Below, in pieces: positions 1 through 32,852 of a stretch of 32,852 nucleotides of DNA. Positions within the stretch are counted from its first letter, which is position 1. Each line of letters begins with the position of its first letter. The notes below the pieces were generated by a model that was not told the DNA's origin, did not search any database, and saw only the letters and a program-made list of their open reading frames with translations. The translations under genes were made by a program, and so were the position numbers. This DNA is from Limisphaerales bacterium (lineage in GTDB: Bacteria; Verrucomicrobiota; Verrucomicrobiia; Limisphaerales; UBA11358), in the NCBI GenBank assembly GCA_025360325.1, contig JANYCI010000270.1, positions 1-32,852 on the forward strand. The letters are read 5' to 3'.

Positions 1-1290
1 ACCAGCATCGGCCTGAAAATTTTCGGCGTGTTGCTGTTGGTTTTGTTCAACGCTTTTTTTGTCGGCGCGGAACTCGCGCTCGTGCGCATCCGCGAGACGC
101 AACTGGCGTCGCTGGCCGAGCGCGGCAATCGTCGCGCCAAACGCGCGCAGCACATCGTCCGGCACATTGATTCCTACATCGGCGCGACGCAGTTCGGCAT
201 CACCATCGCGAGCATGGCACTGGGTGTTTTGGTGGAACCGGTTTTTCGCGAACTGCTGGATCCGATTTTTCCGTTGCTCGGAATTCGCAGCGAACAAACG
301 CAGCGCACCATCGCCATTGCGCTCGGCTTTTTGGTGAACTGCTATCTGCTCATCATCGCGGGTGAACTCGTCCCGAAAGCCATCGCCATCCGCCGCACGC
401 TGCAAACTGCGCTGTGGGTCGCCGCGCCGCTCCAATGGTTTTATCGTATCTCGTTTCCGTTCATCTGGGTGCTGCACCACACGTCGCAAATTATTTTGCA
501 TTGGCTCGGCTTTGATCACAGCGATGCGAACGAAACTCATTCCGAGGAGGAAATTCGCTTTGTGCTCGCGTCCGCGCAAGGCTCGGCTGACCGGCGTGAC
601 CTGATATTGAACACGCTGGATTTGCGGCATCGCAATGCGCGCGAAGTGATGCGTCCGCGCAATGAAATTTCTTTTTTCGATTCCACCGCGACGCTGGCCG
701 AGTGCATTGAACTTGCGGAAAAAACCCGTTACTCGCGCTTCCCGATTTGCGTGGACGGCGACTTGGACCGGATGCTCGGCGTGGTTCACATCAAGGACGT
801 TTATCCCGCGTTGCACGACGATCACACGCGGTTGGCGGCGGATCTGTCGCCGCACACACGCAAAATAATTTACGTTCCCGAAACCGCGTCGCTTGACAAA
901 TTGCTGCGCCGGTTTTTGGATCGAAAATTACATTTCGCCGTCGTTGTGGACGAATTTGGCGGCACCGTCGGCGTCATCACGTTGGAAAATGTCATCGAGG
1001 CTTTGGTCGGGCAGATTCAAGATGAGTTTGATGCCGAGGCGACGCAGTTTATTCGCAAGGCCGATGGCGTCTGGGAAGTGGCTGGCACGCTCGCGTTGCA
1101 CGATCTGGAAAAAATTATCGGCATCGTGCCGCATGACGACAACACCACAACGGCGAGCGGTTGGGTGACGGAAAAACTCGGCGGCTTCCCGAAGCTGGGC
1201 GACGCGGTGACGTTTGAAAAATTTGAACTGCGCGTCGAGGCGATGGACGGGACGCGCGTGGCGAAGTTGAAGGTGGCTAGGAAGGTGTGA
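1..1290 (+). CDS. CNNM/CBS-domain membrane protein (CorC/HlyC/TlyC family), 5' end outside window
   Basis: The reading frame is open from the first base, so the gene very likely starts upstream; a GTG at 28 is the first internal candidate but would cut into the first membrane segment. The visible 429 residues show the family order: an N-terminal CNNM (DUF21) domain with about four hydrophobic segments (roughly residues 5-170) including GELVPKAIAI, then a CBS pair containing MRPRNEI, SRFPICVDGD and VVDEFGGTVGVIT (about 205-335), then a C-terminal CorC_HlyC domain (about 345-425). Members are inner-membrane proteins linked to magnesium or other divalent-cation efflux or tolerance; the old 'hemolysin' name is not a reliable function. 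The transported ion cannot be read from the sequence. The gene is followed by a palindromic repeat. Confidence 0.9.
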   Translation, partial: TSIGLKIFGVLLLVLFNAFFVGAELALVRIRETQLASLAERGNRRAKRAQHIVRHIDSYIGATQFGITIASMALGVLVEPVFRELLDPIFPLLGIRSEQTQRTIAIALGFLVNCYLLIIAGELVPKAIAIRRTLQTALWVAAPLQWFYRISFPFIWVLHHTSQIILHWLGFDHSDANETHSEEEIRFVLASAQGSADRRDLILNTLDLRHRNAREVMRPRNEISFFDSTATLAECIELAEKTRYSRFPICVDGDLDRMLGVVHIKDVYPALHDDHTRLAADLSPHTRKIIYVPETASLDKLLRRFLDRKLHFAVVVDEFGGTVGVITLENVIEALVGQIQDEFDAEATQFIRKADGVWEVAGTLALHDLEKIIGIVPHDDNTTTASGWVTEKLGGFPKLGDAVTFEKFELRVEAMDGTRVAKLKVARKV

Positions 1291-1335
1291 GGTGGTTTTA
1301 AGAGGCAAGTTTGGTTTAATGCCGACGGCGTTTTG

Positions 1336-1490
1336 AAAATAGCCCACTGCTTTAGCTGCGGGTTTTTGCGAATAAGAAATTGAGTCCCAGCGGGACGGCC
1401 GAGGTTTGGTGATTCAAAATTCTGTCGCCCCGCTGGTGCTCGAATTTACTTTTGATTTTTACCCGCAGCTAAAGCAGCGGGCTATTTTAA
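1336..1490. repeat. Nested palindromic intergenic repeat
   Basis: The left arm at 1336-1364 and the right arm at 1461-1489 are near-perfect reverse complements around the core TAGCCC(A/G)CTGCTTTAGC. Inside them a second, weaker pair (GTCCCAGCGGGAC near 1384-1396 against GCCCCGCTGGTGCTCG near 1426-1441) forms an inner palindrome. It lies between the stop of the CNNM gene and the 3' end of the convergent carotenoid-type gene. No ORF fills it. It resembles the REP- or MITE-like palindromes common in Verrucomicrobiota; whether it is mobile cannot be told from one copy. Confidence 0.8.
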
Positions 1491-1505
1491 GCCGCCGCGT
1501 TGCGG

Positions 1506-2300
1506 CTACCAGTTTGCGCCGCGCCAGCAGAAAACAGCGGTCATTCCCGCGAGCAACGCATCCACAATCACTGCTGACCATAATCCCGCCTCCGCCGCAC
1601 TGACCGCGAACAGCAGCACCGCGCCGAACCATAACGTCACGGAAAACATTTCCACCGCGCCGGAATTTCCCGGCTGTTTCTTGATGAGCGAAGGCGAGGC
1701 GAAGGCGAGGATCAGCAGCACCACGCAGAACCAGCCGAGAAAATTCAGCGGCGACGCGCCGTGCCACGCCCACGGAAATTTGGTGGGATGCCAGAGCCAG
1801 AAGTGTTTGACGTGCGCGGCGAACGGTTCCAGCGCGAGATCAAAACCCACGGCGACCAACGCCGTGAGGCCAATCAAAATGTAGCCGTAATTTTTCTGTT
1901 TGCGCCAGGGCCGCAGGATCAGTCGCGCCACGCCACGCGAATTGAACAGCGCGATGATCCAGACCAGCGGCATGGGCCACGGCACGGCACTGAAAATTTT
2001 CGGGCCGAAGTTCGAGTTGAACGTGAGCAGGCCGAACGGCATGGCGAGGTCCGGGTTCGCGCTCAAGCCGTGCGCCGCCCCGCCGATGAGCGCGGTGAAG
2101 CCCGTGGCGATCAGAATATTTTGCAACGGCAGTTGCCGGCAGGCGGCGGCGAGGGTGGTGGCGGCGGCGAGCGCGATGAGAACCAAATCCAGTTTTTCAG
2201 AATCCAGCGACGGGATGGCGGCGGCAACGGCAACGAACGCCGTGGTGAGTGTGAGCGACATCACCAGCGCGTCTTGCTTTTTGAAGGCGAACAATGCCAT
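1506..2300 (-). CDS. Carotenoid biosynthesis protein-like integral membrane protein (CruF/DUF422 type)
   Basis: A 264-residue, strongly hydrophobic protein with about seven predicted membrane segments. Its central part, with MPLVWIIALFNSRGVARLIL, then YGYILIGLTALVAVGFDLAL and WHPTKFPWAWHGASPLNFLGW, resembles the carotenoid biosynthesis family that includes the 1',2'-hydratase CruF. The open frame runs upstream to 2453 into the AraC gene, so I placed the start at the ATG at 2300, just before the first hydrophobic stretch; an AAGGAG lies about 28 bases upstream, too far to be decisive. The gene follows the AraC gene on the same strand after 67 bases, so co-transcription is possible. No other carotenoid gene is visible here. 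The substrate is unknown and the family call rests on pattern recognition. Confidence 0.7.
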   Translation of the reverse strand: MALFAFKKQDALVMSLTLTTAFVAVAAAIPSLDSEKLDLVLIALAAATTLAAACRQLPLQNILIATGFTALIGGAAHGLSANPDLAMPFGLLTFNSNFGPKIFSAVPWPMPLVWIIALFNSRGVARLILRPWRKQKNYGYILIGLTALVAVGFDLALEPFAAHVKHFWLWHPTKFPWAWHGASPLNFLGWFCVVLLILAFASPSLIKKQPGNSGAVEMFSVTLWFGAVLLFAVSAAEAGLWSAVIVDALLAGMTAVFCWRGANW

Positions 2301-2367
2301 CTGATTTGCCTGACATTGCCTGAAATCTCCTTGCCGGGCAAACCTGAAATGCTGATGAACCGCACGA

Positions 2368-3237
2368 TCAACGCAGCCGGCGAAAGGTTTCCGGCGAGAC
2401 GGAGAAAACCGATTTGAACACGCGCGAGAAATGAAACGGGTTGGCGAAGCCAAGGTCGGCGGCGACGTTTTTCACGAGGGCGCCGGGCTGCTGCAACTGT
2501 TCGGCGGCGACATTCATTTTCAGCCGTGTCAATAATAGGTAGGGCGATTGATGGTCGTAGCGGCGGAACAGGCGGCAGAGATACGCGGAGTCCACATGAC
2601 ATTCCTGCGCGGTCTGCGCCAGCGTCCGCAGCCGGTGAAACTGTTCGTGGATCAACTGGCGGCAGGCCTGATAGGTGGCGAAAGCGGGTGAGCTGGTGCC
2701 TTTCAACGGCGCGCGGGATTCCAGCAATTTTATGCCGAGACAACCGAGGAGCTGCCCGCAGAGTTCTGGTGTGCGCCGCGTGCCGCGTTGGCCGCTACGG
2801 ATGAGTTCGTCAAAAAGCGGCTGGATTTCGCCCGGCGGAAAAATCTGGGAAACTTTTCCCGGCGGCAGGCGGCAGTGTTGAAGCCATTGATTTGATTGTG
2901 TTCCAGCGAAGTCCACGAAGTATTTCACGAGCGGCTTCTGCGGGTGGGACTGGATATGCTGCCGCACGCCTGGCCCGTAGGTGAAGACGGTTCCCGGTTT
3001 CAATTCATAGCTGCGACGGCCCAGTTTCAAGCGGCCCTCGCCGCGCGCGACGTATTCGAGGGAGTAAAACTGAAACGTGTCGCGTTGGATTTCATAGGCC
3101 GGTGTGCAGTGCTCCACGCCGCCGCAGACGACGGCGAGCCGGGTGCTACGCGGCGGCTGGAGGTTGAGGTAGAAGCGCCGCGCGGATGAGACTTGCGCGG
3201 AAAAAAAATCAGGTGAGGGCGTAATTGGTTTTTTCAT
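2368..3237 (-). CDS. AraC-family transcriptional regulator
   Basis: The protein has 289 residues. The N-terminal half (about 30-160) looks like the cupin-type sugar-binding domain of AraC proteins: FQFYSLEYVARGEGRLKLG, then GTVFTYGPGVRQHIQSH. The C-terminal ~95 residues hold two helix-turn-helix motifs; the second carries the family signature AADLGFANPFHFSRVFK followed by VSPETFRRLR. Such proteins usually bind a small ligand, often a sugar, and activate adjacent genes. Its start is divergent from the epimerase gene at 3359, across a 121-base gap, so the sugar cluster at 3359-7953 is the natural candidate target. That link is inferred from position. No operator could be defined with confidence in the gap. 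Confidence 0.92.
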   Translation of the reverse strand: MKKPITPSPDFFSAQVSSARRFYLNLQPPRSTRLAVVCGGVEHCTPAYEIQRDTFQFYSLEYVARGEGRLKLGRRSYELKPGTVFTYGPGVRQHIQSHPQKPLVKYFVDFAGTQSNQWLQHCRLPPGKVSQIFPPGEIQPLFDELIRSGQRGTRRTPELCGQLLGCLGIKLLESRAPLKGTSSPAFATYQACRQLIHEQFHRLRTLAQTAQECHVDSAYLCRLFRRYDHQSPYLLLTRLKMNVAAEQLQQPGALVKNVAADLGFANPFHFSRVFKSVFSVSPETFRRLR

Positions 3238-3358
3238 GGCAGGTCAAATATGGATATGTGTTGGCCAAAAGTGGACATTCCCAAATGCTAAAGGCAAGCT
3301 AGAATTATGTCGAATAACAGATGACAGCCGATGTGCTGTGAAAGAAACTAGAAACATT

Positions 3359-4408
3359 ATGGAACATACCAAACGAGTTGTAGAAAAAGATGCGCCTTTG
3401 AAAAAAGATGACTTGATCGTCATCACCGGGGCGGGCGGATTCATCGGCGGCAACCTCGCGCTGCATTTCAAGAAAAAAGGATTTGCCAACATTCGCGCGG
3501 TGGACAAGAAGCCGCTTTACGAATGGTATCTGCACGTTCCCGGCGTGGAGAATATCTGCCTCGACGTGAGCATTGAGGACAACTGCAAGCGTGTCTGCGA
3601 AGGTGCGGTGGAAGTTTACAATCTGGCGGCAGACATGGGCGGCATGGGTTTCATCGAACGTTTCCGCGTCGAATGTTTGCGCTCCATTCTCGTGAACACG
3701 CACATGGTCGAGGCGGCGTATCGTGCCGGTGCTCGTCGGTATTTCTTTTCGTCGTCGGCCTGCGCTTACAACACGCTGCTGCAAAAAGACCCGAAGGTGC
3801 GCGCGTTGAAAGAGACCGACGCGTATCCCGCGATGGCCGAACGCGGCTACGGTTGGGAGAAACTTGTGAGCGAAATGTTCTGCGAGGAATACTGGCACGA
3901 ACGCGGGATGAAAACTTTCATTGCGCGCTTTCACAACGTCTATGGCCCGAACGGAACGTGGGATGGTGGTCGCGAAAAAGCGCCCGCCGCGATGTGCCGC
4001 AAGGTTATCGAGGCGATGGATAAAAAAGATTTGAGCATCAACATCTGGGGCACCGGCGAGCAGACCCGCAGCTTCATGTATATTGACGATTGCGTGAAGG
4101 GCATTGACATGATCACGCACTGCGATGATCTGATTGCGACGCCGATCAATCTAGGATCAAGTGAGCTGGTTTCCATCAACACGCTGGTGAGCAAGGTGGA
4201 AAAAATCGCCGGTGTGAAATTGAAACGCAGTTACAATTTGAACGCGCCGCTCGGCGTGGCGGGGCGCAATTCTGATAACACTTTCATCAAAAAAGTTTTG
4301 AAGTGGGAGCCGAACACGACGTTGGACAAAGGTCTCGCGATTACTTACAAGTGGATCAAGGAACAGCATCATGCCCGCAAAGCTGGCAAGCGCGTGGGCA
4401 TCGGCTGA
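3359..4408 (+). CDS. GDP-mannose 3,5-epimerase-like NAD-dependent sugar epimerase
   Basis: A 349-residue extended short-chain dehydrogenase. The Rossmann glycine motif GAGGFIG is at 24-30, AADMGGMGFIE at 90-100, SSSACAY at 131-137 (Cys135), YGWEK with Tyr164 and Lys168, RFHNVYGPNGTWDGGREKAP at 190-209 (Lys207), and AGRNSDN at 301-307. The spacing Cys135-Tyr164-Lys168-Lys207 equals that of the plant enzyme's catalytic C145-Y174-K178-K217 as I recall them. Plant GME converts GDP-D-mannose to GDP-L-galactose and GDP-L-gulose. The frame is open back to 3236; I chose the ATG at 3359 because it precedes the conserved fold by the usual short leader. It is the first gene of a same-strand run ending at 7953. 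A related nucleotide-sugar substrate is possible. Confidence 0.85.
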   Translation: MEHTKRVVEKDAPLKKDDLIVITGAGGFIGGNLALHFKKKGFANIRAVDKKPLYEWYLHVPGVENICLDVSIEDNCKRVCEGAVEVYNLAADMGGMGFIERFRVECLRSILVNTHMVEAAYRAGARRYFFSSSACAYNTLLQKDPKVRALKETDAYPAMAERGYGWEKLVSEMFCEEYWHERGMKTFIARFHNVYGPNGTWDGGREKAPAAMCRKVIEAMDKKDLSINIWGTGEQTRSFMYIDDCVKGIDMITHCDDLIATPINLGSSELVSINTLVSKVEKIAGVKLKRSYNLNAPLGVAGRNSDNTFIKKVLKWEPNTTLDKGLAITYKWIKEQHHARKAGKRVGIG

Positions 4409-4431
4409 AATGTTGGTTGAAGTGTTTTAAG

Positions 4432-4485
4432 GTTGAAGCGTTGAAGCGAGGTGCCGCGACCGTTTCAACGCTTCAATGCTTCAAC
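4432..4485. repeat. Imperfect hairpin repeat between epimerase and GHMP-like genes
   Basis: The arms at 4432-4448 and 4469-4485 match over 17 bases with one mismatch, around a 20-base GC-rich loop. Each arm itself repeats TTGAAGC. No T-run follows, so a classical intrinsic terminator is not supported. It could be an mRNA processing or stabilising hairpin inside the operon, or one more dispersed palindrome. Confidence 0.65.
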
Positions 4486-4499
4486 TGCTTGCCTGAAAA

Positions 4500-5291
4500 A
4501 TGAAATCCACGCCCGTCGAAAAACTTCTTGGCTCAATTCCTAACCGCCTGCAACTCGCGGGCGGTTGGATTGACCAGCCGTTCGTTACGCGCCATAACCC
4601 CAAGCCGCCCGGCTCGATGGTGGTGGTGCAAATCGAGCCGGACTTTCGTCCGATGGACCGCAGCGGCATCGCCAGCGGCACGCGTGCGGTGGCGATGAAA
4701 TTATGGCACGGCAAACTCCCGAAGCGTCCGCTGGATGAACTGGTGCGCGAGCTTTACGACGCGGAGAACGAAGGCAAGTCTGCGCCCAGCGGCTCGCAGG
4801 ACATGATCGGCCTCGTCTATCCCGGCGTGAACCGGCTGGATTATGATTTCAACATCCACGGCGGCGTCTTCACCTCGCACATCGAATCGTGCAATGAAGT
4901 CAAGGTCGCGCGCTGGCTGGAAAAAGTGTTGCACCTGATTCCCGTCGAGCCGCGCCCGGACGGTTACAGTCCGCTCGGTAAAAAAAATCTTGATCCCAAG
5001 TGGGTTGCGAAACTTGGCCAGTCGGGAAAGGATTGCTACGACGCGATTGTGAAAATGGATGCAAAAAAACTCGGCGCGTCGTTCAATTTGAACATGAAAT
5101 GCTGGGAGACGCTGCTGCCGCACGTCGTGCGTCATCCGTCGCTGCGCGTGGAGCTGATGCCGATTTTGGATGCGTATCAAAAGCAATATCTCGGCGCGAT
5201 GTATTCTGGCTGCGGCGGCGGTTATCTGATTGTGGCGTCGGAAACACCGGTGCCGGGCGCGTTCAAAGTGAACGTGCGGACGGCAAAATAA
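4500..5291 (+). CDS. Divergent, compact GHMP-kinase-like protein (putative sugar kinase)
   Basis: A 263-residue protein with three motifs in GHMP-kinase order: an N-terminal NRLQLAGGWID (15-25), a SGIASGTRAVAM stretch (55-66) in place of the ATP-binding GLGSSS loop, a GSQDMIG (98-104) resembling the GWQDQIG of sugar-1-kinases, and a C-terminal SGCGGGYLIV (about 236-245) resembling the glycine-rich third motif. Typical family members are 320-380 residues with the second motif near residue 90-110; here it comes about 40 residues early, so the region between motifs 1 and 2 is shortened. The neighbours (epimerase, GH29, nucleotidyltransferase) suggest sugar phosphorylation. Kinase activity is not assured, because the phosphate-binding loop departs from consensus. 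Confidence 0.65.
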   Translation: MKSTPVEKLLGSIPNRLQLAGGWIDQPFVTRHNPKPPGSMVVVQIEPDFRPMDRSGIASGTRAVAMKLWHGKLPKRPLDELVRELYDAENEGKSAPSGSQDMIGLVYPGVNRLDYDFNIHGGVFTSHIESCNEVKVARWLEKVLHLIPVEPRPDGYSPLGKKNLDPKWVAKLGQSGKDCYDAIVKMDAKKLGASFNLNMKCWETLLPHVVRHPSLRVELMPILDAYQKQYLGAMYSGCGGGYLIVASETPVPGAFKVNVRTAK

Positions 5292-5295
5292 TTTC

Positions 5296-5486
5296 AACCA
5301 CGGATGGACACGGATGGACACGGATGAACACGGATAAAACAAAAGCCGGAATTCTTAACCGCGAAATACACGAAATACGCGAAAAGGGATTTGGGAAATT
5401 TGTTCGCGTATTTCGCGTGGTTCGCGGTTAAATAAAGTGAGTTTTCAATTTGATTCGTGTCCGTCCGTTTTAATCCGTTGTTAAAA
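5296..5486. repeat. Nested palindrome of short-period repeats, no ORF
   Basis: The outer left part (5297-5336) is about 3.5 copies of a 10-base unit CGGATGGACA; the outer right part (about 5452-5482) is its degenerate reverse complement. The inner arms at 5355-5382 and 5404-5431 pair over 28 bases with three mismatches (core ACCGCGAAATACACGAAAT). It fills the gap between the GHMP-like gene and the GH29 gene, ending four bases before the GH29 ATG. It resembles the palindromes at 13747-13900 and 28722-28803 in architecture. Confidence 0.8.
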
Positions 5487-5490
5487 AATT

Positions 5491-7125
5491 ATGAAACTGA
5501 ACCAAATCAAATTCACCGCGCTGCTGCTGGGCGTTTCGCTCGTGTCGGCGGTCGCGCAAACTAGTTCGTTGCGCCTGCCGCCGATTGCTGGCGGGCCGTT
5601 CAAGGCGGACTGGAGTTCGCTGATGAATTATCAGACGCCGGAGTGGTTTCGCGACGCGAAGTTCGGCATCTGGGCGCACTGGGGGCCGCAGTGCGAGCCG
5701 GAGCACGGCGACTGGTATGCGCGCAGTATGTATGAAACAGGCAGCGGCAATTACAAATCGCACATCAAAGAATACGGCCATCCGTCCACAAATGGCTTCA
5801 AGGACGTTATACATCAGTGGAAGGCGGCGAATTTTGATCCCGACAAGCTGCTGAAATTTTACAAAGCGAACGGCGCAAAAACTTTCATGGCGCTGGCGAA
5901 CCATCACGATAACTTTGACAACTGGAATTCCAAATATCAGGAGTGGAATTCCGTTGCGCTGGGGCCGCAGAAAGATTTGATCGGCGGCTGGGCGCGCGCG
6001 GCGAAGAAAAACGGGTTGCGTTTTGCCGTGAGCGTTCACGCCTCGCGCGCATGGACATGGTATGAGCCGGCGCAGGGCGCGGACAAGGACGTCGCGTTCG
6101 CGGGAATTCCTTACGACGGCAAATTGACGAAGGCCGATGGCAAAGGTCTGTGGTGGGACGGTCTCGATCCGCAGGAGCTTTACGCGCAAAACCACGCGCC
6201 CGGCACGAAGCTGAATTGGGACTGGGATCCAAGCAAAGGCAGCAGCGTTCCCGACGCTGCCTACATGGAAAAGTTTTTCAAGCGCACGCAGCAGCTCTGG
6301 GATGATTATCATCCCGACCAGATTTATTTTGATGACAGCGTGCTGCCCTTCCATGGCGTCTCGGACGAAATCGGTTTGAACCTCGCCGCGCATTTTTACA
6401 ATTCGAGCATTTCTCTGCACGGTCAAAACGAGGCGGTGATGAACAGCAAGATGCTGAACGAAACCCAGCGCGAGGCGATGACTTACGACATCGAGCGCGG
6501 CAAGGCGGACCACATTTTGCCGCAGCCGTGGCAGACGGATACTTGCATCGGTTCGTGGCATTACGACCAGAATATTTTTAAGAGTCATCACTATAAATCC
6601 GCCGCGTCCGTGGTGCGGATGCTGGCGGACATCGTGAGCAAGAACGGCAACTTGATGTTGAGCGTGCCGTTGCAGCGCGACGGCCAGCCGGACGCAGACG
6701 AAATCAAAATCGTTAGCGAAATCGGTGCGTGGCTGAAGGTGAACGGCGAGGCGATTTACGCGACGCGTCCGTGGAAAATTTACGGCGAAGGCCCTTCGAC
6801 GGTGACGGCGGAGAAAGGTCAGTTTGACGGCCAGCGCGACGTGTCCAACAAACCGTTCACGGCGGAAGATATTCGTTTCACACAGTCGAAGGATGGCAAA
6901 ATACTTTACGGCATCGCGTTGGAAATTCCGAAGGACGGAACAGTCACGGTGAAATCACTCGCGAGCAATTCCGCAAACTGGCCGGGCAAAATCAGTAGCG
7001 TGCGTTTGGTCGGTGGCGGTTGGTGGAGCGGCTTGAAATTCACCCGCGATGAAAGCGGCCTGCACGTTTCGCTGCCGGAAAAATTTAGCGGCAAGACCGC
7101 GCTCGCACTGAAAATTAAATCCTGA
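5491..7125 (+). CDS. Secreted glycoside hydrolase family 29 (alpha-L-fucosidase-like)
   Basis: A 544-residue protein with a signal peptide (about 1-22, ending SAVAQ). The GH29 catalytic domain starts with WFRDAKFGIWAHWGPQCEP, followed by FMALANHHDNFDNWNS and LRFAVSVHAS. The expected nucleophile region is DQIYFDDS, with Asp281 the best candidate for the catalytic nucleophile. A C-terminal beta-rich part (about 450-544) fits the usual accessory domain. GH29 enzymes release terminal alpha-L-fucose; some accept alpha-L-galactose, which would match the upstream epimerase, but specificity cannot be read here. The next gene starts three bases after this stop, so the two are almost certainly co-transcribed. 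A signal peptidase I cleavage is likely, so it acts in the periplasm or outside. Confidence 0.88.
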   Translation: MKLNQIKFTALLLGVSLVSAVAQTSSLRLPPIAGGPFKADWSSLMNYQTPEWFRDAKFGIWAHWGPQCEPEHGDWYARSMYETGSGNYKSHIKEYGHPSTNGFKDVIHQWKAANFDPDKLLKFYKANGAKTFMALANHHDNFDNWNSKYQEWNSVALGPQKDLIGGWARAAKKNGLRFAVSVHASRAWTWYEPAQGADKDVAFAGIPYDGKLTKADGKGLWWDGLDPQELYAQNHAPGTKLNWDWDPSKGSSVPDAAYMEKFFKRTQQLWDDYHPDQIYFDDSVLPFHGVSDEIGLNLAAHFYNSSISLHGQNEAVMNSKMLNETQREAMTYDIERGKADHILPQPWQTDTCIGSWHYDQNIFKSHHYKSAASVVRMLADIVSKNGNLMLSVPLQRDGQPDADEIKIVSEIGAWLKVNGEAIYATRPWKIYGEGPSTVTAEKGQFDGQRDVSNKPFTAEDIRFTQSKDGKILYGIALEIPKDGTVTVKSLASNSANWPGKISSVRLVGGGWWSGLKFTRDESGLHVSLPEKFSGKTALALKIKS

Positions 7126-7128
7126 CCA

Positions 7129-7953
7129 ATGCCGAACCAAAAACAGATTGTCGTCAGCGGCGGCTTCGATGACATTCGTGCCCGTGACTTACGGTTGTTG
7201 CAGGAAGCGTCGTTGCTGGGCGAGTTGACCGTGCTGCTGTGGCCGGATGAAACGCTGGCGCAACTCACCGGCAAGGCGCCCAAGTTTCCACTGGCGGAGC
7301 GGCAGTATTTTCTGAACGCCGTCCGCTACGTCAGCCGCGTGGAAGTTGCGGCGCGGGATTTGAATCTGGAAACGCTCCCGCGAACTGGCGGATTCAAGCA
7401 GGCTGTTTGGGCGATGCGTGATTCGGAAATCAGTCCGGCGCGAAAATCGTTTTGCCAGACGGCGGGGATTGAGTTGAGCGGCTTCACCGCCGGCGAGCTG
7501 TCCGGTTTTCCCGAACCGCCGCCGATGCCGTCCGCGCCTGGCAAAAAGAAAATCATCGTCACCGGCTGTTACGACTGGTTCCACTCCGGCCATGTTCGTT
7601 TCACGGAGGAAGTTTCCACGCACGGTGATCTTTACGTCGTCGTCGGTCACGATGAAAATATTCGCCTGTTGAAAGGTGAGGGGCATCCGCTGATTGGCGA
7701 GGCCGAGCGCCGCTATGTCGTCGGCTCGATCAAGTTCGTGAAGCAGGCGCTGGTTTCCACCGGCAGCGGCTGGCTGGATGCGGAACCGGAAATCAAACGC
7801 CTCCAGCCCGACATCTACGCGGTGAACGAGGATGGCGACAAGGGTGGCAAACGCGAGTATTGCGAGCAGAACGGGCTGGAATATCTCGTCCTCAAGCGGA
7901 CGCCAGCACCGGGATTGCCGAAACGGAGTAGCACAGACTTGCGGGGGTTTTGA
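7129..7953 (+). CDS. Tandem cytidylyltransferase-like (HxGH) protein with degenerate first domain
   Basis: The 274-residue protein contains two copies of the nucleotidyltransferase fold. The C-terminal copy (about 140-274) is intact in motif terms: VTGCYDWFHSGHVRF with His152 and His155, VVGHDENIRLLKGEGHPL, and a closing RSSTDLR (266-272). The N-terminal copy (about 5-75) aligns to it (GGFDDIRARDLRLL, then LAERQYFLNAVRYV) but has Arg17 and Asp20 where the histidines should be, so it is probably non-catalytic. Relatives transfer CMP or AMP to phosphorylated alcohols or sugars (for example CTP:phosphoethanolamine cytidylyltransferase, HldE C-domain). Its place at the end of the sugar run suggests sugar-phosphate activation. 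The substrate and nucleotide are unknown. Confidence 0.8.
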   Translation: MPNQKQIVVSGGFDDIRARDLRLLQEASLLGELTVLLWPDETLAQLTGKAPKFPLAERQYFLNAVRYVSRVEVAARDLNLETLPRTGGFKQAVWAMRDSEISPARKSFCQTAGIELSGFTAGELSGFPEPPPMPSAPGKKKIIVTGCYDWFHSGHVRFTEEVSTHGDLYVVVGHDENIRLLKGEGHPLIGEAERRYVVGSIKFVKQALVSTGSGWLDAEPEIKRLQPDIYAVNEDGDKGGKREYCEQNGLEYLVLKRTPAPGLPKRSSTDLRGF

Positions 7954-8103
7954 AGCAATTGAGCTTTTCACAGTCTCTTTTTGCGGTCAAAATCCAAAGT
8001 GTCCCAAAAATGTGCGTAATTTTTCTTGAATTTTTCTGGTATTTGAGCCACTGTGTCTCGGTAGTTTCAATCAAGATGAAAAACCCCGTTAAACAATAGT
8101 AAT

Positions 8104-8775
8104 ATGACCCGAAACCTAGGAGTAATAATTGCGTTGGTTAGTTTGTTTGCGTTTGGCGCGCGGGCAGACACGAACGCTAGTTATTCGATTTCGGTGAACC
8201 AACTGATTTCCGATGGCAACCCGGTCGGCCTTGTTTCCAGCACCAATATTTCAGGACTACCCACGAGTCTTTCCAGCATTCAGGTTTCACTCAACATCAC
8301 TGGTGGTTTTAACGGAGATTTGTATGCTTATCTAGCGGGACCAACCAGCGGCTTTGCTGTGCTTTTGAATCGCGTGGGGCTAACAGCAGGCAATCCGTTC
8401 GGTTACGGCGACGCCGGTTTTAACATCACACTGGCTGATAGTGCTGCGAACATTCACGGTTATCAGGGTGGCAGCTATTCCATCACTGGCGGCCAGTTAG
8501 TCGGCACTTGGTCGCCAGACGGGCGGAACATTAATCCGCAATCTTCGGGAACAGTTTTTGGCGCGACATCGCCATCGACGTCGCTTGGCTTGTTTAACGG
8601 CACGAATCCAAACGGACAATGGACTTTGTTTGTGGCCGACCTTGCTGGTGGCGGCGGTTCGCCCCTGCTGGTGAGTTGGGGATTGACCATTGCGGTGCCG
8701 GAGCCGCAGACGTGGGCTTTGCTCGTGGGCGGTGCGGGAATGTTGCTCGCTCTTCGCCGCCGAAAAGTTTCTTGA
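8104..8775 (+). CDS. PEP-CTERM sorting-domain secreted protein with proprotein-convertase-P-like fold
   Basis: The 223-residue protein has a signal peptide (about 1-21, ending FGARA). The middle (about 30-190), with LSSIQVSLNITGGFNGDLYAY and NGQWTLFVADLAGGGG, resembles the P/Homo B jelly-roll domain found in secreted bacterial proteins. The C-terminus is a canonical PEP-CTERM signal: VPEPQTWALL (from 198), a hydrophobic segment and the basic tail RRRK. Such proteins are processed by an exosortase and often belong to exopolysaccharide or matrix systems; no exosortase lies in this window. The gene stands alone, with 150 AT-richer bases upstream and a convergent esterase gene ending 33 bases downstream. 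Its own function is unknown. Confidence 0.88.
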   Translation: MTRNLGVIIALVSLFAFGARADTNASYSISVNQLISDGNPVGLVSSTNISGLPTSLSSIQVSLNITGGFNGDLYAYLAGPTSGFAVLLNRVGLTAGNPFGYGDAGFNITLADSAANIHGYQGGSYSITGGQLVGTWSPDGRNINPQSSGTVFGATSPSTSLGLFNGTNPNGQWTLFVADLAGGGGSPLLVSWGLTIAVPEPQTWALLVGGAGMLLALRRRKVS

Positions 8776-8807
8776 TTTTCCTCCCGCCGTATTTTTCGCG
8801 GATACTC

Positions 8808-9683
8808 CTAGTCCGCGAATTTTTTTGTCTTCAACCAGAACCAGCAATCATTCGCCCACGGATGCGTATGCGTGAAGGGTGGTTTGTCCAGTAGTCCGAT
8901 TCCGTGCCGACCGTGTTCGTAAATGTGCAGGTCAAACGGCACATGATTTTTTCGCAAGGCGGCGGCGAACATCAGCGTATTCTCCATCGGCACGGTCTGA
9001 TCCTCGAAGGTCGTCCACAAAAAGCAAGGCGGCGTATTGGTAGTCACCTGAAGTTCGTTGGAAAGATTTTTTACGAGTTCGGGTTGGGGGTTGTTTCCAA
9101 GCAGATTATCGCGCGAGCCTTTATGCGCAAACTCGCCAAGCGAAATCACCGCGTAGCACAAAATTCCAAGGTCAGGTCGCGAGCTTTGCCGCTCCACTTC
9201 ATCAGTTGAATTTGTGTCTCCGCCATCGAAATGGGTTAACAGCGTTGCGGCAAGATGACCGCCCGCCGACGAACCCATGATGCCCACGCGCTGCGAATCA
9301 ATTTTGTATTCTACCGCGTGTGCTCGCACCCAGCGCACGGCGCGAGCGGCGTCATTGAGCATTGCGGGATGATGATAACCGCTGGAGCCAAGGCGATACT
9401 TCAACACAAAGCACGTCACGCCATGCTGGTTTAGCCAGAGCGCATAATCATTTCCCTCGTGCGGCGCGAGGTGGGCGTAACCGCCGCCGGGACAGATCAC
9501 CATCGCCGCACCAGTGGCGTTCGTTGCGTCCGGCAGATACGGCGTGAGCGTGGGGATATTGTTGTTGTTGGTGCCGAGTGCGCCAGGTGCATCGCCGGGC
9601 CAGAGGGGAATAGAGGATTTCATTTCAGCGCGGGAAAAGATAAGCGACGAAAATAAAATGGCCGATGCGAAAATAATTTTCAT
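8808..9683 (-). CDS. Secreted alpha/beta-hydrolase, acetyl-esterase-like
   Basis: A 291-residue protein whose ATG at 9683 begins a clear signal peptide (MKIIFASAILFSSLIFSRA); the frame is open to 9713 but that would spoil the signal. The fold shows the oxyanion-hole region MVICPGGGYAHLAPHEG, the nucleophile elbow GIMGSSAGGH with Ser139, an acid candidate in FEDQTVP and a final His in GRHGIGL. This pattern fits the BD-FAE/xylan acetyl-esterase-like group, which deacetylates plant polysaccharides in many Verrucomicrobiota. It is convergent with the PEP-CTERM gene and divergent from the small basic protein gene. The true substrate is unknown. Confidence 0.85.
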   Translation of the reverse strand: MKIIFASAILFSSLIFSRAEMKSSIPLWPGDAPGALGTNNNNIPTLTPYLPDATNATGAAMVICPGGGYAHLAPHEGNDYALWLNQHGVTCFVLKYRLGSSGYHHPAMLNDAARAVRWVRAHAVEYKIDSQRVGIMGSSAGGHLAATLLTHFDGGDTNSTDEVERQSSRPDLGILCYAVISLGEFAHKGSRDNLLGNNPQPELVKNLSNELQVTTNTPPCFLWTTFEDQTVPMENTLMFAAALRKNHVPFDLHIYEHGRHGIGLLDKPPFTHTHPWANDCWFWLKTKKFAD

Positions 9684-9762
9684 GGTTGGGAAATGTTTTT
9701 CTAGTCTAGCCACTTGGTTTGCTGCGCGTCGAGTTTTCGATTTTATCCGTTTATTTTCCTCA

Positions 9763-9790
9763 TTGCGGCACGGGAATTTTTTGGTATGAT
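9763..9790 (+). promoter_or_regulatory. Candidate sigma70-type promoter for the small basic protein gene
   Basis: TTGCGG at 9763-9768 and TATGAT at 9785-9790 are separated by 16 bases, a near-consensus pair about 40 bases before the ATG at 9831. It lies in the divergent gap with the esterase gene. This rests on motif matching only. Confidence 0.4.
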
Positions 9791-9830
9791 GACAACTCGT
9801 TTATACGAAACCAACAAATTGATTTAATTT

Positions 9831-9986
9831 ATGTCACAGCATCCTAGCTTGCGCGCGGCCTCCACTCTTGGCGGCAAACGTAATGTCCTCAAACGCTTTG
9901 AGCGCACCGCGCTGCTCAAGAAACGCGGCCAGTGGAAAGCCGGCGAACGCATCACCGGCCTCCGCAAAACCAAGCCCGAAGCTTGA
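9831..9986 (+). CDS. PVC-type small basic protein
   Basis: A 51-residue, lysine- and arginine-rich ORF. It starts MSQHPSLRAAS, continues KRNVLKRFERTALLKKRG and ends RKTKPEA. This matches the pattern of the small basic protein family shared by Chlamydiae, Verrucomicrobiota and relatives (I recall it as TIGR04137), with the conserved opening 'HPSL', the 'VLKRFER' core and a closing K-x-KP. The role is not firmly established; size and charge suggest nucleic-acid or ribosome association, which is inference. The gene has its own candidate promoter and is followed at 10012 by a hairpin. No clear Shine-Dalgarno sequence precedes the ATG. Confidence 0.85.
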   Translation: MSQHPSLRAASTLGGKRNVLKRFERTALLKKRGQWKAGERITGLRKTKPEA

Positions 9987-10011
9987 GCGAAGGCAGCAGG
10001 AAGAAATGCTG

Positions 10012-10045
10012 AATGCAGAAGCGTTCGCAAGATCACTTCTGCATT
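10012..10045 (+). terminator. Hairpin after the small basic protein gene
   Basis: A perfect 10-bp stem (AATGCAGAAG at 10012-10021 with CTTCTGCATT at 10036-10045) encloses a 14-base loop. It sits 26 bases after the small basic protein stop and 28 bases before rluB. No T-run follows, so it may be an imperfect terminator, a processing site or a dispersed palindrome. Confidence 0.45.
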
Positions 10046-10072
10046 CTCAATTCAGACTTCTGAATTCCTTTT

Positions 10073-10783
10073 GTGGTTCGCCTCCAAAAATTTCTCGCCG
10101 ATGCCGGTGTGGCTTCCCGCCGTGCTGGGGAGCAGTTTATTTTAGAGGGTCGCGTGATGGTGAACGGCGCGGTCGTCCGCCTGCTTGGTTCCAAAATTAA
10201 TCCGGCCACAGACAAGGTTTCCGTGGACGGGAAATTTATTTCCGCGCGAAAAAAAGTTTACCTCGCGCTGCACAAGCCCATCAGTTGTGTGTGTTCGCAC
10301 AATGATGAATTTGGTCGCCCCACGATTTACCAGTTGTTGCCGCCAGAATGGAATGTGGCGAACTCGGTTGGCCGTTTGGACTACAACAGCGAGGGATTGA
10401 TTTTCCTGACGAATGATGGACAATTTGCTTTGCGCCTGACGCATCCGCGTTACGGCATCCGCAAAAAATATTTGGTGAATGTCGAAGGGCAGGTGACGCC
10501 GCAGATGTTGGAATTGTTCAAGCGCGGCGTGGTTCACGAGGGCGAACGATTGCAGGCTTTGGCCGCGCGGCTCATTTCCAGCAGCCGTGCGAAAAGCGTC
10601 GTGGAAATAGAACTCGGCGAAGGTAAAAACCGTGAGGTGCGCCGGATGTTTGAAACGCAATCCCTGACGGTCACGCGGCTGGTGCGGACGCAGATTGGCA
10701 AGATTAAGCTTGGCGAACTGAAACCCGGAAAATGGCGAATGTTGACGCTGGCGGAGATAAAAACTTTGATTTCAGATTTATGA
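10073..10783 (+). CDS. rluB: RsuA/RluB-family pseudouridine synthase
   Basis: A 236-residue protein with GTG as the only sensible start. An S4 RNA-binding domain comes first (VRLQKFLADAGVASRRAGE, about 2-50), then the pseudouridine synthase domain with the catalytic-loop motif GRLDYNSEGLIFLTNDG (Asp103) and the C-terminal KNREVRRMFE. The family modifies uridines in 23S or 16S rRNA or in tRNA; RluB (23S U2605 in E. coli) is the closest by motif, but RluE, RluF and RsuA share them, so the symbol is provisional. Its TGA overlaps the ATG of the next gene (ATGA), suggesting translational coupling. Confidence 0.85.
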   Translation: MVRLQKFLADAGVASRRAGEQFILEGRVMVNGAVVRLLGSKINPATDKVSVDGKFISARKKVYLALHKPISCVCSHNDEFGRPTIYQLLPPEWNVANSVGRLDYNSEGLIFLTNDGQFALRLTHPRYGIRKKYLVNVEGQVTPQMLELFKRGVVHEGERLQALAARLISSSRAKSVVEIELGEGKNREVRRMFETQSLTVTRLVRTQIGKIKLGELKPGKWRMLTLAEIKTLISDL

Positions 10784-11925
10784 AAAAGAACTGCTGTTTG
10801 TTTTTGGCAACGATGATGGCAACGATGATGGCGACGGTGGCGGTGGCGCAGGTCAGCACGAACGCGCCCGCGCCGAACATCGTTTCGCCGCCCGCGCACC
10901 ACGCGAAAACTGCGCCGAAGACCAAGGCAAACCCCGTCGCCAAGCCCAGCGCAAAGCCGGTTGTTAAGACCATTGCAAAAATTTCTGCGCCAGCCATCGC
11001 CCTCGTGCCCGGACCCGCCACGGTGGATGCCGAGAATGTTAATTATCGCGGCCAGATCGGCTTGAAAGGTGAGAGCCTCGGCCAGCTTCACAAGGGCGAA
11101 GTCGTCACCGTCATCAGCGCAATCACGCTGGACAAACACGCAGCCGACGAGCCCGCGCACTGGGCGAAAATTGGTTTGCCCGCTGGCGCAAAAGTATGGG
11201 TCAACAAACAGTTCGTAGATGCGACGGGTAAAAAGGTGGCGGTGAAAAAATTGAACCTGCGCGGCGGGCCGGGAGAAAATTTTAGCGTGCTCGGCACGAT
11301 TGAAAAAGGCGCGGGCATCACGGAAATTTCTAACAAGGGCGAATGGATTGAAGTCTCGGCACCAGCGGATGCCTACGCGTTTGTGGCCGCGCATTATTTG
11401 CGTCAAGGCGAAGCACCGGTTACGCCGCCGACTACCCCGACATTCAATCCCGGCTCTGGTCCGGTGGTCGCTGGAGCCATTGGCCAAGCGGCTCAAATTC
11501 CTGCTGGTGCCGAAACGCCTGTCGCTGTGCCGACAACGACGACGGTGGCTGAATCGGAAAAAATTGTTGCGCCGCCTACGAGCGAACCGGTGACACCCAC
11601 TCCTGTCAAACTCGCGGTCGTCGCGCCGCCGGTAGCTGTGGATACAAACTTGCCGCCGCCGCGCATCGTTTCGCATGAAGGCTGGGTGCGTGATTCCGTC
11701 AGCATCGTCGCCCCGACGTATCTTGAACTTTACGATCCCGTCACGGGCAAGGCGATTGATTATCTGTATTCCACCACGCCGCTGTTGAGCGTGGCGCGTT
11801 ACAATGGAATGCACATCGTCGTCGAAGGCGAAGAGGCCTTGGACGCCCGCTGGAAAGACACCCCGGTGTTGACGATCAAAAAAATCTTCGTCCTCTCCAC
11901 AAATACGCCGTCGCTTAAAAAGTAA
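10780..11925 (+). CDS. Exported SH3-domain protein
   Basis: The 381-residue protein starts at the ATG at 10780, which overlaps the rluB stop; the longer frame from 10732 would lie inside rluB. A signal peptide (about 1-25, with a repeated ATMMATMMATV) is followed by an alanine/lysine/proline-rich linker, then two bacterial SH3-like modules: NYRGQIGLKGESLGQLHKGE (about 72-125) and KKLNLRGGPGENFSVLGTIE (about 148-205). A long Thr/Pro/Val-rich region and a C-terminal conserved-looking block (from about 290) follow. Such modules bind cell-wall peptides or proteins, so an envelope role is likely. The folD gene starts five bases after its stop, so the three genes form one operon. Confidence 0.8.
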   Translation: MKKNCCLFLATMMATMMATVAVAQVSTNAPAPNIVSPPAHHAKTAPKTKANPVAKPSAKPVVKTIAKISAPAIALVPGPATVDAENVNYRGQIGLKGESLGQLHKGEVVTVISAITLDKHAADEPAHWAKIGLPAGAKVWVNKQFVDATGKKVAVKKLNLRGGPGENFSVLGTIEKGAGITEISNKGEWIEVSAPADAYAFVAAHYLRQGEAPVTPPTTPTFNPGSGPVVAGAIGQAAQIPAGAETPVAVPTTTTVAESEKIVAPPTSEPVTPTPVKLAVVAPPVAVDTNLPPPRIVSHEGWVRDSVSIVAPTYLELYDPVTGKAIDYLYSTTPLLSVARYNGMHIVVEGEEALDARWKDTPVLTIKKIFVLSTNTPSLKK

Positions 11926-11930
11926 TCGTC

Positions 11931-12818
11931 GTGGTTGCGAACCTCATTGACGGACGCGCCATCGCCGCGCAAATCCAGTTGGAACTCGCCGCGCGCGTGG
12001 CGAATTTGAAAGCGCGCGGCGTCATTCCTGGCCTTGCGTTCGTGCGCGTGGGTGAAGACCCGGCCTCGAAAGTTTATGTCGGGCGCAAGGAAAAAGCCTG
12101 CGCTGAACTGGGTCTCGTTTCTGAAACGCACATTCTTCCTGAAAAAACTTCCGAGGCGGAACTGCTCGCGCTCATTGGAAAATTAAATTCGGCCAAACAC
12201 ATTCACGGAATTTTGGTGCAGGCTCCATTACCGAAACACATTTCCGAAGCAAAAGTTTTTTCCACAGTGTTGCCCACGAAAGACGTGGACGGTTTTCATC
12301 CAGTCAACGTTGGCAAACTGATGCTTGGCGATGAAAGTGGTTTCAAGCCATGCACGCCAGCGGGCGTCGTGGAATTACTCGTGCGTTCTGGCGTGAAGAC
12401 GGATGGCGCGGAAGTTGTCGTGCTCGGTCGCGGCAACATTGTCGGCAAGCCGATGGCGGCGATGCTTTGCCAAAAAGGAAAGGGCGCCAATAGCACCGTG
12501 ACGATTTGTCATTCAGCGACGCGCGACATCGCCGCGCATTGCCGTCGCGCGGACATCATCGTGGCCGCGCTAGGCGTGGCGGAATTTTTGAAAGCGGACA
12601 TGGTGAAGCCCGGAGCCGTCGTGATGGACGTGGGCGTGAACCGCGTGCCGGATGCAACTTCCAAAACGGGAACGAAACTCGTCGGCGATGTGGATTTCAA
12701 AAACGTGCGACCGATTGCCGGACGCATCACGCCGAACCCCGGCGGCGTCGGCCCGATGACGATTGCGATGCTGTTGCAAAACACGGTTCGCGCGGCGGAA
12801 CAATTTTTAACTAATTGA
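11931..12818 (+). CDS. folD: Bifunctional methylenetetrahydrofolate dehydrogenase/cyclohydrolase FolD
   Basis: A 295-residue protein of normal FolD length, starting with GTG. The signatures run in order: the substrate-binding SKVYVGRKEKAC with the catalytic Lys53, VQAPLPKHI, KPCTPAGVVELL, the NADP-binding GRGNIVGKPMAAML, RADIIVAALG, MDVGVNRVPD and the C-terminal PNPGGVGPMTIAMLLQNT. The enzyme oxidises 5,10-methylene-THF to methenyl-THF and hydrolyses it to 10-formyl-THF in the cytoplasm, feeding purine and formyl-methionine synthesis. Five bases separate it from the SH3-protein gene. An imperfect hairpin follows. Confidence 0.97.
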   Translation: MVANLIDGRAIAAQIQLELAARVANLKARGVIPGLAFVRVGEDPASKVYVGRKEKACAELGLVSETHILPEKTSEAELLALIGKLNSAKHIHGILVQAPLPKHISEAKVFSTVLPTKDVDGFHPVNVGKLMLGDESGFKPCTPAGVVELLVRSGVKTDGAEVVVLGRGNIVGKPMAAMLCQKGKGANSTVTICHSATRDIAAHCRRADIIVAALGVAEFLKADMVKPGAVVMDVGVNRVPDATSKTGTKLVGDVDFKNVRPIAGRITPNPGGVGPMTIAMLLQNTVRAAEQFLTN

Positions 12819-12821
12819 ATA

Positions 12822-12882
12822 AGGAAAGCAGGAATGCAGGAAATATTAACGAGATGTTTGTTTCCTGACTTCTTGTTTTCCT
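12822..12882. repeat. Imperfect inverted repeat after folD
   Basis: The arms at 12822-12843 and 12861-12882 pair over 22 bases with about four mismatches or G-U pairs (core AGGAAA...CAGGAAA), with a 17-base loop. It begins four bases after the folD stop. It could serve as a terminator-like structure or be a dispersed palindrome. Confidence 0.55.
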
Positions 12883-12907
12883 AATAAAAAAACAACTAAA
12901 AACTTTT

Positions 12908-13324
12908 ATGAACCCCACTCGTATTCTCCCTGATTTGCAATGCTCGCTCTTGTGCGAAGAAGTTCGCCAAGAGGCGAACGGCAATCTGTTCCTCATCGGC
13001 ATCGTCAACCTCATTCGCGTGCCGCAACTGCCTGCGGTGGTGGGGCGCGTGTGCATCTTCAACCGCTGGACGGCGGGCCTTGGCCAGTTCACCGAGAGCA
13101 CGCGCTTTATTGCGCCCGACCAGACCACCGTGCTCGGCAAAGGTGAAATGAAGTTCGACCTGCGCGACCCGTCCATGAACGCGAGCAACGTGATGTTTTT
13201 CCAGCAAGTGAAATTCGACACTGCTGGAACCTATTATATCGAGGTGTTGGTGGATGATGTGATGAAGCTCCGTTACCCCGTCGTGGTCGTGCACACGCCG
13301 TCGCCAGAAGCGAAGCAAGGTTGA
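12908..13324 (+). CDS. Small conserved protein of unknown function
   Basis: A 138-residue soluble protein with no signal peptide or membrane segment. The opening LQCSLLCEEVRQEANGNLFL then IGIVNLIRVPQLP resembles a small bacterial family that I associate with the name DUF6941 (recalled, not checked), in which 'LLCDDVR.E..G...L.G' is conserved. The rest is predicted beta-rich (QQVKFDTAGTYYIEVLVDD), like an immunoglobulin- or C2-type sandwich. It follows folD by 89 bases and converges with the EVE-protein gene nine bases downstream. No function can be assigned. Confidence 0.75.
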   Translation: MNPTRILPDLQCSLLCEEVRQEANGNLFLIGIVNLIRVPQLPAVVGRVCIFNRWTAGLGQFTESTRFIAPDQTTVLGKGEMKFDLRDPSMNASNVMFFQQVKFDTAGTYYIEVLVDDVMKLRYPVVVVHTPSPEAKQG

Positions 13325-13332
13325 GTGCGGCG

Positions 13333-13737
13333 CTAGGCTGACAACTTGAGCAACTGTGCCGCGTGGTCGGCGGTCATTGGCGTCACCGAGATGCGCGACT
13401 GTTTCAGCAGTGGCATCGTGGACAAATTTTTGTCTGCCTTGATAGTTGCTAGGCTTACGGGTTGGCCAAGAGATTTTTCCGGCACCAAGTCCACGCACGA
13501 CCAGTCACCTTCCTCCGCCGTGGCGTCGGGATAAAATTCTTTCGCCACGCGCGCGAGGCCGACGATCTCTTTGCCGGTGACACTGTGGTAGAAAAAAACC
13601 GCGTCGCCTTTTTTCATCGCGCGCAAATTATTTCGCGCCAGATAATTTCGCACGCCGGTCCACGCAGTTTTGCCGTCCTTCAAAAATTGCGACCACGAAT
13701 AGGATTCGGGTTCCGATTTCACAAGCCAATAGTTCAT
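13333..13737 (-). CDS. EVE-domain protein
   Basis: A 134-residue protein with the EVE signature: the start MNYWLVKSEPESYSW, then WTGVRNYLARNNLRAMKKGD and VFFYHSV. EVE proteins have a PUA-like fold thought to bind modified bases in DNA or RNA (the family name comes from a solved structure; related human THYN1). I chose the ATG at 13737, since the upstream frame to 13776 runs through the adjacent palindrome. It is convergent with the 138-residue gene at 12908. The length is normal for the family and there are no signs of damage. Confidence 0.9.
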   Translation of the reverse strand: MNYWLVKSEPESYSWSQFLKDGKTAWTGVRNYLARNNLRAMKKGDAVFFYHSVTGKEIVGLARVAKEFYPDATAEEGDWSCVDLVPEKSLGQPVSLATIKADKNLSTMPLLKQSRISVTPMTADHAAQLLKLSA

Positions 13738-13746
13738 GCCAGAAAA

Positions 13747-13900
13747 TTTAGCCACAGATGGGCACAGATGAAACACAGATTTTTAATCCGCGAATCTTGC
13801 CGGCATAATTGATTCCGAATAATTAAGGGCAATTTTGATTTTATCGCGCCGCTGGCAGATGGTTTTATCTGTGTCCATCTGTGCCCATCTGTGGCTAAAA
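13747..13900. repeat. Palindrome with period-10 arms, no ORF
   Basis: The left arm at 13747-13780 contains three copies of a 10-base unit around CACAGATG; the right arm at 13867-13900 is a near-perfect reverse complement of it (34 bases). About 85 bases lie between, with no ORF. It sits between the starts of the EVE gene and the YggS gene, so both promoters are probably inside or beside it. It shares the short-period arm style with 5296-5486 and 28722-28803. Confidence 0.82.
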
Positions 13901-13907
13901 TACGACT

Positions 13908-14609
13908 GTGATTTTTTCAGAAAACTTGAGTTCAATCCGCCAGCGCATTGCCGCCGCGTGCGCGCGCGCGGGGCGCGACGAAAATTCCGTGACGTTGTTG
14001 GCGGTTTCCAAATCACATCCGCCGGAGGCGATCCAAGCCGCCGTGGATTGCGGTCAGATTTTTTTTGGCGAAAATAAAATTCAGGAGGCAAAGGCTAAAA
14101 TCCCGCTATGTCCCGGCAAGGCGCGTTGGCAATTCATCGGCCATCTGCAATCGAATAAGGTGCGCGACGCGGTGGAATTGTTTGAGCTGATTCAGGGCGT
14201 GGACAGCTTGGCGATTGCGAAGGAAATTTCCAAACGCGCGGAGCAGGCGGCGAAGACGATGCCGATTTTGCTCGAAGTGAACGTGGCGGGCGAGGGGAGC
14301 AAGTTTGGTTATGCGCCGGAAAAACTATTGGCGGAGTTGGCGGAGTTGAACGCGCTGCCGCGCATCGAAGTTCACGGGCTGATGGCCATTCCGCCGTATG
14401 CGCCGATTGCAGAAAAGGCGCGTCCGTATTTTCAAAAACTTCACGGGTTAAAAATTGAATGCGAAAAAATTCTTGGTGCGCCGTTGCCGCAGTTGAGCAT
14501 GGGCATGAGCGGTGATTTCGAGGTGGCCATCGAGGAAGGCGCGACGATTGTGCGCGTGGGCACGGCGTTGTTCGGCGAACGGATGAGCAACGTGCGGCGG
14601 ATGGAGTAA
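13908..14609 (+). CDS. YggS/PROSC-family PLP-binding protein
   Basis: A 233-residue protein with GTG at 13908 as start, eight bases past the palindrome. Landmarks: LLAVSKSHPPE with the PLP-binding Lys35, FFGENKIQEAKAK, WQFIGHLQSNKVRD, SMGMSGDFEVAIEEGATIVR and a closing VGTALFGER. It is of standard family length and order. This family holds pyridoxal phosphate and is linked to vitamin B6 and amino-acid homeostasis; it has no clear enzymatic activity. It is an independent unit, followed by a small gene of unknown function 73 bases on. Confidence 0.93.
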   Translation: MIFSENLSSIRQRIAAACARAGRDENSVTLLAVSKSHPPEAIQAAVDCGQIFFGENKIQEAKAKIPLCPGKARWQFIGHLQSNKVRDAVELFELIQGVDSLAIAKEISKRAEQAAKTMPILLEVNVAGEGSKFGYAPEKLLAELAELNALPRIEVHGLMAIPPYAPIAEKARPYFQKLHGLKIECEKILGAPLPQLSMGMSGDFEVAIEEGATIVRVGTALFGERMSNVRRME

Positions 14610-14682
14610 ATGACGCAGGCAAACTAGCGTGTCCAGCGGCTAAATTTTTTCGCAATTCCGCCGATATGAATTAACTTGGCGC

Positions 14683-15009
14683 ATGACCGTGGACACTTTC
14701 AAACGTGAGATCAGTGAGGCCGTAAGAAATTACGACCGCTACGTTGTGTGTTTGCAAAAGACGCCCGATGAATTCGAGGCGGTGGTGACTTCGCTGATGC
14801 AGAAGGCCATCGGGGCGTTTGCAAATCGCGCGGCGGGGATGCGTCACGGCATCGCGCTGGATCGGGAGGTCACGGTGATCTTGAGTCAAGGCGACGGTGA
14901 GCGTCCGTTGTGCGGAATTTATTTCAACCTCCATTCGCCTTACCGAAAAGAATCGTTGCCGCAAAGCTTGCCGGAGTTTGTGGGGAAAAATCCGGCAGAT
15001 GCGGATTGA
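14683..15009 (+). CDS. Small protein of unknown function
   Basis: A 108-residue soluble ORF starting MTVDTFKREISEAVRNYD. It has no signal peptide, membrane segment or recognised motif; the N-terminal half is predicted helical and the second half contains a beta pair (DREVTVILSQGDG, LCGIYFNLHSPY). The ATG follows a 73-base gap from yggS, and the stop precedes a repeat at 15018. Composition matches the neighbouring genes and the frame is clean, so it is likely real, but I do not recognise it. Confidence 0.6.
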   Translation: MTVDTFKREISEAVRNYDRYVVCLQKTPDEFEAVVTSLMQKAIGAFANRAAGMRHGIALDREVTVILSQGDGERPLCGIYFNLHSPYRKESLPQSLPEFVGKNPADAD

Positions 15010-15017
15010 TACGGCTG

Positions 15018-15108
15018 GTGGCACGAGTATCTTGCCAGTGAATTAAGTGTCGTTGAAAAACTTTCTCCCCGGCCAAAAAAAGAAGCACAGGCAAAATGCC
15101 TGTGCCAC
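15018..15108. repeat. TGILPV-type palindromic repeat
   Basis: The arms at 15018-15036 and 15090-15108 are imperfect reverse complements (19 bases). A compact hairpin lies in the right arm (GCACAGGCA/TGCCTGTGC, 15085-15105). Read on the minus strand it encodes TGILPV and GQDTRATS-like peptide strings, a signature of repeats widely scattered in Planctomycetes and Verrucomicrobiota. It lies at the 3' ends of two convergent genes and may work as a terminator. Confidence 0.75.
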
Positions 15109-15131
15109 TTGCTAACTTTAGCTTTTGAAAT

Positions 15132-15554
15132 TTATTCAGCGCGGACGACATCGCCCACCTTGGCGTCGCCAGAAACGAGATCGGCCACGATGTTATTATC
15201 GGACTGCGGGCCGGTGACTTTTACTTCGGCCACCTTCAACCCAGCGCGATAGAGGAACAAAGATTGTTGCAACTTCGGCGCCTGATTGCCCGGAAAACCC
15301 ACCACGACAAAACGGCCGACCTCATTCGCCGCCACGACTTTGGCGAGCAACGTGGTGTCGGGCGTGACGATGGCGGTGGTGTTCAACGTGGTAGCTTCCT
15401 TGTGCGCGTGCTCGCTCGCGATGGCCACTGCATTATTGGTTTTCGGCGCGGTCTGCGCCGGGTGCTGCACGCCGGGCGAATTTTGCTGAAACATGGAGCA
15501 GCCCGAGAGCAGCGCGGCAACCATGATGGCGGCGATGGAAAAAGTGGTTTTCAT
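15132..15554 (-). CDS. Small lipoprotein
   Basis: A 140-residue ORF starting at the ATG at 15554, giving a type II signal peptide with lipobox ALLSGC (Cys19); the longer frame to 16076 is antisense to the TPR gene. After an alanine/threonine-rich linker comes a beta-rich part with VGRFVVVGFPGNQAP and LFLYRAGLKVAEVKVTGPQ, which looks like a small periplasmic sandwich or SH3-like fold. The mature protein should be anchored to a membrane. The function is unknown. It is divergent from the TPR gene across 129 bases. Confidence 0.82.
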   Translation of the reverse strand: MKTTFSIAAIMVAALLSGCSMFQQNSPGVQHPAQTAPKTNNAVAIASEHAHKEATTLNTTAIVTPDTTLLAKVVAANEVGRFVVVGFPGNQAPKLQQSLFLYRAGLKVAEVKVTGPQSDNNIVADLVSGDAKVGDVVRAE

Positions 15555-15683
15555 TTTGCGTTGTGCGGCCAGTATAAGTCGGTTTTGCCCGCGTTCAACA
15601 TCATTTTCACCACGACTTCGATTCAAGATTATTCGGCGTCCGCTTGACTTGCCCGCGCCGGTCGGAAAAAATCTGCGCGTCGT

Positions 15684-16097
15684 ATGCCGGAAAAAAACTC
15701 TGAAAAAAAACTGACCCGCGTGGAGCAGCGCGAACTGGACACCAAGATTGAATTCATCGAGGGCCTCGTCCGCCGCGATCCGCAATACGTGGATGCGCTC
15801 CAAATTCTCGGCGACCACTACACGCAGCGCGGACGCATCACCGAAGGTTTGCAGGTGGACGAAAAGCTCGCGCAACTGGAGCCGGAAAATCCCGTGGTGT
15901 TTTACAATCTCGCGTGCAGCTATTCGCTTACGGAGGAATTCGAGCGCGCCGTCGCCGCGCTGCATCGCGCCATCGAACTCGGCTATGATGATTTCACCTG
16001 GCTCGCCAAAGACCCGGATTTGAAAAATCTTCGCGACCAGCCTGTCTTCGATGAATTGAAGGAAAAAATCAAGCACCTCAAAGCCAAGCCGCGGTGA
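15684..16097 (+). CDS. TPR-repeat protein
   Basis: A 137-residue soluble protein. Two tetratricopeptide-type repeats are visible, the first near YVDALQILGDHYTQRGRITE (about 35-68) and the second near PVVFYNLACSYSLTEEFERA (about 70-103), followed by a helical tail ending KHLKAKPR. Such repeats bind protein partners; none is evident. The start ATG at 15684 follows a 129-base divergent gap. A hairpin and then mtnA follow, but no functional link to MtnA is apparent. Confidence 0.82.
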   Translation: MPEKNSEKKLTRVEQRELDTKIEFIEGLVRRDPQYVDALQILGDHYTQRGRITEGLQVDEKLAQLEPENPVVFYNLACSYSLTEEFERAVAALHRAIELGYDDFTWLAKDPDLKNLRDQPVFDELKEKIKHLKAKPR

Positions 16098-16105
16098 AAC
16101 ATGGA

Positions 16106-16168
16106 GCGTGATGTGTGTGCGTGAATGATTTCCAAATCATGCGCTGACAATTTTCACGCATCACGCAT
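16106..16168. repeat. Imperfect palindrome between TPR gene and mtnA
   Basis: The left part at 16106-16125 (GCGTGATGTGTGTGCGTGAA) pairs with 16153-16166 (TTCACGCATCACGC) through a short bulge, and an inner ATGATTT/AAATCAT pair strengthens it. It sits just before the mtnA ATG at 16176. Confidence 0.6.
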
Positions 16169-16175
16169 CATTTTT

Positions 16176-17312
16176 ATGAACGTCACCCTGCGCGGCCGCA
16201 CCGGGCATTTTCGCACCGTCAGTTTTGATGCGGCCAGAAATTCCGTGCAGCTCATTGAGCAACGGCTGCTCCCGCACGCGTTCAAAATCATCGGCACCAA
16301 AAATTTTCGCGAGACGGCGCAGGCCATCACGGACATGGTCGTGCGCGGCGCGGGGGCGATTGGCGCGACGGCGGCTTACGGTCTGGCGCAGGGCGCACGC
16401 GCTTTTCGCGGCTCCGACCTAAAAAAATTTTCCGCGCACACCGATCTGGTTTTCAAAATGCTCGCCGAGGCGCGGCCCACCGCCGTTGATCCCGTCAACG
16501 CGATGAACGACGTGCGCCGGAAGATGCTCGCCGGAAAAACGGTGGCTGAACGCCAGTTCCTCGCGCTCGCCGCCGCCGAGGAATTTGCCAACGAAGACGC
16601 GCGGCACTGCGAGGAAATTGGCCGGCACGGCGCGAAGCTGATCCGCAACGGTATGAACATCCTCACGCACTGCAACGCGGGCTGGCTCGCGTTCGTAGAT
16701 ACCGGCAGCGCGACCGCGCCGATGTATGCCGCGCAGGCGCAGGGAAAAAAGTTCCACGTCTTTTGCGACGAGACGCGTCCGCGTTCGCAGGGCGCGACGC
16801 TCACCGCGTGGGAACTCGCGCAGCAAAACATTTCGCACCAGATCATCGCCGACAACGCCGCCGGACATCTGATGCAGCGCGGGGAAATTGATCTGGTCAT
16901 TGTCGGCAGTGACCGCGTGCTGGGTCGCACCGGCGAAGTGGCGAACAAAATCGGCACCTACACGAAGGCGGTTTTGGCCGCGCGCCATAAAATTCCGTTC
17001 TACGTCGCGATTCCGCTTTCGACGATTGACTGGAATTTGAAACGCGGTTTTGACATTCCGATTGAAGAACGCGAAGAAAGTGAAGTGCTGGGCGCGTGGG
17101 GAATTATTTCAAATCCAAAATCTAAAATTCATAATTCAAAATTGAATCAGCGCGCTTACATCCGCGTGGCAAATCCGACCAGTAGCGCACGCAATCCCGG
17201 TTTCGACGTGACACCGGCAGAACTCATCACCGGCATCATTACGCCAGTAGGAATTTTCAAGCCGAAGGAGCTTTGGAAGAAATTGCATCCAAGAATTACC
17301 GCAGGAATGTAA
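16176..17312 (+). CDS. mtnA: S-methyl-5-thioribose-1-phosphate isomerase (MtnA) with in-frame insertion
   Basis: A 378-residue member of the eIF2B/M1Pi isomerase family. It shows VVRGAGAIGATAAYGLAQ (55-72), ILTHCNAGWLAF with Cys166, FCDETRPRSQGATLTAWEL, VIVGSDRV with Asp246, GEVANKIGTY and the C-terminal GFDVTPAELITGIIT. Cys166 and Asp246 fit the catalytic pair of the methionine salvage enzyme. I chose the ATG at 16176; the frame is open to 16125 but that region is a palindrome. Between EVLGAWG and NPGFDVTP the protein has about 17 extra residues rich in Asn/Lys/Ser (about 311-327), encoded by an AT-rich stretch at 17107-17149. No other methionine-salvage gene is nearby. Confidence 0.9.
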   Translation: MNVTLRGRTGHFRTVSFDAARNSVQLIEQRLLPHAFKIIGTKNFRETAQAITDMVVRGAGAIGATAAYGLAQGARAFRGSDLKKFSAHTDLVFKMLAEARPTAVDPVNAMNDVRRKMLAGKTVAERQFLALAAAEEFANEDARHCEEIGRHGAKLIRNGMNILTHCNAGWLAFVDTGSATAPMYAAQAQGKKFHVFCDETRPRSQGATLTAWELAQQNISHQIIADNAAGHLMQRGEIDLVIVGSDRVLGRTGEVANKIGTYTKAVLAARHKIPFYVAIPLSTIDWNLKRGFDIPIEEREESEVLGAWGIISNPKSKIHNSKLNQRAYIRVANPTSSARNPGFDVTPAELITGIITPVGIFKPKELWKKLHPRITAGM

Positions 17313-17389
17313 TTGAAAAAAGACCGGGTAAATCTGCGGATTTGCCCTGCCAATCGAGGTTGAATTTCTCGGGATTCAAAATGTCGGTG

Positions 17390-17430
17390 GGTGTGCGCGA
17401 GAGGCACAGGGGTGTGCGCGACTCGCACAG
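17390..17430. promoter_or_regulatory. Candidate operator: two 20-base direct repeats
   Basis: GGTGTGCGCGAGAGGCACAG (17390-17409) and GGTGTGCGCGACTCGCACAG (17411-17430) share 16-17 of 20 bases at a 21-base spacing, two helical turns. A TATACC (17453-17458) follows, a possible -10 element for the long secreted-protein gene. The regulator is unknown and chance is not excluded. Confidence 0.35.
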
Positions 17431-17564
17431 TATCTTTTTTGGTAGCGGGGTTTATACCTTGCGCCATGATTGATTTAATTTCCCCCGTGGCACCAAGCGT
17501 TTCGCTTCACCGCTACGCCGTTCGACGTATTGGTAGATTTCCGGTTGTCAGGCATGGTCAGGGC

Positions 17565-20249
17565 ATGAAATTTTTCACCGGCATTTTTTGCACGCTGCTG
17601 CTCGCACACGTCGCCAGCGCCGCCACTTTGTCGTGGACGAACACCGCTGGCGGAAGTTGGCACGTCGCGGCGAACTGGCTGCAACACGCCATTCCCGGAG
17701 CGGGCGACACCGTGCTCGTCACGAATGTCGGCAGCTATTCCGTGCTGATCACTAACAGCGTTTCGCCCGCGTCTTTGCTCATCGGTGGCGCGGGTTCGCC
17801 GAACGTCGTCGTGGATAACTTCGCCACGCTGTCCTGCGCCAGTTGTGTCATCACCAACGGCGGCACGATGACGTGGAGCAATAGTTGGATCAACGGCGCG
17901 CTCACGATTTTGTCCGGCGGCCAGTTGAATTGTGCCGCGCCAAACAACTCCTACCTCTACGGTCTCATCATCACGAACCAAGGCACGGTTACTTGGGGTA
18001 GCGGCGGACTTTCGAGCGGCGGCCCGCCGAGCACGGCGATTTACAATTCCGGCCTCTGGCAGATCACCGGCAACAACACGTTCGCTTACGGTGGTGGCGG
18101 CAGCGGCACGCCAGTCTGGGTCAACACCGGCACGCTCCGCAAATCGGGCGGCGGGCTGACGTCCATCAGCACGTTCAACTTCCAAAACTTCGGCGGCGTG
18201 GTCGAGGTGCAGTCTGGCACGCTCGAATTCAACGGCGGCACGACCAATTTTTTATCTGGCGTCTTCACCAACACCGCGCCCGCCCTCATCAATTTTATCA
18301 ACGGCACTTGGACAGACGCGGGCGGATTTTTTGCTGGCACGGGCACGAACACGTTCAACGCTGGCACGTTTAACTTGCGGACGAATGTTCCGCCCGGCTT
18401 GAAATTTGTCAGCGGCAATCTCTGGGTCACTGGCACCAGCACGTTTCAAAATTCTGGCGCAATCACGAACCTCACACTTGATGGCGCGACGTTGCGCGGC
18501 ACGAACATCGTCACCGGCACGCTCAATTTCAATAACGGCAGCATCCCGGAAAAACTCACCATCGCCACCAATGGCCAGCTCATCGTCGGCGGCGGCCCGG
18601 TGAACAAACTTCTTTACGGAGTCACGCTCATCAATCAAGGCACGGTGGTTTGCGGTGGCACGATGAACGTCGGCGGCGGCGGGTCAATTTTCAATAGCGG
18701 CCTCTGGTTGATTACCGGCGACTTCAGCGTCTATAACGGCAACAGTCCGCATATTTTCTGGACGAACACCGGCATCATCCGCAAGACGGCCGGCGGCACG
18801 CTCGTCAACCAGTTCAGCGAGCTGGACGATAATTTTGCGAACCTGCCCGGCGGACTCGTGGAATGTCTCGCGGGCCGTTTGATTTTGAGCGGCGACACGA
18901 ACAGCCAATTCGGCGGCACGTTCAACGCGGTGGGTTTCATTGATCTGGCGAACGGAACGTGGACTGACGCGGGTGGAGTGACGACCGGTGCGGGCACGAA
19001 TCGTTTTAATTCTGGCACGTTCAATTTGCGGACGAACATCCCGGCCACCCTGCTGCTCGCGGGCGGAAATATTTTCATCACCGGCACGAACACGTTTCAA
19101 AACTCCGGTGCCATCACGAACCTCACACTTGATGGCGCAACGCTCGGCGGCACGAACATCGTCAGCGGCGGCACGCTCACGATGAATGCTGGCGCGCTCG
19201 CCGGTCAAGTGCTCGTGCAGCCGGACGGGCAAATCGTATTCGCCACGAGCGCGACGAAAGCGCTTTCACCGCTCATGCTCTCCAATCGTGGCACAGTCAC
19301 GATGAACGGCAGCAGCGTGGGCAGCGGCAACACCGCGATCGTCAACTCCGGCCTCTGGCAGATGACTGGCGATTTTGGTCTCGGCTACGGCGGCGTGGGC
19401 ACAATGACCTTCACGAACCTCGGCACATTCCTCAAGGCCAGCGGCGGCGGCACGGCGGACAACACTGCCATCAGATTTTTCAACCAACCCGGCGCGCTTG
19501 TGCAGGTGGATTCCGGCACGTTACAACTGCCCGCAATCGCCACGAATTATTCCGGCACGTTGCGGCTCAATGGTGGCAAACTTGAAGCGCACTTCAGCGG
19601 CGTGTTCAACGTCGCCGGCGGCACACTCGATGGCGCGGGAACTTTCGGCGCGAATAGTTTCACCGGTGGAAATATTTCGCCCGGACTCGGCGGCGCCGGG
19701 CAGATGAATTTTTCCAGCGGACTCAATTTGAATTCCAACGTCACGCTCGTGATTGACGGGAGCGGCCCAGTTCCCGGCGTGAGCTATGATGCATTGTCTG
19801 TGACGGGCGCGGTGACGCTCGCGAACTGTAATTTACAAATCACCGCGCTGCCCACGTTTCCGGCGGGGACGACATTCACGCTCATCAATAACGACGCGGC
19901 AGATGCGGTGAGCGGCACGTTCGCCGGGCTGCCGGAAAATTCTCCGCTCACTGTCGGCGCGCAAAGTTTCCGCATCCACTACGCCGGTGGCACGGGCAAT
20001 GACGTGACGCTCGTGCGCGACGGCATCGTAACCGGCCCGCAGCTTGCGATGCAATTTTTCACAAATAACTCGTGGACGTTCACTGGCTCCAACGCGATTC
20101 CGCTAAAAGCCTTCACCGTGCGCGCCTCGACGAATCTCGTGGCATGGACGAACATCGGCGTGGCGACGAGCAGCGTGAGCGGCGTGTGGAGTTTCACGGA
20201 CACGAACGCGTGGCGCTACGCCCGGCGGTTTTACAACACGACGAATTGA
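17565..20249 (+). CDS. Large secreted beta-repeat protein
   Basis: An 894-residue protein with a signal peptide (1-19, start MKFFTGIFCTLLLAHVASA). The frame is open to 17391, but the signal fixes the ATG at 17565. The body is Gly/Asn/Thr-rich, low in charge, and built from a long repeat of about 217 residues: NSGLWQITG, INGTWTDAGG and FQNSGAITNLTLDGAT recur at this spacing in two full and one partial copies. The style (autotransporter/pectate-lyase-like beta-helix) suggests a surface or matrix protein. The C-terminus, with TVRASTNLVAWTNIG and RRFYNTTN, is the tail found on many secreted Verrucomicrobiota proteins; it lacks PEP-CTERM. Its role is unknown. Confidence 0.85.
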   Translation: MKFFTGIFCTLLLAHVASAATLSWTNTAGGSWHVAANWLQHAIPGAGDTVLVTNVGSYSVLITNSVSPASLLIGGAGSPNVVVDNFATLSCASCVITNGGTMTWSNSWINGALTILSGGQLNCAAPNNSYLYGLIITNQGTVTWGSGGLSSGGPPSTAIYNSGLWQITGNNTFAYGGGGSGTPVWVNTGTLRKSGGGLTSISTFNFQNFGGVVEVQSGTLEFNGGTTNFLSGVFTNTAPALINFINGTWTDAGGFFAGTGTNTFNAGTFNLRTNVPPGLKFVSGNLWVTGTSTFQNSGAITNLTLDGATLRGTNIVTGTLNFNNGSIPEKLTIATNGQLIVGGGPVNKLLYGVTLINQGTVVCGGTMNVGGGGSIFNSGLWLITGDFSVYNGNSPHIFWTNTGIIRKTAGGTLVNQFSELDDNFANLPGGLVECLAGRLILSGDTNSQFGGTFNAVGFIDLANGTWTDAGGVTTGAGTNRFNSGTFNLRTNIPATLLLAGGNIFITGTNTFQNSGAITNLTLDGATLGGTNIVSGGTLTMNAGALAGQVLVQPDGQIVFATSATKALSPLMLSNRGTVTMNGSSVGSGNTAIVNSGLWQMTGDFGLGYGGVGTMTFTNLGTFLKASGGGTADNTAIRFFNQPGALVQVDSGTLQLPAIATNYSGTLRLNGGKLEAHFSGVFNVAGGTLDGAGTFGANSFTGGNISPGLGGAGQMNFSSGLNLNSNVTLVIDGSGPVPGVSYDALSVTGAVTLANCNLQITALPTFPAGTTFTLINNDAADAVSGTFAGLPENSPLTVGAQSFRIHYAGGTGNDVTLVRDGIVTGPQLAMQFFTNNSWTFTGSNAIPLKAFTVRASTNLVAWTNIGVATSSVSGVWSFTDTNAWRYARRFYNTTN
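18447..19167 (+). repeat. Two long intragenic repeat copies, 651 bp apart
   Basis: The stretch from 18447 to about 18516 recurs at 19098 to about 19167 with high DNA identity and a shift of exactly 651 bases (217 codons). Surrounding codons are conserved only at protein level. This suggests recent exchange between repeat units of the secreted protein. Confidence 0.7.
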
Positions 20250-20254
20250 ACCGT

Positions 20255-20304
20255 AGCGTCCGGCATCTCGCCTGACGTAGAGCGGCTTCCAGCCGTCCGG
20301 GAAA
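20255..20304. repeat. Possible dispersed repeat fragment downstream of the secreted-protein gene
   Basis: A stretch containing GGCATCTCGCCTGACGTAG and GGCTTCCAGCCGTCCGGG, reading on the minus strand as a peptide like GWKPLYVRRDAGRYG. I recall similar strings scattered in Verrucomicrobiota intergenic regions. Only one copy is visible here, so this is tentative. Confidence 0.35.
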
Positions 20305-20328
20305 AAATCGTCAGTCACCGAGCAGAAG

Positions 20329-20481
20329 TCAGCCGTAATTTCGCCAAGATGCTGGGAGCGTTTCCGTGGGCTGAAAACTGCAACTGCTACAGCCGCCGAT
20401 GTGATACCGCCGGAACAACGCCCGCTGCGCGCCGGGAAATTGTTCCAGCACCGTGCTCATGGGGGATTGAGGAGAAATCAT
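20329..20481 (-). CDS. Short CxxC ORF resembling DUF1858 (possibly truncated)
   Basis: A 50-residue ORF in the otherwise gene-free stretch 20250-20574. It contains TVLEQFPGAQRALFRRYHI followed by GGCSSCSFQPTETL. The arrangement V-x4-P-x-A-x3-F, then GC-x2-C and P-x-ETL, matches the DUF1858-type redox-disulfide domain associated with hybrid-cluster proteins. The family usually continues about 20 residues; here the frame ends in PASWRNYG soon after ETL. A one-base shift near 20357 would open LGEITADF, which looks more like the expected continuation, so the gene may be frameshifted. It might still make a short peptide. No Shine-Dalgarno sequence is seen. Confidence 0.5.
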   Translation of the reverse strand: MISPQSPMSTVLEQFPGAQRALFRRYHIGGCSSCSFQPTETLPASWRNYG

Positions 20482-20574
20482 TTTTTGCACACATACTTTA
20501 TACGACATCCCGTCGTTTGCGCCAGTGATGTTCCGATAATTGAAACAGGATGATGTGAAGCCGCCCGGCCAAAT

Positions 20575-21570
20575 TCACTTCACTCGCAACGTGTCGCCCA
20601 AGTCCTCCACCTCGAAAATTTTCGCCCGCTCGTTCGGCGCGTGGTTTGGCGAATGAAGCATTAGTATCAGTTGCCCGTCGAAACGGCGGAACAACATCGG
20701 ATGACCTCCATCCTTCGCGTAAATAGGCTCCGCCTGCTGCTCCCACGGCCCTGCGAGCTTGCCGGATTTGGATTTCGCAACGCCCACCTCGTAGCCGCCC
20801 GCACCAAAGCTCGACCAAACCATCAGCAGCTTCCCAGTTTTCGAGCGATATAGGAACGGCCCGTCTGTGACATGGCAACCAGACGTTCTGGATTTTTCAC
20901 TCCATGGTGCGTCGCTCGCCTGAAACATCCACTTCGGCTCGCCCACCGTGTCCGACAAGTCATTTTTTAACTGGATGAACTCCATCCGCCCGTCCGTGAT
21001 CTGCACCCACTCGTGTGAAAAAATCATGAACGGCACACCGTCTTCCACCCAGAACGTTCCGTCCAGCGTCATCATGTCCGTCGGCAGCGTGGAATGATTT
21101 GCGAACGGCGCAAACGGTCCGCGCGGCGAATCGCTCACGAGCACTTGCGAGCCGCGCAACACGCGCGGCTCCCAGTTGCGCCACTGCTCCGGCAACGGCT
21201 TGTCCGTGTTGAACGTGAGAAAGAGATAAAACTTCCCGTTGTAACTGTGCAACTCTGGCGCCCAGATGCCGCGATTCGCCCAGAAATTCGTCGGCACTTC
21301 AAAGACGATTTCCGGCCCGGTCCAGTTCTCCAAATCCTTGCTCGTGTATTCGACGACCGCCGCGCGCCCGTTCGGCCCGCGTCGTCCCGTGGAACTGACG
21401 AGGAAATACGTCTGTGAATTTGTGTCCGACCATACGCAGCAATCGCGCAGCCGCACGTCGGTGAGCTTCACCGTGCGCGGCGATTCGGCGGGCGTGGAGA
21501 AATTGGTCTGCGCACGAACAACACCGGCAAGGAAAATAAAAAGAAGTGTGGGATGAAAATATTTTTTCAT
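20575..21570 (-). CDS. Secreted glycoside hydrolase family 43-like protein
   Basis: A 331-residue protein with a signal peptide (1-20, MKKYFHPTLLFIFLAGVVRA). The five-bladed propeller signatures are present: TDVRLRDCCVW with the catalytic-base Asp, RGIWAPELHSYNGKFYLFLT for the second blade, TLDGTFWVEDGVPFMIFSHE, and HVTDGPFLYRSKTGKLLMVW. In most GH43 enzymes the last motif is 'EGP' and supplies the general acid; here it reads 'DGP', seen in some subfamilies as I recall, so activity or specificity may differ. GH43 members are arabinofuranosidases, xylosidases or galactosidases. It is on the same strand as, and 111 bases from, the SMP-30-like gene. Confidence 0.85.
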   Translation of the reverse strand: MKKYFHPTLLFIFLAGVVRAQTNFSTPAESPRTVKLTDVRLRDCCVWSDTNSQTYFLVSSTGRRGPNGRAAVVEYTSKDLENWTGPEIVFEVPTNFWANRGIWAPELHSYNGKFYLFLTFNTDKPLPEQWRNWEPRVLRGSQVLVSDSPRGPFAPFANHSTLPTDMMTLDGTFWVEDGVPFMIFSHEWVQITDGRMEFIQLKNDLSDTVGEPKWMFQASDAPWSEKSRTSGCHVTDGPFLYRSKTGKLLMVWSSFGAGGYEVGVAKSKSGKLAGPWEQQAEPIYAKDGGHPMLFRRFDGQLILMLHSPNHAPNERAKIFEVEDLGDTLRVK

Positions 21571-21681
21571 GGCGAACTTGAAGCATAGACAGATTCAGCC
21601 GAAGGAACAAAATTTAATTCCGCACAAAACCCCGGCGGACATTGGCGTAAAACGCACGCCAAAACTTCTCGCCGTTGACCT

Positions 21682-22887
21682 TCAATTCAATTGCAGCAGG
21701 AAAAATGCCGCGCTGTTCGTGATTTCCACGCCGACCAGATTCTCGCCGTTGGTCGTCACGGGAGTGACAGTCACATTCGTCCAAGCGGCGGGATTTTCAA
21801 TCTGCCCAGTCTGCTGCAAAACAAAACCGGTGGACGGCGCGGGCCAGCGCAAGTTCACGTTGCTGCCGTCAAAGCTGAATCGCAGTTTTTTCAACGAAGG
21901 CGTTCCGGCCACCCGCACCGGCAGGGAAGTCACATAAGGCTGGCCGGTCATGTAGAGGGTTTTATATTGTGCACCGCCAAAGCAAAGATTCGCCGTCCGC
22001 GTCAAAAGAATTTTGCCGATCAAATGGGTGTCCGGTGTAAAGATGTAAACTCCTTCGCCGCTGCTCGACCAGACCCGTCCATCCACATCGCAACGGATGC
22101 CGTCTGGAATGCCATTGGTAATGTTGGCGAAGACGGAACCGCCCGTGAGCGTGTTGCTCGCGGTCACGGAATAAACCAGGATATGATGCTGCGCCGTGTC
22201 GGAATCAGCGACGTAAAGTTTCGTCTCATCCGGCGAAAAACAAAGCCCGTTGGGTTTGGTGATGCCGTTCGTAATGACCGCTGTGCACGTTCCGTTGGCG
22301 GGATTATAGCGATAGACGCAAAGACTGGCCGCAAACCCCGCGCGTGGAAAAGAGTAGCCATTGTAGGCGGGATCGGTGAACCAGATAGTGCCGTCACTTT
22401 TCACCACCAGATCATTGGGCGAATAAAATTTCAAGCCATTGCAATTGGACACCAGCGCGGTCACGACATTGTTCGTCACCATGACCACGCGCAAGCCGTT
22501 GGTTCCCGCCTGACAGGCGAGGAGACGCTCCTCGGCATCGAGCATGGTGCCGTTGTAAAGCGTGTTGGTCGGCGGCGCGAGAAAGTCCGTGACGGTATTG
22601 GGCGGGACGAGTTTTTTCAGCTTGTTGTTGTTCTGATCGCAGAAAAGAAGATAACCGCCGGACGGAATCCAAACCGGTCCTTCGAGCCAGGTATTGATGG
22701 TTGCGTTGGTCGTGAGCACCGAGTTGGTGTCAATGATCTTACTAAACTCGGTGGCGTTGAAGATTTGAAACGCGGCCGCCCCGGCGTCTTGCCGTCCAAA
22801 CAAAATGACGACCGCTAAAAGCGACAGGTTCCACCAGCGTTGCAACCGGCAAAACGGAAGCGATGGTCTTCCTATCTTTAGGTTCAT
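21682..22887 (-). CDS. Secreted SMP-30/gluconolactonase-like beta-propeller protein
   Basis: A 401-residue protein with a signal peptide or N-terminal anchor (hydrophobic LSLLAVVILFGRQDAGAAA, about 21-39). The propeller shows WLEGPVWIPSGGYLLFCDQ, YNGTMLDAEERLLACQ, SPNDLVVKSDGTIWFTDPAY, TKPNGLCFSPDETKLYVADS and PDGIRCDVDGRVWSSSGEG, the usual SMP-30/gluconolactonase order with metal-binding Glu, Asn and Asp. From about 330 it carries an extra C-terminal segment with NLRWPAPSTGFVLQQT and WTNVTV, the tail typical of secreted Verrucomicrobiota proteins. The family hydrolyses aldonolactones; the substrate is unknown. It lies upstream of the GH43-like gene on the same strand. Confidence 0.85.
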   Translation of the reverse strand: MNLKIGRPSLPFCRLQRWWNLSLLAVVILFGRQDAGAAAFQIFNATEFSKIIDTNSVLTTNATINTWLEGPVWIPSGGYLLFCDQNNNKLKKLVPPNTVTDFLAPPTNTLYNGTMLDAEERLLACQAGTNGLRVVMVTNNVVTALVSNCNGLKFYSPNDLVVKSDGTIWFTDPAYNGYSFPRAGFAASLCVYRYNPANGTCTAVITNGITKPNGLCFSPDETKLYVADSDTAQHHILVYSVTASNTLTGGSVFANITNGIPDGIRCDVDGRVWSSSGEGVYIFTPDTHLIGKILLTRTANLCFGGAQYKTLYMTGQPYVTSLPVRVAGTPSLKKLRFSFDGSNVNLRWPAPSTGFVLQQTGQIENPAAWTNVTVTPVTTNGENLVGVEITNSAAFFLLQLN

Positions 22888-22944
22888 CAGTCAATCAGTA
22901 TAGGCGCAGAATTTGAACGCGCAACTGCGGCAACACTGCCAAAC

Positions 22945-23292
22945 CCCAACCGCCTGTGAAGGTTTGGCGAGCCAGAGGTAATGCAATTCAATCTCTTATC
23001 CAAGCTCGCGCGCACGACGGAACAACCGGGTGTAAGTCTTGCCGCTCAACGTGGTTTCCAAAGCAAAGGTCTCGCAGCGACGCAGGCAGTCTTCGATTTG
23101 GGTGAGCAAGAGCCATCCGGCTTGGATGGCCCCGGCACTCGGGTTGAGTGGAGAAATGCCCCGCGCCATTTCATCTGCGTTCAAAAAACGAAGGCACTTC
23201 ACTTCATGCGGCAAAAACTGTTTGGCAAAAGTAGTTTTTCCCGCGCCGTTACAACCGGCGATGACATAAATCGTTGGTGGCTTCGTGGCCAT
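22945..23292 (-). pseudogene. Broken zeta-toxin-like P-loop kinase gene
   Basis: The first 98 codons encode a Walker A motif IAGCNGAGKTTFAKQFLP, NADEMARGISP and FALETTLSGKTYTRLF, the opening of the zeta-toxin family of UDP-N-acetylglucosamine kinase-like proteins (normally about 190 residues). An in-frame TAA at 22996-22998 follows RARELG. Reading past it gives EIELHYLWLAKPSQAV, the expected continuation, so a Tyr codon has probably become a stop. Similarity is lost at about 22945, before the rest of the protein, so the 3' end is also missing. Its ATG directly follows the glnS TAA with no gap. No antitoxin gene is visible. Confidence 0.75.
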
Positions 23293-25119
23293 TTAACTTT
23301 TCTGCGCTGCCTTCGCCCACGCGTCTTTCAAAGTGATCGTCCGATTAAAAACCAATTTGCTCGCGCTGTCTTTATCCAACGCAAAATACGCGAGGCGCTC
23401 GAATTGATAACGCTCTTCAAAATTCGCGTCTTTCAAACTCGGTTCGCATTTGGCGGTGATGACTTCGAGCGAGTGCGGGTTGAGATGCTTTTTGAAATCA
23501 CCGTCGGCATCCGGTTCCGGCACGGTGAAGAGCCGGTCGTAGAGGCGCACTTCGGCATCTACGGCGTGCGCGGCGCTGACCCAATGGATCGTGCCTTTTA
23601 CTTTGCGCGCGGAGGTCGCGCCGCCCATCTTGCTGTCGAGATCGGCGGTGCAGCGCAGTTCGGTGATGTTGCCAGCGGCGTCTTTGATGATCTCTTCGCA
23701 CTTGATGATGAAGGCGTATTTCAAACGCACTTCGCCGCCGGGCTTGAGGCGGAAAAATTTAGGCGGCGGAATTTCCTGGAAGTCATCGCGCTCAATAAAT
23801 AATTCGCGAGCAAAAGGCATTTTGCGTCCGCCAGAAATCGGATCCTCTGGATTGTTGATGGCGTTGAGTTCTTCCACTTTGCCTTCGGGATAATTCGTGA
23901 TGACAACTTTGATCGGGCGCAGCACGGCGAGACGGCGTTGGGCGTGTTTGTTCAAATCCTCGCGAATGGTGTGTTCCAAAACGCTCACGTCCGTGATGCC
24001 GTTGTATTTCGTGATGCCAATGTTGTAAGCAAAATTCCGCAACGCCTGCGCGGTGACGCCGCGCCGACGGATGCCGCAGATCGTGGGCATCCGCGGATCG
24101 TCCCAGCCGGTTACGAGATTTTCTTCGACGAGCTGCATGAGTTTGCGTTTGCTCATCACGGTGTAGCCGAGCGAGAGGCGCGCGAACTCGTATTGATGCG
24201 GCAGGGGACGCGCGAGGTCGAGCGATTCCAAAATCCAATCGTAAAGCGGACGGTGCACTTCAAACTCCAGCGTGCAGATTGAGTGCGTGATGCCTTCGAT
24301 GTAATCACTCAAGCAGTGCGCGAAATCATACATCGGATAGATGCGCCACTTCGCGCCGGTCTGATGATGGTCGGCAGTTTTGATGCGGTAGAGCAGGGGA
24401 TCGCGCAACCAGATGTTCGGCGCGTCCACGATAATTTTTGCGCGGAGCACGCGGGTGCCGTCGGGGAATTCACCGGCTTTCATGCGCGTGAACAAATCTA
24501 AATTCTCCGCCACGCTGCGGTCGCGGAACGGCGAGGGTTTTCCGTTGCGACGAAATTCATCCGTCTGATCCGGCGTTAAATCGCAGACGAAAGCTTTGCC
24601 ATTTTTGATGAGCGCGACGGCAAATTCGTAAATCTGATCAAAGTAATCGCTCGCGTAAAACGGTTCTAACTTGATGGCGGAATGTTGGCGCTCGCTTTCT
24701 GACGTGCCGAAGACGGGCGGTTGGAAAAAATCTTTTTTGCCTTCGACCATTTTTTCTTCCGGTGCTTTGCCCGCATGTTTGAGTCCGAGCCGATCTTCCG
24801 CCCAGCCGCCGAGCAGCCAATTCACGTCGGCCTGAATGGACTCGACGTATTCGATGTCTTCCTTCGTCGGATTAGTGTCATCCATGCGGAGATTACAGAC
24901 GCCGCCGAACTCGCGCGCGATGCCGAAGTTCAGGCAAATACTTTTCGCGTGGCCGATGTGCAGATAGCCATTCGGCTCCGGCGGAAAGCGCGTGTGGATT
25001 TTTGGATAGCGTCCCTCGGCAACGTGTGCGGCCACGATGTCGCGGATGAAATCAGACGGCGCAGGCGGCGCGACGGGAACTGCCGGATCGGCGGGAATTT
25101 TTTCAATCGGATTGCTCAT
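23293..25119 (-). CDS. glnS: Glutaminyl-tRNA synthetase
   Basis: A 608-residue class I synthetase. It contains RFPPEPNGYLHIGHAKSICL with the HIGH motif, NLRMDDTNPTKEDIEYVESI, VMSKRKLMQLVEE (the KMSKS equivalent), GWDDPRMPTICGIRRRGV and the GlnRS C-terminal anticodon-binding beta-barrels. It charges tRNA-Gln directly in the cytoplasm. I chose the ATG at 25119, before a Pro/Ala-rich leader, although the frame is open to 25191. The broken zeta gene begins at the base after its stop. It is divergent from typA across 334 bases. Confidence 0.97.
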   Translation of the reverse strand: MSNPIEKIPADPAVPVAPPAPSDFIRDIVAAHVAEGRYPKIHTRFPPEPNGYLHIGHAKSICLNFGIAREFGGVCNLRMDDTNPTKEDIEYVESIQADVNWLLGGWAEDRLGLKHAGKAPEEKMVEGKKDFFQPPVFGTSESERQHSAIKLEPFYASDYFDQIYEFAVALIKNGKAFVCDLTPDQTDEFRRNGKPSPFRDRSVAENLDLFTRMKAGEFPDGTRVLRAKIIVDAPNIWLRDPLLYRIKTADHHQTGAKWRIYPMYDFAHCLSDYIEGITHSICTLEFEVHRPLYDWILESLDLARPLPHQYEFARLSLGYTVMSKRKLMQLVEENLVTGWDDPRMPTICGIRRRGVTAQALRNFAYNIGITKYNGITDVSVLEHTIREDLNKHAQRRLAVLRPIKVVITNYPEGKVEELNAINNPEDPISGGRKMPFARELFIERDDFQEIPPPKFFRLKPGGEVRLKYAFIIKCEEIIKDAAGNITELRCTADLDSKMGGATSARKVKGTIHWVSAAHAVDAEVRLYDRLFTVPEPDADGDFKKHLNPHSLEVITAKCEPSLKDANFEERYQFERLAYFALDKDSASKLVFNRTITLKDAWAKAAQKS

Positions 25120-25453
25120 TTGTTGGTGGAGAATAACAAAGCCTGCACGCGATGGCAAATGGACGAGACCAACCTCGGTTTTTCCGTGCACAGTTTGCTA
25201 CTACCGCCGAATGGTGGAAGTTCTCGCGCTGCGGTGGGCGGAACGAGTGAGAGAAAAATATCTGCCCTTTCCAAGGCGTTGCGCCGCTGCACGCGGCGCT
25301 GGTTTTCGCAGCGCGAAAACCGCCACCCCCCGACAGTTTGCCAATCAGGGACAGTGTCAAAATGCGATCTCAATCGTTTCGCCACCGAATCGTGACTTGA
25401 CCTTTCGCGCGCAAACGGCAGACTGTGCGACTATTTTAGAACCTTTTGAATCT
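25120..25453. other. Divergent glnS-typA intergenic region with two tandem hairpins
   Basis: No convincing gene is present, although several spurious frames cross it. Two perfect hairpins sit side by side: GCGCCGC/GCGGCGC (25281-25299) and GGTTTTCGC/GCGAAAACC (25301-25321). They lie about 130 bases before the typA ATG. A TTGACC at 25397 could be a -35 box for typA, but no -10 box was found at a good spacing. The stretch near 25200-25260 looks like a dispersed repeat, not proven. Confidence 0.5.
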
Positions 25454-27289
25454 ATGCAGCACATAAGAAATATCGCGATTATCGCTCACGTTGACCACGG
25501 CAAAACCACACTCGTAGATTGCTTGCTCAAGCAATCGGGAACCTTCCGCGAAAACCAGCACGAAACCAAAGAGGAACGCCTGATGGATTCGATGGACCTT
25601 GAAAAAGAAAAGGGCATCACCATCCGCGCCAAAAATGCCGCGTTCAAATACAAAGATTTTCACATCAACATTGTTGATACTCCCGGACACGCGGATTTCG
25701 GCGGCGAAGTGGAACGCATCATGAACATGATTGATGGCGTGTTGCTCGTGGTGGATTCCGCTGAAGGTCCGCAGGCGCAAACGCGCTTCGTGTTGCGCAA
25801 AGCTCTCGAAGCCGGTGCGAAGCCGATTGTGGTCATCAACAAAATTGACCGCGAGAACGCGAACCCGAAAAAAGTTTTGGATCAGGTTTTTGAATTGTTC
25901 ATGTCGCTCAACGCGACGGATGAGCAGTTGGATTTCCCGTTTATTTATTGCTCGGCCAAGGAAGGTTACGCCAAGGTCGAACTCGAACACGTCAGCGGCA
26001 CGATGGAACCGTTGTTCGATGCGATCGTGAAACACATTCCGCCGCCGCGCGCGAAAGCCGGTGACGGTTTTCAATTGCTCGTGGCGAATTTGGATTATTC
26101 CGAATACCTTGGTCGTATCGCGTTCGGCAAAATTGTCGAAGGCAAACTCAAAGTGGGCGACCCCGCAATTTGCCGTCATGGCAGTGGCAAAATTTCCAAG
26201 GGCAAGATTACCATGCTCTACCATTTCGAGGGCATGAAGCGGATCGAAATTCAAGAAGCCCACGCCGGCGACATCGTGGGTATCGCGGGTTTCGAGGAAG
26301 TTTTCATCGGCGAAACGATTTGCGATTCTGAATTGCGCGCCACACTGCCGTATATTCCGATTGATCCGCCGACGATTCAAATGGAATTTGCCGTGAATGA
26401 CGGCCCGCTCGCGGGCAAAGAAGGCAAGCTTGTCACCGCGCGTCACATTTGGGATCGCCTCGTGAAAGAAATCCGCACGAACGTCGCCCTCCGCATCGCC
26501 CAGACCAGCGACCCGAAAATTTTCGCGGTCAGCGGACGCGGCGAAATGCAGATCGCCATTCTCGTCGAACAGATGCGCCGCGAAGGCCATGAAGTTCTCG
26601 TCTCGCGCCCCGAAGTGTTGTGGCAAAAAGGCGCGGACGGCAAGGCGCTGGAGCCGATTGAAAAATTGTATGTTGAAGTTCCGAGCGAAAATCTCGGCAA
26701 CATCATGGAAAATCTTTCGGGCCGCAAGGCGCAGATCACCAACATGAATCACGTCGGCACGCAAGTCTCCGTCGAGGCGCTCGTCCCGATGCGCGGCTTG
26801 ATTGGTTTTGAAACTGACCTCGTGAACTCCACCAAGGGCATGGGCGTGATGAGCCATCTCTTCCACGAATACGGCGAAGATCGCGGCGAAATTGCCGCGC
26901 GCAAAAACGGTTCGCTCGTCTCGATGGATGACGGTGAAGCCACGAGCTACGCGCTGAACATGGTGCAGGAACGCGGCCGTTTGATGATCGCGCCCGGCGA
27001 CCATGTTTACGTCGGCATGATCGTTGGTGAAAACGCCCGCGAAAATGACATCCCCGTGAATCCGGTGAAGGAAAAGCGCCTCACGAATATGCGTTCGCAA
27101 GGCGACGGCAAAGGCATCGCGCTTTCGCCGCCGATGAAACTCTCGCTCGAACGCGCGTTGGAATATATTGACGTGGATGAATACGTGGAAGCCACGCCGA
27201 AGAGCCTGCGCCTGCGCAAAAAAGTGTTGGATGAGAACGCCCGCAAGCGTTCCGAAAAATCCCGCGCGATTAAATACGTGCAGGAATAA
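25454..27289 (+). CDS. typA: Ribosome-associated translational GTPase TypA/BipA
   Basis: A 611-residue translation-factor GTPase. The G domain has [15 protein letters not shown], the switch-region [27 protein letters not shown] and VINKID; then come the beta-barrel domain 2, domain III and V elements ([32 protein letters not shown]) and the C-terminal TypA domain ([20 protein letters not shown], about 555-600). I chose the ATG at 25454, preceding [10 protein letters not shown]; the frame is open far upstream but has no relation to TypA there. The protein binds ribosomes and aids 50S assembly and stress growth. A strong terminator follows. Confidence 0.97.
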
Positions 27290-27304
27290 AAAGTCCCTTT
27301 CTAC

Positions 27305-27340
27305 AACCGCCGTCTGGAGCAATCCGGGCGGCGGTTTTTT
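27305..27340 (+). terminator. Rho-independent terminator after typA
   Basis: AACCGCCG-TCTGGA pairs with TCCGGG-CGGCGGTT through a GCAA tetraloop, giving a 14-pair stem with two G-U pairs, followed by a T6 run. It begins 15 bases after the typA stop. Confidence 0.9.
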
Positions 27341-27459
27341 ATATGGAATCAATGCACCGATGCTTTGACAGTCGGTGACGCGACGGAAATTCACTTTACG
27401 AACCACGTTTGTTTGCTAATCTCGACGGCCTTTGTTTCATTGAGGCAGTTAATTTTTTT

Positions 27460-28704
27460 ATGGCCAAACTTTTCATTGAAGATGTCAGCTTGCACGGCAA
27501 GCGCGCGCTGATCCGCGTGGATTTCAACGTGCCGCAGGATAAAATCACCGGCGCGATCACCAACACTAAGCGCATCGAAGCCGCGTTGCCGACCATTCGC
27601 TATGCGCTGGATCAAGGCGCGTCGGTGATTCTAATGAGCCACCTCGGTCGTCCCGATGGCAAGCGTATCGAGAAATTTTCCCTGAAGCCCGTGGCCGATG
27701 CGCTGGCGAAATTGCTCGGCAAGCCAGTGCAATTTCTCAATGACTGCGTCGGCGCGGAAGTCGAAGCCGCGTGCGCCAAGGCCAAACCCGGCGATGTGAT
27801 TTTGCTCGAAAATTTGCGCTTCCACATTGAGGAAGAGGGCAAGGTGAAGCTTGAAGATGGAACCAAGTTGAAAGCCGACGCCGAAAAGGTGAAAGCCTTC
27901 CGCGCCAGCCTCACAAAGCTCGGTGATGTTTATATCAATGACGCTTTCGGCACGGCGCATCGCGATCACAGCTCGATGACTGGCGTGTTGCTCCCGCAAC
28001 GTGCGTGTGGCTATTTGATGAAGAAGGAACTCGACGCGTTTGGCGCAGTGCTCGACCACCCGAAACGTCCGTTACTCGCGATTCTCGGCGGCTCGAAAGT
28101 TGCGGACAAGATTCAACTCATCAACAACCTGCTCGACAAGGCTGATGAAATTATCATTGGCGGCGGCATGGCTTATACTTTCCGCAAGGTGCAAGAAAAC
28201 ATGAGCATCGGCAATTCGCTCTTTGATGCCGAGGGCGCGAAGATTGTGCCTGAACTGCTGGCGAAGGCCAAAGCTCTTGGCAAAAAAATTCATCTGCCCG
28301 TGGATTGGGTGACGGGTGATAAGTTCGGCCCCGATGCCAAGGTCGGCAGCGCGACGTTGCAAAGCGGCATCCCGGATGGCGTGGAAGGCATGGATGCCGG
28401 TCCGGAATCGTCCAAGCAATTCGCGGCGGTCATCGCCCGCGCCAAGACGATTATTTGGAACGGCCCTCCCGGCGTGTTTGAATTTCCCGCATTTGAAAAA
28501 GCCACCAAAGCAATGGCCGATGCCATCGTAGCGGTTACGGCAGCCGGGGCGACAACAGTGGTTGGCGGCGGCGACACGGCGACGGCGGCAAAGAAATTCG
28601 GTGCGGACAAAAAAGTGTCGCACACCTCGACCGGCGGCGGCGCGTCGTTAGAATTTCTCGAAGGCAAAGTGTTGCCCGGCGTAGCGGCACTTTCGGAGAA
28701 ATAA
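27460..28704 (+). CDS. pgk: Phosphoglycerate kinase
   Basis: A 414-residue protein with the PGK signature [11 protein letters not shown] near the start, [10 protein letters not shown] (substrate site), [26 protein letters not shown], and the C-terminal nucleotide-binding [11 protein letters not shown] and [11 protein letters not shown] ending [16 protein letters not shown]. It converts 1,3-bisphosphoglycerate and ADP to 3-phosphoglycerate and ATP in glycolysis. I chose the ATG at 27460; the open frame to 27409 encodes a non-PGK leader. It is the first gene of the pgk-tpiA-secG run. An inverted-repeat unit with a GxxExxY gene follows. Confidence 0.98.
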
Positions 28705-28721
28705 ATTTAACGCAAAAGAAA

Positions 28722-29244
28722 TTAACGCAAAGGCGCAAAGGTTCAAAGACGCCAAGTTAAAACAGTTTTCTCTGCGCCTTTTGCCCTTGGTGTCTTTGCG
28801 TTAAAAATTAGCGTTAATAAAGACTATGACCGAGAACGAAATCAGCAAAGTGATTGTGGATGCAGCGATTGAGGTTCATCGGGAGCTGGGTGGGCCGGGA
28901 TTGTTGGAAAGTGTTTATGAAGAAGCCATGGTCGAGGAACTGACTCGGCGCGGACTTAAAGTGGAACGGCAGTTGCAAGTGCCGATTATTTACAAAGGCA
29001 AACAACTGGCGAGTCCGCTGCGACTGGATTTGAAAGTGAATGGATTGGTGCTGGTGGACAACAAAGCCGTGGCGGAATTGAATCCAATTTTTGAAGCGCA
29101 GATGTTGACGTATTTGCGTTTAACGAAGTTGAAGCTGGGATTGGTCATTAATTTTGGTGAGCGTTATGTGAAGAATGGAATTCACCGCGTTGTGAATGGT
29201 TTGCAACAACTTTGCGTCTTTGAACCTTTGCGCCTTTGCGTTAA
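28722..29244. mobile_element. Candidate GxxExxY unit bounded by perfect 31-bp inverted repeats
   Basis: The 31 bases at 28722-28752 are the exact reverse complement of 29214-29244 (core AACGCAAAGGCGCAAAGG). A third, degenerate arm at about 28771-28803 pairs with the left arm, forming a hairpin before the gene. The unit encloses the GxxExxY gene and sits between pgk and tpiA. No transposase is present and no target duplication was found, so mobility is inferred. Confidence 0.6.
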
Positions 29245-29254
29245 AATTTTTTGA
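28826..29254 (+). CDS. GxxExxY-type protein (PD-(D/E)XK-nuclease-like family)
   Basis: A 142-residue protein with the name-giving motif in GLLESVYEEAMVEEL (G-x2-E-x2-Y), preceded by VIVDAAIEVHRELGG. A nuclease-like core follows: LRLDLKVNGLVLVDNKAV, where Asp...Asp-x-Lys takes the place of the D...ExK triad, then LTYLRLTKLKLGLVINFG. The family is annotated as uncharacterised (I recall TIGR04256, Pfam PDDEXK_3). The last 14 residues (LCVFEPLRLCVKIF) are encoded by the right 31-bp inverted repeat and its edge. It ends three bases before tpiA, so it probably shares the pgk-tpiA transcript. Function is unknown; DNA cleavage is a family-level guess. Confidence 0.88.
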   Translation: MTENEISKVIVDAAIEVHRELGGPGLLESVYEEAMVEELTRRGLKVERQLQVPIIYKGKQLASPLRLDLKVNGLVLVDNKAVAELNPIFEAQMLTYLRLTKLKLGLVINFGERYVKNGIHRVVNGLQQLCVFEPLRLCVKIF

Positions 29255-29257
29255 AAC

Positions 29258-30022
29258 ATGAATAAAGAAAGAAAACTGATCATTGCCGGTAACTGGAAGA
29301 TGAACAAGACCGTCGCCGAGGCACTCACGCTGGTGGAAGACCTCAAGCGCGATCTTGCCAACGTGAAGGAAGTGGACATCGTTATCGCGCCGCCGTTCAC
29401 CGCGTTGAGCGAAGTGTCCAAGGCCACGCTCGACTCGACCATTCGCCTCGCCGCGCAAAACATGAGCGAGAATAATTTTGGCGCGTTCACTGGCGAAACC
29501 TGCGCGGGAATGTTGAAAGAATTTTCCGTGCGCTACGTCATTCTCGGCCACAGTGAACGTCGGCAGTTTCAAAAAGAATCTGACGCGCTCATTGCCAAGA
29601 AAGCGTTGGCGGCTCACGCGGCCACGTTGAAACCCATCGTCTGCATCGGCGAAACGCTCGCCGAACGCGAAGGCAATCTCACCGAAAAAGTTTTGGAAAC
29701 CCAGACGCGCGGCAGCCTCGCCGGTTTGACCAAGGAACAAATGGTTGAAACCGTTCTGGCCTACGAGCCCGTCTGGGCCATCGGCACCGGCAAGACCGCC
29801 AGCACGCAGCAAGCGCAAGACGCCCACGCGTTCATCCGCAAGACGCTCGCGGCGATGTTCGATGACGCCACGGCGAAAAAGGTTCGCATCCAATACGGTG
29901 GCAGCGTGAAGCCCGCGAACGCGAAAGAGTTAATGAGCCAGCCCGATGTGGACGGCGCGCTCGTCGGTGGCGCTTCGCTCGAAGCGAGAAGTTTTGCTGA
30001 CATCATCAAGAATTCCATTTAA
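29258..30022 (+). CDS. tpiA: Triosephosphate isomerase
   Basis: A 254-residue TIM barrel. The catalytic lysine is in IIAGNWKMNKT (Lys14), the histidine in VILGHSERRQF, and the glutamate in LAYEPVWAIGTGKTA; the phosphate-binding IQYGGSVKPAN and DGALVGGASL close the barrel. The enzyme interconverts dihydroxyacetone phosphate and glyceraldehyde 3-phosphate. It starts three bases after the GxxExxY stop and is followed by secG after 12 bases. No strong Shine-Dalgarno sequence is visible before its ATG. Confidence 0.98.
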   Translation: MNKERKLIIAGNWKMNKTVAEALTLVEDLKRDLANVKEVDIVIAPPFTALSEVSKATLDSTIRLAAQNMSENNFGAFTGETCAGMLKEFSVRYVILGHSERRQFQKESDALIAKKALAAHAATLKPIVCIGETLAEREGNLTEKVLETQTRGSLAGLTKEQMVETVLAYEPVWAIGTGKTASTQQAQDAHAFIRKTLAAMFDDATAKKVRIQYGGSVKPANAKELMSQPDVDGALVGGASLEARSFADIIKNSI

Positions 30023-30034
30023 GATAACCAACCT

Positions 30035-30424
30035 ATGAATTTCATTGCCGACTTATTGACCTTTGTGCTCGTCATCAACTGTCTGTTGCTGATTTTTCTC
30101 GTGCTGGTTCAGTTGCCCAAGAAGGATGCCGGTGCGGGCATGGCTTTCGGCGCGGGTGCGGCGGATGCCTTGTTTGGCGCAGGTTCTGGCAACGCGTTGA
30201 CGAAAATCACCAAGTATGCGGCGGGCGCGCTCATCGTGCTGTGCCTCATGATTAACTACGCCAGCGCCAAATCCGGCCACGATAACGGTGCCAACTTCCA
30301 GAAGAAGCTTCAGCAAAAGCAGATGGAATCCACCGCGCCGTCGGCTCCGGCTCCGTCCATGACTCCCGCGCCCACTGCAACGCCGACAACGACTCCGGTG
30401 GTAACCTCGACGAACGCGAAGTAA
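30035..30424 (+). CDS. secG: SecG preprotein translocase subunit
   Basis: A 129-residue membrane protein with two hydrophobic segments (about 3-25 and 60-77) around the SecG loop LPKKDAGAGMAFGAGAADAL. SecG assists SecYEG-dependent export through the inner membrane. A Pro/Thr/Ala-rich tail of about 40 residues (PSAPAPSMTPAPTATPTTTP) extends it beyond the common ~75-110 residues. The position after pgk and tpiA is common in bacteria. A strong terminator follows. Confidence 0.92.
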   Translation: MNFIADLLTFVLVINCLLLIFLVLVQLPKKDAGAGMAFGAGAADALFGAGSGNALTKITKYAAGALIVLCLMINYASAKSGHDNGANFQKKLQQKQMESTAPSAPAPSMTPAPTATPTTTPVVTSTNAK

Positions 30425-30440
30425 ATTTCTTTTTCCACGA

Positions 30441-30474
30441 ACGCGCCGCGAATTTATCGCGGCGCGTTTTTTTT
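30441..30474 (+). terminator. Rho-independent terminator after secG
   Basis: An 11-bp perfect stem (ACGCGCCGCGA with TCGCGGCGCGT) around an ATTTA loop, followed by a T8 run. It begins 17 bases past the secG stop. Confidence 0.92.
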
Positions 30475-30755
30475 GCCACGATTGCCGTCTGCATTGCGTT
30501 TGCGCCGGACATAAACGCAGGTCATCAAGATCAAGTCAGTAAAGGCGGGGCGCAGCGGCGGCGGCTTAAAAACATTTTTAAAAAATTAACCGGCGATCAA
30601 TAGTCAGAAGGCAAACGTGATGCCCGTGCGGGTTGGAGGGTGGAACATGGTCGCTCGAAAATCACTCGCCATTTTTCTAATTCGCGTTCCGAGCTGGGAG
30701 CGGCGTGTGATTCAACCGCCAGAAAATACGTTTTGCCTAGCGGTCAACGGCGAAC
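30475..30755. other. Intergenic region with no gene seen
   Basis: Between the secG terminator and the 3' end of the convergent ROK gene. Short frames exist but none shows motifs or a good start. No repeat pair was found. I see nothing definite here. Confidence 0.5.
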
Positions 30756-31964
30756 TTACATGAGTTGCGCCATGAATTGCCGTTGCGCGACCAGCGTGAT
30801 GGCACCGCGCAGGCGCGGCCAAGTTTCCGGATCGGAAGTCACGATGCGGGTATTGGCGTGCGTCAGCGACCGCTGCTGGATGACGGCATCCACAATCGGC
30901 CCGACGCGGTTCCAGGCGCGGGTGACTTCGCCGATCACCACGATCACTTCCGGCGCGAGGCCGGTGACGAGCATGGCGAGACCGGCACCAAGCTGATGCG
31001 CCATTTGGTCTAATGACTTGCCAGCAATCACATCGTTCTGTTCCGCCAGCCGCAGCAAATCGGAGAAGGGCAGGGGCGACATATCGCTTTTGGAACCGGC
31101 TTGGACTTTACGGCCAGAGGCAAAGGCCGCGTAGCTGCGCATGGCCGCTGTGTTGGAGGCCAAGACTTCCCAGCAGCCACGGTTGCCGCAATGACATTTC
31201 GGGCCGCTGGCGTCGAGGGACACATGGCCAAATTCACCCGTCACGCCTTGCGCGCCGCGCAGCAACTGGCCGTTCATGATCATGCCCACGCCAATGCCTT
31301 CGGACACGGTGACAGCAATCAAATTAGACACGCCCTCGCCGTGGCGGTTAGCCCACAGTTCCGTCAGCGCGCACGCGTTGGCCGCGTTTTCAATTTCCAC
31401 TTTCAGTCCGGTCAGTTGTTCCAGCGGCGCTTGAAAATCTACGTCGTGCCAGTGCAAGTTCGGCGCGAACGTCAACCGGTGCGAGGCTGGGTCAATCCGG
31501 CCGGGCACGCTGATGCCGATGCCTTCATACGAACTTTTAGGATGCGCCCGCATCAAGTCCACGATGCGCCTTCCCAGCCGCGCGATAAAATCGTTGGGAT
31601 CATTTCCCGTGGGCATGGATTCGTGCGCCAGAATTTTCATGTCCAGATTCGCCACCGCCAGCGTGGTCACATCGGGATGGATGTCCACGCCGATAATGCC
31701 GCTGCGATCCAAATTCAGATGCAGAAAGGTTGGCTTGCGTCCGCGCGGCAGATGGCCGGTTGCGCCCTCGATCACCCAGCGTTCGGCAAGCAACTGCTCG
31801 GTGATGGCTGAAACCGTGCTGCGCTGCATTCCCGAACGCCGCGCTATACTTGCGCGCGAAATCGGCTGATGTTTGCGCACCAAGTTCAGCACGATCCGGC
31901 GGTTGATGTCCCGCGCCGTCTCGCTGCTCGCCACTCGGAAATTGTTGAGGTCAATCTTGTTCAC
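30756..31964 (-). CDS. ROK-family (NagC/XylR-type) transcriptional regulator
   Basis: A 402-residue protein. The N-terminal winged helix (about 15-75), with NLVRKHQPISRASIARRSG and STVSAITEQL, is a DNA-binding domain; the rest is a sugar-kinase-like ROK domain with IIGVDIHPDVTTLAVANLD, GISVPGRIDP, GVTGEFGHVSLD and the zinc-binding CHCGNRGCWEV. Such proteins repress sugar-use genes and are relieved by a sugar or sugar phosphate. The ligand is unknown. It is divergent from the ferredoxin-ASKHA gene across 129 bases, which may be the operator region, but its targets may lie elsewhere. Confidence 0.93.
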   Translation of the reverse strand: MNKIDLNNFRVASSETARDINRRIVLNLVRKHQPISRASIARRSGMQRSTVSAITEQLLAERWVIEGATGHLPRGRKPTFLHLNLDRSGIIGVDIHPDVTTLAVANLDMKILAHESMPTGNDPNDFIARLGRRIVDLMRAHPKSSYEGIGISVPGRIDPASHRLTFAPNLHWHDVDFQAPLEQLTGLKVEIENAANACALTELWANRHGEGVSNLIAVTVSEGIGVGMIMNGQLLRGAQGVTGEFGHVSLDASGPKCHCGNRGCWEVLASNTAAMRSYAAFASGRKVQAGSKSDMSPLPFSDLLRLAEQNDVIAGKSLDQMAHQLGAGLAMLVTGLAPEVIVVIGEVTRAWNRVGPIVDAVIQQRSLTHANTRIVTSDPETWPRLRGAITLVAQRQFMAQLM

Positions 31965-32093
31965 GTTCTTTTGGAAACTTGCCTCGGTCGGGTGACACTC
32001 TGCACGAATAATGCTATTTGTTCAACCCCCGAATAAAATCTCATTTCCCATCCCCTGCGCCAGCCGTTACGATGACCTCACCGCAAAAATACT

Positions 32094-32852
32094 TTGAGCC
32101 TCCAACTCCACATCAACGACCAATCGCTTGTCACCGCGCCCGGCGCGACGATCTTTGATTGCGCCGCTGCGCTCGTCATCAAAGTCCCGACCTCGTGCAA
32201 CAAAAACGGCAAATGCCGCGAGTGTCTCGTGGAAATCACCGAGGGCATGGAACTGCTCTCGCCGCGCACGCCGGAGGAAAATCATCTGCGCGAAAAATTC
32301 CGCCTCTCCTGCCGCTGCAAAATAAATTCCACTTCCGGCGTCGTCCGCTGCCACACGCTGCGGCGCGGCGAAATGCGCATCGAACGTCACGCGTTTGAAC
32401 TGCCAACCTCCCACAAAAAATTACAACTTGATCCCGCCGTCACGCGCGATGGCGAACGCATCTTGCTCGACGGTGTTGAAATCGCCCGCTCCACCGCGCC
32501 GATTCACGGCCTCGCGATGGATTTGGGAACGACAACTGTGGTCGTGCGTTTGCTGAATTTGGAGACCGGCGAAGTCGTGGCCGATGCCTCTTTTGAAAAC
32601 CCCCAGCGCTTCGGCGGCTCCGACGTGATGGCGCGGATTCAGTTCGATACGAATGACAAAAGTCGCCTGCTCCAGCGCACGCTCACCGGTTATCTCTCGC
32701 ACGCCATCGAAGAATTTCCCGTGGATCCATTGACGATTTACGAAGTCGTCGTCGCCGGTAATTCCACGATGCGCGACATATTTTTTCGGCTCAACGTCCA
32801 TTCCATCGGCCAAAGCCCGTATCGTTCGCTGACGGAGTTGGAAATGGAAGAA
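32094..32852 (+). CDS. 2Fe-2S ferredoxin/ASKHA protein (RACo-like, DUF4445 type), 3' end outside window
   Basis: The reading frame is open to the window end; 253 residues are visible. A TGA at 32073 closes the frame upstream, and the only start between is TTG at 32094. The N-terminal ferredoxin-type domain has Cys35-x5-Cys41-x2-Cys44 (TSCNKNGKCREC) and Cys73 in RLSCRCK, a 2Fe-2S pattern. A linker leads to an ASKHA nucleotide-binding domain from about residue 142 with LAMDLGTTTVVVRLL, FENPQRFGGSDVMARI and VVVAGNSTMRDIFF. Such proteins (RACo) reactivate corrinoid proteins by ATP-dependent reduction; methyltransferase partners are expected nearby, probably beyond this window. The TTG start is unusual but forced by the frame. 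Confidence 0.85.
   Translation, partial: MSLQLHINDQSLVTAPGATIFDCAAALVIKVPTSCNKNGKCRECLVEITEGMELLSPRTPEENHLREKFRLSCRCKINSTSGVVRCHTLRRGEMRIERHAFELPTSHKKLQLDPAVTRDGERILLDGVEIARSTAPIHGLAMDLGTTTVVVRLLNLETGEVVADASFENPQRFGGSDVMARIQFDTNDKSRLLQRTLTGYLSHAIEEFPVDPLTIYEVVVAGNSTMRDIFFRLNVHSIGQSPYRSLTELEMEE

Follow-up and report, generated by a model that had tools for sequence, protein, structure and literature searches.

A GxxExxY gene bounded by inverted word arrays between pgk and tpiA as a candidate minimal mobile element

In the 32,852-nucleotide stretch of DNA analyzed here (the window), a small GxxExxY gene lies between pgk and tpiA and is enclosed by inverted repeats. The question raised by this locus is whether the repeats and the gene form a single unit, and whether the encoded protein could move it. 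Annotated GxxExxY genes occur across a very broad span of genomes, and to our knowledge the protein has no known role. The features of the locus, together with two gene-less units elsewhere in the window, are listed in Table 1.

Table 1. Positions of the GxxExxY unit, its host genes, and two gene-less units in the window.
Feature	Position	Strand	Remarks
pgk, upstream host gene	27460..28704	+	Unit starts directly past the pgk stop codon
Left arm	28713..28758	+	Perfect core 28722-28752; words CGCAAAG / CGCAAAG / TTCAAAG / CGCCAAG; grammar as at other loci
Degenerate second inverted arm	28774..28804	-	Pairs with the left arm (77%); 5' of the gene
GxxExxY ORF, 142 aa	28826..29254	+	TIGR04256 / PF13366
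Right arm	29208..29253	-	Perfect core 29214-29244; repeats the left arm in inverted orientation; long RNA stem
tpiA, downstream host gene	29258..30022	+	20-31 bp from pgk in many congeners
Gene-less unit, word CACAGAT	13753..13893		Arms 13753-13780 (+) and 13867-13893 (-); about 86 nt between arms
Gene-less unit, word CACGGAT	5299..5460	.	Outer arm on the right decayed; end position approximate

The cores of the two arms are exact reverse complements (31/31), which confirms the perfect 31-bp inverted repeat first seen around this ORF by the sequence-only reading. The chance of such a pair within about 600 bp is ~1e-13 (our own estimate, by base-pair counting). The wider arms are 46 nucleotides in length and 91% complementary. 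The left arm is composed of four words at 8-bp spacing, located at positions 28726, 28734, 28742, and 28750. A degenerate third arm had also been described upstream of the gene; it is present, and its pairing with the left arm gives a hairpin 5' of the GxxExxY gene. The RNA of the window folds with a long stem between the two arms (z −7.2). No Rfam family matched above its gathering score within positions 27200-30600.

The window ORF matches TIGR04256 with 134.3 bits (cut-off 35) and PF13366 (PDDEXK_3) with 127.6 bits (cut-off 22). PDDEXK_3 and GxxExxY models are the only profiles that it matches. No known transposase is matched, whether of the DDE or HUH type or a serine or tyrosine recombinase, and a classical IS or MITE was rejected on this point. 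The conserved residues E, D, E/D-x-K, and QxxxY correspond to the RecB/Cas4-type PD-(D/E)XK active site. The structure model of the protein has a pLDDT of 91. Among solved structures, Cas4 SSO0001 is the closest (Z 9.7, rmsd 5.2 over 103 residues), and Hjc and lambda-type exonucleases rank lower; the best Foldseek E value is 2.4e-3, and the structural matches are at the level of the fold only. A PDB sequence search with the family profile returned no match, and neither did the PADLOC defence families. GxxExxY models as a Cas4/RecB-like PD-(D/E)XK nuclease and is probably a DNA-cutting enzyme. In the output of one published pipeline, a cas4 gene likewise appeared under the name of a GxxExxY domain (PMC8934634). 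The dN/dS of GxxExxY is 0.10, the same as that of tpiA, indicating strong purifying selection, and selection of this strength could reflect a host function.

The last codons of the ORF do lie inside the right arm, as had been observed. The further proposal that the C-terminus is built from the repeat did not hold. The conserved domain extends to about residue 126 (VVNGL), and residues 127-142 are produced by reading into the right arm. Residues 129-140 of this tail are disordered in the structure model, and the protein of a congener orthologue (L057) stops at VVNGL, before its right arm. Its disorder, and its absence in the orthologue, mark the tail as incidental read-through; a stop codon precedes the right arm in 101 of 140 elements.

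GxxExxY genes elsewhere also have flanking inverted repeats. The genome of the window contains seven GxxExxY genes, all with flanking repeat arms, and each element has its own sequence and word. Six of these seven arm pairs are inverted, and the remaining one (L003) is a direct repeat. Among loci selected on protein score, with arms not a criterion, inverted arms are present at 79 of 95 loci at the level of the order and at 61 of 76 loci sampled across more than 20 phyla, archaea included. Control genes from the same genomes have inverted arms at 3 of 88 loci (tpiA, 1/29; Uma2, 0/30; ParE, 2/29; Fisher 2e-31). The best of 60 dinucleotide shuffles is exceeded by 64 of the 76 cross-phylum loci. 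An additional inverted arm is found in 55 of 140 elements. GxxExxY units apparently make up a large class that was not previously described. In the open-access literature searched, no paper was found that ties GxxExxY to flanking arms, to these repeats, or to mobility; two papers give the family name and nothing further, and a literature search by repeat sequence also found no paper.

Related copies of one element (L239/L259, L241, and L249), located at three different, unrelated loci, share 76-79% identity along about 450-485 bp. In most pairs the homology ends no more than about 10 bp from the ends of the arms; in the pair L241/L259 it runs about 30 bp past them. The flanks are unrelated for more than 680 bp on either side. 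As in IS and MITE elements, the terminal inverted repeats bound the mobile unit. That copies at unrelated loci end near the arms supports the earlier suggestion that repeat and gene are one unit.

Two host junctions were compared among relatives. Between trpA and manC, the gap from stop to start is 4 nucleotides in three congeners (L317, L318, and L322), which is the ancestral state. The same junction contains a full unit with the word CACAGAT in genome G027 and a full unit of another subfamily, with the word CACGGAT, in genome G003; the two proteins are 35% identical. Gene-less hairpins are present there in G005, G017, and G021, and hairpins nested in hairpins in G013 and G028. The insertions begin at the trpA stop codon or just past it. 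A homing endonuclease element, which would occupy a single conserved target site, was considered and rejected, as one subfamily is found at several unrelated loci and different subfamilies are found at one site.

Between pgk and tpiA, empty or clean gaps were likewise found in related genomes. Both conditions named in the sequence-only reading as counting against it, a lack of empty sites here and a lack of inverted repeats at GxxExxY genes elsewhere, are thus contradicted. The full unit is present in G000, in G026 (same genus as the window), and in G058, which belongs to another family. Decayed remnants are present in six species, and at least 13 species have a clean gap of 20-31 bp. Both clades of the genus have kept the sequence of the clean gap, which points to an ancestral empty state; given this conservation, precise excision is not needed to explain all clean gaps. 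The dS between G000 and G026 is 1.09 for the element and 1.06 for tpiA. As these values are equal, the junction may also have received one old insertion that was lost in some species, or it may have received several insertions. Both junctions are AT-rich, with no unambiguous target-site duplication. Three other pgk-tpiA gaps (L046, L062, and L296) contain gene-less hairpins with other words (CATCCTCAT, ACTCCAAC). The unit in G058 (L287, G058:C345) is 90% identical to that of the window and contains an internal TAG, while the adjacent pgk and tpiA are 46% and 85% identical, respectively. This suggests horizontal transfer or a chimeric contig. From the sequence comparisons, it is well supported that the arm-gene-arm unit is mobile as a whole, with gene-less derivatives.

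An arm is composed of three, sometimes four, copies of the 7-mer C[AG]C-N-[AG]A-[G/T/A] at a spacing of 8-11 bp, following a T/A-rich leader. A minority of elements have related words (for example, CAGGAT, GCAGGAA, and AACAAAG). The two arms have the same word in 79% of elements, compared with 7.5% for arms taken from different elements. Word bases match between the arms at 93% and spacer bases at 58%. Two word positions are set by the search pattern, so the fair comparison with the spacers is that of the free positions, which match at 72-98%. This greater agreement of words than of spacers favors recognition of the words over mere base pairing.

Arm similarity follows protein similarity (Mantel r = 0.555, null sd 0.021), with r = 0.32 for protein pairs below 60% identity and 0.23 below 50%. 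One subfamily split, between words ending in G and in T, dominates the mutual information of protein columns with word letters, which for that reason was not used as evidence of direct contacts. A scan of neighboring ORF ends found many stops near the left arm; this is only suggestive because the arms themselves contain stop codons.

Gene-less copies are far more common than genes. In 1.72 Mb of samples, 81 gene-less three-word arrays were counted, with none in shuffles. Three word patterns searched in 59 genomes gave 806 arrays, compared with about 25 for the reversed control, and 20 of these were gene-borne at the loci examined. Gene-less single arms are also common. For the first word, the median number of gene-less arrays per Mb is 2.9 where the matching gene is present and 0.3 where it is absent (p 0.0004). 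The corresponding medians are 3.0 and 0.4 for the second word (p 0.025) and 0.7 and 0.2 for the third (p 0.039). The enrichment holds for all three words with a combined p<0.0002, and within genus only with p of 0.02, 0.13, and 0.04; these values are optimistic, as the genomes are related and the cross-genome comparisons are not phylogenetically independent. An exact-word test, confined to samples of five genomes, gave an own-genome match of about 0.40 versus 0.39 for other genomes and so did not show the enrichment. Genome G021 has many CACGGAT arrays, yet that word is absent from the arms of all its genes whose arms were examined. The gene-less copies could be decay relics, in which case word matching is also expected. 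In the window, a CGCGAAA hairpin (5360-5384 / 5402-5426) is nested inside the CACGGAT unit, which is directly upstream of an ORF starting at 5491.

The reading preferred here, with a probability of roughly 60%, is that the locus holds a minimal mobile element in which arms of three or four 7-bp words surround one nuclease gene, and that GxxExxY would recognize the words and move the unit. The unit, 450-550 bases in length, behaves like a very small jumping element: it inserts into the gaps that separate the genes of operons, and many copies with no gene are left behind. GxxExxY would bind the words of its own class and cut the DNA at the arms, perhaps once these are extruded as a hairpin or cruciform. 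Cutting would lead to arm-gene-arm units being copied or moved, and gene-less hairpins likewise, in trans, akin to the proposed movement of REPINs by the RAYT protein. The host would tolerate units that land right past a stop codon because a TAA, TAG, or TGA is often provided by the arm leader itself and the start codon of the next gene is not far behind. The sequence-only reading had proposed a small non-autonomous or nuclease-driven mobile element. A small mobile element of nuclease type is supported, with the nuclease as its putative driver; "non-autonomous" suits the gene-less hairpins and not the gene-bearing copy.

A different account would make the gene a passenger. The word-arm palindromes would be moved or copied by a host process, such as template switching in replication, or by another enzyme, and GxxExxY would be kept for a benefit to the host, for example in DNA repair or defence. 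The purifying selection on GxxExxY, equal to that on tpiA, fits this account, as do the small number of genes beside the many gene-less arrays and the lack of a known nuclease activity for GxxExxY. Genes for a non-nuclease four-helix bundle are found in a parallel arrangement, so arms need not require a nuclease. However, arm word and protein subfamily covary strongly, gene-less words are enriched in genomes with the matching gene, GxxExxY lies mostly between arms in more than 20 phyla, and no PADLOC defence family is matched. The passenger account is considered unlikely, at about one chance in four. The arms might instead act at the level of RNA, as a stem with the gene enclosed in its loop, with operon insertions processed out of the transcript and spread being secondary. 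The model here is the 23S rRNA intervening sequence (IVS) of Coxiella, which has inverted ends, a small S23p ORF with tandem heptamers upstream of it, and is excised by RNase III (PMC4990558). The long stem in the folded window RNA agrees with this. The lower match of spacers than of words between the arms is unexpected if pairing is selected, the repetition of a word three or four times per arm is superfluous for pairing, and gene-less single arms are common, all of which make an RNA-level element improbable. Least credible is that a global regulator binds the arms and that GxxExxY is merely nearby. In Geobacter metallireducens, 21 paired sites (class 2) carry the repeat TCTCCGTS[Y] three times in tandem, with the partners of a pair on opposite strands and a variable distance apart. 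They share the design of the arms and were proposed to be such regulator sites (PMC2700814). Against this, the moving units end sharply at the arms and enter gaps that are empty in relatives, different words occur at the same junction, and at the two orthologous junctions examined the arms are not conserved across species.

The mobile-element reading can be compared with several known systems. Like REPIN/RAYT, it has a resident low-copy gene flanked by the same repeat, short palindromic gene-less copies that outnumber the gene, and a repeat class matched to the protein. It differs in that GxxExxY is a PD-(D/E)XK protein, whereas RAYT is an HUH Y1 tyrosine nuclease/transposase related to IS200/IS605, and in that GxxExxY arms are arrays of three or four short words, with several classes per genome. 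We know of no PD-(D/E)XK fold that acts alone as a mobility enzyme. GxxExxY would be such an enzyme, with naturally varied target words, if it does move the arms. The difference from the Geobacter sites lies in their interpretation as regulator sites, and a link to GxxExxY was not found in the passages of PMC2700814 examined. The link between GxxExxY and the arms offers a testable role for the family and would account for many orphan intergenic repeats, which one paper has read as regulator sites.

GxxExxY units also connect to 23S rRNA intervening sequences, which have been a puzzle for 30 years. An IVS of the S23p type, inserted in 23S rRNA, was rejected for the unit at pgk-tpiA, which sits in the gap of these two genes and has a TIGR04256 ORF rather than a TIGR02436 one. 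The two designs share a small ORF enclosed by inverted arms; they differ in protein fold and word length, and GxxExxY units sit between protein genes. A wider proposal, held tentatively and at somewhat less than even odds, is that these units form a new class of minimal mobile element in bacteria and archaea. A single 120-aa Cas4/RecB-like nuclease would read element-specific word arrays and move its own unit and gene-less hairpins, the four-helix-bundle/23S-IVS elements would be a sister design with 7-bp words, and ends or relics of such elements would account for many of the orphan short tandem repeats of environmental genomes. Inverted arms are present at 22 of 29 TIGR02436 four-helix-bundle loci, with a period of 7 or 14 in 18 of the 22. 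The arms at these loci (L097-L126) are composed of tandem 7-bp words, and up to 16 copies of the gene are found per genome in the order.
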